Assembly: GCA_027491935.1 (NCBI GenBank)
Contig: JAOZGB010000006.1
Span: 1 to 49,210 of the forward strand
Reading direction: 5' to 3'
Length of the DNA: 49,210 nt
Source of the DNA: Thermoproteota archaeon
Lineage (GTDB): Archaea; Korarchaeota; Korarchaeia; Korarchaeales; JAOZGB01
Of this stretch, positions 1 through 49,210 are shown one piece after another (the stretch's first letter is position 1; every line of letters starts with the position of its first letter). The position numbers and the translations under genes are program-made. Under the pieces are notes generated by a model. That model made no database searches. It saw only the letters and a program-made list of their open reading frames with translations, and was not told the origin of the DNA.

Positions 1-1023
1 TGCTTCACCTGCAAGTGGTCTAAAGACAAACATGCCAAACGAAACGTAAATTGCTACATAGATCACAGCAATCAAACCAAGCTTCCAAACCCATTCTATC
101 AAAGGCATAATAAGGTGATTAACTCTCTGCGACTCCTCAGTTCTTTTCATTCTTCCATGGATCAAAACGGCTAAGGGTGAAATGTAGTTCTTTATTCCAT
201 ACTTCTGACAAAGCTTAAATGCGCACTTGTTCAACTTCACAACATAATCCTGTGGAGGACTCTCCTGCTCGCCATATAGATTCTCATATTTTTCTACAAG
301 TTCTGGAAAATTTTTCTTTAATAATTCTAAAAATCTTATCCGCTGATTGCTTCTTAATGTCATCGCTGCACCAATCAGGATGTATTTTGCATGCTCCGAT
401 GCTCTTCTAATTACTTCCTCGATATTATCCTCATCATCTAAAATATAGGGCACAATGGGAGTAAAATCGACACCTGCTTGTATCCCTTCTTCATTTAATT
501 TCTTCACAGCCTTCAACCTTCTTTCTGGAGAAGGTGCAAGTGGTTCTAAATATGGCAATAACTTCTGATTAAAGGTTATAATTGTTAAAGAGACTAACAC
601 CAGGTCTGTTTTGCTATTTTGCCCAATAAATCTATATCTCTTAAAACCAAATCGCTTTTCGTGACAATATGAACAGGGAACCTGTGTTTTGCTAAAATTT
701 CTAGTATTCTTCTTGTCAGTTCATACTTTCTTTCAGCAGGCTGATAAGGATCGGTAACACCAGACATTGCTACCACATCTGGTTTGAACTTTGTAACTTC
801 TCTTTCTAAGACCAAAGGTGCTTTCTTTTTTACATAGATTATTCTTGAGAAATCCTTGTAATCTTTATGAACAAGATACTTTTCTGTTATAGCATCGCTA
901 TAATTACAGGCAAACTGACAGCCGCGATAAGGGTTGAGATTGTAGCGATTCCAGAACCAATTGTCTCTATACTTCTGTTTTTTGCAGAACGCTCTTCGCT
1001 TAGATTTCTCTAAATTTTACCAT
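1..1023 (-). pseudogene. Radical SAM protein, spore photolyase-like/Rv2578c-like family, degraded; runs off the left edge
   Basis: Minus-strand reading gives KSKRRAFCKKQKYRDNWFWNRYNLNPYRGCQFACNYSDAITEKYLVHKDYKDFSRIIYVKKKAPLVLEREVTKFKPDVVAMSGVTDPYQPAERKYELTRRILEILAKHRFPVHIVTKSD..., then shifts frame near 600-610 and continues VSLTIITFNQKLLPYLEPLAPSPERRLKAVKKLNEEGIQAGVDFTPIVPYILDDEDN. A further frame break separates ATG(1023) from the body. Confidence 0.75.
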
Positions 1024-1024
1024 T

Positions 1025-1459
1025 TTACCAATACCGCTTTCCTTTGAGAAAACCATTGATTCCCTCTTTTTTGATCTTACTAAGATTCTTCAGATGGGCA
1101 TCTCCATGCGTGGGTTTTAAGAAGTCTAATTTTTCACAAGTCTTGAATTTTTTGCATTCCCAACAACCGTTGATATTTTTCTTCTGACAACATTTTCTGA
1201 TTTTGCAGAATAGTGGACCACCTCCATTTCGGCAGGCTCTTTTACACCGCATCTTAACCATAGCACCCAATACTTCATAGCATTTATCAAAATTCTCAAA
1301 TTCCTTTGCAAATTTTGAAAACTCTTTATAGTTTTGGGTAAGTTTTACTTCTCTTAGTTTCTTTCTCAAATCTCTGGCTAAATCAGCAATCTCACCTTGA
1401 TAGAAAAAGCAATCTCCACAATACAAACCACAGTAAGCTACCAAATTTTTATCCACCAT
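1025..1459 (-). CDS. DUF3795-like cysteine-rich protein
   Basis: MVDKNLVAYCGLYCGDCFFYQGEIADLARDLRKKLRE...CKRACRNGGGPLFCKIRKCCQKKNINGCWECKKFKTCEKLDFL; typical Cys spacing and YCGLYCG-DC start. Confidence 0.75.
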   Translation of the reverse strand: MVDKNLVAYCGLYCGDCFFYQGEIADLARDLRKKLREVKLTQNYKEFSKFAKEFENFDKCYEVLGAMVKMRCKRACRNGGGPLFCKIRKCCQKKNINGCWECKKFKTCEKLDFLKPTHGDAHLKNLSKIKKEGINGFLKGKRYW

Positions 1460-1464
1460 AATCT

Positions 1465-2075
1465 CTACCTCCTCTTCACTGTTAATTCAACTCCTTCTCT
1501 AAGGGCAACTTCATTGAGAATTTCCCTAAGAATTTTCGCTTTGATTTTTCTATCACCAGGTTTGACTCTGTTCGTCCTCAGCTTTTGGTTTGCATTAACC
1601 AATGAATGTTCTAGATCCACTAAATCAAGTAAGGCTACTGCTTTGCAGAAAAAACTCCTCGACCATCCATCATCAAAATTCTCTATCATTGTTTCAAGTA
1701 GTTTAATTCGTTCTTTCTGCTGTTTTATGAACTTTTTAATTCCATATTCTTTTATAAAGTTTCAAATTGGGCACCATCTTCTCATAGGGTGGATAAGACG
1801 AAGATATCCATTTCCCGAGATTTTTAAATTTTGAACATGGAAATTCAGAGCATTCAGCACAAACTTCAAGATTCTTTTTCTTTACACGCCAGATTATGAA
1901 GGAACAAGATGGATGGCTATTGAAAAAAATCAGGCCCGCAGCATCCAGGACATCTTGAAGTGTCCGCTGTATAGTATCTCGGGCATAAACCACAATCAAG
2001 ACCACATACACCTATTGTTGGGTATTTCCTTGTTGGGCTTTTTAAATCTGAATTCATTTGTTTCATGATTTTCAT
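1465..2075 (-). pseudogene. Second DUF3795-like protein split by two frameshifts
   Basis: Three consecutive frames assemble one protein: MKIMKQMNSDLKSPTRKYPTIGVCGLDCGLCPRYYTADTSRCPGCCGPDFFQ | NSHPSCSFIIWRVKKKNLEVCAECSEFPCSKFKNLGKW...LKLYK | EYGIKKFIKQQKERIKLLETMIENFDDGWSRSFFCKAVALLDL. Breaks at an A7 tract (~1924) and an A4 run (~1760). ATG overlaps the upstream stop (ATGA). Confidence 0.75.
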
Positions 2076-2857
2076 TCTCTAATTAGTTGTAAAATCTTTT
2101 CTTGCTTATTACTTCTTAATTTCTTCATTCCATCTTTAATTATCCATGTTGTATCCTTACTTGGATTCGCTTTAGCCCATTTCATTAAGAATCTTGCTAC
2201 CTCATCCAGATTCTTTTTGGTTATTTCTCTTAAAATCCATGATACCGCCTTTTTCACATCTTTGTCTTTATCTTCCATGACCAGATCAAGAATCCTGAAG
2301 ACTCTATCCGTTATTGGGACTTTCTTGTATTCTCTTAAACTTACCACTCCAAAACGCCTGATCCATTTATTCTTATCTTTAATCCATCTTTCAGAAAGTG
2401 GCAAAACAAGTTCTGGATTTGAATAAACTATTTGTTCTACTCCGCACATGGCAAGATTATCACAGTTAGCCCAGTTATCAAGATCCGGTAATACTAAAAT
2501 GACAAAATTTAAACATATTTTTGGATTTTTCGGGCCAAACCTCTCCAAGCTTTTTCCTGCTATCTTTCTTGCTTCAAAAGAACCTTCATTCCAGATGGTT
2601 TCTAACAAAGATTTTGCTCTTGTTGGTTGTTTCTGGATAAATTTTCCTATCTCGGCAGCCACTACCCTCAAAATAGGAAGTGGAACTCCGTAAAACTTCC
2701 CAGTATCCGGGATGATTCTCTGATAATTTTTGGTTGCCTCTTTATCCACATAGGATTTAAGGAGTTCCTGCAATTCTTTTGTAAATTCCTTTGGTTTCTC
2801 TGCTTTTTCAAGCAGTTTCACTGTTCTCTTTTGGATTCGCGATTTATCCATATTCAA
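2072..2857 (-). CDS. DNA alkylation repair protein (AlkD-like, HEAT-like repeats)
   Basis: Intact 261-aa ORF; GKFYGVPLPILRVVAAEIGKF...ETIWNEGSFEARKIAGKSLERF...LDNWANCDNLAMCGVEQIV...NKWIRRFGVVSLREYKK pattern of AlkD. Start is TTG 2857 or ATG 2851. Confidence 0.85.
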   Translation of the reverse strand: MNMDKSRIQKRTVKLLEKAEKPKEFTKELQELLKSYVDKEATKNYQRIIPDTGKFYGVPLPILRVVAAEIGKFIQKQPTRAKSLLETIWNEGSFEARKIAGKSLERFGPKNPKICLNFVILVLPDLDNWANCDNLAMCGVEQIVYSNPELVLPLSERWIKDKNKWIRRFGVVSLREYKKVPITDRVFRILDLVMEDKDKDVKKAVSWILREITKKNLDEVARFLMKWAKANPSKDTTWIIKDGMKKLRSNKQEKILQLIRE

Positions 2858-2871
2858 AACCTATATCCAAA

Positions 2872-2967
2872 TTATTTTTGTTGTACGCCTGCTTCTGTAA
2901 TTTGGGATGACTTGCCTTGCAGATGATGGCAGATCCTGGTAAACTTAAGAAGCCGGGATTCTTTCAT
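2872..2967 (-). CDS. Short ORF (31 aa) with a very strong Shine-Dalgarno, leading the alkD operon
   Basis: Minus strand AAAAGGAGGTGAACCCCCATGAAAGAATCCCGG...; peptide MKESRLLKFTRICHHLQGKSSQITEAGVQQK*; SD spaced 6 nt from ATG, AT-rich promoter-like ATATTTAAATATT upstream. Confidence 0.5.
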   Translation of the reverse strand: MKESRLLKFTRICHHLQGKSSQITEAGVQQK

Positions 2968-3029
2968 GGGGGTTCACCTCCTTTTGCCAGAGTTAAATAT
3001 TTAAATATTATTAAGGCTTAAATTAAGTC

Positions 3030-3701
3030 ATGTTAAGCTTTACTCCTTTGATTCTTACCGTCATAGCTACTTTCTCTGTTATAGTTACTATAAAAGTAAA
3101 AGATATGCTTAAAGTATCTCTTATCGTATCTGCCTTATATACCTTATTTAAATACATTAACGTTTACGAATTCTCAAAAATTTATCCTTACGGATTTACA
3201 TGGGCTCATCTTTTAAACGATTGGAAAGAAGAATATCTTTCGTTTATATTAATTAGTTACCTGTTTCTGATACCTACTAGCTTGCTAGCATTAAGGTTTA
3301 GGAATAAGTTATTTTGGGGTAGTAAAAAGAAAATATTACTAGGTATCCTATTAGGAATTGTGATGTTATTAGTTTTAAGCTACTTGTTCATGAATAGGTT
3401 TTCAAGAAATCCATTAACTTATGTTCTTACAGCAATAACTTGGAGCTTTTTAGGAGGGTTTACTGAAGAGCCTTTATATCGTGGAACTCTTATGGCAAGT
3501 TTTAAGGAAAGGTTTAACTGGTTAGTTGCTTTGCCATTTCAAGCACTTATATTTGGGATTAGCCACATATGGAGCTTTGAAGCCGTTACAGCTGGATTTA
3601 TATTTGGTCTCATACTAGGCATCTTTACTAGGTATCTTGGAATTGGTTCTGCAATAGCTATTCACTTCTTTATGAATCTTGTAGCGCATAACTTGCTTTA
3701 A
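3030..3701 (+). CDS. CPBP family intramembrane glutamic endopeptidase
   Basis: Multi-TM; EEPLYRGTL (EExxxR), FGISHIW (FxxxH) and AIHFFMN (HxxxN) motifs. Confidence 0.85.
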   Translation: MLSFTPLILTVIATFSVIVTIKVKDMLKVSLIVSALYTLFKYINVYEFSKIYPYGFTWAHLLNDWKEEYLSFILISYLFLIPTSLLALRFRNKLFWGSKKKILLGILLGIVMLLVLSYLFMNRFSRNPLTYVLTAITWSFLGGFTEEPLYRGTLMASFKERFNWLVALPFQALIFGISHIWSFEAVTAGFIFGLILGIFTRYLGIGSAIAIHFFMNLVAHNLL

Positions 3702-3847
3702 GCTAAGACATTAGCAGTATAAAAAGCTAAATAATTATCCTATATTACTTAAAGAAAAGTATGGTTAAGAAAATTTACAATCATTAGAAAAGGTAAGAGA
3801 GGAGTTATGAAAAAGGAAACGAGCCTCGTTTTGTTAAATTCTTAAGG

Positions 3848-4040
3848 CTAAAGGATTCTTTCAGCTATAATGAAGGTTGCTAGCACGTGCATTAAATCTG
3901 CCAAACTAACTATGCCAACTAACTTGCCATTTTGTGTTACTGGTAGCTGGCTATACCTATGAGCCCTCATTAACCTTATAGCATCAAATACACTTGCCTC
4001 TGGAATCTTTAAAATTGATCGCTCCTTAAGAAAATTGAGA
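3848..4040 (-). pseudogene. CBS-domain fragment
   Basis: Minus strand reads LKERSILKIPEASVFDAIRLMRAHRYSQLPVTQNGKLVGIVSLADLMHVLATFIIAERIL*, a single CBS motif with no start; right side abuts the next CPBP gene. Confidence 0.65.
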
Positions 4041-4064
4041 TGGAAAGACTGGGGGAGACAGACG

Positions 4065-4790
4065 ATGGATAAGAATGATATAGAACGAGCTGAAAAACAT
4101 AGTAAGTCGTTTTATTTCGGTATAGTGGTATTTCTGATTATGGGATTTGTCTCTTTTTCTATATTCATGAATACTTTCAGTAAAACAGGAAAGGCCGTTA
4201 GTATTCCTCTAGCATTTCCCATAATGGCGATAATAATCTTCTATGAAGGTGTTGTCAAAGGGAGAGGTCTAGGTGAAGTAGGCGTCAAAAGGGAGAACTT
4301 TTGGAGAAATGTCGTGATCGGGGCTTTGTTGGCATTTTTCGTTTTCACGATGTTTGGTATTGCAAACCTCATTATTCCTGGCCTAATGGAGGAAGTTGGT
4401 AGTAGACCGGAGACTGTGAGCAATTTTTTCAGATTTAGTTTCCCGTTTCCGCTGAATTACATCCTTCAAACAGTCTACGTCTTTGCTTTACTTGCACCTG
4501 CAGAGGAAGTTTTATTTAGGGGTTTTATTCAAGGCAAGTTACAGAAATGGATGAGCGTGCATTTAGCTATTATCGTCCAATCTATCCTATTTGGGCTTGC
4601 CCATGCAATCCCAGCATACGCGATGGGGCTGTCTACCATTTACTCCCTGGGCTACGGATTGATCGGATTTTTCGGAGGAATGCTTTACGGAATTGCTTTT
4701 TATAAAACAGGTAACAATATTGTTGCTCCTTGGATTGCTCATGCAATTTCAGATTCTCCATTAATACTATTAACCCTCAGAACCTCATGA
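4065..4790 (+). CDS. Second CPBP family intramembrane glutamic endopeptidase
   Basis: Multi-TM; AEEVLFRGFIQGKLQ (EExxxR), FGLAHAI, APWIAHAISD (HxxxD). Confidence 0.88.
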   Translation: MDKNDIERAEKHSKSFYFGIVVFLIMGFVSFSIFMNTFSKTGKAVSIPLAFPIMAIIIFYEGVVKGRGLGEVGVKRENFWRNVVIGALLAFFVFTMFGIANLIIPGLMEEVGSRPETVSNFFRFSFPFPLNYILQTVYVFALLAPAEEVLFRGFIQGKLQKWMSVHLAIIVQSILFGLAHAIPAYAMGLSTIYSLGYGLIGFFGGMLYGIAFYKTGNNIVAPWIAHAISDSPLILLTLRTS

Positions 4791-4887
4791 TTTAAAATGA
4801 CCCTTTGTCTGAACTTCAGATGACAGGAACTACGTTAAAGGTAGCCTCCCAAGGATTTCGACATCATTCCGGGAATAAAACGGATAT

Positions 4888-5169
4888 TTAAGTAGAATAC
4901 TGCGAATTATTTGATTCAACGGCTTTTATCCAAGCGGAGCAAATTTTATATTCGGGAGAAAATAGAAGCACCTGGGCACAAACCGAGATTATAAACGTAC
5001 TTTGTGCCAAAAAGTGCAGGGGTAGGTTTATACACTCGTTTGAACCCTCTGACTTTGGAAGCTTCATCGCCTTAACCTCGGCTACAATATCTCCTAGCAT
5101 CTCCATTAATCTCTTTGAGAGGGCTTCGAACTCCTTTGTTGACTTTGAGACGAATAGTTCCCTCTCCAA
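4888..5169 (-). CDS. Hypothetical protein
   Basis: 93-aa ORF with a TATA-like palindrome 33-50 nt upstream; no recognised domain. Confidence 0.35.
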   Translation of the reverse strand: MERELFVSKSTKEFEALSKRLMEMLGDIVAEVKAMKLPKSEGSNECINLPLHFLAQSTFIISVCAQVLLFSPEYKICSAWIKAVESNNSQYST

Positions 5170-5201
5170 CGGGTCTTATTTGACGGGCCTGTGCATAAAG
5201 A

Positions 5202-5219
5202 CTACATTTATAAACGTAG
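5202..5219. promoter_or_regulatory. Near-perfect palindrome with embedded TATA box, CTACATTTATAAACGTAG
   Basis: 18-bp inverted repeat with one mismatched pair; shares TTTATAAACGTA with the array at 10111-10195. Confidence 0.5.
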
Positions 5220-5472
5220 CAGCTGTCGGAATCGACGCCCATACAACATTTGGCGAAAATATTAGTTTAAATAGTTTATTTAGTTTAAATAGGATGTAAG
5301 AGTGAAAATAGGCTTGGAGAAATGCTTCAGTGATTTATACCTGCACCGAAGCCTTTCATAGTTACTAATTTAACAGCTAGACGCTAAAGCGTCTTGCCGG
5401 TTTATTCTTACTAGGGCTATATAAGTGAGACTTTAATAGTTAAGTTTGACTTTAAATGGTAAGGTGAACTTT

Positions 5473-5733
5473 ATGAAAAGAGTAAGTGTTCGTGTTAGGA
5501 AAAAGGGTCAATTGACACTTCCTGTTGAGATAAGGAGGATTTGGGGTTTACGTGAGGGGTCGGAGCTTATATTCATATATGATGAGCGAGGAGCTACTGT
5601 TAAGCCTATGAGGAGGGTTAAAGTTAGGGAGTTCTCGGGAGCCTTAGGAGATCCCTGTGAGGATGAGGTAGCCTTCTCCATCTTGGATCCTGAACTTCTT
5701 CCGCTATACCTTAAAGAGAAGTATGAGGGTTAA
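5473..5733 (+). CDS. vapB: AbrB/SpoVT-type antitoxin (VapB-like)
   Basis: MKRVSVRVRKKGQLTLPVEIRRIWGLREGSELIFIYDERG swapped-hairpin AbrB fold; adjacent to a PIN gene; SD-like AAGGTGA before ATG 5473. Confidence 0.85.
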   Translation: MKRVSVRVRKKGQLTLPVEIRRIWGLREGSELIFIYDERGATVKPMRRVKVREFSGALGDPCEDEVAFSILDPELLPLYLKEKYEG

Positions 5734-5736
5734 CTT

Positions 5737-6240
5737 GTGGTTAGGTATTTAGAGCAGCTTCCTAAGGGTGCGGTAGTTTTTATAGATACAAATATATTTC
5801 ACTTGTACTTGCGAGGCCCCCGTCCAATTAGGGATTCCTGTACCGCCTTTCTGGAGAGAGTTGAGGAGGAGAAGATAATGGGCTATACTTCTACACTTGT
5901 CTTAGACGAGCTGGCGTACAAATTATTATTGAGGCGGGTTGAAGAATTGTACAAGAGAAATCCACTTGAAGTAATAAGGGAGAAGCGAGAAGTTGTAGCC
6001 GAAGTTGCTCCTTATGTTGAAAATGGGCTCAATATAGTACTTGGTATAGAGGGACTTCAGGTTTTAAGTGTAGAGAGCTTTCACCTATCAGACTTCATGG
6101 AGTATGTGAGAAAATACTCGTTACTACCAAGGGATGCTCTCCATGTAACTATAATGGTTGCGATAAATTGTAAAAATATAGCTTCGGCTGATGAAGATTT
6201 TGATCTAGTCCCCTTCATTGTTAGATGGTCTCCTGTATGA
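5737..6240 (+). CDS. vapC: PIN-domain toxin (VapC-like)
   Basis: VVFIDTNIFHLYLRG...STLVLDELAYKLLL...LLPRDALHVTIMVAINCKNIASADEDFDLVPFI; acidic PIN residues present; GTG start 3 nt after vapB. Confidence 0.87.
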   Translation: MVRYLEQLPKGAVVFIDTNIFHLYLRGPRPIRDSCTAFLERVEEEKIMGYTSTLVLDELAYKLLLRRVEELYKRNPLEVIREKREVVAEVAPYVENGLNIVLGIEGLQVLSVESFHLSDFMEYVRKYSLLPRDALHVTIMVAINCKNIASADEDFDLVPFIVRWSPV

Positions 6241-6348
6241 GTTGTGGATGGGGGAGATAAGGTTGATGTATTCCAAAGCGGACGTCTGTAATGTTTGTGG
6301 ATGTTTCCTGAGCCCTGTAGGGCACTGCTAATAGCTAGCTGGGTGAAT

Positions 6349-6370
6349 CCCCAGCTGCTTTCGGCTGGGG
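6349..6370. repeat. Stem-loop CCCCAGC-TGCTTTCG-GCTGGGG
   Basis: Perfect 7-bp G/C stem preceded by GGGTGAAT. Confidence 0.6.
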
Positions 6371-6371
6371 C

Positions 6372-6596
6372 CTAGCTTTTAAGGAAGCGTTAGAGAAGCT
6401 TGCCAGCTTTCCATGTGTTAAGCTGTATATTGTAAAGATTCTTGGTGAAAGGGATACTTTTAGGCTTAGGATAGGTGGGTGTTGAGCTCTGTTCAAAGTG
6501 TACCATGAGCGGAATATTGTGGTTGTCATAAAAATAGATCTGAGGGATATATTGCAGAAGCTGAAATATCATTTCCCGTTATCTTCCGTTGTCTGA
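6372..6596 (+). pseudogene. RelE/ParE-like toxin remnant with in-frame TGA
   Basis: LAFKEALEKLASFPCVKLYIVKILGERDTFRLRIGGC*ALFKVYHERNIVVVIKIDLRDILQKLKYHF; R-x-R-x-G-x-x-x-x-x-F-x-V and VVVIKI-D-R pattern of RelE/ParE toxins; TGA at 6483-6485. Confidence 0.6.
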
Positions 6597-6773
6597 AACG
6601 GGCAAATAGCCGTTTGAAACTTTATAGTAGCTGGGTTTCAGGCTTAGAATTGTCGGGGCTGGTAGTTAGGGCTGTCACTATGCTGTTATTCTCATCTTTT
6701 ATCTGTGGGGGTTTGGCGGTTGCTGATATTTTCAAACATTATGTTTATATTTTTGAAACATGATGTTCATGTT

Positions 6774-7304
6774 ATGTTAACGCTTTCCGCTGGGAAGAGG
6801 AGGGTGGTTGAGTATGTGCTTAGCCATGTGGGTCCTTTTAAGGTTAGGGAGACCGCCAGAGTTTTGGGGGTTAGCCCTGCGCTGGTGAGCAGGACATTTA
6901 GAATGCTCGAAGGCCTTGGGGTTCTTAGGGGTGGGAAGCTGAACTTAGACAGCCCGCTTACTAGAGCTATGAAAATATTGTTAAATGTTGAGCGGATAGT
7001 AGACAACAAAATACCCAGCCTAATCTTAGAGTTAAAGCCGAGGGGGGCTGGCATTTATGGCTCATGGGCCTCGGGTACCAACTTTGGGGATAGTGATCTT
7101 GACATGTGGATTCTATTTGACAATCATCCTGGCGAGGCAAAGATAGCTGAGCTTTCAAGGAGGATTAGGCGTAGGATTGGGGGGGATGTCCATATACTGC
7201 TCTTAACCCCTGAGAGAACTATGAATATTAAGGTTAAAGATCCGATATTCTATTATTCCCTAGTATTTAGCTCTATTGTTATTTGCGGTGAAGGGTTGGG
7301 ATGA
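6774..7304 (+). CDS. HTH domain fused to minimal nucleotidyltransferase (MNT-type antitoxin)
   Basis: wHTH FKVRETARVLGVSPALVSRTFRMLEGLGVL, then GIYGSWASGTNFGDSDLDMWI (GS-x-DxD NTase motif). Confidence 0.8.
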   Translation: MLTLSAGKRRVVEYVLSHVGPFKVRETARVLGVSPALVSRTFRMLEGLGVLRGGKLNLDSPLTRAMKILLNVERIVDNKIPSLILELKPRGAGIYGSWASGTNFGDSDLDMWILFDNHPGEAKIAELSRRIRRRIGGDVHILLLTPERTMNIKVKDPIFYYSLVFSSIVICGEGLG

Positions 7305-7752
7305 AAGGGATAAGCGAGCTTGAAAGGTGTATGCAGAGGGGGCTGATTAGGGAACAATTCCGTCGGAGGATAAGGCTAGAAGAAGCCTTGGGAAGGCGGA
7401 GCACTGGATTCAAGAAGCGGAGAGAAACCTTAGATTCAGCCTCTGGGATAGCTGCCTTGTAAGCTCTTATGCAGCCATGTTTCATGCAGCTAGAGCCCTC
7501 CTATACCGGGACGGATACAGGGAGAAGAGCCACTACTGTATAGCCAGATACCTAGAGGAAAAACATGTTCAGACAGGCAGACTACCACAGATCGTTGTAG
7601 ACCTAATAGATAGATTTAGAGAGCTTAGACACGAAGATCTATATGAGCTAGAATACTCGGCAACAAGGGAAGATGCGGAGGAGGCGCTGGAAAACGCCAA
7701 ACTAGTAATAACCTACATTAAAAGAATTTTAATGAGGAATAAGGTAGGGTAA
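7301..7752 (+). pseudogene. HEPN-domain protein, partner of the MNT gene, frameshifted near its N-terminus
   Basis: ATGA overlap with MNT stop; MKGISELERCMQRGLIRE (frame 1) then IPSEDKARRSLGKAEHWIQEAERNLRFSLWDSCLVSSYAAMFHAARALLYRDGYREKSHYCIARYLEEK...FRELRHEDLYELEYSAT in the next frame; break at GGGAACAATTCC (~7350). Confidence 0.75.
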
Positions 7753-8899
7753 TGCAATCAGAAAGTTTAACCCACACCATACTTAGGACAAGTATTACCT
7801 TCCCGGTAAATTATTGCATCCCTACAAGTAAAATACCGCAAGAAATTAATCGGATGGGCAAGCCTTCCTACTATAGCATAGAAGGGTTAATGTTCCGTCA
7901 CTATTCCAGCCCATAGGAAAATAGTCAGGGAAGGATAAGGTTAAGAAGGCTCCATGAGACGTGACATTTAAGCTTAAATATTTCGTGTAGGAGGTTGCTG
8001 ATCTATTAGTCTCTTGTACCAGTTGTTGAACTGCTTTCCCAGTTGTCGGGGTCAAAGATAACGGGACACAACTCTCATGTTGAGACCACACTCATAAAAA
8101 TGGGCAAGCTCGCCTCCATCCACAAAGATGAAGTCGACGAGACCAGGGAGTAGCATGGCTGGCTTCGTGTTGGCAGGGCAAATTCAAGTACAAAGAGCTA
8201 GAGTTCAAGTGGGCGCCTGAGAGTGAGGGCACCTACACACTCTTCACAATAAGAGAGAAGAAAAGCACGGCGGCCCGCCGCAGCGGCTGCAACCGGGATA
8301 GTGGTGAAAGGAAAGGGAAAAGAAGCGATCTCCCCATTCGCATCGCCAAGGAGCAGGAGGGTAATCCCCTTATATAAATTTGAGGGTTCAAATCTCAGAG
8401 TGAAATAGGCTAGCTATGCAAAAATCGAGCAAAAGCTTAGCAATTCCATGCCAAAAAAAGCTCAGAAATTGCTTATTTTAGGCTTTAGATATGGTGCCGG
8501 GGGGGACACCAGATCTCAATTTCGGTGCTTGTTAAAGTAACCAAATCACTTCCCCCTCTTTCCTTTTTCGTTAAAATAACCACTTCAGAAGGTTTACTAC
8601 CAAAGACCTTTTGGATTTGTTTTACCCTGACTTTTAGTCGATAATAAATTTCGGTCACATAAAAATCTTAGCTTTCAAGGATTTTCAAGTCCTGAGCCTA
8701 GGCTATGACGATAAATCTGATGAGTTAAAAAAGTTTGCTTAAAAGGAGAAGGAGGAATCTGAAAAGGCGCCTCACTTCCGATTGAGGTCATTAAAAGGAA
8801 GAGAATAGTTGACGTTAAAACTAATGTTTCGCTCACAGAAGAGGGAAAAGTGAAAAGAAAGTAAGAAAATGCAGATAGCGGCTAGATTAACCGATTAGC

Positions 8900-9613
8900 T
8901 TATTGATTTGAGTTATTTGCTAGCTCACTTTCGTTAGCCTCCAGGCGCTCTAGCATCCTTTTAACGGCATCCTTCAGGAGCTCTTCGAAGTTGGATTCGT
9001 CAATGTTAATTTTTAGCTCTTCTGGCAACTTGGATTTTCTCATAAAGAGAGTTTCAAGTAGCGCGCCGAGAGATAGAAAAGCTATCACGGCAACGTAAAT
9101 ATAAACCATGTTTTTTAGCGTGACTAAGAGAGCTTCAACGCCTACTTGAAGTGAAAACAAGAGAGAAAAGCCTAAGCTCATGCCAGCTAGGGTAGCGAAT
9201 AGGTAGCCGCCAAATTCAAAGAGAAAAATTAAGTTGGGCTTCGTGTATTTAGAAAAAACTACGCCTTGGCCTAGCCCCTCCCAGACAGTTAGAATATAAG
9301 GGAGTACGAATACTACGCCGTAGATAGTTCTCAGAACAAACGCTCCTAGTAGCAAGTTATTCAGGAGTATCAGAAGGAATACGTTGAGCCACTTCTCGCT
9401 CACTACGCTCGACATTAAGTGCCTAGTCAGCCATTTATGGATTTTCCTAGACAAGGGATCGGTGAGGTATCCTCTTCTCTTAAAGAACCAACGGACGCTT
9501 AGGATCCTCTTTTTCCCGAGTAAGTATCCTGTGAATATTGAGGCCAGGTAGGATGAGGAGATGAAAGCAAATAGCGCCCCTAAGATGCTCAGGCCCAGCA
9601 ATTCTTCACCCAC
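8900..9613 (-). CDS. SpoIIM-like integral membrane protein
   Basis: Multi-TM; LILLNNLLLGAFVLRTIYGVVFVLPYILTVWEGLGQG...FEFGGYLFATLAGMSLGFSLLF resembles the SpoIIM/DUF95 family. Confidence 0.5.
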   Translation of the reverse strand: MGEELLGLSILGALFAFISSSYLASIFTGYLLGKKRILSVRWFFKRRGYLTDPLSRKIHKWLTRHLMSSVVSEKWLNVFLLILLNNLLLGAFVLRTIYGVVFVLPYILTVWEGLGQGVVFSKYTKPNLIFLFEFGGYLFATLAGMSLGFSLLFSLQVGVEALLVTLKNMVYIYVAVIAFLSLGALLETLFMRKSKLPEELKINIDESNFEELLKDAVKRMLERLEANESELANNSNQ

Positions 9614-10097
9614 GCTCCCACCTTATCAAATAATTATCGGGTTTCTTTGCTATTTGCTCCAGACCTTTTTTCGTTAGCCAAAATTTTTTAGGTGTCTGTT
9701 TATCATCATAAATTACTAAACCATACTTGTCTGCTAAGATTGCAGAGGCAATCATAGTTACTGTTCTCTTTAATACACCAAGTGGTGTACATTTAAGCAA
9801 CTCGGCGAAATCCCTATTTTTCCCCATTTGTTCAATAATTTTTTCTACATCAACAGCACTTTCTTTATCAGCAGCCCTCAACTCATATAGGGCCTTTAGT
9901 ATCGCCTCATTAAACCGCCCCCTCATAACTTCTGCCGTTCGCTTTATAACTTCAATTGGAAATCTAGGTAATGGCGGACCTACCTCTACATCCCTGTACC
10001 CTGCTTTATCTAGCATCATAAGGATTTTTGAGACATCAGCTAAAGTCTTAACTTTTATACGTATTTCATATTTGTCGTCTAAATTCAACATTGACAC
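9606..10097 (-). CDS. Winged-helix-like regulator co-transcribed with the membrane protein
   Basis: 163 aa, GTG 10097 or ATG 10091; C-terminal ILADKYGLVIYDDKQTPKKFWLTKKGLEQIAKK looks like a wing; overlaps the downstream gene start by 8 nt. Confidence 0.45.
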   Translation of the reverse strand: MSMLNLDDKYEIRIKVKTLADVSKILMMLDKAGYRDVEVGPPLPRFPIEVIKRTAEVMRGRFNEAILKALYELRAADKESAVDVEKIIEQMGKNRDFAELLKCTPLGVLKRTVTMIASAILADKYGLVIYDDKQTPKKFWLTKKGLEQIAKKPDNYLIRWERG

Positions 10098-10110
10098 CGA
10101 TTATAAATAT

Positions 10111-10195
10111 GTTACGTTAACGTTTATAAACGTATCGTTACGTTAACGTTTATAAACGTATCGTTACGTTAACGTTTATAAACGTATCGTTACGT
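10111..10195. repeat. Three perfect tandem 26-bp repeats plus partial fourth: GTTACGTTAACGTTTATAAACGTATC
   Basis: Units at 10111-10136, 10137-10162, 10163-10188, then GTTACGT. Each contains ACGTTAACGT (10-bp palindrome) overlapping ACGTTTATAAACGT (14-bp palindrome with TATA box). Confidence 0.95.
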
Positions 10196-10291
10196 AAACA
10201 TTAAGAATCTATATATCCATGATTTAATAGTTTCTTTAAATTTACTAGCTTTTAATTTTAAATAATCAAGTTTCTTTGTGGGTGAATAATA

Positions 10292-11090
10292 ATGTTTTGG
10301 AGAAGTGAAGATTATGCAAAGGACTATACAAGGGATGGGTGGGCATCAAATTTTCGGAAGTTTGTTTATGATAGATTAGTATGGAATTTCACTAAGAAAT
10401 ATATTCCGTAAGATGTTATGTTAATTTTAGACGCCGGTGGGGGTAGTGGCTACTGGTCCAAAAAGTTTGTGAAACTAAGATATGAGGTTTTACTTTTAGA
10501 TTTTTTATGGCATATGCTTAAATTAGCTAAGAAAAAGTAAAAAATTTATTGAAAATGGAAAGATACAACTAATTCTAGCTGATGTAAGGCATATGCAGTT
10601 TACAGATGATATCTTTAAATTTGTATTTTGTGAGGCAGATGTTATAACTCAAGGTGTAAAGAAGAAGGGGATGATAAAAGCGTTAAAAGAGACATCACGT
10701 GTTTTGAGGAAAGGAGGAATAACCGTGGGGTCTGTTTCTAGTAGATATACAATGTTATTTTTAGAGTTATTAAAAGCTAAGAGTGTGACAATATAAAAAA
10801 GATTATTAAGCAATTGAAAGATGGACAACTTATTGTTAAACCTGATGACCCCCTCTTCTATTATGTATCTTACAATACCGGAAGAGCTAAAGAAGACATT
10901 TAAATCCTTAAGGTTTTAAAATTTAGAATTAGTATCTACATTAACATTTTCGCAATTTATACTTAGTAGTCTACCCAGAGACGATAAAACTCTACGTGAA
11001 ATCTATAGATTAGAAAAGTTAGTACGATAAATAAAAGAAATGTTGCCATATAGCAGACGAATGCACTTTGCCGTAGCCAAAACTAATTGA
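10292..11090 (+). pseudogene. Class I SAM-dependent methyltransferase, heavily degraded
   Basis: MFWRSEDYAKDYTRDGWASNFRKFVYDRLVWNFTKKYIP*DVMLILDAGGGSGYWSKKFVKLRYEVLLLD...ADVRHMQFTDDIFKFVFCEADVITQGVKKKGMIKALKETSRVLRKGG...LRDDKTLREIYRLEKLVR*IKEMLPYSRRMHFAVAKTN*; multiple stops and frame changes. Confidence 0.8.
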
Positions 11091-11134
11091 AGAAAGTTAT
11101 TAGCAACTATACATAATCTTTAATTATATACAAA

Positions 11135-11657
11135 ATGTCAGAGGATGTGATAATTAAAGATGTAAGTGAAAAAGGTAAAGGACTTTTTGCAAATAGAGAT
11201 TTCGAGAAGGGAGAAATAATTTGTTTTATGACCTAACCAAAATAAAGAAGAGATATACATTAAAGGAGATTGAGAAAAGCAACGTAGGCTCCGAACACTG
11301 GGAATATATTGGACGTGGTAAATATGTATTAGATTTTTCATATGCGTCATATGTTAATCACTCTTGTGACCCTAATGCATATGTAGAATTTAAGACACTT
11401 GGTAAAAGATATTTGATAGCACTTCGACCAATTAAAAAAGGAGAGGAAATAACAAAAGATTATGCGTTAGAGGCCGTAGATCAAATAGATAACGAAACAT
11501 GGATTCTTGACTGCAAATGTGGAAGCAAAAACTGCAGAAAAAAGGTGTCTGGAGATTTTTCAAATTGCCAAAGAAGGTCCAAAAGGAAAAACTGCCGTAT
11601 TTACCTACATGGGTAAAACGAAAATATAGAGAACGAATAAGGAAAATATTAGAGTAA
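11135..11657 (+). pseudogene. SET-domain protein with two apparent frameshifts
   Basis: MSEDVIIKDVSEKGKGLFANRDFEKGEII | LFYDLTKIKKRYTLKEIEKS...YASYVNHSCDPNAYVEFKTLGKRYLIALRPIKKGEEITKDYALEAVD...CKCGSKNCRKKVSGDF | FKLPKKVQKEKLPYLPTWVKRKYRERIRKILE*; SET motifs and post-SET Cys cluster. Confidence 0.8.
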
Positions 11658-11800
11658 TGCTAAAAAACATATTATATCATGAAAAGTAACTGACAAAAAT
11701 AGATTTTGGCATTACTATAACTTTAGTTTTGTTTGTTTAATATAGGATAGTGACTATGGATAAATTTAGAATTTTTACTTACTAGTTAGTTGGTGAGGAT

Positions 11801-12040
11801 ATGAAAAATAGAAACATCTTTTATTTTGATAGACCCGGACCCCAAAATACAAACGGTGTTATTAAAGTTGTGAATGAGAGACTAAAAGAGGGCGACATCA
11901 AATACGTTGTTGTAGCTTCGGAGAGCGGGAGGACAGCTCTCAAGGTTGCGAAGGCTCTAAGAAACTTTAACGTAAAAGTTATCTGTGTAACTGCATATGC
12001 TGGTGTGAGAAGGCCTTTTGGAGAGGGATGGCCTCTCTGA
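11801..12040 (+). pseudogene. Truncated pyruvate-kinase-C-terminal-like (alpha/beta) protein
   Basis: MKNRNIFYFDRPGPQNTNGVIKVVNERLKEGDIKYVVVASESGRTALKVAKALRNFNVKVICVTAYAGVR; family-like N-terminus ends abruptly at ~12015. Confidence 0.5.
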
Positions 12041-12490
12041 CGTGGATAAATTAATTGAAGAGATAGCTGCTGATATAGAGAGTAATGTTAAAGAAGTTTA
12101 TGATAACGTTTTCCTTGAGGAATCGTTCAAGTTTGAACATGTCGGAAAAGGGTTGTTCATATCTAAGATTAATGAAGAACCCATAACTCACCCATCTGGT
12201 TCACAAAAGGCGATAATAAGTTTAGGTATCATGCTATCATTAGCTAGATTATTTGATCTCCCAATGATTTTAGATGAAGCTTTAGATCGTATAGATGTAA
12301 TAAGACTAAGTCCTTTTATGGAATATTTAACTGGGGCATCAAATCTGGGCAGCAAGTATATATTGTTGCTTATAAAAGCTTCAATATAGAAAAGAATCCT
12401 GAATTACTGGAATTGCTTAAGAATTGGAGAATAAACTATGTTAAAAGGTTAGGGAGTTTGGAAAAAAATCATAGAACAAAAAGGTGCTAA
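12025..12490 (+). pseudogene. C-terminal fragment of an SMC/Rad50-like ABC ATPase
   Basis: ITHPSGSQKAIISLGIMLSLARLFDLPMILDEALDRID (ABC signature plus Walker B/D-loop), no Walker A; frame changes at ~12345 to QVYIVAYKSFNIEKNPELLELLKNWRINYVKRL. Confidence 0.65.
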
Positions 12491-12965
12491 AAGCATGATT
12501 ACTATAGAAGGGTAGTATCTTTTACATTTTTAGCAATTACTCCCAAACATGTTCTAAGAAATTCTTAAGCGCTTTTAATACCCCTGATTTCTTCTTGGGC
12601 TTCTCTTCTTCATACTTTCTTTTTTTCTCTTTCCTGTTTCCTTTCTATGTATTTCATTAAATTTGAAACAGGAATCTCTACATGTTTTTCATAGATACTC
12701 ATTAATTCTTCCTTCATTAAAGCTATTTCATCTCTAACTAACTCCAAAAGGAACTTATCATCCTCAATTATTGGAAATATTTTACGATAAGTGTAATTTG
12801 CAAGCCTAGAGATAAAGTTGCTGTAGCTGAGATAATTGGGTAGTATGAGATGCGAGTTCCAAAGTATTCAAGAGCTTATGGAATATGTAGAGAAGGAGGC
12901 TTGGAGAAGGCAAAGATCATCCTGGAAAGAAATAGTATAAAAGTACGAGCACCAAAATTGAATCT

Positions 12966-13068
12966 TGGTGCGGGGGGTGGGATTCGAACCCACGAACCCG
13001 CTAGGGGAGCAGATCTTGAGTTTCAGCCGGGATGACTGCCGCCGTTAACCAGGCTTGGCTACCCCCGC
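12966..13068 (-). tRNA. tRNA-Leu(CAA), CCA encoded, probable 14-nt intron
   Basis: Minus: GCGGGGG acceptor / D-arm GCC..GGC / GCAG-[TCATCCCGGCTGAA]-A CTCAAGA TCTGC / variable arm / GTGGG TTCGAAT CCCAC / CCCCCGC A CCA. Confidence 0.88.
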
Positions 13069-13107
13069 AATAATAGAGGTGCGGTATCCAACTTAAAACT
13101 GTTACGT

Positions 13108-13611
13108 CTACCTGTCCCTAGCGATTCTCCTAACCTTTAGCCTATGCCCGCACACCGGGCAAACCTTGTCTTTGAGGCTTGGACTATACCTCCTGCCGCA
13201 GCCCTCGCATTCCAATATCCAGCTTGAGACCTTCGATATTCCCCGTCTTCTAATGCTCATCCACTCTATCCCGACTTTCTGGCATATGTTCTGCAAAGTC
13301 TGATCGTCAGAAACCAACACGACTCTGCATTCATTTTTAAGCGAGAGTGCGAGGGCTAATACTTCAATGTCTGTATCTGAAAGCTTGAATATTTCCCCCG
13401 AACCCGAGGCTATACTCTTAGCATTTTTAATCATCTCTCCGGTGACTGAGAGAACTTTAAGCCCGCAGGCAAACCATGCTTCGAGCACCGCTGTGCTTCT
13501 GGCATCTTTAACCTCTGATATGACATTATCCGTGGTATACACCTTCCCGGATAGGCTGCATGGCCTTAGCCCGCCTATCAGGGCGGAAGTGTCAAGTATG
13601 AAGCATGTCAT
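13108..13611 (-). CDS. nob1: rRNA maturation endonuclease Nob1 (PIN + zinc ribbon)
   Basis: FILDTSALI...NVISEVKD...LSDTDIEVLALAL...VSDDQTLQNICQKVGI...CEGCGRRYSPSLKDKVCPVCGHRL. Confidence 0.87.
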   Translation of the reverse strand: MTCFILDTSALIGGLRPCSLSGKVYTTDNVISEVKDARSTAVLEAWFACGLKVLSVTGEMIKNAKSIASGSGEIFKLSDTDIEVLALALSLKNECRVVLVSDDQTLQNICQKVGIEWMSIRRRGISKVSSWILECEGCGRRYSPSLKDKVCPVCGHRLKVRRIARDR

Positions 13612-14413
13612 GGGCCAGCCTCTCCAGGATCTTGGGGAAAACCTTGCTGAACGTTACGAACCTCGCCCTAACGGGTGAAGGTCCTATCTCAACTTTCTCG
13701 ACGTTTTCCAACGCCTTCCTACCGTCAACCATTAGTAGGCCTGGCCTTTGCGTCTCGACCTTAACCCTGCATTCCCCGAGCACTATAGACTTATATGGAT
13801 ACTCAAGGCTTGGGGGCCAAGGCTCCAGCGCTGTAACTATGAGACCTTTGATTGATGGGTGTACAAGGCACTTGCATGCTGAATATGAGTAGGCGAAGGA
13901 GCCCAGGGAAGTAGCTATTATAACCCCGTCCCCGATGAAAGAGTTGATCCTAAAACCGTCAGCGTAAACCCTAAATCTGCCAGCCTTGCCTCGTCCCCAG
14001 GATAAGAGTAAGTATTCATTGACGGCGTCAGGCACTCCTCTGTGGCTGTAGACCCTCAGCTTTCTAACACTGAAGGTTTCATAGTCTCCCCGTAGAATCC
14101 TGTTTAATGCGGTTTTAACCTCACCCTTATCTATAGCTGTTAATACGCCATACCCTCCAACTCTTATGCCAAGAAGAGGAGTTTCTTTCTCGTTTATCAT
14201 GTGCTGGGCTTGAAGCATTGTACCGTCTCCTCCGACAGCGACAACAATATCATACTCTTCCTCCCCAGGGCTCCCCTGTTTAAACTCTGAAACCGTTGAT
14301 AAATAGCTGTCAACGCAAACCTTCCCTCCCCGCTCCCTTATGTACCTTGCAGCCTCCACAGCAACCTTTAATGCTTCCTCTTTATCCCTTCTCGATGTAA
14401 TAAAGAATCTCAT
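13592..14413 (-). CDS. nadK: NAD(+) kinase
   Basis: VVAVGGDGTMLQAQHM, GVLTAIDKGE, NEYLL, DGVIIATSLGSFAYSYSA motifs. Confidence 0.9.
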   Translation of the reverse strand: MRFFITSRRDKEEALKVAVEAARYIRERGGKVCVDSYLSTVSEFKQGSPGEEEYDIVVAVGGDGTMLQAQHMINEKETPLLGIRVGGYGVLTAIDKGEVKTALNRILRGDYETFSVRKLRVYSHRGVPDAVNEYLLLSWGRGKAGRFRVYADGFRINSFIGDGVIIATSLGSFAYSYSACKCLVHPSIKGLIVTALEPWPPSLEYPYKSIVLGECRVKVETQRPGLLMVDGRKALENVEKVEIGPSPVRARFVTFSKVFPKILERLAHDMLHT

Positions 14414-14524
14414 GAATCTACCAACCTCCAATCATCATCTAATCCCTTTATTGCTTATAAGGGATTGCACCAGATAAATGTAAATTTTTTTAACTTTCAA
14501 TAGGTTCATCACCATTGATCGAAA

Positions 14525-16117
14525 ATGACGCTCCAATCATATCCAAATAAGAGATCAACAACAGGGACATCCACAAGAGTCCCCGACGTCCAGCCTACAA
14601 GTGGGATGTGCCCAATATGTATCGAGGAGTGCCCTGTACTCTGTGAAATATCAAAGTCAGCGTTCAGGGGAAGGGAAACCCTGTACCCCTCACTAGAATA
14701 CTTCGGGATGAGCACCGCAGCGGCGAACAAGGACTACGGCCTAGACTGGTCAGACCTACAAATAATGGTAACAGTACAAGGAGCCTACGGCATAGAGCCG
14801 GACCCTGACAAAGCCCTATTCCCGAACGTTGATGTTTCAACGTCGATAGCTGGAATCCCGCTTAAGGTTCCAGTATTCCAGGCGGGCCTGGGATCCACGG
14901 CTGTTGCGAAGAGAAACTGGGACTCCCTTGCGATAGGGGCAGCACTCTCAGGCTCAGTGACAGTTGTAGGTGAAAACGTCTGCGGTATGGATGAGAATGC
15001 CATAATAACGAATGGTAAGGTTACACATAGTGAAGACCTGAAGCACAGGGTTGAAACCTACAGGAAGTTCTGGGACGGCAAGCATGGAGACATATTTGTC
15101 CAGACAAACGTTGAAGACCAGAGGCTAGGAGTGGACGTATATGCTATTTCAAAGCTGGAGGTAAACGTTATAGAGAGGAAGTGGGGACAGGGAGCAAAGG
15201 CTATAGGGGGAGAGGTAAGGATAAGGACATTGGAGAAGGCCCAGCTGCTTAAGAATAGGGGATACGTTGTAATTCCTGATCCTGAAGACCCTGTAGTCAT
15301 AGAAGCCTTTAAGGATGGGATATTTGAAAGCTTTGAGAGGCACAGCAGGGTTGGAATGCCAACCCTTAGGGGCTTTGTCGAAGACGTTGAATGGCTGAGG
15401 GAGCAAGGTGCTAAGAAGGTGACTCTGAAAACCGGCGCGTACAGGCCTATAGACGTCGCCTTCACGATGAAAGCTGCTTCAGAGGCAAAGGTTGACCTAG
15501 TAACATTCGATGGTGCAGGTGGAGGAACAGGAATGTCACCAGTACCTATGATGCAGGAGACAGCAATTCCAACAGTATACCTTGAAGCCCTGGTCCTAAA
15601 GGCGGCCATGATCTTGAAGAGGAGGGGGAAGCACGTCCCTGACATAGCTATGGCCGGCGGATTCATAAATGAAACCCAGATATTCAAGGCTATAGCCATG
15701 AGTAACTTCGGCGACGGCCCATTCATAAAGGCAATAGCCCAGGCGAGAGCCCCCCTGACAGCAGCGTTCAAGGGAAAATACTTCAGGAAGCTGGCCGAGG
15801 AGGGGAGACTGCCGCCTTCGTTCAAGAAGCTCTACGGAGAAGATCCGTCGAAATACTTCGTGACGCTTCCAGAGCTGAAGAGGAAGTTCGGTGACAGGGT
15901 TAAAGAGATCCCGGATGGTGCAATCGCGATATACACCTACTGGCACGACAGGATAAGAGTGGGGCTGCAGCAGCTCCTAGCAGGATGCAGGAAGTTCAAG
16001 CTAAGCCTGATAGACAGGAAAGACCTTGCATCCCTTACAGAGAGGGCTGAGAGGGTAACAGGAATTCCAACAATAGACAAGCTGGACGTAGACGTCTTCG
16101 AGTACATCCTATCCTAA
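14525..16117 (+). CDS. FMN-binding glutamate synthase family protein (stand-alone synthase domain)
   Basis: CPICIEECPVLCEIS N-terminal Cys motif; LKTGAYRPIDVAFTMKAASEAKVDLVTFDGAGGGTGMSPVPMMQETAIPT; no amidotransferase domain. Confidence 0.87.
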   Translation: MTLQSYPNKRSTTGTSTRVPDVQPTSGMCPICIEECPVLCEISKSAFRGRETLYPSLEYFGMSTAAANKDYGLDWSDLQIMVTVQGAYGIEPDPDKALFPNVDVSTSIAGIPLKVPVFQAGLGSTAVAKRNWDSLAIGAALSGSVTVVGENVCGMDENAIITNGKVTHSEDLKHRVETYRKFWDGKHGDIFVQTNVEDQRLGVDVYAISKLEVNVIERKWGQGAKAIGGEVRIRTLEKAQLLKNRGYVVIPDPEDPVVIEAFKDGIFESFERHSRVGMPTLRGFVEDVEWLREQGAKKVTLKTGAYRPIDVAFTMKAASEAKVDLVTFDGAGGGTGMSPVPMMQETAIPTVYLEALVLKAAMILKRRGKHVPDIAMAGGFINETQIFKAIAMSNFGDGPFIKAIAQARAPLTAAFKGKYFRKLAEEGRLPPSFKKLYGEDPSKYFVTLPELKRKFGDRVKEIPDGAIAIYTYWHDRIRVGLQQLLAGCRKFKLSLIDRKDLASLTERAERVTGIPTIDKLDVDVFEYILS

Positions 16118-16143
16118 CCATTTTATTTTTTACCTATCGGCCC

Positions 16144-17292
16144 ATGTACCTGATGACCTGGAATTTCGAATACCAAAACCCTGTTAATGTATTATTTGGA
16201 GTGAAATCTGTAAAGAAAACAGGTGAAGTCTCTTCAAACATCGGAAGGAAACCCCTTGTTGTCCACGGTAAGACCATCGAGAAGCTTGGAATACTTAACA
16301 AGCTAATAGACTCTCTAAAGGATAGAGGAATAGATTTTGCGACATACCCTGAAGTCAGCCCAAACCCAAAGGTTGAAGACGTCGATAAAGGGGCGATGAA
16401 AGCTAGAGATTCGGGGTGCGACCATATAATAGCTATAGGTGGAGGTAGTAGTATAGACGCTGGGAAAGCTATTGCAGTTGGAGCTGTGATGGGAAAATCA
16501 ATATCAGACTTCCTACACGGAAGGTTAAAAGTCGACTCAGCCCTACCATTAATAGCCGTACCAACCACAGCGGGCACTGGAACAGAGGTGGACAGGTTCT
16601 CAGTAATAATAGACCCGGAGGACATTTCTAAGAGGGCCATAGCTTCCCCACACATATACCCCAAATATGCAATTGTAGACCCGGAGCTAACGGTTACAAT
16701 GCCCCCAAGACTTACGGCGGCGTCGGGTTTTGACGCGTTTGCACACGCCTGGGAATCCTACGTCTCACAGCTGTCAAACCCGCTGTCCGAGGCCTACTCT
16801 GAGAAGGCTGTCATGCTGATAGCTGAAAGCCTTGAAAAGGCTGTTAAAAACCCTGGCGACATTGAGGCGAGGTCTAAGATGGCTATGGCAGCAATGCTCT
16901 CAGGCTATGCAATAGACATAGCGAGAGTAGGCCTTTGCCACGCCATAGAACACCCTCTAAGTGCAAGGCTAGGAATACATCATGGGGAGGGCCTCGCAGC
17001 CATAGCACCGGCTGTCATAGAGTTCTCATATCCAGGGGCGGAAGATAAGTTCAACAGACTGGCAGGCCTACTCTCAGGTGTTGCGGGTGGAAAGGAAAGG
17101 GTTGTTGAGTCGATCTATAGATTCAGAGAGGAAATCGGGCTGGACAACACCCTTACGGATCTAGGTGTTAGAAAAGATATGATTCCACTTTTGGCAGAGG
17201 ACACCCTAAGATATATGGGGTACGCAGTCGACAATAATCCGGTTAAAGCCTCAAAGAAAGATATAGAAGCGATAATCGAGAAATCACTATAG
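16144..17292 (+). CDS. Iron-containing alcohol dehydrogenase family
   Basis: IAIGGGSSIDAGKAIAVGAV, PTTAGTGTEVDRFSVI, GFDAFAHAWESYVS, GLCHAIEHPLSARLGIHHGEGLA. Confidence 0.88.
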   Translation: MYLMTWNFEYQNPVNVLFGVKSVKKTGEVSSNIGRKPLVVHGKTIEKLGILNKLIDSLKDRGIDFATYPEVSPNPKVEDVDKGAMKARDSGCDHIIAIGGGSSIDAGKAIAVGAVMGKSISDFLHGRLKVDSALPLIAVPTTAGTGTEVDRFSVIIDPEDISKRAIASPHIYPKYAIVDPELTVTMPPRLTAASGFDAFAHAWESYVSQLSNPLSEAYSEKAVMLIAESLEKAVKNPGDIEARSKMAMAAMLSGYAIDIARVGLCHAIEHPLSARLGIHHGEGLAAIAPAVIEFSYPGAEDKFNRLAGLLSGVAGGKERVVESIYRFREEIGLDNTLTDLGVRKDMIPLLAEDTLRYMGYAVDNNPVKASKKDIEAIIEKSL

Positions 17293-17380
17293 GCGAGCAT
17301 AAAACCCCACCAACCCGAACTACCGCTTGGAGAACTCTTATTTAATACTTAAAAGCATCCAATGCTTTATCCATGTGAAC

Positions 17381-18778
17381 ATGGGAAAGCCATGTCAAGC
17401 ACTAATACTGGCAGGCGGGTCGGGAACCCGTTTATGGCCGCTGAGCAGAGAAAGATACCCTAAACAGTTCCTAAAATTAAGGTTCCTAAGGGATGCTTCC
17501 CTTTTCCAGAAGACTGTCCTTAGAATGTTGAAGATAGTGGATTCTCCGCAGGAGATCTACATAGTGGCCCCGGAGACATATAAGTATATGATAAGGGGGC
17601 AGCTTAGAGAGATAGGAATCTCGGTACCCGAGGAAAACATGATATTCGAGCCGAATGGTAAAAATACCTTTCCAGCTGCTGCCCTAGGAATACTAGCCAT
17701 GAGAGAGCATTCTGGCGAATGTAACGTCCTAATCATCCCTTCTGATCACCTTTTAGAAGATGAAAAGCTTAATAAAGCTGTAAATAAAGGGCTGAGAATA
17801 GTTGATAGGTTCCTCGTAACATTCGGGATCAAGCCTACATCGCCACATACCGGATATGGTTATATTAAGCCGGGGGAGAAGCTTGCCGAGGGATACAGGG
17901 TTCAAGAGTTTACCGAGAAGCCTGACGTAGAGACAGCTAAGAAATACGTGGATAACGGCTACTACTGGAACAGCGGAATATTTCTAGTGAACTCAGAAGT
18001 GTTCCTGGAAGAGGCGAATAAGCATCAAAGTGAAGCCATACAGTACCTGAAAACCCTCGAGGTAGAAAAGGCGTACGAGAAGATAGAAAGCATATCAATA
18101 GACTATGCCATAATGGAAAAGACAAGAAGAGCTGCAGTAATACCATTCAGAGGAAAGTGGACTGATCTTGGAGACTTCTTCTCAATGTACAAGGCAATGC
18201 CCAAAGATAAAAATAGTAACAGCGGAAACGCTGAGCTGATAGCGATAAACTCTAAAAGGAACATCGCAATAACAAACAAGCTAACAGCAATTATAGACGT
18301 TAAAGACATGATCATAATAGATACTCCAGACGCCCTCTTAATATGCCCTCAAAGCTCAGCGCAAAAGGTGAAACAAATAGTTAAAAAGCTTAAGAAAGGT
18401 AACGACCAGAGAGCCGAAATACACACAACGGTATACAAGCCGTGGGGGTACTACGTACTCCTAGAAGACAAGCCAACCCACAAGGTTAAGAGGCTAACAA
18501 TATTACCCGGGGAAGGCATAAGCCTACAACTCCACCACCATAGAAGCGAACACTGGGTGGTTGTGGGAGGAATGGCTAAAATAACCCTAGTCTCGGGTGA
18601 GAAAAGAAAGGAAGAATTCCTGAGGAAAGGAGAAAGCCTATACGTCCCGCCAGGCATAGCTCACAGGGTGGAAAACCCTGGAAAAATCCCCCTACACATT
18701 ATAGAAACGCAGATAGGCGAATATCTCAAGGAGGACGATATAATCAGATTGAAAGACCCATATAATAGGAGACAATAG
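17381..18778 (+). CDS. manC: Mannose-1-phosphate guanylyltransferase / mannose-6-phosphate isomerase (ManC type)
   Basis: ALILAGGSGTRLWPLSRERYPKQFLKL; FTEKPDVETAKKYV; C-terminal cupin YKPWGYYVLLEDKPTHKVKRLTILPGEGISLQLHHHRSEHWVVV. Confidence 0.92.
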   Translation: MGKPCQALILAGGSGTRLWPLSRERYPKQFLKLRFLRDASLFQKTVLRMLKIVDSPQEIYIVAPETYKYMIRGQLREIGISVPEENMIFEPNGKNTFPAAALGILAMREHSGECNVLIIPSDHLLEDEKLNKAVNKGLRIVDRFLVTFGIKPTSPHTGYGYIKPGEKLAEGYRVQEFTEKPDVETAKKYVDNGYYWNSGIFLVNSEVFLEEANKHQSEAIQYLKTLEVEKAYEKIESISIDYAIMEKTRRAAVIPFRGKWTDLGDFFSMYKAMPKDKNSNSGNAELIAINSKRNIAITNKLTAIIDVKDMIIIDTPDALLICPQSSAQKVKQIVKKLKKGNDQRAEIHTTVYKPWGYYVLLEDKPTHKVKRLTILPGEGISLQLHHHRSEHWVVVGGMAKITLVSGEKRKEEFLRKGESLYVPPGIAHRVENPGKIPLHIIETQIGEYLKEDDIIRLKDPYNRRQ

Positions 18779-18953
18779 ACAAGCTAAGTCAATAAATAAA
18801 CGCTTAAGAAGAGGCTATAAATCCGCTGTATCAAATCACATGGAGCAAATTTTTAATCACCTATCATCTATCAGGGAAAATGTTTTGTTTGTGGGTATCC
18901 GAAGAATAGATAGAATTTTGAGTAAATAGGTTTGAAATGCAGGCATCCTTAAT

Positions 18954-18992
18954 AGCTATCATTCTCTAAGCTCTAAGCTATCATTCTCTAAG
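18954..18992. repeat. Direct repeat of AGCTATCATTCTCTAAG (17 bp, period 22)
   Basis: Copies at 18954-18970 and 18976-18992; second copy spans the stop codon of the minus-strand ORF. Confidence 0.85.
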
Positions 18993-19271
18993 TTTGATGC
19001 CACCTGATTCTACAATCTTTATTAGCCTGTTCAAGCTTTTTTCCAAATTAGCTATTTCTGGCGGGTAACTTGATAGACTTTCAGCTCTATGGGGTAATTT
19101 TTCAACTATTTGAATGATTCCTTTCGATTCCATCTCAAGGATTTTCTTAATAACTGCTATCTTCCTTTTAGGATCCTCACCTGCTATCTCATTTACTATG
19201 TCCTGTACCCTAGCTGTCTCTTTTATCTTAGAAATTATCAAGTCCTCAAGTTTGTTTGACTTATTGTTCAT
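18981..19271 (-). CDS. Small HTH-like hypothetical protein
   Basis: MNNKSNKLEDLIISKIKETARVQDIVNEIAGEDPKRKIAVIKKILEMESKGIIQIVEKLPH; wHTH-like helices. Confidence 0.5.
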   Translation of the reverse strand: MNNKSNKLEDLIISKIKETARVQDIVNEIAGEDPKRKIAVIKKILEMESKGIIQIVEKLPHRAESLSSYPPEIANLEKSLNRLIKIVESGGIKLRE

Positions 19272-19546
19272 TTCTGATTGTTCATTTCTCCTCACTCTAT
19301 AATTTTAAAGCTAACCCTGGAAATTTAGGATCTGTGTGCCCTACCTTCTCCCTATGGTCTTTCGTGCGGGATCTTGTTTTGTGGTTTAGCATTCTAGCAA
19401 TCTTAAACCTCTTAATTTACGAGTTTACATCCACATTACGCTGGGTTCCTATCAATAAAAGGAGATTTTCTACAATTGCGCTGCTTACAGGTATTATAGC
19501 GATAATTCTTTTGCTCATATATGGTATTAAGCGTGTTGTAGGATAG
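19256..19546 (+). CDS. Small membrane protein, first gene of the envelope module (start uncertain)
   Basis: Two predicted TM helices; 11 nt before next ORF. 5' end overlaps the divergent gene, so the true start is probably internal. Confidence 0.5.
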   Translation: MTYCSFLIVHFSSLYNFKANPGNLGSVCPTFSLWSFVRDLVLWFSILAILNLLIYEFTSTLRWVPINKRRFSTIALLTGIIAIILLLIYGIKRVVG

Positions 19547-19556
19547 GTGTACCATA

Positions 19557-20297
19557 ATGGCGGCTAGCAGGGGCTTGATCTATACCATTGCCTCCTTATA
19601 CTTAGTTGGAATACTTCTCTTATACGTCGGAATTGCATACTCTTCACTGGTTGCCGGGCTTATTGGAATAGGCTTTTTCTACGTTGCTTCTATAATATAT
19701 CTCATATCTCATGAGGGTTTCTTTCATGTGGATGTAGTTTCGTCCGTCTTTACATCTATAGTTAAATCTCTATGGTATATCTTTAAGGATGGAGGGTTTA
19801 AAGGTAGAGGCGTGTACATTCCGACTGAAAAGTATGTGAAGATCTTCGTGGGTAGAGATGAGGTTTTAGTGGAGATCCCCAACGTTTCAGAGGAAACCCT
19901 GATAGTAAGTAGTCCTCCCGGGATCATGGTTACCCCAGCATGTGCCGGATTGGTAGACATGCTCTCTAAAATGTTTAACTTTACCGCCGGTATGGATATA
20001 CATGAGTCAATGGCAATTCTTTCAAGAGTATTTGAGGAGTTAGACCTCGCGGAGTCCTTTGACTACTTTATCGAGGACAATAGACTTAACGTGAGACTTA
20101 CAAAGGTCCTCGGCGGCGGCTTCTGCGATAAGGTGGCGATAGAATTCCCAGGAGCCTGTGAAAAGTTCGGGTGTCCTGTATGCAGCCTTGTCGCCGCGGT
20201 TGCATGCTTATCCTATAAATCGCCGGTCTTAATTGAATCTGTGTATATATCTCAAAATGGAAGCAATGTAGATCTTACAGTTAGGGTTCTAAGATAA
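19557..20297 (+). CDS. Membrane-anchored protein with cytoplasmic Cys cluster
   Basis: Two N-terminal TMs; C-terminal IEFPGACEKFGCPVCSLVAAVACLSYKSPVLIESVYIS; no confidently named family. Confidence 0.65.
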   Translation: MAASRGLIYTIASLYLVGILLLYVGIAYSSLVAGLIGIGFFYVASIIYLISHEGFFHVDVVSSVFTSIVKSLWYIFKDGGFKGRGVYIPTEKYVKIFVGRDEVLVEIPNVSEETLIVSSPPGIMVTPACAGLVDMLSKMFNFTAGMDIHESMAILSRVFEELDLAESFDYFIEDNRLNVRLTKVLGGGFCDKVAIEFPGACEKFGCPVCSLVAAVACLSYKSPVLIESVYISQNGSNVDLTVRVLR

Positions 20298-20403
20298 AGC
20301 GTTTACCTCTATATTTTCCAGCACTTCTATCGTGTTTTACAATAAATTTTTTATTTTCTGCCAGATCTACAGCTTTGCAGTACCTGCAAAGGTGTTCTAA
20401 ACA

Positions 20404-22197
20404 TTGAAACTCAATCAGCTTCTAGTAATGATCCTCCTGCTTACTACCAATTCCGTCATCCAAGTAGTAGAAGGTTTGCCCACTCAGCCTCCGCAGCATG
20501 TCCGATACGACTTAGTAAGTATAAAAGAGCTGCCGTCATGGAGAAGCCTTATAATAGAATGGGTTCTGGGTGGTGTGGCTCAAAACTGGGGATATCTCAA
20601 ACTTTCCGGCATAGTAGGAGTGGAAGGAAATGTCCCCATAATATACATATCTGGCTCCGACCTTCCAGTACTATGGAGGCTGGGATCCTTCGACTATTTT
20701 GACGGCTATGGGTGGACCCAGTTCTACCATCCCAAATACTATAGGATATCCGAGTTCGACTTTAAAAAGGCTGAAGCAGATTGTGTGTTCAACATTGTAA
20801 TTCCAAACGTGTCTGGAAGCTATGGAGGTTTGCTCCCGATCCCAACTATAGGTGAAAACCTGGTTGGCTTCAACACTACGTTCGAAGATGTTACAATCTA
20901 CTACTCTGATACCGGTGCTCTATTTGCATATGCCGATATGTTAGAGGGAAACTTTAACTTTTCAGTTTCGTATAGCAGAACCACCTACAACCTAACAGAG
21001 ATAGCCCTCTCAAGCTTAAACAATGTCCCACCCTCCGTCAGGGAAGTTTACACTTCGTTACCACCAAACATCCCACATGACATTGATAATATCGCAGACT
21101 TGATTACCAATGAAAATTCTATCTTCGCTGACGAGGTATGTGCCTTATTAGACTATTTCACAGAAAATTACACTTATAATGAAGATGTAGAGATAGAGGA
21201 AGATGAAGACCCAATAGAAGCATTCCTCACTATGAAAGAGGGCAACAGTGCGCAGCTGTCAACAGCTATAGTTCTTGTCCTCAGAAAGCTTGGCATACCA
21301 TCAAGGATCGTTATAGGGTTTAAACCATCCAGCAGGCGGGCTGAGGGGTACTGGATCTATTTCCAGGATATCAGAATGTGGATTGAAGTCTACTTTCCAA
21401 ATGTAGGTTGGATTCCTATAGATCCCACACCGGAAGAACATACTTCCGATGTACTCCCAATAGAGGCTCTCTCACATGAAATAGCAAGGATTAAAATACC
21501 ACAGACCGAGCAAGGTTTCACCCCCAAACCCGGAAATGGATCAGCGGGAAACACCTCAACAGTCGGCGGGGACACGTCCTCTTCTGGTAACGTGTCCTCT
21601 TCTGGTAACGTGTCCTCTTCTGGTAACGTTTCTCTTGGGGTTGGGAATACCTCCTCTTACGAGGTGGGTAGTAATAAGTCCCAGCCAGCCTATCTAGCGA
21701 TTTCCCATAATAGGTTGTTAGGTCTTTTAATCCTTATCTTATCATTATTGGCTATTTCTATAATCCTTTTAATGAGTTATAGAGGGAAGTCTTCTATAGA
21801 GCCTTCTGCCAAGATTGCGGAAAGCATAGTACCCGAATACTTGAAGGTTCTTACTGATCAGGTGGCATCTTTTTATGACTCAGGCATGTACAGGGATGGA
21901 ATGGTTTATCTGGGAAGGGTCTTCCAGAAAATTATGGGCGACATATTCAACCTGAGAAGGGAAGAGTGGGAGACTTTCAGAGAGTATATCCACAGAGTTA
22001 TAAGTTTACTAGATGATGACAAGGATAAGAAAGAGATTTTGGACGCACTACTCTCCTTCGTTGTCCTATACGAGAGATCCCTTTATGCTTCTAAGCCTGT
22101 TGATGAGGAGGACTTCTTATTCATGGTTAGTTGCTTCTCCCTGATTATAGACTATTTTAGCGATAAGATAGGTGGCGGGGTGTCCGTGGCCGAATGA
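20404..22197 (+). CDS. Transglutaminase-like (TgpA-like) protein, predicted catalytically dead, with TM and DUF4129-like C-terminus
   Basis: MKEGNSAQLSTAIVLVLRKLGIPSRIVIGFKPSSRRAEGYWIYFQDIRMWIEVYFPNVGWIPIDPTPE; Ser and Arg at usual Cys and His positions. Confidence 0.8.
   Translation: MKLNQLLVMILLLTTNSVIQVVEGLPTQPPQHVRYDLVSIKELPSWRSLIIEWVLGGVAQNWGYLKLSGIVGVEGNVPIIYISGSDLPVLWRLGSFDYFDGYGWTQFYHPKYYRISEFDFKKAEADCVFNIVIPNVSGSYGGLLPIPTIGENLVGFNTTFEDVTIYYSDTGALFAYADMLEGNFNFSVSYSRTTYNLTEIALSSLNNVPPSVREVYTSLPPNIPHDIDNIADLITNENSIFADEVCALLDYFTENYTYNEDVEIEEDEDPIEAFLTMKEGNSAQLSTAIVLVLRKLGIPSRIVIGFKPSSRRAEGYWIYFQDIRMWIEVYFPNVGWIPIDPTPEEHTSDVLPIEALSHEIARIKIPQTEQGFTPKPGNGSAGNTSTVGGDTSSSGNVSSSGNVSSSGNVSLGVGNTSSYEVGSNKSQPAYLAISHNRLLGLLILILSLLAISIILLMSYRGKSSIEPSAKIAESIVPEYLKVLTDQVASFYDSGMYRDGMVYLGRVFQKIMGDIFNLRREEWETFREYIHRVISLLDDDKDKKEILDALLSFVVLYERSLYASKPVDEEDFLFMVSCFSLIIDYFSDKIGGGVSVAE
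21576..21629. repeat. Three 18-bp tandem repeats encoding SSSGNV
   Basis: GTCCTCTTCTGGTAACGT x3 in the low-complexity linker before the TM helix. Confidence 0.9.
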
Positions 22198-23495
22198 AAG
22201 AAAATTTCATCCTTGTCCTCGCTATCTACATAGTCCTTGCAACTCTCTTCTTGACATATTACCCCTCCTTTTCTGTTTTTAATAGCCGGTGGAATGGATA
22301 CTCGTCATTTATGTCTGTTGGCAGCGAGATCTTCAACAATTTTACCATCCTATCATTATTTAACGAGTCCTATTTTCCAGACGACCCTACAGGCTGCGTG
22401 CTTGTGGTAATCAGCCCATGCACCCCGCTTACGGAGGAGGAATGTAGCTTCATATTCAACTTTGTAAGGGAGGGGGGTGGCCTCCTCCTAGCTGAGGACT
22501 TTAGGAAGGGAAAATCGCTATCTGAAGTCTTTGGGGTTAAACTCTCCGGGAAGCTGCTGATGGATCCATCATACTATTCCAAGCAGCCATACTTCCCACT
22601 TATAAACTTGCAAGGCCGCGGATATGAAAATCTAACAATCCTGCTAAACTATCCTTCAAGCCTCTCAATAACGGAGGAGCTCAGATCCGGGTCTGTGAAC
22701 TACAAGGGTGAGAATGTTAGTTGTAATTTTAGAATAGTAGGCTGCACAACTAAAAGTGCATGTTTGGATGTGTACGAAAACATGGCTAGCGACCCAGGCG
22801 ACGTTTATGGATCATTCCCAGTTGCGCTGATAATGGAGTTTGGAAGTGGCAGGATAGCTGTTCTAAGCGATCCTGACGTTTTCATAAACGACATGATCGA
22901 TAGGTACGATAATAGGGAGTTTCTCAAACTCTTACTTGAGTATCTCAGTAATGGAAGCTATAAAGCACTCTACTACTATGAGTATAAGTTATGGAGGCTT
23001 AAACCACCATTTATATATGTCTTAAACCTTCGCAGTTTATGGTCAGACCTCACTGTGTTTCAAAAACTATTTTTATCTGCTATTCTTTCACTGTCACTAA
23101 TCCTCTCATCAATCGTTGTCTTGTCGTTTGCATTTGGATGGCCACTAATAGAATCTATAATTAGTATGCTCCCCAAAGCAAAGGGGGAGGTCGTTACATC
23201 AATAGATGAAAAAGTAAACCTAACATATGACAGATATCTTCTACCCCTGTTGGATAATTTTTGCAAGAAGCTCTACGACACAGCCGGCCTAGACTACAGC
23301 AGCGATATAAACGTTTTGGTTTCAAGCCTAAAGGCCAAATATCCTAGACTTGACACTTCTATGATTAGGATGGTTCTCGACTATTGGAGCCAACTGTCGG
23401 GTGGAGCTGGAGCAGAGATTAACGATTTCAGAACATTCTCAATGATATTTGATAATATTATAGAAATATCGAGTATCATAGGTATTGAGTGGTAA
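22194..23495 (+). CDS. DUF4350-like membrane protein
   Basis: N-terminal TM, VVISPCTPLTEEECSFIFNFVREGGGLLLAEDF, SGRIAVLSDPDVFINDMI, second TM; 4-nt overlap with upstream gene. Confidence 0.75.
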   Translation: MKENFILVLAIYIVLATLFLTYYPSFSVFNSRWNGYSSFMSVGSEIFNNFTILSLFNESYFPDDPTGCVLVVISPCTPLTEEECSFIFNFVREGGGLLLAEDFRKGKSLSEVFGVKLSGKLLMDPSYYSKQPYFPLINLQGRGYENLTILLNYPSSLSITEELRSGSVNYKGENVSCNFRIVGCTTKSACLDVYENMASDPGDVYGSFPVALIMEFGSGRIAVLSDPDVFINDMIDRYDNREFLKLLLEYLSNGSYKALYYYEYKLWRLKPPFIYVLNLRSLWSDLTVFQKLFLSAILSLSLILSSIVVLSFAFGWPLIESIISMLPKAKGEVVTSIDEKVNLTYDRYLLPLLDNFCKKLYDTAGLDYSSDINVLVSSLKAKYPRLDTSMIRMVLDYWSQLSGGAGAEINDFRTFSMIFDNIIEISSIIGIEW

Positions 23496-23534
23496 ATAAA
23501 GGTTAAACTTATATGTTAATTATGAGTTGAGAGC

Positions 23535-24512
23535 GTGGGAGAGATGACTTTAAGTTCCAAACAGGCAGAAATGATAAGGGATATATCAGGCATCTCTGAT
23601 ATTGTTAAAAGCATTATGGACGAAATGAGTAAAGTTATAGTTGGTAATGAAACTCTCATACAAAATATTCTTGCAGCTCTCTTCACACGGAGTCACGTAA
23701 TGATAGAGGGATTGCCAGGGCTGGGTAAGACGCTGATAGCTAAGAGCATATCAATCGTACTCAACCTAAAGTATAATAGGATACAGTGCACTGCAGACAT
23801 GCTTCCATCCGACATAATAGGGTCATTTATATATGTCCCATCAAAAACTGATTTCAAGTTCATGAAAGGCCCAATATTTGCTAACATCGTCTTTATAGAC
23901 GAGATCAACAGAGCTCCTCCGAAGACTCAGTCAGCATTTCTGGAGGCCATGCAGGAGGGCTATGTAACAGTTGAAGGGAGGACCTTCGAGCTACCAAAGC
24001 CTTTCTTTGTAATAGCAACTTTAAACCCCATAGAGGTTACAGGAGTCTTTCCTCTTCCGGAGGCTCAGATTGACAGGTTTGCCATGAAGCTCAACGTTAA
24101 GTATCCATCTCCGGAGGAGGAGGTTGAGATTATCAGCGGTAAAGGTTTTGATAGGATAAATGAGCTAAGGCCTGTAGCATCACCAAACCTGATACTCTCC
24201 ATCCAAGAGCTAGTTGACAAAGTATACGTGGATGAGAAGATCAAAAAGTATATTGTTGACATCGTAAGGGCTACAAGGAACTCTAAACTACTTGCCCTAG
24301 GGGCTAGCCCAAGGGCAGCCATAACTATGGCTAGAATTTCTAAAGCTAGAGCATTGATATTTGGCAGAAGCTACGTTATTCCTGACGATGTTAAGGCTAT
24401 AATTAAACCCACCTTAAGGCATAGGGTAAAAGTAAGACCAGAGGTAGAGCTTGAAGGCGTAGGCGTTGATGGAGTTATAGATAGAATTGTTAGAGGAGTT
24501 AAGGTGCCATAG
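23535..24512 (+). CDS. moxR: MoxR-type AAA+ ATPase
   Basis: HVMIEGLPGLGKTLIAKS, GPIFANIVFIDEINRAPPKTQSAFLEAMQEGYVTVEG, LPEAQIDRFAMKL. Confidence 0.93.
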   Translation: MGEMTLSSKQAEMIRDISGISDIVKSIMDEMSKVIVGNETLIQNILAALFTRSHVMIEGLPGLGKTLIAKSISIVLNLKYNRIQCTADMLPSDIIGSFIYVPSKTDFKFMKGPIFANIVFIDEINRAPPKTQSAFLEAMQEGYVTVEGRTFELPKPFFVIATLNPIEVTGVFPLPEAQIDRFAMKLNVKYPSPEEEVEIISGKGFDRINELRPVASPNLILSIQELVDKVYVDEKIKKYIVDIVRATRNSKLLALGASPRAAITMARISKARALIFGRSYVIPDDVKAIIKPTLRHRVKVRPEVELEGVGVDGVIDRIVRGVKVP

Positions 24513-24514
24513 TA

Positions 24515-25873
24515 TTGTATACTTTACGAATGCTGATTTTAGCTGTATTATGTTTCTCGCTGTTAACTATAGGCCTAACTTTCAGCGTTCAAATCTTAAC
24601 CTTGACAGGAATAATACTGTTCTTCATAATATTCCTCTCCTTTTTCAGCTTCCACATCTCGGTTGAAGCCTTCGAAACGCTAAAGGTTAGGAGAAGTGTG
24701 TATAACAAGGTAGTTGGTAAGGGAGGTTATATAGTTGTAAGGGTAACTCTCAGCAACCAGAGTAGCTATCGGCTTAAGGGGGTACGAGTGGAAGATAAAT
24801 ATTCAGGTCGGGGCTTGTCGGTTGAGGGAAGCTCGAACATTAATGTGCTGAACCTTGAACCATTAGAGGCTGCAAGTTTCTACTATGTCTTGAAGGCGAA
24901 AGCAGATGGAGCATTTACGATTGGCCCATTAGTGCTCTCTATGTCTGATAGGCTGAAACTACTCTCAGTTTCAAGGACGGTTATGGATCTGAGTAAGGTA
25001 ATCATCATACCTACTTTTGTAGATGTTAAGTCCTCGGTTACTGAGCTAGGTTTAAAATCCACACTAATCTCTCTAGGTGAGCACGTTCATGAAAAAAGCA
25101 TCATGGTGGGGCGGGGCGGAGAATACCGTTCAAGTAGAGAGTATATTCCGGGAGACGATACATCTTTCATTGACTGGAAGGCAACAGCGAGGAGAGGTAA
25201 GCTTCACATTAAGGAATTCGAGAGGAGAACCTCCTCCAGGTTCCTATTGGTGGTTGACTCGGGCAAAAGCATGTCTACAGGGTTGAAGCTTGAATATGTA
25301 AAGCAGGCCATTATGCTTCTGTCCAGAAGCATGTCTATAATAGGAGACTTTTATGGTCTCCTAATACCTTCAGTATCAGGTGTAGCCTTCCCAACCATTT
25401 ACCCAAGATACGTGCCGCCTGGCACAGGGGCGGACCACCTCTACAAGGTAATTACAGTTTCGTCGCAGCTGAACCCTTCAGGCATACCTAACTTCAGCGA
25501 TGCTCTATCCTTTATCAGGGGGAAGCTATGCCCTCCCCTCAACCTAATATTTATCACAGACCTAGAAGACTTTGAAAGGAAGAACATTTTAGAGGCTGCA
25601 AAAGAAGCCTTATCAGCAGGGTACTCCGTGATATGCATAGCAACGCCAACGCACCTTTTCGTTCAGCCCGGAGAAATCTTTGAAAGTGGAGATGTGCAGA
25701 GCGTTGTTCTAGGTTTAGACTACCTGAAAATGCTGAGAGAAAGAGCTTCCTTACCTTTGAAGGCTTTAAGAAGCCTCGGTGTTGAAGTTTACGAGGTGGG
25801 ACCGGTGGACATATTCCCGAGGTTCCTAAAAGTATATAAGTATGCTAAGGCATTGGCGGGTGTACATGGATGA
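24515..25873 (+). CDS. DUF58 domain protein (VWA-like)
   Basis: GRGGEYRSSREYIPGDDTSFIDWKATARRGKLHIKEFERRTSSRFLLVVDSGKSM. Confidence 0.9.
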   Translation: MYTLRMLILAVLCFSLLTIGLTFSVQILTLTGIILFFIIFLSFFSFHISVEAFETLKVRRSVYNKVVGKGGYIVVRVTLSNQSSYRLKGVRVEDKYSGRGLSVEGSSNINVLNLEPLEAASFYYVLKAKADGAFTIGPLVLSMSDRLKLLSVSRTVMDLSKVIIIPTFVDVKSSVTELGLKSTLISLGEHVHEKSIMVGRGGEYRSSREYIPGDDTSFIDWKATARRGKLHIKEFERRTSSRFLLVVDSGKSMSTGLKLEYVKQAIMLLSRSMSIIGDFYGLLIPSVSGVAFPTIYPRYVPPGTGADHLYKVITVSSQLNPSGIPNFSDALSFIRGKLCPPLNLIFITDLEDFERKNILEAAKEALSAGYSVICIATPTHLFVQPGEIFESGDVQSVVLGLDYLKMLRERASLPLKALRSLGVEVYEVGPVDIFPRFLKVYKYAKALAGVHG

Positions 25874-26511
25874 CGGCCTCTTCTGAGAGGGGGTTCAGCG
25901 GTTCAAAAAATAGGAATTCACGCAATACATCTATCTTTTCATGGGGCAGGCTATTTTCCGTGGTATTTTCAATCATCGCAATGTTATTTCTCCTCTTCAC
26001 CTTCCACAGGTGGCTTAACCACCCCCTCATATCTCAAACTGTAGGTGCAAGCACAGTACTAAGCAGGTCTCTATTATTCCCTATTATAGCCGTATTGTCT
26101 GCTCTTTCCTTAATGGTTTCCATTTCAATCTCTCACTCACTTGCCAGGTTGGATTGGAGTCGGATACTAGCTAACGAACAGGATAGTATGCAAAGGCTTC
26201 TTTACAAGGTTAGCAGCACAATCCATGAGGGTAGATGGGACGTTAAGAATAGATACTGGTCACTTAGAGCAGGATACTCGAGGCTCTTCCTGTGGAAGCC
26301 CATCCTAGTACTCTCGGCAGGACTTGCCTGCTTGCTTATCCTCTGCTTAACAGCAAACTCGCTGCCAGGCCTATTACACCTGGTTTCTGGAGACTATGAA
26401 CCCACAGCCGTCGACCACCTGTTCAAAGCCGTTGATGAAGGTCTTAACGAACTATTTAAAGGTATAATAGAAAACTTCATCAGGAGAATAGACCTCATCA
26501 TTGGTGGTTGA
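25870..26511 (+). CDS. Hypothetical membrane protein of the MoxR operon
   Basis: 4-nt ATGA overlap with DUF58 gene; three TM helices. Confidence 0.7.
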   Translation: MTASSERGFSGSKNRNSRNTSIFSWGRLFSVVFSIIAMLFLLFTFHRWLNHPLISQTVGASTVLSRSLLFPIIAVLSALSLMVSISISHSLARLDWSRILANEQDSMQRLLYKVSSTIHEGRWDVKNRYWSLRAGYSRLFLWKPILVLSAGLACLLILCLTANSLPGLLHLVSGDYEPTAVDHLFKAVDEGLNELFKGIIENFIRRIDLIIGG

Positions 26512-26725
26512 AGTGTCGGCCGGTAAAAGAATCCCGGTGTGGGTTGCAGTCCTTGGGCTGGCCCTCCTCATCTGTGGAGGATTCTTCTTCTACAGAACAA
26601 TCCTTTTACTTGAAAAAGGGCTTTTCGTAGGCTCCCTCGTCACAACACTCATAGGAGGGATAGTCTTCCTATCAGGGATATCCCTGATTAAAATATACTT
26701 AGCCTACATTCTAACTAAGTCTTAA
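26501..26725 (+). CDS. Small two-TM membrane protein
   Basis: Overlaps the preceding ORF; two hydrophobic segments. Confidence 0.6.
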   Translation: MVVEVSAGKRIPVWVAVLGLALLICGGFFFYRTILLLEKGLFVGSLVTTLIGGIVFLSGISLIKIYLAYILTKS

Positions 26726-26733
26726 TATACCAT

Positions 26734-26764
26734 TCAGCGAACCGACACAATAGTCGGTTCACTG
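26734..26764. terminator. Inverted repeat GAACCGAC-ACAATA-GTCGGTTC between convergent genes
   Basis: Perfect 8-bp stem with flanking CAG/CTG, 8 nt after the stop at 26725. Confidence 0.5.
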
Positions 26765-26830
26765 AAATTCTCGCAGGGACGTAAAGCCCAGTAAAATACG
26801 GAATATGGTCAACATCGACTAAAACAAATG

Positions 26831-27091
26831 TTAGAGCTGAGAATAAGATGCACGGGGGTGAAGTGTTAAGCCTCCAATTAATAGACCAGCGATACCGTGT
26901 TGGAAGGAGTTAAAACTCATCTGTAGCGTGATCTTCAAAGATACAGAGTATATCCTTGTAACAGCCTTTACCAGTATGGGTGGGCTCTCGGGGTCAAGGT
27001 ATAGTGGTGAAAAAGCTGTGTAAGCTAATAAGGTAGTTAGGAGAACAGCCGTATACTCTATTACCCCTAAAGGTTTACAAGCCCTTTCCAA
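26831..27091 (-). CDS. Possible small membrane protein
   Basis: 86-aa ORF with a hydrophobic N-terminus, overlaps upstream ORF by 17 nt. Confidence 0.3.
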   Translation of the reverse strand: MERACKPLGVIEYTAVLLTTLLAYTAFSPLYLDPESPPILVKAVTRIYSVSLKITLQMSFNSFQHGIAGLLIGGLTLHPRASYSQL

Positions 27092-27701
27092 GTTTACCGG
27101 TTTCCGTTAGAAGTCTTGCCTGGTTTACTTTAAACTTTCTGTAAGTTGCAACTATACTTATAAAAAGAGAGTACATTGAGAGGCTTACGACCGTTGGATT
27201 TAGCCTTATACCCCATGGCGTGTAGTTTAGCAGTAGCCCTATTAGTGGTGTGATCGCCAGGCTTAACCCCATGCTAAGAGCAAGCCTCTCTATGTTATCC
27301 AGCTCTCTGGGGTCTGGAAACAACGCTTCAACTGTCAAGAAGCCTGGGAGGAATAGGACAAATATTGACCCGAAGACCCACCTAACAGGTTTAAACATGC
27401 TTCCAGGTGGAATAATGTATATAGACAGCATTGTGACTGCTATTGAGATAAGTGCTAGTGGGAACCATAGGTTCTCTATCCGTAGTAAGTATTCAAGCAT
27501 GCTCGACGCAGGTACCGGGGGCGGTTCGAGCGAAATCTTTCCCTCTTCGTGTAGGCTTTTGATAGCGTCTATCACTTCGTTCTCATCGATCCTGTATTTC
27601 CTAGAAACAAGACCTATAACGTCTGAAACCGTGTTCGCCTTTTTCATTTTGATAAGTCTTACGATATGTTTCTTTAGGGCTTCCCGACTTTTCGACGGCA
27701 A
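27075..27701 (-). CDS. DUF1616-like membrane domain with N-terminal HTH
   Basis: VSDVIGLVSRKYRIDENEVIDAIKSLHEEGKISLE plus FLPGFLTVEALFPDPRELDNIERLALSMGLSLAITPLIGLLLNYTPWGIRL. Confidence 0.75.
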   Translation of the reverse strand: MPSKSREALKKHIVRLIKMKKANTVSDVIGLVSRKYRIDENEVIDAIKSLHEEGKISLEPPPVPASSMLEYLLRIENLWFPLALISIAVTMLSIYIIPPGSMFKPVRWVFGSIFVLFLPGFLTVEALFPDPRELDNIERLALSMGLSLAITPLIGLLLNYTPWGIRLNPTVVSLSMYSLFISIVATYRKFKVNQARLLTETGKLGKGL

Positions 27702-27776
27702 TTCTTAAATCTACTTCTGGCAGAATAAAAATAAAGGTTTGCATATATTGTTAAGTCCTAACTTCATGGTGATATC

Positions 27777-28268
27777 TTGACCGGAGGTAAAGTAGTCATT
27801 CTGATAGCCATCCTCATGGCTACCTTCATGTTTAGTGGCGGGGCATACGATGATGGGGAAACCATAAAGCAGGCTGAGGAGGAGTTTCTTAAAGCTTTAA
27901 AATCAGTCAAGGAGGCGGAGGCGGCCGGTTCCGATGCGGGAGACCTTTCAGACCTAGTAGGAAAGCTTAATAGGGCGCTCATACTTCTCGACGATGCAGT
28001 CGAAGCCTACAAGTCAGGCAGAGAGGGAGAGGCTGATAGAACTGCTTTACAGTCGAAAACCATATCTATAGAGGTGGAATCAGCCTCTTCAGCCCTTAAG
28101 GTCCAGGCCCTCAAGAGTAAGTTAAGATTAAAAGTCATGGTTATGATCCTTGTCCCCCTACTTTCCTTGTTTTCTTCCCTGTTAGCTGAGCTGGTGTACT
28201 CGTGGTGGCTTGAGTACAGTAGAAAGAGATTTCTAAAAATGAGGATAAAACTGGCAGAGGGGGATTAA
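27777..28268 (+). CDS. Secreted/membrane coiled-coil protein
   Basis: Signal-like N-terminus, helical EEEFLKALKSVKEAEAAGSDAGDLSDLVGKLNRALILLDDAVEAYKSGREGEADRTALQ, C-terminal TM. Confidence 0.6.
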   Translation: MTGGKVVILIAILMATFMFSGGAYDDGETIKQAEEEFLKALKSVKEAEAAGSDAGDLSDLVGKLNRALILLDDAVEAYKSGREGEADRTALQSKTISIEVESASSALKVQALKSKLRLKVMVMILVPLLSLFSSLLAELVYSWWLEYSRKRFLKMRIKLAEGD

Positions 28269-28269
28269 A

Positions 28270-28887
28270 GTGAGGGCGTCCTTTAACAAGTGGAGGTTTC
28301 TATCGATATTGACGTCCTGCATCCTGATATATTCCACAATAGCATATGCAATTATGAATCCTCGGCATAGGGAGCAGTTCTTTCAGCTATACGCTCTTGG
28401 GGGTCGGCACATGATAGGAGACTACTACCCCGAGAACACTACGACAATCCCTTTAGACACCAATGTTTCATGGTATATTGGAGTAACAAACTTTATGGGG
28501 TCCATTCAATATGTTATGGTTAAAGTTAAGCTTGGAAACTCCTCCATACCTCCCCCCAACCAGACAACAGCCACGCCGTCACCAGCCCCTGAGTTAGTGT
28601 TTTTCCGGAGGGTGCTCATGGATAATGAGACTTGGGAAATTCCCTTTAACTGGAAGATAAAGAGTGTGGAGAGGAGGAGGGACGAGCTATACATCTCCCT
28701 TAAGATCAACGGTGTTGAAACCGGGGTTGTAAACGTGGGAGCTGTTAACGGTTACAACTTTAGACTGATCTTTGAGCTTTGGAGCTACGATTTTGATGCG
28801 GGTCAGTTTGTGTTCGGGTGGAATTCTAATGGTGAGAGAAGGTCTGCATGGATACAGATATGGTTTAACACGACAATCGCAGGCTAA
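28270..28887 (+). CDS. DUF1616 C-terminal-like extracellular domain protein
   Basis: FFQLYALGGRHMIGDYYPENTTTIPLDTNVSWYIGVTNFMGSIQYVMVKVKLGN...FNWKIKSVERRRDELYISLKINGVE. Confidence 0.6.
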   Translation: MRASFNKWRFLSILTSCILIYSTIAYAIMNPRHREQFFQLYALGGRHMIGDYYPENTTTIPLDTNVSWYIGVTNFMGSIQYVMVKVKLGNSSIPPPNQTTATPSPAPELVFFRRVLMDNETWEIPFNWKIKSVERRRDELYISLKINGVETGVVNVGAVNGYNFRLIFELWSYDFDAGQFVFGWNSNGERRSAWIQIWFNTTIAG

Positions 28888-29013
28888 CATGATTCTGGGC
28901 TGAGAAGGCCGCCTTTAAGGATTGATGTGAAGCCTCTCCATTGGGCTTACATTTAATGATCAAAGGTGTAGCGTGGCTAAAATTTTTACCTTTATAGAGT
29001 TGGTAACTCCATA

Positions 29014-29421
29014 ATGCAGCTTGTTATTTGGAGGAGTAAAATACACAGCCCAGAGGTGGAGAAGATAATTGAACTCAGCGGGCAGAACGTTTACTCATGC
29101 TACCAGTGTGGAATGTGTACTGCCAGCTGCCCGTCCACGGGAAACATGGATATACCGCCCAACATGATTGTCAGGCTTATCCAGATAGGTATGATAGGCA
29201 AGGTCTTGGATTCAAGGTCTATCTGGGTATGCACCTCATGCTTCACCTGTTTTGCGGAGTGTCCGAAGGGAATAGACATCGCAAGCCTCACCGAGGCGCT
29301 AAGGCTGTACCATCTTAGAAGAAACATTGACCATCTCAACCTGTCAAGCATCCCACATGGGGAGCTTCTCGAACTACCGGTTATTGCAATGGTAGGTGCG
29401 CTGAGAAAGTTTACAGCATAG
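29014..29421 (+). CDS. hdrC: Heterodisulfide reductase subunit C-like
   Basis: CYQCGMCTASCPSTG and CTSCFTCFAECPKGI. Confidence 0.88.
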   Translation: MQLVIWRSKIHSPEVEKIIELSGQNVYSCYQCGMCTASCPSTGNMDIPPNMIVRLIQIGMIGKVLDSRSIWVCTSCFTCFAECPKGIDIASLTEALRLYHLRRNIDHLNLSSIPHGELLELPVIAMVGALRKFTA

Positions 29422-30303
29422 GTGAACGCCTTGGTGTATGCCTACTATCCCGGCTGCACCCTTAAAACCCACGCGAAGGGGTTTGAGCTGTCAGCCATGG
29501 CCTCGCTGGAGAAGCTCGGCGTCAAGTATAGGGAGCTTGAAAAGTGGACGTGCTGCGGCACCGTCTACTCTCTAGCCTCAGACGACGCTATGAGGCAGGT
29601 GGCACAGGTTAGAATTCTAACCAGGGCTGAGTCGGCAGGCTACAGAAGGATGCTCACTCTTTGCTCCATGTGCTACAACACGCTTAAACGGGCAAACATG
29701 CTTGTAAGATCCGACCCTGAGAGGCTTGAGACCATAAATATGTTCATGGATGACGAGCCTGACTACAAGGGAAGTGTAGAGGTGAAACACCTGCTCGAGG
29801 TCTTGAGAGACGAGGTTACATTCGACAAGATAAGGTCCATGGTGTCAAAGCCGCTCAGAGGACTAAGGATTTCCGCTTACTATGGGTGTCTGCTTCTAAG
29901 GCCTAAAACCGTCTCAATAGATAGCTCCATAAACCCACATGTTATGGAGGACCTATTATCATCGTTGGGCGCCGAGCCTATAGACAGTCCTGAGAAGGCT
30001 AAGTGTTGCGGAGCCTACCTGACTGTGAATAGGAAAGACCTGGTTGCAGGCTTCGCCTACGAGATACTATCGGCAGCGAGGAGGAGAGGAGCTGAACTCG
30101 TAGTTACAAGCTGTCCTTTATGCTTTTTCAACCTTGATAGGCGGCAGGAGGAGGTATCAAGAATGTATGAGGATTATAAGCCTATACCCATACTCTATGT
30201 AACCCAGCTTCTGGCTTTGGCTCTCGGTATTAGGGACGTGTACATGTTTAACCTTCACTATGTTGATCCGACAAGCCTATTAAAGTCGAAAGGGCTGCTG
30301 TAG
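29422..30303 (+). CDS. hdrB: Heterodisulfide reductase subunit B-like
   Basis: Two complete CCG domains: YYPGC..WTCCG..CSMC and YYGC..AKCCG..CPLC. Confidence 0.9.
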   Translation: MNALVYAYYPGCTLKTHAKGFELSAMASLEKLGVKYRELEKWTCCGTVYSLASDDAMRQVAQVRILTRAESAGYRRMLTLCSMCYNTLKRANMLVRSDPERLETINMFMDDEPDYKGSVEVKHLLEVLRDEVTFDKIRSMVSKPLRGLRISAYYGCLLLRPKTVSIDSSINPHVMEDLLSSLGAEPIDSPEKAKCCGAYLTVNRKDLVAGFAYEILSAARRRGAELVVTSCPLCFFNLDRRQEEVSRMYEDYKPIPILYVTQLLALALGIRDVYMFNLHYVDPTSLLKSKGLL

Positions 30304-30312
30304 GTGGGCTGA

Positions 30313-32259
30313 ATGGGATATGGTGTTTTTATATGCCACTGCGGCCAGAACATTGCTGGAACCATAGACATTGAAAAGCTTGTTAGGAAGGTTTCGGGGA
30401 TAAGAGGAGTCACCCATGTAGAAGACTACATCTTCATGTGCTCTGATCCTGGCCAGGAGAGGATAAAAAAGGCTATAAAGGAGAAGAACCTTGAAGGTAT
30501 AGTTGTAGCAGCCTGCTCACCCTCTCTCCACGAGGAAACATTCAGGAAGGCTGCTGAAAGCGTAGGCCTAAACCCGTACCTGGTTGAAATCGCAAACATT
30601 AGAGAGTGGTCTGCATGGCCGCACCAGGCCGAGCCTGAGGAAGCAACCATGAAAGCCTTCAAAATAATAGAGTCAACAGTGGAGAAGCTTAACGGTGACA
30701 AGCCCCTAGAACCACTCAGGCTAGAAGTTGTGAGGAGAGTAATGGTTATAGGCGGCGGAATAGCCGGTATCCAGGCAGCATTGGACGTTGCAGAGGCCGG
30801 CATCGAAGTCATCCTTGTTGAGCGGAGCCCTAGTATAGGGGGCAGGATGGCTCAGCTATCTGAAACCTTCCCAACCTTGGACTGTCCGCAGTGCATTCTA
30901 ACCCCTAAGATGACAAGCGTCGCCCACCACCCCCTGGTAAAACTGCTAGCCTACTCCGAGGTCGAGGAGGTTTCAGGATCTGCAGGCAACTTCAAGGTGA
31001 AGGTAAGGAGGAAGCCAACATATGTTGACTGGAATAAATGCGTGGGATGCGGCTTATGCATGGAGGCCTGCCCCGTGGAGTTACCGTCAGAGTTTGAAAT
31101 GGGACTGGCCCATAGGAAGGCGATCTATATACAGTTCCCCCAGGCCGTGCCGAACAAGGCTGTCATAGACTCTGAGAACTGTATAAGGATGAAGTATGGC
31201 CGGGGGTGCGGCCTCTGCGCGCAGAAATGCCCGGCAAATGCGATAACATTCGAGGACAACGGGAAAGCGGAGGAGTACGATGTTGGGGCGATTATAGTTG
31301 CTACAGGCCTAGAAGTAATGGATAAGGCCAACTTCGCTGAGTATGGGGCTGGAGAGCTGAAAGATGTTCTAACAGGCCTAGAGTTTGAGAGGATGCTTGC
31401 CCCTTCCGGGCCGACCGGGGGGAAAGTTGTAAGACCATCAGACGGCAGGGTTCCCAAAGAGGTTGTTTTTATACAGTGTGTAGGCTCGAGGGACCCTGAA
31501 AACTGGAACCCCTACTGTTCAAAGATATGCTGCATGTACACGGCTAAGCAGGCTCTACTCTATAAACACGCTGTCCCCGGAGGCCAGGCATACATATTCT
31601 ACATTGATATCAGGGCCGACGGTAAGGGGTACGAGGAGTTCATTCATAGAGCAATGGCCGAGGAGGGAGTAATATACCTTAGGGGGAGGGTTGGCAGAGT
31701 GTACCAGGAGGGCGACAAGCTTAGAGTAGAGGGTGTTGACACCATCTCAGGGCTAAAAATAGTTATAGATGCCGACATGGTGGTCCTTGCAACAGCAGCC
31801 GTCCCAAGCAGCGGGGTTGAGGAGCTTGCTAAGAAGCTCAGAATACAGCTCGGCGAGGGCGGCTGGCTTAAGGAAGCCCACCTTAAGCTTAGGCCCCTCG
31901 AAACCCTAACATCAGGGGTATTCATAGCTGGAGCTGCGCAGTATCCCAAGGATATTACGGACACTGTTTCACAGGCGAGCGGGGCAGCTGCTAAGGCTGT
32001 AGCCTTCCTCTCGAAGGGCTACGTTGTAAGAGAGCCTCTGATAGCTGTGGTCAACGAGGACATATGCTCCGGCTGTGGAAACTGCGAGGAGGCTTGCTCG
32101 TACCAGGCGATAAAGGTTGTAGACGGGAAAGCAAATGTTGACGAGAGCCTATGCGAGGGATGCGGCTCGTGCACGGCAGCCTGCCCCTCCGGGGCTGTAC
32201 AGCTAAAAAACTACGATAAGAGGCAGATCATAAAGATGGTTGAGTCAATCGTAGGGTGA
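30313..32259 (+). CDS. hdrA: Heterodisulfide reductase subunit A-like
   Basis: FAD GGGIAGIQAALDVAEAG, DCPQCILTPKM, four ferredoxin-type clusters. Confidence 0.93.
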   Translation: MGYGVFICHCGQNIAGTIDIEKLVRKVSGIRGVTHVEDYIFMCSDPGQERIKKAIKEKNLEGIVVAACSPSLHEETFRKAAESVGLNPYLVEIANIREWSAWPHQAEPEEATMKAFKIIESTVEKLNGDKPLEPLRLEVVRRVMVIGGGIAGIQAALDVAEAGIEVILVERSPSIGGRMAQLSETFPTLDCPQCILTPKMTSVAHHPLVKLLAYSEVEEVSGSAGNFKVKVRRKPTYVDWNKCVGCGLCMEACPVELPSEFEMGLAHRKAIYIQFPQAVPNKAVIDSENCIRMKYGRGCGLCAQKCPANAITFEDNGKAEEYDVGAIIVATGLEVMDKANFAEYGAGELKDVLTGLEFERMLAPSGPTGGKVVRPSDGRVPKEVVFIQCVGSRDPENWNPYCSKICCMYTAKQALLYKHAVPGGQAYIFYIDIRADGKGYEEFIHRAMAEEGVIYLRGRVGRVYQEGDKLRVEGVDTISGLKIVIDADMVVLATAAVPSSGVEELAKKLRIQLGEGGWLKEAHLKLRPLETLTSGVFIAGAAQYPKDITDTVSQASGAAAKAVAFLSKGYVVREPLIAVVNEDICSGCGNCEEACSYQAIKVVDGKANVDESLCEGCGSCTAACPSGAVQLKNYDKRQIIKMVESIVG

Positions 32260-32263
32260 ATGT

Positions 32264-32686
32264 ATGGGGGAGTTCAAACCGGTCATTGTAGGTTTTCTGT
32301 GTAGATGGTGCGCCTCAGCAGCAGCCGACCTTGCGGGGACGTCAAGGCTGCAATATCCCGCCACGATCAGGCCGATAAGAGTTAACTGCTCAAGCATGGT
32401 TGACCCAGCATATATTCTAAGAGCCTTGCTTGAGGGAGCGGACGGCGTACTTGTCGGTGCATGCCATCCCGGGGACTGCCATTATGTAGATGGAAACCTT
32501 AAGGAAAGGAGGAGGATTGCAGTCATCAAAAACACACTCGGCAAGCTCGGCCTACAGCCGGAAAGGGTTAGATTCGAGTATATAAGCACCTCAGAAGGCC
32601 TTAAATTCGCAAAGGTTGCAGAAGAGTTTACCCGCCAAATAAGGAAGCTGGGGCCTAACCCGCTTAGAGGCGGTTTCGATGATTAG
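32264..32686 (+). CDS. mvhD: MvhD/HdrA-associated iron-sulfur subunit
   Basis: GFLCRWCASAAADLAGTSRLQYPATIRPIRVNCSSMVDP...GVLVGACHPGDCHY. Confidence 0.9.
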   Translation: MGEFKPVIVGFLCRWCASAAADLAGTSRLQYPATIRPIRVNCSSMVDPAYILRALLEGADGVLVGACHPGDCHYVDGNLKERRRIAVIKNTLGKLGLQPERVRFEYISTSEGLKFAKVAEEFTRQIRKLGPNPLRGGFDD

Positions 32687-33752
32687 AGCCGTGCTCAGAG
32701 GAGACGTACACAAACAGGCAGTATCACTCCTTACGGAACTACTCTCTAAGGGATTGGCAGACTATGTCCTGGCCTACAGGACTAGGGGTGAAGGCGTTGA
32801 AGCCTGCATCTACAGGAAAGGTGACGTGCTAGATCTTAACGTTTTCACCCCTACTATCCCCGGCTTGCCTATTCCTACAATTCTATCATGGTCCTCAACG
32901 TCAGGATTGAAGGGGGTGGTTGCCGCCATTGTTAAGCCTTGTATGGCCAGGGCCATCGTCGAACTCGCTAAGCTCCAGCAGATAGATAGGGATAAGCTTA
33001 TAATAGTCTCAGTAGACTGTATCGGAACCATAGACGTCGAAAACTATAAAGACCTACTTGAGGAAGGGTTTACCCAGACAGGTATCACAGAGGAATGCCT
33101 AAATGGAAGACTGGAGATGAGGGAGGCGTGCGGCCTATGTACAGACCCTGTTCCCCCCGTTTTCGACCTACACCTTTCACCGTACAAGGGTGGACTCTAC
33201 GCTTACGCCGGTTCAAAACTCGGGAATAAAATATTAGAGGTATTGAAAGCCCCAAGAGAGGAAGGAGATCCCTATGTCAAGTTTAAAAATCTCATTTCCA
33301 GAAGACAGGAGGAGAAGCAGAGGTATGTGGAAGAAGCGAAGTTCAAAGGTTTTGATGAGCTTCAGAAATTCTTCGAGGACTGTATAGGATGCCATAACTG
33401 TATGGAGGTATGCCCCCTGTGCTTTTGTAAAGAGTGCTTCTACGATTCACCCAGGTACGACTACGTAACCAGACGCTTTCTTTCATGGAGCCCCCAGGAC
33501 GGTATGACCCCTCTCCTCCAGTCAAAACTTCAATTCCATGTTGGTAGAGCGGTCCACATGTCAACCTCATGTGTTGAGTGCGGACTCTGCGAGCAAGCCT
33601 GCCCCAAGGACATAAACCTTACAAGGCTTTTCCTCCTATTAGCAGAGGCAAACCAGGAGCTTTTCAGCTATAGGGCTGGAAGGAGCGTGGAGGAGGAGCC
33701 TCCGCTTAGAACATTCCACGCCGAAGGACTTTCAAGCTTTGAAGGTGGCTGA
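32679..33752 (+). CDS. FrhB/FdhB-like (F420-type) oxidoreductase with ferredoxin motifs
   Basis: FrhB-type N-terminus; DCIGCHNCMEVCPLCFCKECFYD and CVECGLCEQACPKDI. Confidence 0.82.
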   Translation: MIRAVLRGDVHKQAVSLLTELLSKGLADYVLAYRTRGEGVEACIYRKGDVLDLNVFTPTIPGLPIPTILSWSSTSGLKGVVAAIVKPCMARAIVELAKLQQIDRDKLIIVSVDCIGTIDVENYKDLLEEGFTQTGITEECLNGRLEMREACGLCTDPVPPVFDLHLSPYKGGLYAYAGSKLGNKILEVLKAPREEGDPYVKFKNLISRRQEEKQRYVEEAKFKGFDELQKFFEDCIGCHNCMEVCPLCFCKECFYDSPRYDYVTRRFLSWSPQDGMTPLLQSKLQFHVGRAVHMSTSCVECGLCEQACPKDINLTRLFLLLAEANQELFSYRAGRSVEEEPPLRTFHAEGLSSFEGG

Positions 33753-34941
33753 GATGATGCTAACCGAAGCTGAAGTTAGAAACCTGAGTATCTGTGCAGG
33801 TTGCGGGCAGTGCCTTGTGGACTGCCCCGTATACAAGGCTTCAGCCGACACGACGCATCTTCCACTATTTAAAGGCCGGATGCTGCGAAAGATATACGAG
33901 TCGTCGCACGGTATACTTTCAGCATTAGCCGCAGACCCAAGGTCTGAGGTTGAACGCCTACTTTCAGCATGGAGTAGCAGGATATATGAGTGCACGCTGT
34001 GTGGCGCATGCTCCGAAAACTGTAAGTACGAGATTGAACCCCACAAGCTATGGTATAGGCTCAGGGAGTACGTTTACACCAGGAACTATGCCCCTGACAG
34101 CTTGAAAGCTGTCGTAGAAAACCTCAGGGTTCACGGGAACCCCTACGGCCTGTCAAAGGGTGCCAGAAGATTCTGGCTTCGTAAAGCCTCGTCTAAAGTG
34201 GGGATCCCTGTTGGAGAGGCAAAGACCATATACTTCATAGGGTGTACAACTGTTGCGAAGCATGAGGATAGGCCCATAGCTATTTCTATGGCTAAAATAC
34301 TTAACAAAGCCGGCGTGGACTGGGCGATCCTAGGTGTTGAGGAGCCGTGCTGCGGAGCACCCATTCAAATGATAGGAGACGAAACCCTCCTATATGGGCA
34401 TGCTAGGAGGGTTGTCCAGAAACTCAGGGAGGCAGGTGCTGAAACCGTCGTTACAGCATGTCCAACATGTTACAGAATGTTATCACAGGAGTACAAGGCT
34501 ATTCTCGGCGGAGATCTCCCATTCAAGGTTGAACATTCCTCAACCTATGTTAAAAGGCTCATTGAAGAAGGGTATATAAGGGTTGGTTATGCTGGCGTTA
34601 AAGCCGGATATCATGATCCATGCGAGCTTTCAAGGCATACTGGGATAATATCAGAGCCCCGCAGGCTTATGGAGATGGTCGGATACGAGGTTTATGACCC
34701 TGACTATAGTGGGGAGAAAACATTCTGCTGTGGCGGTGGCGGTATGATAAAGGCCTGCAATGCTGAGCTAAGCAGTAAAGTTTCAACAGTCAGGGTTCAC
34801 CAGCTGGCTAGGGGAGGCGTGGACATAATAGTTACAGCCTGCCCTTCATGTAAGTCCTCCCTTTCAGCTGCATCATCAGGCTTAGGATTAAAAGTATTAG
34901 ATATCGTTGAGGCGGTAGCCCAAAACCTTGAGGATGGATGA
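33739..34941 (+). CDS. HdrD-like Fe-S/CCG-domain protein
   Basis: CAGCGQCLVDCP, CTLCGACSENCKYEIE, EEPCCGAP, CPTCY, TFCCGGGG, CPSC. Confidence 0.87.
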   Translation: MKVAEMMLTEAEVRNLSICAGCGQCLVDCPVYKASADTTHLPLFKGRMLRKIYESSHGILSALAADPRSEVERLLSAWSSRIYECTLCGACSENCKYEIEPHKLWYRLREYVYTRNYAPDSLKAVVENLRVHGNPYGLSKGARRFWLRKASSKVGIPVGEAKTIYFIGCTTVAKHEDRPIAISMAKILNKAGVDWAILGVEEPCCGAPIQMIGDETLLYGHARRVVQKLREAGAETVVTACPTCYRMLSQEYKAILGGDLPFKVEHSSTYVKRLIEEGYIRVGYAGVKAGYHDPCELSRHTGIISEPRRLMEMVGYEVYDPDYSGEKTFCCGGGGMIKACNAELSSKVSTVRVHQLARGGVDIIVTACPSCKSSLSAASSGLGLKVLDIVEAVAQNLEDG

Positions 34942-34978
34942 GACATGTAGTCTAAAACTGATGGGTGGCAGTGATATG

Positions 34979-35902
34979 GCTCCCCAGCTTACTGCTATTG
35001 GAAATCCGGTGTTTGACATAATAGAGACCCCATATGTTAAGACGGAGGGCCGGGTACTGTCGGGGTGTAGCACCAATGCCTGCCTTGCCTTTTCAAAACT
35101 CGGTGGTAGATCAGCACTTGTAGGAAGGGTTGGAAGGGACTTCTACAGGAAGCTTCTAAGAAAGACTGGTGAGTACGGGGTTCACGCCTACCCCCTGCCC
35201 TCACGGGAGTCTGGCGGCTTCCACCTCGTATACCTTGATAGCAGGATGACAGATAGAACGTTAAAGGTTTTAGGCATCGCTGGAACCATAGACTATGGCG
35301 AGTTTCCAAGAGAGCTTCTCGAATCCGAGCTATTCATTATAGCTCCTATCCTCGGCGAGATCGACTACCATTTTGTCAGAATGTTGCGTGGAGACATAGG
35401 CCCGGATAGGCCTATACTTGTAGACCCTCAGGGGCTAATAAGGGAAATAGACAGGGGTGTTGTGGTCAGAAAGCCTAGGGAGGACGCCTATAAGGTACTA
35501 TCCATTTCCGACGTTTTTAAGCCGAACGAGCATGAGTGCGAGGTACTATTCCCGGGCCTACATCCCTCTAAGGCTGCCGTTGAAATCGTTAGGAGGGGAT
35601 CAAAAGTTGGAATCGTAACGGTCGCCGACAGAGGCTCATACGTGGCATGGAACAACAAGCTTTACCATGTCCCAGCCTATAAAACCGTTGAGAGGGACCC
35701 GACGGGGTGTGGAGACGTCTATATAGGGGCCTACGCTTATAAGTACCTTCAGACAGGCGACCCTCTAGTGTCTTCAGCCTACGCCTCTGCAGCTGCATCC
35801 TTCATGGTTGAAAGCGTCGGCCCAGACTTCCCACTGCCTAGGAAGACCGTGGAGGAAAGATTTCAATGGATATATGACAGGGTTGAGAGAGTAGAGGCGT
35901 AG
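34979..35902 (+). CDS. PfkB family sugar kinase
   Basis: STNACLAFSKLGGRSALVGRVGRDFYRK and DPTGCGDVYIGAYAY. Confidence 0.87.
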   Translation, partial: APQLTAIGNPVFDIIETPYVKTEGRVLSGCSTNACLAFSKLGGRSALVGRVGRDFYRKLLRKTGEYGVHAYPLPSRESGGFHLVYLDSRMTDRTLKVLGIAGTIDYGEFPRELLESELFIIAPILGEIDYHFVRMLRGDIGPDRPILVDPQGLIREIDRGVVVRKPREDAYKVLSISDVFKPNEHECEVLFPGLHPSKAAVEIVRRGSKVGIVTVADRGSYVAWNNKLYHVPAYKTVERDPTGCGDVYIGAYAYKYLQTGDPLVSSAYASAAASFMVESVGPDFPLPRKTVEERFQWIYDRVERVEA

Positions 35903-35905
35903 AAC

Positions 35906-36493
35906 ATGGGCGGCAAGCTTAGAGAATGGTACGAGGAGAAGACTGTGAAAATCGGCCGCTTGCTCCTGAAGACAAGGTTGGAGCCCAACCATCTCACAAT
36001 TCTCAGTCTAATTCCCGCAATAGCATCTTTCCTGCTGGTTTCGGAGGCAATGCTATGGCAGGGCCTACTCATGTTCCTTCTATCTGTGTCAATGGACGTG
36101 CTGGACGGAAGCCTGGCGAGAGCTTCTAAGAAGACAACAAGATTTGGGAAGCTTCTGGACCACTATGTAGACCGGTGCGTGGAATCCCTCTACCTCATAG
36201 GTCTAACAGCCGGCCAGTACATACCTGGGTGGATGGGTGCATTAGCCGTTCTATCAGACATCTCACCAAGCTATATAAGGGCTAGGGGGGAGGCTGAAAT
36301 AAAAGTTCAGGCGATGTCAGTAGGCCTCTTCGAGCGGAAGGAGAAGATAGGAGTCATAGCTATGGGAAGCATTATTGAATTCTTCTATCCCGGGGCTGTC
36401 AGCATGGCAGTAGCCATACTAATAGTTGGAAGCCTGATAACATCTGTCCAGAGGCTCCTATTCTTCAGGAAAGCTGAAAGCAACAACCATTGA
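35906..36493 (+). CDS. CDP-alcohol phosphatidyltransferase (archaetidylinositol-phosphate-synthase-like)
   Basis: DVLDGSLARASKKTTRFGKLLDHYVDR matches Dx3DGx2ARx8Gx3Dx3D. Confidence 0.87.
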   Translation: MGGKLREWYEEKTVKIGRLLLKTRLEPNHLTILSLIPAIASFLLVSEAMLWQGLLMFLLSVSMDVLDGSLARASKKTTRFGKLLDHYVDRCVESLYLIGLTAGQYIPGWMGALAVLSDISPSYIRARGEAEIKVQAMSVGLFERKEKIGVIAMGSIIEFFYPGAVSMAVAILIVGSLITSVQRLLFFRKAESNNH

Positions 36494-36517
36494 AATTGTT
36501 AAAATCTTAAAACTAAC

Positions 36518-37258
36518 TTGTACCATAACAGGGATAGACTACCCCTAGAGGCGAATGACTTGCCTGAGGAAACGGAGGGGCGTGGTGAGACTGTCAGGAT
36601 CTACATTATGGGTAAGGAGTACAGGGTTCCCGCAGGGCTGACAATAATGAAAGCGATGGAATACGCCGGGTACAGGTTTATAAGGGGAGCTGGATGCCGC
36701 GGGGGCTTCTGCGGCGCATGCGCAACAGTTTATAGAAAAGAGGGAGACTACAAGCTCTACACAGACCTAGCATGCCAGAAGACTGTTGAAGACGGCATGT
36801 ACCTTGTGCAACTACCATTCGTCCCAGCTAATAAAGCTGTGTATGATATTGAGGAGCTCAGGCCTGAACCTAACATCCTACTCAGATTCTACCCTGAGAT
36901 CGCCAGGTGCGTAAGCTGCAACACATGCACAAAGGCCTGCCCTCAGGATATAGAGGTGATGTACGCCATCCAGCACGCACTTAGGGGGGAGATCGAGAGG
37001 GTCGCAAACATGACCTTCGACTGCATCCAATGCGGCCTATGCACCATAAGATGCCCTGCTGAGATACCTCACTACCATGTTTTCCAGCTTGCAAGAAGGA
37101 TCTACGGCAGGTACATCCTTAAGCCCGCGAGGCATGTTAGGGAGAGAATCAAGGAGATTGAAAGCGGAAAGTACGACCAGGAGATGGATAAGCTCCTAAC
37201 CGTTAGCGTGGAGGAGCTGAAGCGGATATATGAGAATAGGGGTAGAATCGAGGAATAG
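36518..37258 (+). CDS. Succinate dehydrogenase/fumarate reductase Fe-S subunit (SdhB/TfrB-like, no CCG domain)
   Basis: GCRGGFCGACATVYRKEGDYKLYTDLAC, CVSCNTCTKACPQDI, CIQCGLCTIRCPAEI. Confidence 0.85.
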   Translation: MYHNRDRLPLEANDLPEETEGRGETVRIYIMGKEYRVPAGLTIMKAMEYAGYRFIRGAGCRGGFCGACATVYRKEGDYKLYTDLACQKTVEDGMYLVQLPFVPANKAVYDIEELRPEPNILLRFYPEIARCVSCNTCTKACPQDIEVMYAIQHALRGEIERVANMTFDCIQCGLCTIRCPAEIPHYHVFQLARRIYGRYILKPARHVRERIKEIESGKYDQEMDKLLTVSVEELKRIYENRGRIEE

Positions 37259-37267
37259 GTGTAGAGG

Positions 37268-38920
37268 ATGAAGCTGATAAGAGGCTATCCAGCGTACATG
37301 CGTGAAAGCATAGAGCATGTTGAGAAGACGAGGCCTAGAAGGATGAAGGAGAAGTATAGAACTCTATCCATCGAGGAGAGGGAGGAACTCCTGAGGAAGT
37401 ATCACCCTGACTACAAGCCTGGAACGAAAAGGCCTCTGAAGATAGGCCCTAGCAAGGGGATGATCGCACCCCACGAAGTCATAGACCTGCTTGAAGCCCA
37501 CCCAATAGTAAAGCCTGAAGACGTGAACCTTGACGAGATAGACATAGACGTCGACCTTCTAATAATAGGAGGCGGCGGGGCAGGGATGACAGCGGCGCTC
37601 TGGGCGCTGGAGGAGGGCTTGAAGCCTGAAGACATACTAATAGTGACGAAGCTAAGGCTTGGAGACTCAAACAGCATCATGAGCCAGGGCGGAGTGCAGG
37701 CTGCCGACAGGCCGCCTGACTCTCCTATTAGACACTTCATCGACATAGTAGGAGGGGGGCACTTCACAAATGACAGGAGACTTGTGAAAATACTAACCAT
37801 GACTGCACCCTACATGATGGCTTGGCTTGAGAGGCTTGGCCTAATGTTCGACAAGGACGAGGAGGGGAACATGCTCGAACTATGGGGCGGCGGAACATCC
37901 ATTAGGAGAATGCACTCGTGCAAGGACTATACGGGAATGGAAATAGTAAGGGTTTTAAGAGACGAGGTTCGGAACAGGCAGGTGCCATGCCTCGAATTCA
38001 CCTCAGCCGTCGAGCTGCTGACAGACGAGGAGGAAGACAGGGTGGTAGGCGCCGTCCTACTAAACATGGAAAGCCAGCAGTACTATGTGGCAAGAGCCAA
38101 GGCCACAATACTCGCAACCGGGGGCTTCGGAAGGATTCACATACAAGGATACCCAACAACCAACCATTACGGTGCAACTATGGACGGGGTAGTCCTAGCG
38201 TATCACGTCGGCGCGAGACTAAGGGATCTAGATGCAACACAGTACCATCCTACCGGAGCCGCCTACCCGGAGCAGATAGTAGGACTACTTGTAACCGAGA
38301 AGGTCAGGGGCGCAGGGGCCCAGGTTGTAAACAGGCACGGGGAACAGTTCGTCTTCCCACTTGAACCGCGTGACGTGGAGGCTGCCGCCATAATAAGAGA
38401 GTGCTGGGATAGGAACAACGGGGTTGAAACCCCCACTGGAATGCGGGGTGTCTGGCTGGACACCCCGATGATAGAAGAGCTGAGAGGACGCGGCGCATTT
38501 AAAAGAATGTTCCCTGCAATCCACAAGATGTACAGTAGGGTTGGCATAGATCCAGCCCAGGATCCGGTGCTCGTCTTTCCAACATTACACTACATGAATG
38601 GGGGGATAATAATAGATGAGAAAGCCCAGACGACTGTTAAAGGATTATTCGCGGCCGGCGAGACCACGGGCGGGGTCCACGGGAAGAACAGGCTGATGGG
38701 AAACTCAATACTTGACTACCTTGTATTCGGAAGAATAGCTGGAATTCATGCTGCAAGGTTTGCGAAGCACACGAGCCCCGGGAAGCCGAGCTTGAAACAC
38801 GTTATCAAGTATGAAGAGATGCTGAAGGCTGCGGGAATAGAGACGGATAGAAGATCCCCGGTGCTGCTTCCAGACTACCGCGGGGAAAGGGTTTTAGCCA
38901 GAAGGATAGAGATCCTATGA
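37268..38920 (+). CDS. Fumarate reductase/succinate dehydrogenase flavoprotein-like (TfrA-like)
   Basis: GGGGAGMTAALWA, SQGGVQAA, QYHPTG, VRGAGAQ, EPRDVE, TLHYMNGG, GKNRLMGNS. Confidence 0.87.
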   Translation: MKLIRGYPAYMRESIEHVEKTRPRRMKEKYRTLSIEEREELLRKYHPDYKPGTKRPLKIGPSKGMIAPHEVIDLLEAHPIVKPEDVNLDEIDIDVDLLIIGGGGAGMTAALWALEEGLKPEDILIVTKLRLGDSNSIMSQGGVQAADRPPDSPIRHFIDIVGGGHFTNDRRLVKILTMTAPYMMAWLERLGLMFDKDEEGNMLELWGGGTSIRRMHSCKDYTGMEIVRVLRDEVRNRQVPCLEFTSAVELLTDEEEDRVVGAVLLNMESQQYYVARAKATILATGGFGRIHIQGYPTTNHYGATMDGVVLAYHVGARLRDLDATQYHPTGAAYPEQIVGLLVTEKVRGAGAQVVNRHGEQFVFPLEPRDVEAAAIIRECWDRNNGVETPTGMRGVWLDTPMIEELRGRGAFKRMFPAIHKMYSRVGIDPAQDPVLVFPTLHYMNGGIIIDEKAQTTVKGLFAAGETTGGVHGKNRLMGNSILDYLVFGRIAGIHAARFAKHTSPGKPSLKHVIKYEEMLKAAGIETDRRSPVLLPDYRGERVLARRIEIL

Positions 38921-38977
38921 ATGTACTAAACTGTCCCATAACATTTATAATATTAGTCGCCGGTATCACCCATAAGA

Positions 38978-40135
38978 TTGACCTGGCACTTTTTAACGGT
39001 TCCCATATCTCTCATAATTCCATCGTACCTCTTATTCTGGGCTCTGAAAAAGCATAGGGGAACCTCCGCGCTACTCCAGGCGATCTTCTACTGCTCGATC
39101 ATTGTGGCGACCCTGCTAGAGGCAGTGTATATTTATACCTCAAACTATTTCATCGCTTTGGTATGTGCTAAGATCCTCCTCTTAGTTAGGTGCTTCTCTA
39201 TATGCACAATCCTAAACATTGCGATGTTCCTATCTGTCATCAACATCACACCTAGGAGAGCGCTTATTCCTGCATACACTCCTATCATCTACATACTATT
39301 TATATTAAGAGACAAGTATTACATATCGAGACTCGTAGAACTCTCAGGTATCCCCCATTTTAAGATTGAATACGGTATTCTAGGCGAGTCTTGGATAATT
39401 CTGGTTTCCCCTATTATTGTAGGTATCCTCCTCTCATCAGCATATGAAATTTACAGGTCTAAGGGGCCTATCGGAGAGGGATGCCTCCTTATATCGGTGG
39501 GTGTTATCATTACAACAGCCCTAGGAATACTTGTTGGAATAACCGGTGTAGAAAAGTTTCAATCTGTCTTTAACATCTCATTTTTGTCTTTGCCCCTGGC
39601 CGTACTGGTCAGAGCAGGGGTTGATAAGACGATAATGAGAATTCCAGCTATTCAGTACAGGATCGAGCCTTCTATCGAGATACCATTCGAACCGGGCAAA
39701 CTAGTACTTGTGAACGAGGAAAAACCTGAAAAACTTAGGAAGTACATTGAAACAATGTCGAGAGGCTACCCTACTCTAACAGTTTCAAGAGTGCCCCCTT
39801 CAACTCTTACAGAGGGGTTGGATGGGATTGTTTCTATATGGCTTTCGGAGCTTAAAGGCGAGGGAAGCATACATCCAACACATCTTTCAAGACTCAGGGC
39901 TATAATAGAAGAGTTCACGTCAAAGTATAAAGCAGCTGTTTGCATAGAGGGAGTTGAGTATCTCGTCCTGTATAACGGGTTTAAAAAGGTTCTGAGACTC
40001 ATACATGAGCTTAAGGATCTTGTGGAGAAAACAGGAGCCATGATAATAATATCTCTAAATCTTTCAGTATTCAGAGCGCCAGAGGTTCAGCAGCTTAAGA
40101 AGTACGTGGATAAAATATTAGAAGGTTCCCGGTAG
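38978..40135 (+). CDS. Multi-TM protein with C-terminal DUF835 domain
   Basis: Seven or so TM segments then YPTLTVSRVPPSTLTEGLDGIVSIWLSELKGEGSIHPTHLSRLRAIIEEF...VCIEGVEYLVLYNGFKKVLRLIHELKD. Confidence 0.78.
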   Translation: MTWHFLTVPISLIIPSYLLFWALKKHRGTSALLQAIFYCSIIVATLLEAVYIYTSNYFIALVCAKILLLVRCFSICTILNIAMFLSVINITPRRALIPAYTPIIYILFILRDKYYISRLVELSGIPHFKIEYGILGESWIILVSPIIVGILLSSAYEIYRSKGPIGEGCLLISVGVIITTALGILVGITGVEKFQSVFNISFLSLPLAVLVRAGVDKTIMRIPAIQYRIEPSIEIPFEPGKLVLVNEEKPEKLRKYIETMSRGYPTLTVSRVPPSTLTEGLDGIVSIWLSELKGEGSIHPTHLSRLRAIIEEFTSKYKAAVCIEGVEYLVLYNGFKKVLRLIHELKDLVEKTGAMIIISLNLSVFRAPEVQQLKKYVDKILEGSR

Positions 40136-40156
40136 AAGAACACCAGGGTTATCAGG

Positions 40157-41068
40157 TTGCCTGTGAAATGTAGCCTGTGTAAAGACAGGAATGCGGTAGT
40201 GCACCTTGAATTTTCATCCATGTACTATTGCGAAGAATGCTACAGCCAGTACTTCATCAGAAAGGTTAGGAGAACACTGGAGAAATATAAGATGTTGGAA
40301 CACACGAGTAGAGTGCTTATTGCCGTTTCCGGAGGGAAAGACAGCTCAGCCCTCCTCGCCACCCTCGCAGGGTTCAGCGACGACGTAGAAATCCTGCCGT
40401 TTCATATAGATCTCGGCATCCCCGGCTACTCCGAAAAGTGTAGGGAGGCTGTTGAGGAGTTATGCAAAGGCCTGGGGCTTAAACCTTTAATCTTCAAGCT
40501 TGAGACTGAAGGGTTTACCATGGCCGATGTTGCGAAGAAGTATAAAAAGCCCTGCTCGCCATGCGGCACGATAAAAAGGTACTGGATGAACAAGGTTTCT
40601 ATTGAGAGGAAAGTAGACCTGGTTTTAACCGGCCACAACCTAGATGACACTATTGAGGTGTTATTTCAAGCCTATCTCACAGGCTCGGTCCATACCATAG
40701 CGAAGACAAAGCCGAAGCTGGAGAGAATCGGCGACCTTATAGGTAGAGCAAAGCCCCTCATCAGACATACCGATCTTGAAACACTCTACTTCTCATCGAT
40801 AAACGAGCTCCCCTTTGTAGTAGCTGAATGCCCATATTCAAGAGGATCAAGAAGCATACGCAGAAAGAAGCTGATAGAAAAGATAGCCAGGGATATCCCA
40901 AACTTTAAGCACACCTTCCTGTCCACCCATCTCAAAACATTCCAGCCTCTACTGGCGGAGAAAACAAGGCTCCCCCCACTTAGGAAATGTAAAAGGTGTG
41001 GGATGCCAGCCTCAGCCGAGGTATGCTCCTACTGCAAGCTTAAAGAGAGAATCCTAAAACACACGTGA
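40157..41068 (+). CDS. TtuA/Ncs6-like tRNA thiolation enzyme (PP-loop, two zinc fingers)
   Basis: CSLCKDRNAVV..YYCEEC; VSGGKDSSALLATL; CSPCGTIKRYWMN; CKRCGMPASAEVCSYC. Confidence 0.88.
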   Translation: MPVKCSLCKDRNAVVHLEFSSMYYCEECYSQYFIRKVRRTLEKYKMLEHTSRVLIAVSGGKDSSALLATLAGFSDDVEILPFHIDLGIPGYSEKCREAVEELCKGLGLKPLIFKLETEGFTMADVAKKYKKPCSPCGTIKRYWMNKVSIERKVDLVLTGHNLDDTIEVLFQAYLTGSVHTIAKTKPKLERIGDLIGRAKPLIRHTDLETLYFSSINELPFVVAECPYSRGSRSIRRKKLIEKIARDIPNFKHTFLSTHLKTFQPLLAEKTRLPPLRKCKRCGMPASAEVCSYCKLKERILKHT

Positions 41069-41262
41069 TATTCTACAGAGATTATAATGAACCCCCGGAT
41101 TTCCCATTTCATGAGGAACGAAAACAGACATACCTATGTTTATAAAATATTCCCTTATAACTGAGGAAAATTTGCCGGCATCAGTTACATAGAAGCATAG
41201 ACCGTGTAGCATCCGTAGCATGCCCATTCACAGAAATACTTGCTCCTGCTGTAAGATTAAAC

Positions 41263-42885
41263 ATGGGATTCTATGTGATTTGCGAAATCCGAGGTGGACA
41301 GTTAATTAAGTTTATATCTGAAATGTTAGAGCAATATGAAGCTAGTAAGATGTTTAGGGACATACATAATTCGCTTACAGTGAGGATTTGCACATACCTC
41401 ATCCTTTCAGCTATCACTGCATCCCTGTACATGCCAACTTCAAGGTTTATCCTCCCTCTAGGCTGGGATACGTACGTGCACATGTCAATTTCAAAAGAGA
41501 TCAAGTTATATTTCAGGTATCCTTTTTTCTACCCGTTTTCAACGGGTATACCGCTTGAGAAGCCGCCTCTATTCTACTATTATGTTGAGTTGCTTAGAAG
41601 AATCTTCTTCAATGACATCATGGCTACCTATAGATATCTTCCAGTAGTCTCATCCATAATTCTTGTAATATCATTCTTCAACCTGTCATCTAGGCTATTT
41701 CAGGTGAAATATGCTTTCTTAGCCGCGCTGGCATGCGCGGTGTTGAGGCCAAGTCCTTTTCACTCGGGCTTCATATATCCCTTCCCTCAAACACTTGCTA
41801 TAGCTTTCATGGCTAACGCAATGACGTACATGCTAGATAAGCCAAGTAGGAGAAGCCTTTTATACACCTTCTTGTTCTCAGCTATGGTTTCAGTGACACA
41901 CATAATAACTGCGGTAGCTTTCGCGTGGGCTCTGTTTTTCTCCCTCGTAGCGAACCTGATTGTTAACAGAAAATTAAGGTTTCAGGAGCTGGTGGGGCTT
42001 TCAGCCTTAATGGTTAGTGGTGCTTTATGGTTCTCTAGGTTGCTAGTGTGCTATGGCCTGCCTTCAAATACACCTTTAAACCCGGCGTACAGGGTGGAAC
42101 TCCACTCCTTTCTACAGCAGTACACTAATTTTGAAAACATGGTATCCCTATACCTATTCTCACCTGTAGGCCTTGCAGCCTCGGTTTACCATGTCTATAG
42201 AAGAAAAGTAAATGTTTTATCAACAATGAGCCTCTCTTCCCTGTTCCTGGTGAAATCCTACCTTTTAGGCCTCTATATAGCAAACAACAGGTTTATCCTT
42301 TACTTTTCCCTCTCAACAGTTCTTATGACTATTGGCCTCATACATGACACGCCGTGGCCGAGCCGTCTAAAACTTTCAGCTCTATCTCTACTGGTGCTCT
42401 ATATGAGCATAGTCTTCACTCAGACCACCATTCGTGAGAAGCCAGCTATACCCTTCTCTCATTACGAGGCGTATAAGTGGCTCGGTGAAGCCTTTAGCCC
42501 CGATACCGTTGTGCTAGCTGATCCGATCAGCGCGGTTCCTCTTACCGCAATCTCCGGGCTGAAACCTGTGTGCGTAAGCCCTCAACATTCCGGCCTATAC
42601 GGAGGCAACATGGAACCTGTTATCCACACTATAGAGATGCTTACAACTGACAACCTAACATTCTTCATGGAGCTAGCGAAAAAATATAACGTGTCGGTTG
42701 TCCTAGTCAACAACTGGACAGAATACTACGTTAGTGTAAACTGGTGGGGGAGGGGGAACAACTTCCTTAAACAATACTACATATCCCCGAGGGGTACAGA
42801 AAAGTTTAGCAACCAATCATATTTCCAACCTGTATACTTGAAGGATGAAGTTGAAATTTACAAAATTACCGGATGCTATCCCTAA
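41263..42885 (+). CDS. GT-C-like polytopic membrane protein
   Basis: LGWDTYVHMSISKEIK early motif, about 10 TM, extracytoplasmic C-terminal domain HYEAYKWLGEAFSPDTVVLADPISAVPLTAISGLKP. Confidence 0.6.
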   Translation: MGFYVICEIRGGQLIKFISEMLEQYEASKMFRDIHNSLTVRICTYLILSAITASLYMPTSRFILPLGWDTYVHMSISKEIKLYFRYPFFYPFSTGIPLEKPPLFYYYVELLRRIFFNDIMATYRYLPVVSSIILVISFFNLSSRLFQVKYAFLAALACAVLRPSPFHSGFIYPFPQTLAIAFMANAMTYMLDKPSRRSLLYTFLFSAMVSVTHIITAVAFAWALFFSLVANLIVNRKLRFQELVGLSALMVSGALWFSRLLVCYGLPSNTPLNPAYRVELHSFLQQYTNFENMVSLYLFSPVGLAASVYHVYRRKVNVLSTMSLSSLFLVKSYLLGLYIANNRFILYFSLSTVLMTIGLIHDTPWPSRLKLSALSLLVLYMSIVFTQTTIREKPAIPFSHYEAYKWLGEAFSPDTVVLADPISAVPLTAISGLKPVCVSPQHSGLYGGNMEPVIHTIEMLTTDNLTFFMELAKKYNVSVVLVNNWTEYYVSVNWWGRGNNFLKQYYISPRGTEKFSNQSYFQPVYLKDEVEIYKITGCYP

Positions 42886-42921
42886 TATTGCAACATACCT
42901 TTTAAATTTTAAATTACATAA

Positions 42922-45900
42922 ATGATAAACGTGCACCAAATAAAACATAGAACGGTAATTCTAGCGTTAATAACCTTAATGTTGCTCTCACCCGACTTTA
43001 AAATCTACATAAGCCAGACACCTAAAGAATGGACGTTTATGGTTTACATGGATGCAGACAACAACCTTGAAGATGCAGGAATAGACGACTTGAACGAGAT
43101 GGAATTTGCAGGCTCAACAACCGACGTAAACATCATAGTACTTCTAGATAGAATCCCAGGATACGACTCTTCAAACGGAGACTGGACCACAACAAAAATA
43201 TACTATGTAACCTACGACCCAGACGGGGTTGATGGCACCATCGACTCACAGGAGCTGTTGGACGCTGGTGAAAAGAACATGGGAGACCCGGCAACCCTCA
43301 TATGGTATGTTGAATGGGTTATAGCGAACTATCCAGCACAGAAGTATGCAGTAATACTCTGGGATCACGGCTCAGGCTGGCGTAGAACTGAGGAAAGCCG
43401 GGTCAAAGCCGTATGTGTAGACGACACGAGCAACGACGAACTTACGACATGGGAGCTTAAAACAGCCTTTAACCAGATTTATTCCGACACAGGAGTCATC
43501 ATCGACCTGTTAGGTTTCGACGCATGTCTTATGCACAACACCGAAGTAGACTACCAGCTAAGAGAACACATAAATGTGTTCGTCGCCTCAGAGGAAACCG
43601 AGCCATGGGACGGCTGGCCGTACGACTGGATACTCGAAAACCTTACATCAGATCCGACAATGACGCCTGAAGAGCTAGGTGCAGTTATAGCTGACAAGTA
43701 CATTCAATCCTACATCACCGGACACCAGAGCGGAAGCGACGTGACACAGTCAGCGGTTAAAAAAGAAGAACTTATAAACGTTTCAGACGCTGTCGACTAC
43801 TTCGCCCAACAGCTGATAAACAAAATGTTACAGTACCATGCCGAAATGGAGCAGGCGAGAAACAACGTACAGGAATTCTACTACACCTACTACATAGACT
43901 TATACCACTACGCAGAGCTAATCTACCAGCAGATTTCAGACCCAGATATAAGAGAAGCTGCTCAGTGGTTAATGGAAAACATATCCAAGGCTGTAATATA
44001 TGAAGGCCATGACTCAGGCAACCCAAACGCTCACGGCCTATCCATATACTTCCCGGCAACACAGACAGAATATGACAGCCAGTACGAAAACCTAGACTTC
44101 GCGGCAGACACAAACTGGGACGAATTCCTAAACCTATACTATAACCCTCCAACTGCACAGTATGACGTAGCAGTAACAAGCCTGGAAGCACCACCCTACG
44201 TCCCACCAGGTACCACCATAAAGGTCAACGGCACTATAACCAACCAAGGAAGCCGAGAGGCAACCAACATTGAAGTAAATCTACTCATCAATGGAAGCAT
44301 AGAGGACACCACAACAATCCCAACCCTAACCCCAGGCGCCAGCCAAAAAGTACAGTTCCAATGGACCCCAACAGAAGAAGCAGACTATAACATAACAATA
44401 GCAGCGATACTGGTTGGAGACGAAATACCCCAAAATAACTGGATGTCAAAGATAGTTACAACAACACCCAAACAGATACTACTCGTAGAAGACGACAATC
44501 AAAATACCGTTAGAAACAGTAGAGGAGACGGATCATCACCCCAAGAGTTCCAGCAGATTCTAGACAGCCTAGGCTACACATACATAGTATGGAGAGAAAC
44601 AACAGACGGACGGCCAACAATAGAATTTATGAGCCAGTTCCCAGTAGTAATCTGGACCTGTGGAGACCTATACGGGGGAACGATCGATGACCAGGACCAG
44701 CAGCTTCTTGCTGGGTATGTTTTTGGCGGTGGCTGCCTGCTGCTGGAGGGTGACGACATAGGCTACGACCACCAAGGCAGCGGGGACTGGTTCATGAACA
44801 GCGTAGCCCACGCAACCTACGTGGCGGACCACTCTAACACAGGAACCTACGTAACCGTGCTTGAGGATCACCCCATAACCCAGGGCCTCCCAAGCCAGAT
44901 ATACCTTTCCGGAGGAGACGGATGCCCATGGCCAGACGAGATACAGCCTGTAAACGGTAGCATAGCCTTAATGGGATACACAAGCTGGACCACAGGCTAC
45001 TCCCTGACAGCCTATAATGGGAGCAACGGAGACGGCAAAGTAGTCTACATGGCCTTCAGCCTAGACGGCCTAGCCCAGGAGTACCAGCAGCAACTGGTGC
45101 AAAACATAATAGAATGGCTCCTTCCGCCAGGCGAGTTTAACGTTACTGTAGTAGAGGTTTCATCTGATAAGTATGCTTACGACTGGGGTGAGGCAGCTAC
45201 TATACAGGTAACTGTCAATGTTTCAAATGGGCCTAGAGACGTCTACGTCTGGGTTGAGATATACAATGACACATGGGGAAGCTGGACACTAGCCCACAGC
45301 GACTACATGCTTGTATCACTGCCTGATACGGGCTTGGCCACATACACCTTTACATGGATTGTTCCTAGCGGCGAGGCTGGCCACCACATGGTTAAGGCTG
45401 GTGTGTCGTCGTCCGACTGGTCGACGCTGTACGATGTAGGCTGGCATGAGATAGCTGTGGGGCCTTCAGCCAGGGTTGTATCCCTGACGTTGGACAGGGA
45501 TCCGCCCTACTACATGCCGGGAGAAGCTGTAACGGTAAACCTAACCATTGAGGCTGACGGGGCTAGAAGCGTAACCTGTAACCCGTGGGTTGAAAGCCAC
45601 ACCACAGACTGGGATGTTGAACATACAGGCTACACCACTGTAACCCTTAACCCGGGAGACACGTACAGCTACATAGCTACCTACATCCTGCCCTCAGACG
45701 CGTCGGGAGGCTGGCATGCGTTTAAGGGTGGAGCTGCGACGACTGACTGGCAGCTTATCTACGACATAACAGGTACCGTCGGCCAGCTGGCTCCATACCT
45801 GGTGCAGGGCAACATAGTGGTTGTGGAGGTCCAGACCGACAAGGACTCCTATTCCCCAGGGGAGACCGTCTACATAACCATGGTTGTGGACAATCAGGGC

Positions 45901-46224
45901 AGCAATCCAGTCCTGTACGCTGGCGTATGGTTCGAGATCAAGGATGCGGATGAAAACATCTACGGCGGCGAGTGGAGGCAGCAGGACCTGCCCCTAGGCC
46001 AGAGCAGTGTTGAGTTTCAGTGGGTTGTCCCAGACGACATGGAGCCTGGAGACTACAGGGTTGTATGCGGCGTCTACAACTTCGCAACCAACGAGAAACA
46101 GATAACAATAACAACAAGAACAAAAATGGCAGCTGTGATATTCGTGTCGCTTTCATTAATGTCTCTTATCCTGGATAGAATAAGGAAATCCCTACTCCCA
46201 TTTTTTGAAAGGGAGCTTAAGTGA
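42922..46224 (+). CDS. Secreted clostripain-family (C11) protease with CARDB-like repeats and C-terminal TM
   Basis: EWTFMVYMDADNNLED; ILWDHGSGW (His); LGFDACLM (Cys); repeated beta modules; C-terminal AAVIFVSLSLMSLILDRIRK. Confidence 0.88.
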   Translation: MINVHQIKHRTVILALITLMLLSPDFKIYISQTPKEWTFMVYMDADNNLEDAGIDDLNEMEFAGSTTDVNIIVLLDRIPGYDSSNGDWTTTKIYYVTYDPDGVDGTIDSQELLDAGEKNMGDPATLIWYVEWVIANYPAQKYAVILWDHGSGWRRTEESRVKAVCVDDTSNDELTTWELKTAFNQIYSDTGVIIDLLGFDACLMHNTEVDYQLREHINVFVASEETEPWDGWPYDWILENLTSDPTMTPEELGAVIADKYIQSYITGHQSGSDVTQSAVKKEELINVSDAVDYFAQQLINKMLQYHAEMEQARNNVQEFYYTYYIDLYHYAELIYQQISDPDIREAAQWLMENISKAVIYEGHDSGNPNAHGLSIYFPATQTEYDSQYENLDFAADTNWDEFLNLYYNPPTAQYDVAVTSLEAPPYVPPGTTIKVNGTITNQGSREATNIEVNLLINGSIEDTTTIPTLTPGASQKVQFQWTPTEEADYNITIAAILVGDEIPQNNWMSKIVTTTPKQILLVEDDNQNTVRNSRGDGSSPQEFQQILDSLGYTYIVWRETTDGRPTIEFMSQFPVVIWTCGDLYGGTIDDQDQQLLAGYVFGGGCLLLEGDDIGYDHQGSGDWFMNSVAHATYVADHSNTGTYVTVLEDHPITQGLPSQIYLSGGDGCPWPDEIQPVNGSIALMGYTSWTTGYSLTAYNGSNGDGKVVYMAFSLDGLAQEYQQQLVQNIIEWLLPPGEFNVTVVEVSSDKYAYDWGEAATIQVTVNVSNGPRDVYVWVEIYNDTWGSWTLAHSDYMLVSLPDTGLATYTFTWIVPSGEAGHHMVKAGVSSSDWSTLYDVGWHEIAVGPSARVVSLTLDRDPPYYMPGEAVTVNLTIEADGARSVTCNPWVESHTTDWDVEHTGYTTVTLNPGDTYSYIATYILPSDASGGWHAFKGGAATTDWQLIYDITGTVGQLAPYLVQGNIVVVEVQTDKDSYSPGETVYITMVVDNQGSNPVLYAGVWFEIKDADENIYGGEWRQQDLPLGQSSVEFQWVVPDDMEPGDYRVVCGVYNFATNEKQITITTRTKMAAVIFVSLSLMSLILDRIRKSLLPFFERELK

Positions 46225-47309
46225 GATTTTGGATAGATTTCACTCACCCAGCACATGTGAATTGGTTCGCCCCGGTAGCATACAAAATTAGAGCTAATGG
46301 GTACAAGCTGCTTCTGACGGTAAGAGATGATACCGAGACAGTACATCTATTACGGTATTGGTTTAAGGACTTTAAAGTAGTTGGAAGTTATGGCGGCCCA
46401 TCACTTGAGGATAAGCTGAAAGCCTATGCCCGAAGGGTAACTCTACTATCTAAGATTTTAAGGCATCTTAAAGTTGGAGCTTTGCTTACACACTCGCCTG
46501 ACTCTACGTGGACCGCCTACTACTATAATATTCCCATAGTCGTGGTCACAGATGAGCCTCATGCCAAGGCAGTCTCAAAATTGACACTTCCTCTTGCGGA
46601 TAGAGTGATATCTCCTTCTGTAATCGGTTTAGAAAGGCTATTAAGCTTCGGTGCCTGTAGAGAGAAGATAATGTTTTTCAAAGGTGTCACGGAGTACTCA
46701 GCTATAAAAATGATGGAGAAGATAGATGTAGATGTTATTAGAGAGTTGAACCTTGATTCAAGCAGGCCTGTTGCAACTGTTAGGCTACCAGCATGGAAGT
46801 CTTCATTTCTACAGGGAAATCCCTATCTACCCTTGATTTACCGACTAATTAAGTCCGCTGTACGCTACCTTTTGGAAAAATATGACTGCCAAGTGGTTAT
46901 ACTACCAAGAGACTTGGGAGAGGCTCCTTTATTCAAGGAATATTATAGGAAAGGGGTAATTATACCCTCAACTCCGGTATACGGTTTAAAACTTTTTCAG
47001 ACCTCTAAAATAGTAATAACAGGGGGAAGTGCAACTGCTAGGGAGTCTTCCCTGCTTGGAACTCCAACATTGCTATGTATGCCACCTCTCACAGATTATA
47101 GGTCAGGTTTGATGCCTGAAGACGAGTATCTTAGAGATTCGGGATTGATATTCTCCACCTACAACGAGCACGAGATTAGAGATTTCATAGACAGGGTTAT
47201 GTCAGGTGATTACGACATATCTAAGGCTGTTAAAAAGGTAACTTCAAACTTTGAAGACCCCTCTGATTTAATGGTAAAGGCTATACTTTCGGTTGCTAAA
47301 GACGAATAA
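46221..47309 (+). CDS. DUF354 family protein
   Basis: MRFWIDFTHPAHVNWFAPVAYKIRANGYKLLLTVRDDTETVHLL; ITGGSATARESSLLGTP; GTG start overlapping upstream stop. Confidence 0.82.
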   Translation: MRFWIDFTHPAHVNWFAPVAYKIRANGYKLLLTVRDDTETVHLLRYWFKDFKVVGSYGGPSLEDKLKAYARRVTLLSKILRHLKVGALLTHSPDSTWTAYYYNIPIVVVTDEPHAKAVSKLTLPLADRVISPSVIGLERLLSFGACREKIMFFKGVTEYSAIKMMEKIDVDVIRELNLDSSRPVATVRLPAWKSSFLQGNPYLPLIYRLIKSAVRYLLEKYDCQVVILPRDLGEAPLFKEYYRKGVIIPSTPVYGLKLFQTSKIVITGGSATARESSLLGTPTLLCMPPLTDYRSGLMPEDEYLRDSGLIFSTYNEHEIRDFIDRVMSGDYDISKAVKKVTSNFEDPSDLMVKAILSVAKDE

Positions 47310-47341
47310 TAGTTTAAAGGTTAGCCTCTATATCATCTTTC

Positions 47342-48310
47342 TTGGATATGAGTAGGAAGGTAATCGTAACGGGAGGGGCGGGATTTATTGGAAGCCATGT
47401 AGTGGATGAACTCGTTAGAAGAGGCGCTGAAGTAATTATTATAGACGACTTCTCCGCTGGAAGACTTAGCAATATAAGACATGTTTTAGACAGGGTTAAA
47501 CTCATCAAGGCTAGCATCCTGAATCCAGAGACTTACAGAAATGAGTTTAGGGGGGCAGACCTGGTGATCCACGAGGCCGCCCTGGCCGACATAGCAGGAT
47601 GCGAACTAAACAAAAAGATGGCAATCAAGGTTAACATTGAAGGTACATTAAAGGTTCTTGAAACGTGCGTCTGGGCTGACGTGGAAAAATTTGTATTCAT
47701 AAGCTCAGCTGGAGTACATGGCAACAATCACAACTCAAACTTTATACTTAGCGAGGAAACAGCATATGCGCCACTTTCAATATATGGGATGACAAAAGCG
47801 GCAGGTGAGCAGCTAACAAAGTTATTTCAAAGGAACTACGGCCTAAGAAACGTTATATTACGATACTTTTCGATATATGGACCTAGACAGATCCCGAAGA
47901 ATAACAGTACTTCCGGCGCTGTAGCTATATTCACAAATCGTGCGATAAGAGGCCTAGACATAGTGGTTCACGGTAGCGGAAAACAGATAAGAGACTTTAC
48001 ATATGTAGTCGACACTGCAAAATATACAGTTGAAGCAGCCTTGAAAATAGAAAATGAAACTGTAAATATTGGGACAGGTATACCTACCCGAATAATAGAC
48101 CTTGCTAAAATCATCAAAGAAGTAGTAAATCCAAAGGTTAAAATTAGATTTGGACCGAGGCCGAAATATGATGCAGACGGCGGCTACGCTGATACAAGCA
48201 AGCTTGTAAAGCTTTTAGGAGGCAAGCCTTCAACCAAGCTTACCAACGGTATAAAGAGATACCTCCGGTGGGTCAAATTAAACTATCAAAGTGTAAATGT
48301 AGGCTATTAA
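47342..48310 (+). CDS. NAD-dependent sugar epimerase/dehydratase (SDR, GalE-like)
   Basis: VTGGAGFIGSHVVDEL, ISSAGVHG, YGMTKAAGE, RYFSIYGPRQ. Confidence 0.9.
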   Translation: MDMSRKVIVTGGAGFIGSHVVDELVRRGAEVIIIDDFSAGRLSNIRHVLDRVKLIKASILNPETYRNEFRGADLVIHEAALADIAGCELNKKMAIKVNIEGTLKVLETCVWADVEKFVFISSAGVHGNNHNSNFILSEETAYAPLSIYGMTKAAGEQLTKLFQRNYGLRNVILRYFSIYGPRQIPKNNSTSGAVAIFTNRAIRGLDIVVHGSGKQIRDFTYVVDTAKYTVEAALKIENETVNIGTGIPTRIIDLAKIIKEVVNPKVKIRFGPRPKYDADGGYADTSKLVKLLGGKPSTKLTNGIKRYLRWVKLNYQSVNVGY

Positions 48311-49177
48311 TAATTGCAAGCTCCAACAGGCTAAAACTATCTCCCACTCCTTGAGATTGAAATACTTAATTAAGAGATGTGGGATAGTTAAAGTCCTATC
48401 CGTTAACAATAGACTACCGTTAGAGGTAGGTTTCGGCGGAGAATGTTTATAAGGTATGATTCTCCTCTGGCTGACCTGCCTTAGAACAAAATCCAAGGAG
48501 TAAGGAACCATTAATGCCCATAAAGCAGTACTATTACCTGAAATAATGAAGGCAGACGCTGTAAATCCCCCGTAGAAGAATGTACCTACATTTCCAGGGA
48601 ATATTCTAGAAGGATATAAGTTAAACAACATAAAGGATATCATGGCAACTATATAAGAGTCTAAGAAGGGATTGTAACCTATTATGAAACGCAGAAAAAG
48701 TATATTAATCAATGCTAAGCCTGTTTCCAAACCGTTAAAGCCTGCATACGTGTTTGATAGATTAAGAAAACACACGTACAGGACTGCATCTAAGACAACC
48801 ATCGCAACCCCATAATGATATAGCTCTGGGACCAATGTAGCAAATGATATAAGTCCAATAAGAACTTTGGCTTTATACCGGAATCCAAAAAAATCATCTA
48901 CTAATCCGAAAACCCCGCAAATGATGGCAGCAATAAAAGTAAGCATCCATTTCCGTATTGAAAAAAGGCTGAACCCAAGGAAAACTTTAGACAATAACAG
49001 ATTTATGATGAAACCTATAATCACGGAAATTCCGCCTATCCTGGGAATTCTACTGTAAGAAGGCTTATTCGTGTCAACACCTAAAATCTTAAACTTGCAT
49101 AAAATACGCCTCGACGCCTCTATAATCGAAACACAGACAACAAACTGGACAAAATAATAGGGGATAATTAGCTGCAT
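48278..49177 (-). CDS. GT4 family glycosyl-1-phosphate transferase (AglH-like)
   Basis: GGISVIIGF, GLVDDFFGFRYKAKVLIG, NTYAGFNGLETG, FPGNVGTFFYG. Confidence 0.85.
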   Translation of the reverse strand: MQLIIPYYFVQFVVCVSIIEASRRILCKFKILGVDTNKPSYSRIPRIGGISVIIGFIINLLLSKVFLGFSLFSIRKWMLTFIAAIICGVFGLVDDFFGFRYKAKVLIGLISFATLVPELYHYGVAMVVLDAVLYVCFLNLSNTYAGFNGLETGLALINILFLRFIIGYNPFLDSYIVAMISFMLFNLYPSRIFPGNVGTFFYGGFTASAFIISGNSTALWALMVPYSLDFVLRQVSQRRIIPYKHSPPKPTSNGSLLLTDRTLTIPHLLIKYFNLKEWEIVLACWSLQLLIAYIYTLIV

Positions 49178-49210
49178 GTTATCTTCTTTTCTCCTTTCAA
49201 CAGTCTGAGG

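Follow-up and report, generated by a model that had tools for sequence, protein, structure and literature searches.

The protein encoded at 20404-22197 of the window, the whole 49,210-nucleotide stretch of DNA analysed here, is probably a catalytically dead transglutaminase (TG)-fold ectodomain that forms the surface subunit of an archaeal DUF4350-MoxR-DUF58 membrane complex of the arCOG01314 type. The signal peptide would export the protein and a single transmembrane (TM) helix would anchor it, and the DUF4129-like tail in the cytoplasm may couple it to MoxR and to the DUF58/vWA protein. MoxR ATPases and vWA proteins jointly remodel targets, as in NorQD (PMC13036017), which makes the tail a plausible contact for MoxR-DUF58. 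That the subunits associate physically, and that MoxR acts on the assembly to remodel it, is our inference. The ectodomain would be retained because of its shape and because it contacts DUF4350 or envelope proteins, rather than for catalysis, since the same slot in related clusters is often filled by proteins without a TG domain. The operon and its surroundings contain the following genes.

19557..20297, + strand: operon gene 1, membrane protein with conserved Cys and a weak TRAPP/V4R-like fold match (model, Foldseek); conserved upstream of the TG gene in L021, L022, L023 and L223
20404..22197, + strand: putative pseudo-transglutaminase surface protein, 597 aa, TTG start (ORF translation, Pfam, structure model)
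22194..23495, + strand: DUF4350 protein, arCOG01314 type (Pfam, 1.1e-12; conserved)
23535..24512, + strand: MoxR AAA+ ATPase (AAA_3, 6e-57)
24515..25873, + strand: DUF58 (vWA-like) protein (Pfam, 2.3e-18)
25870..26511, + strand: operon gene 6, small membrane protein (conserved in L021, L022 and L222)
27075..27701, - strand: N-terminal part of DUF1616 (Pfam, 2.1e-32), a component of the arCOG01314 system (PMC5898192)
28270..28887, + strand: C-terminal part of DUF1616, divergent (just below the Pfam cut-off)

A 2015 report proposed that, in archaea, DUF4350, MoxR, vWA and DUF1616 proteins work together with Ig-like surface proteins as a complex for secretion or membrane remodelling; transglutaminase is not mentioned in its main text (PMC5898192). 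The window carries the arrangement that defines arCOG01314, a DUF4350 gene beside MoxR and a vWA-type gene, with DUF1616 (COG4743) ORFs nearby. The two DUF1616 halves are on opposite strands in the window, and in G017, a genome of the same order, they are consecutive on one strand. No Ig-like surface protein was found among the window ORFs scanned, which are a part of all ORFs. Gene 1, the TG protein, DUF4350 and MoxR were present in all four orthologue operons, and DUF58 and gene 6 came next where the contig was long enough. NCBIfam yielded no family name for five of the operon's proteins, namely TG, DUF4350, DUF58, gene 1 and gene 6. Gene 1 encodes two N-terminal TM helices and then a C-terminal domain with conserved cysteines. 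It has no Pfam match, and weak Foldseek matches of its model to BcsD and TRAPP subunits (E 0.01-0.03) suggest a TRAPP/V4R-like fold. Divergent gene 1 homologues adjoin DUF4350 clusters in other archaea (L266, L268, L274-L278).

The predicted order of the 20404-22197 product is signal peptide, TgpA-like beta domain, TG domain, Ser/Thr/Asn/Gly-rich linker, TM helix and DUF4129-like tail. At about 21585-21645, part of the linker coding sequence consists of almost perfect tandem copies of an 18-base unit that encodes SSSGNV. Residues 236-341 match Pfam Transglut_core (PF01841) at 3.2e-19, with 69.6 bits against a cut-off of 23, and this is the only Transglut_core match in the source genome assembly (456 kb, ~67% complete). 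The elements of the protein are listed below.

20488..20502, + strand: mature N-terminal motif PPQHV, which contains H32 (orthologue alignments)
21016..21459, + strand: TG-fold domain, residues 205-352 (Pfam at 236-341; model pLDDT mostly 75-93)
21247..21249, + strand: Ser282 (AGT), catalytic Cys position, first residue of predicted helix 282-295 (TgpA alignment, orthologues, model)
21373..21375, + strand: Arg324 (AGA), catalytic His position, in predicted strand 323-331 (TgpA alignment, orthologues, model)
21421..21423, + strand: Asp340, third triad residue, retained (TgpA alignment, orthologues)
21868..22140, + strand: DUF4129-like tail, C-terminal to the TM helix, predicted cytoplasmic (Pfam, 1.6e-4, just below the cut-off; iterated profile)

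A phmmer alignment with Pseudomonas aeruginosa TgpA (PDB 6g49, 1.2e-7) placed EGNSAQLSTA opposite SGFCAHYAGA, DIRMWIEV opposite DAHAWVEY, and IDPTP opposite VDPTY. In place of the Cys-His-Asp triad of an active transglutaminase or thiol peptidase, the protein has Ser282, Arg324 and Asp340, and it is predicted to lack that activity. The preliminary description had reported the same codons and coordinates, Cys to Ser (AGT) and His to Arg (AGA) with the Asp kept, and the TgpA alignment agrees with it. It had also named, as one thing that would refute it, another alignment supplying the missing Cys and His. None was found, because H32, just after the signal peptide and outside the TG domain, is the only Cys or His that is invariant, both in a four-sequence alignment and in an alignment with two full-length orthologues. 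As for the tail, an iterated profile found it in nearly all slot proteins of the DUF4350 system, and in the model the helical tail matches 2hsb, the structure of a HEPN domain, with E 0.013 and TM 0.59 by target.

The predicted TG fold is kept. The TG core of a ten-row model had pLDDT values mostly of 75-93. In this model, Ser282 opens helix 282-295, strand 323-331 contains Arg324, and Asp340 comes after strand 335-339, so that the triad elements are modelled in the expected order within the TG domain. The best PDB match of the model in Foldseek was the TgpA periplasmic domain (E 2.6e-15, TM 0.70 by target), and the alignment to the TgpA beta and TG domains spans 278-324 columns. TgpA_N gave only a weak 20-residue match (E 0.26) in the 20404-22197 protein, whose model has one N-terminal helix; seven of ten relatives had TgpA_N matches at E up to 0.1. 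Pairwise dN/dS in degenerate cores, where many pairs were saturated, had a median of 0.19 for non-Cys proteins of family f10 and was about 0.14 for f42 (two usable pairs) and 0.12 for the f15 pair. The N-terminal fragment gave 0.14 for the G020/G024 orthologue pair. TG core identity across families was 36-41%, no lower than that of the N-terminal domain and above that of the linker. These values point to purifying selection on the degenerate TG domains and away from decay.

Orthologues were searched for in 61 genomes and then in all 29 genomes available for the phylum. The 61-genome search found full or near-full orthologues in G020, of the same order, and in G026 and G027, of the same phylum; the G024 orthologue is an N-terminal fragment at a contig end. 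The 29-genome search of the phylum found no further orthologues, and the gene is absent from most other genomes of the order. Like the source genome, several of the relatives are represented by partial assemblies. In all three readable orthologues, Ser stands in for the catalytic Cys and Tyr for the His, and the Asp is kept. The Ser/Tyr combination occurs in two other families of the phylum, in the same operon. The preliminary description would have been undermined by orthologues with intact triads; there were none among the three, the loss is clade-wide, and an isolated mutation in the 20404-22197 gene is ruled out. G020 also carries a separate transglutaminase-like gene, L015, with an apparently intact C-H-D, and the lineage is therefore not devoid of active transglutaminases generally.

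To read the triad by gene context, relatives were gathered from named genome contigs and 394 genomes, their neighbourhoods were fetched, and context was assigned with iterated profiles for TG, DUF4350, MoxR and DUF58. The sample was selected by similarity to this TG family, with a single genome standing for each species, and sequences that share ancestry are not independent, so the counts describe a pattern and are no test. Among archaeal TGs adjoining DUF4350 and MoxR, mostly with DUF58 too, Cys was missing in 17 of 18 distinct proteins. These were the window protein (S-R-D), L021-L023 (S-Y-D), L153, L161 and L171 (S-H-D), seven proteins from family f42 (P-(M/I/T)-(V/I/L)) and three from f57 (W-Y-D). 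The remaining protein, L162, was C-H-D on realignment, and the statement that every DUF4350-linked TG is dead was dropped. Two DUF4350-linked TGs found later were both Cys-less: L261 is F-Y-D, and L262, which is partial, has neither Cys nor His. When MoxR and DUF58 were near without DUF4350, Cys was kept in 72 TGs and lost in 12, with the bacterial rows being the best 80 matches. The 12 were nine proteins of family f10 (S-H-D, A-H-D, S-Q-D, S-T-D) and three of Chloroflexota (S-H-E). TGs with no MoxR, DUF58 or DUF4350 nearby kept Cys in 40 of 41 cases. Both Cys and His are retained in most of the MoxR-linked bacterial and stand-alone TGs. The f10 proteins, putatively Thermococcus-like, lie in TG-MoxR-DUF58 clusters (L158, L168, L172, L179, L181, L189, L192, L194 and L197) with an S-H-D, A-H-D, S-Q-D or S-T-D site, and C-H-D is found in a sister genus and in second copies. 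The Chloroflexota TgpA-like proteins L063, L065, L068 and L085 have Ser for Cys and retain His and Glu (S-H-E).

The slot upstream of DUF4350 is exchanged between lineages. In other archaea, the slot protein has a signal peptide and a DUF4129-like tail but lacks a TG domain. Among such slot proteins, L266 has Big_3_5 Ig domains that clear the Pfam cut-off and those of L268 only just do so, and the remaining non-TG ectodomains had weak or no Pfam matches to Ig-like domains. G017 has a slot protein without a TG domain upstream of DUF4350-MoxR-DUF58, and G139 has both kinds of cluster, one with a TG slot and one with a non-TG slot. G095 combines a DUF4350-MoxR-DUF58 cluster whose slot protein is Ig-like with a second, TG-MoxR cluster whose TG is S-H-D. 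The G017 protein (L224:4344-6293, - strand) is 650 aa long and single-pass; its ectodomain gives a weak A2M/Ig-like match and its tail is DUF4129-like. The L224 locus otherwise keeps the gene 1-like, DUF4350, MoxR and DUF58 genes. DUF4350 matches L225-L229 lie in other gene contexts, where no TG or DUF4129 slot protein was found. A PPxH(V/I)- or PRH(V/I)-like start motif occurs in several slot proteins of both TG and non-TG types; it is short and missing from many. A P(P)(Q/R)H(V/I)- or PRQ-like motif comes right after the signal peptide in the window (20488-20502), L224, L265, L269 and L277. The shared motif hints that slot proteins may have ends of common ancestry around an exchanged middle.

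A structural or assembly role is favoured, given that slot proteins often have no TG domain and are sometimes Ig-like. The preliminary description had called the protein a pseudoenzyme, perhaps a peptide-binding sensor or scaffold. The clade-wide loss, its recurrence in related archaeal clusters and the fold under purifying selection support the pseudoenzyme; the peptide-binding sensor found no direct support, and a scaffold fits better. Two observations on related proteins run counter to a purely structural slot: the C-H-D site of L162 indicates by its sequence that the slot is compatible with catalysis, and the S-H-D proteins L153, L161 and L171 could be altered enzymes.

The history of the loss was followed in two trees, several relevant branches of which are weakly supported. 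In the MoxR tree, the DUF4350-linked rows, including L222 and L224, which have no readable TG, form one group (SH-aLRT 89 and 82), and the f10-type archaea (98) and the bacteria (99) group separately. The Cys losses of Chloroflexota and f10 nest within Cys-bearing MoxR groups, which gives at least three losses by cluster history. The TG-domain tree, built on few columns, required four changes. The TG-domain data alone are compatible with a single origin of all Cys losses (AU p = 0.165) and with the DUF4350-linked TGs as a single clade (p = 0.718).

The main alternative, which we regard as possible, if tentative, is that the protein is a receptor. A peptide, glycan or isopeptide would occupy the old active-site cleft, and this occupancy would be signalled to MoxR/DUF58 by way of the TM helix and the DUF4129 tail. 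The pocket does not seem to drift freely, as Ser is present in all four readable sequences and Tyr in three of them, and D322, W326 and E328 near the pocket are invariant in the four. Some TRAPP/V4R-like folds bind small molecules, and gene 1 weakly matches such folds. However, the pocket residues vary across DUF4350-linked clades (S/R, S/Y, P/M, W/Y, F/Y), unlike one conserved site, and other slot proteins do without any TG domain. A broader and rather speculative form of this idea would have the loss of catalysis itself selected, the cleft binding an envelope peptide or glycan, DUF4129-MoxR-DUF58 acting as an ATP-driven transducer, and the archaeal machine swapping ectodomains, dead TG or Ig-like, between lineages.

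We consider it unlikely that the site performs different chemistry, whether as a hydrolase or as an acyltransferase, Ser-based or remodelled in some other way. The window clade does have Ser instead of Cys, and the putatively Thermococcus-like and Chloroflexota homologues include S-H-D or S-H-E sites, but the base position is Arg in the window and Tyr in the orthologues. No other Cys is conserved, the one conserved His lies outside the TG domain, and related clades have at the nucleophile position Pro, Trp or Phe, which are incapable of that role. From these residues, Ser chemistry without a base appears unlikely in the window clade and less unlikely in the S-H-D relatives. Relaxed constraint, with the TG domain decaying and having little function, is very improbable. 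It would suit the many ways in which triad residues diverge across clades and the lack of the domain in the G017 slot; against it, the frames are open throughout, dN/dS is 0.12-0.19 in degenerate cores, the TG core retains its identity across families and the operon is conserved. A sequencing or assembly error can be dismissed: the assembly is partial, but AGA matches neither His codon at any position and the same loss recurs in independent genomes, so that the orthologues already refute this reading.

Operons that combine MoxR and DUF58 with a transglutaminase gene are widespread among bacteria. The role of the transglutaminase in these bacterial operons is, to our knowledge, poorly known. 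In the archaeal DUF4350 branch, the nearly constant loss of the active site, together with slot exchange, suggests that a structural role of the ectodomain can be the essential one, and that the cytoplasmic DUF4129-MoxR-DUF58 part is the constant core. The pattern speaks against annotating such archaeal genes as transglutaminases or proteases, and they offer natural catalytically dead examples for comparison with the bacterial enzymes. The literature searched contained no account of dead transglutaminases within MoxR operons. The dead TG in the slot would be new; the DUF4350-MoxR-vWA-DUF1616 system has already been published as a prediction.

Among known proteins, the best structural match is P. 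aeruginosa TgpA (PDB 6g49/6g4h; PMC3507681), which has extracytoplasmic beta and TG domains like those of the 20404-22197 protein. Many TgpA-like proteins also adjoin MoxR and DUF58, as at this locus. TgpA, however, has an intact Cys-His-Asp, tested transglutaminase activity and a multi-TM N-terminal domain (PMC3507681), whereas the 20404-22197 protein has only a signal peptide at its N-terminus and neither Cys nor His in the site. The eukaryotic proteins EPB42, menin, Rad4, FBXO21 and CC2D2A are pseudoenzymes of the papain/transglutaminase fold with scaffolding or binding functions (PMC10318531). They resemble the archaeal protein in keeping the fold without the catalytic residues and differ in their eukaryotic lineage and unrelated gene context. 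The closest system is the arCOG01314/DUF4350-MoxR-vWA system (PMC5898192), whose DUF4350, MoxR, DUF58 (vWA-like) and DUF1616 components are all at the 20404-22197 locus; its main text describes Ig-like surface proteins, whereas here a dead TG lies upstream of DUF4350.
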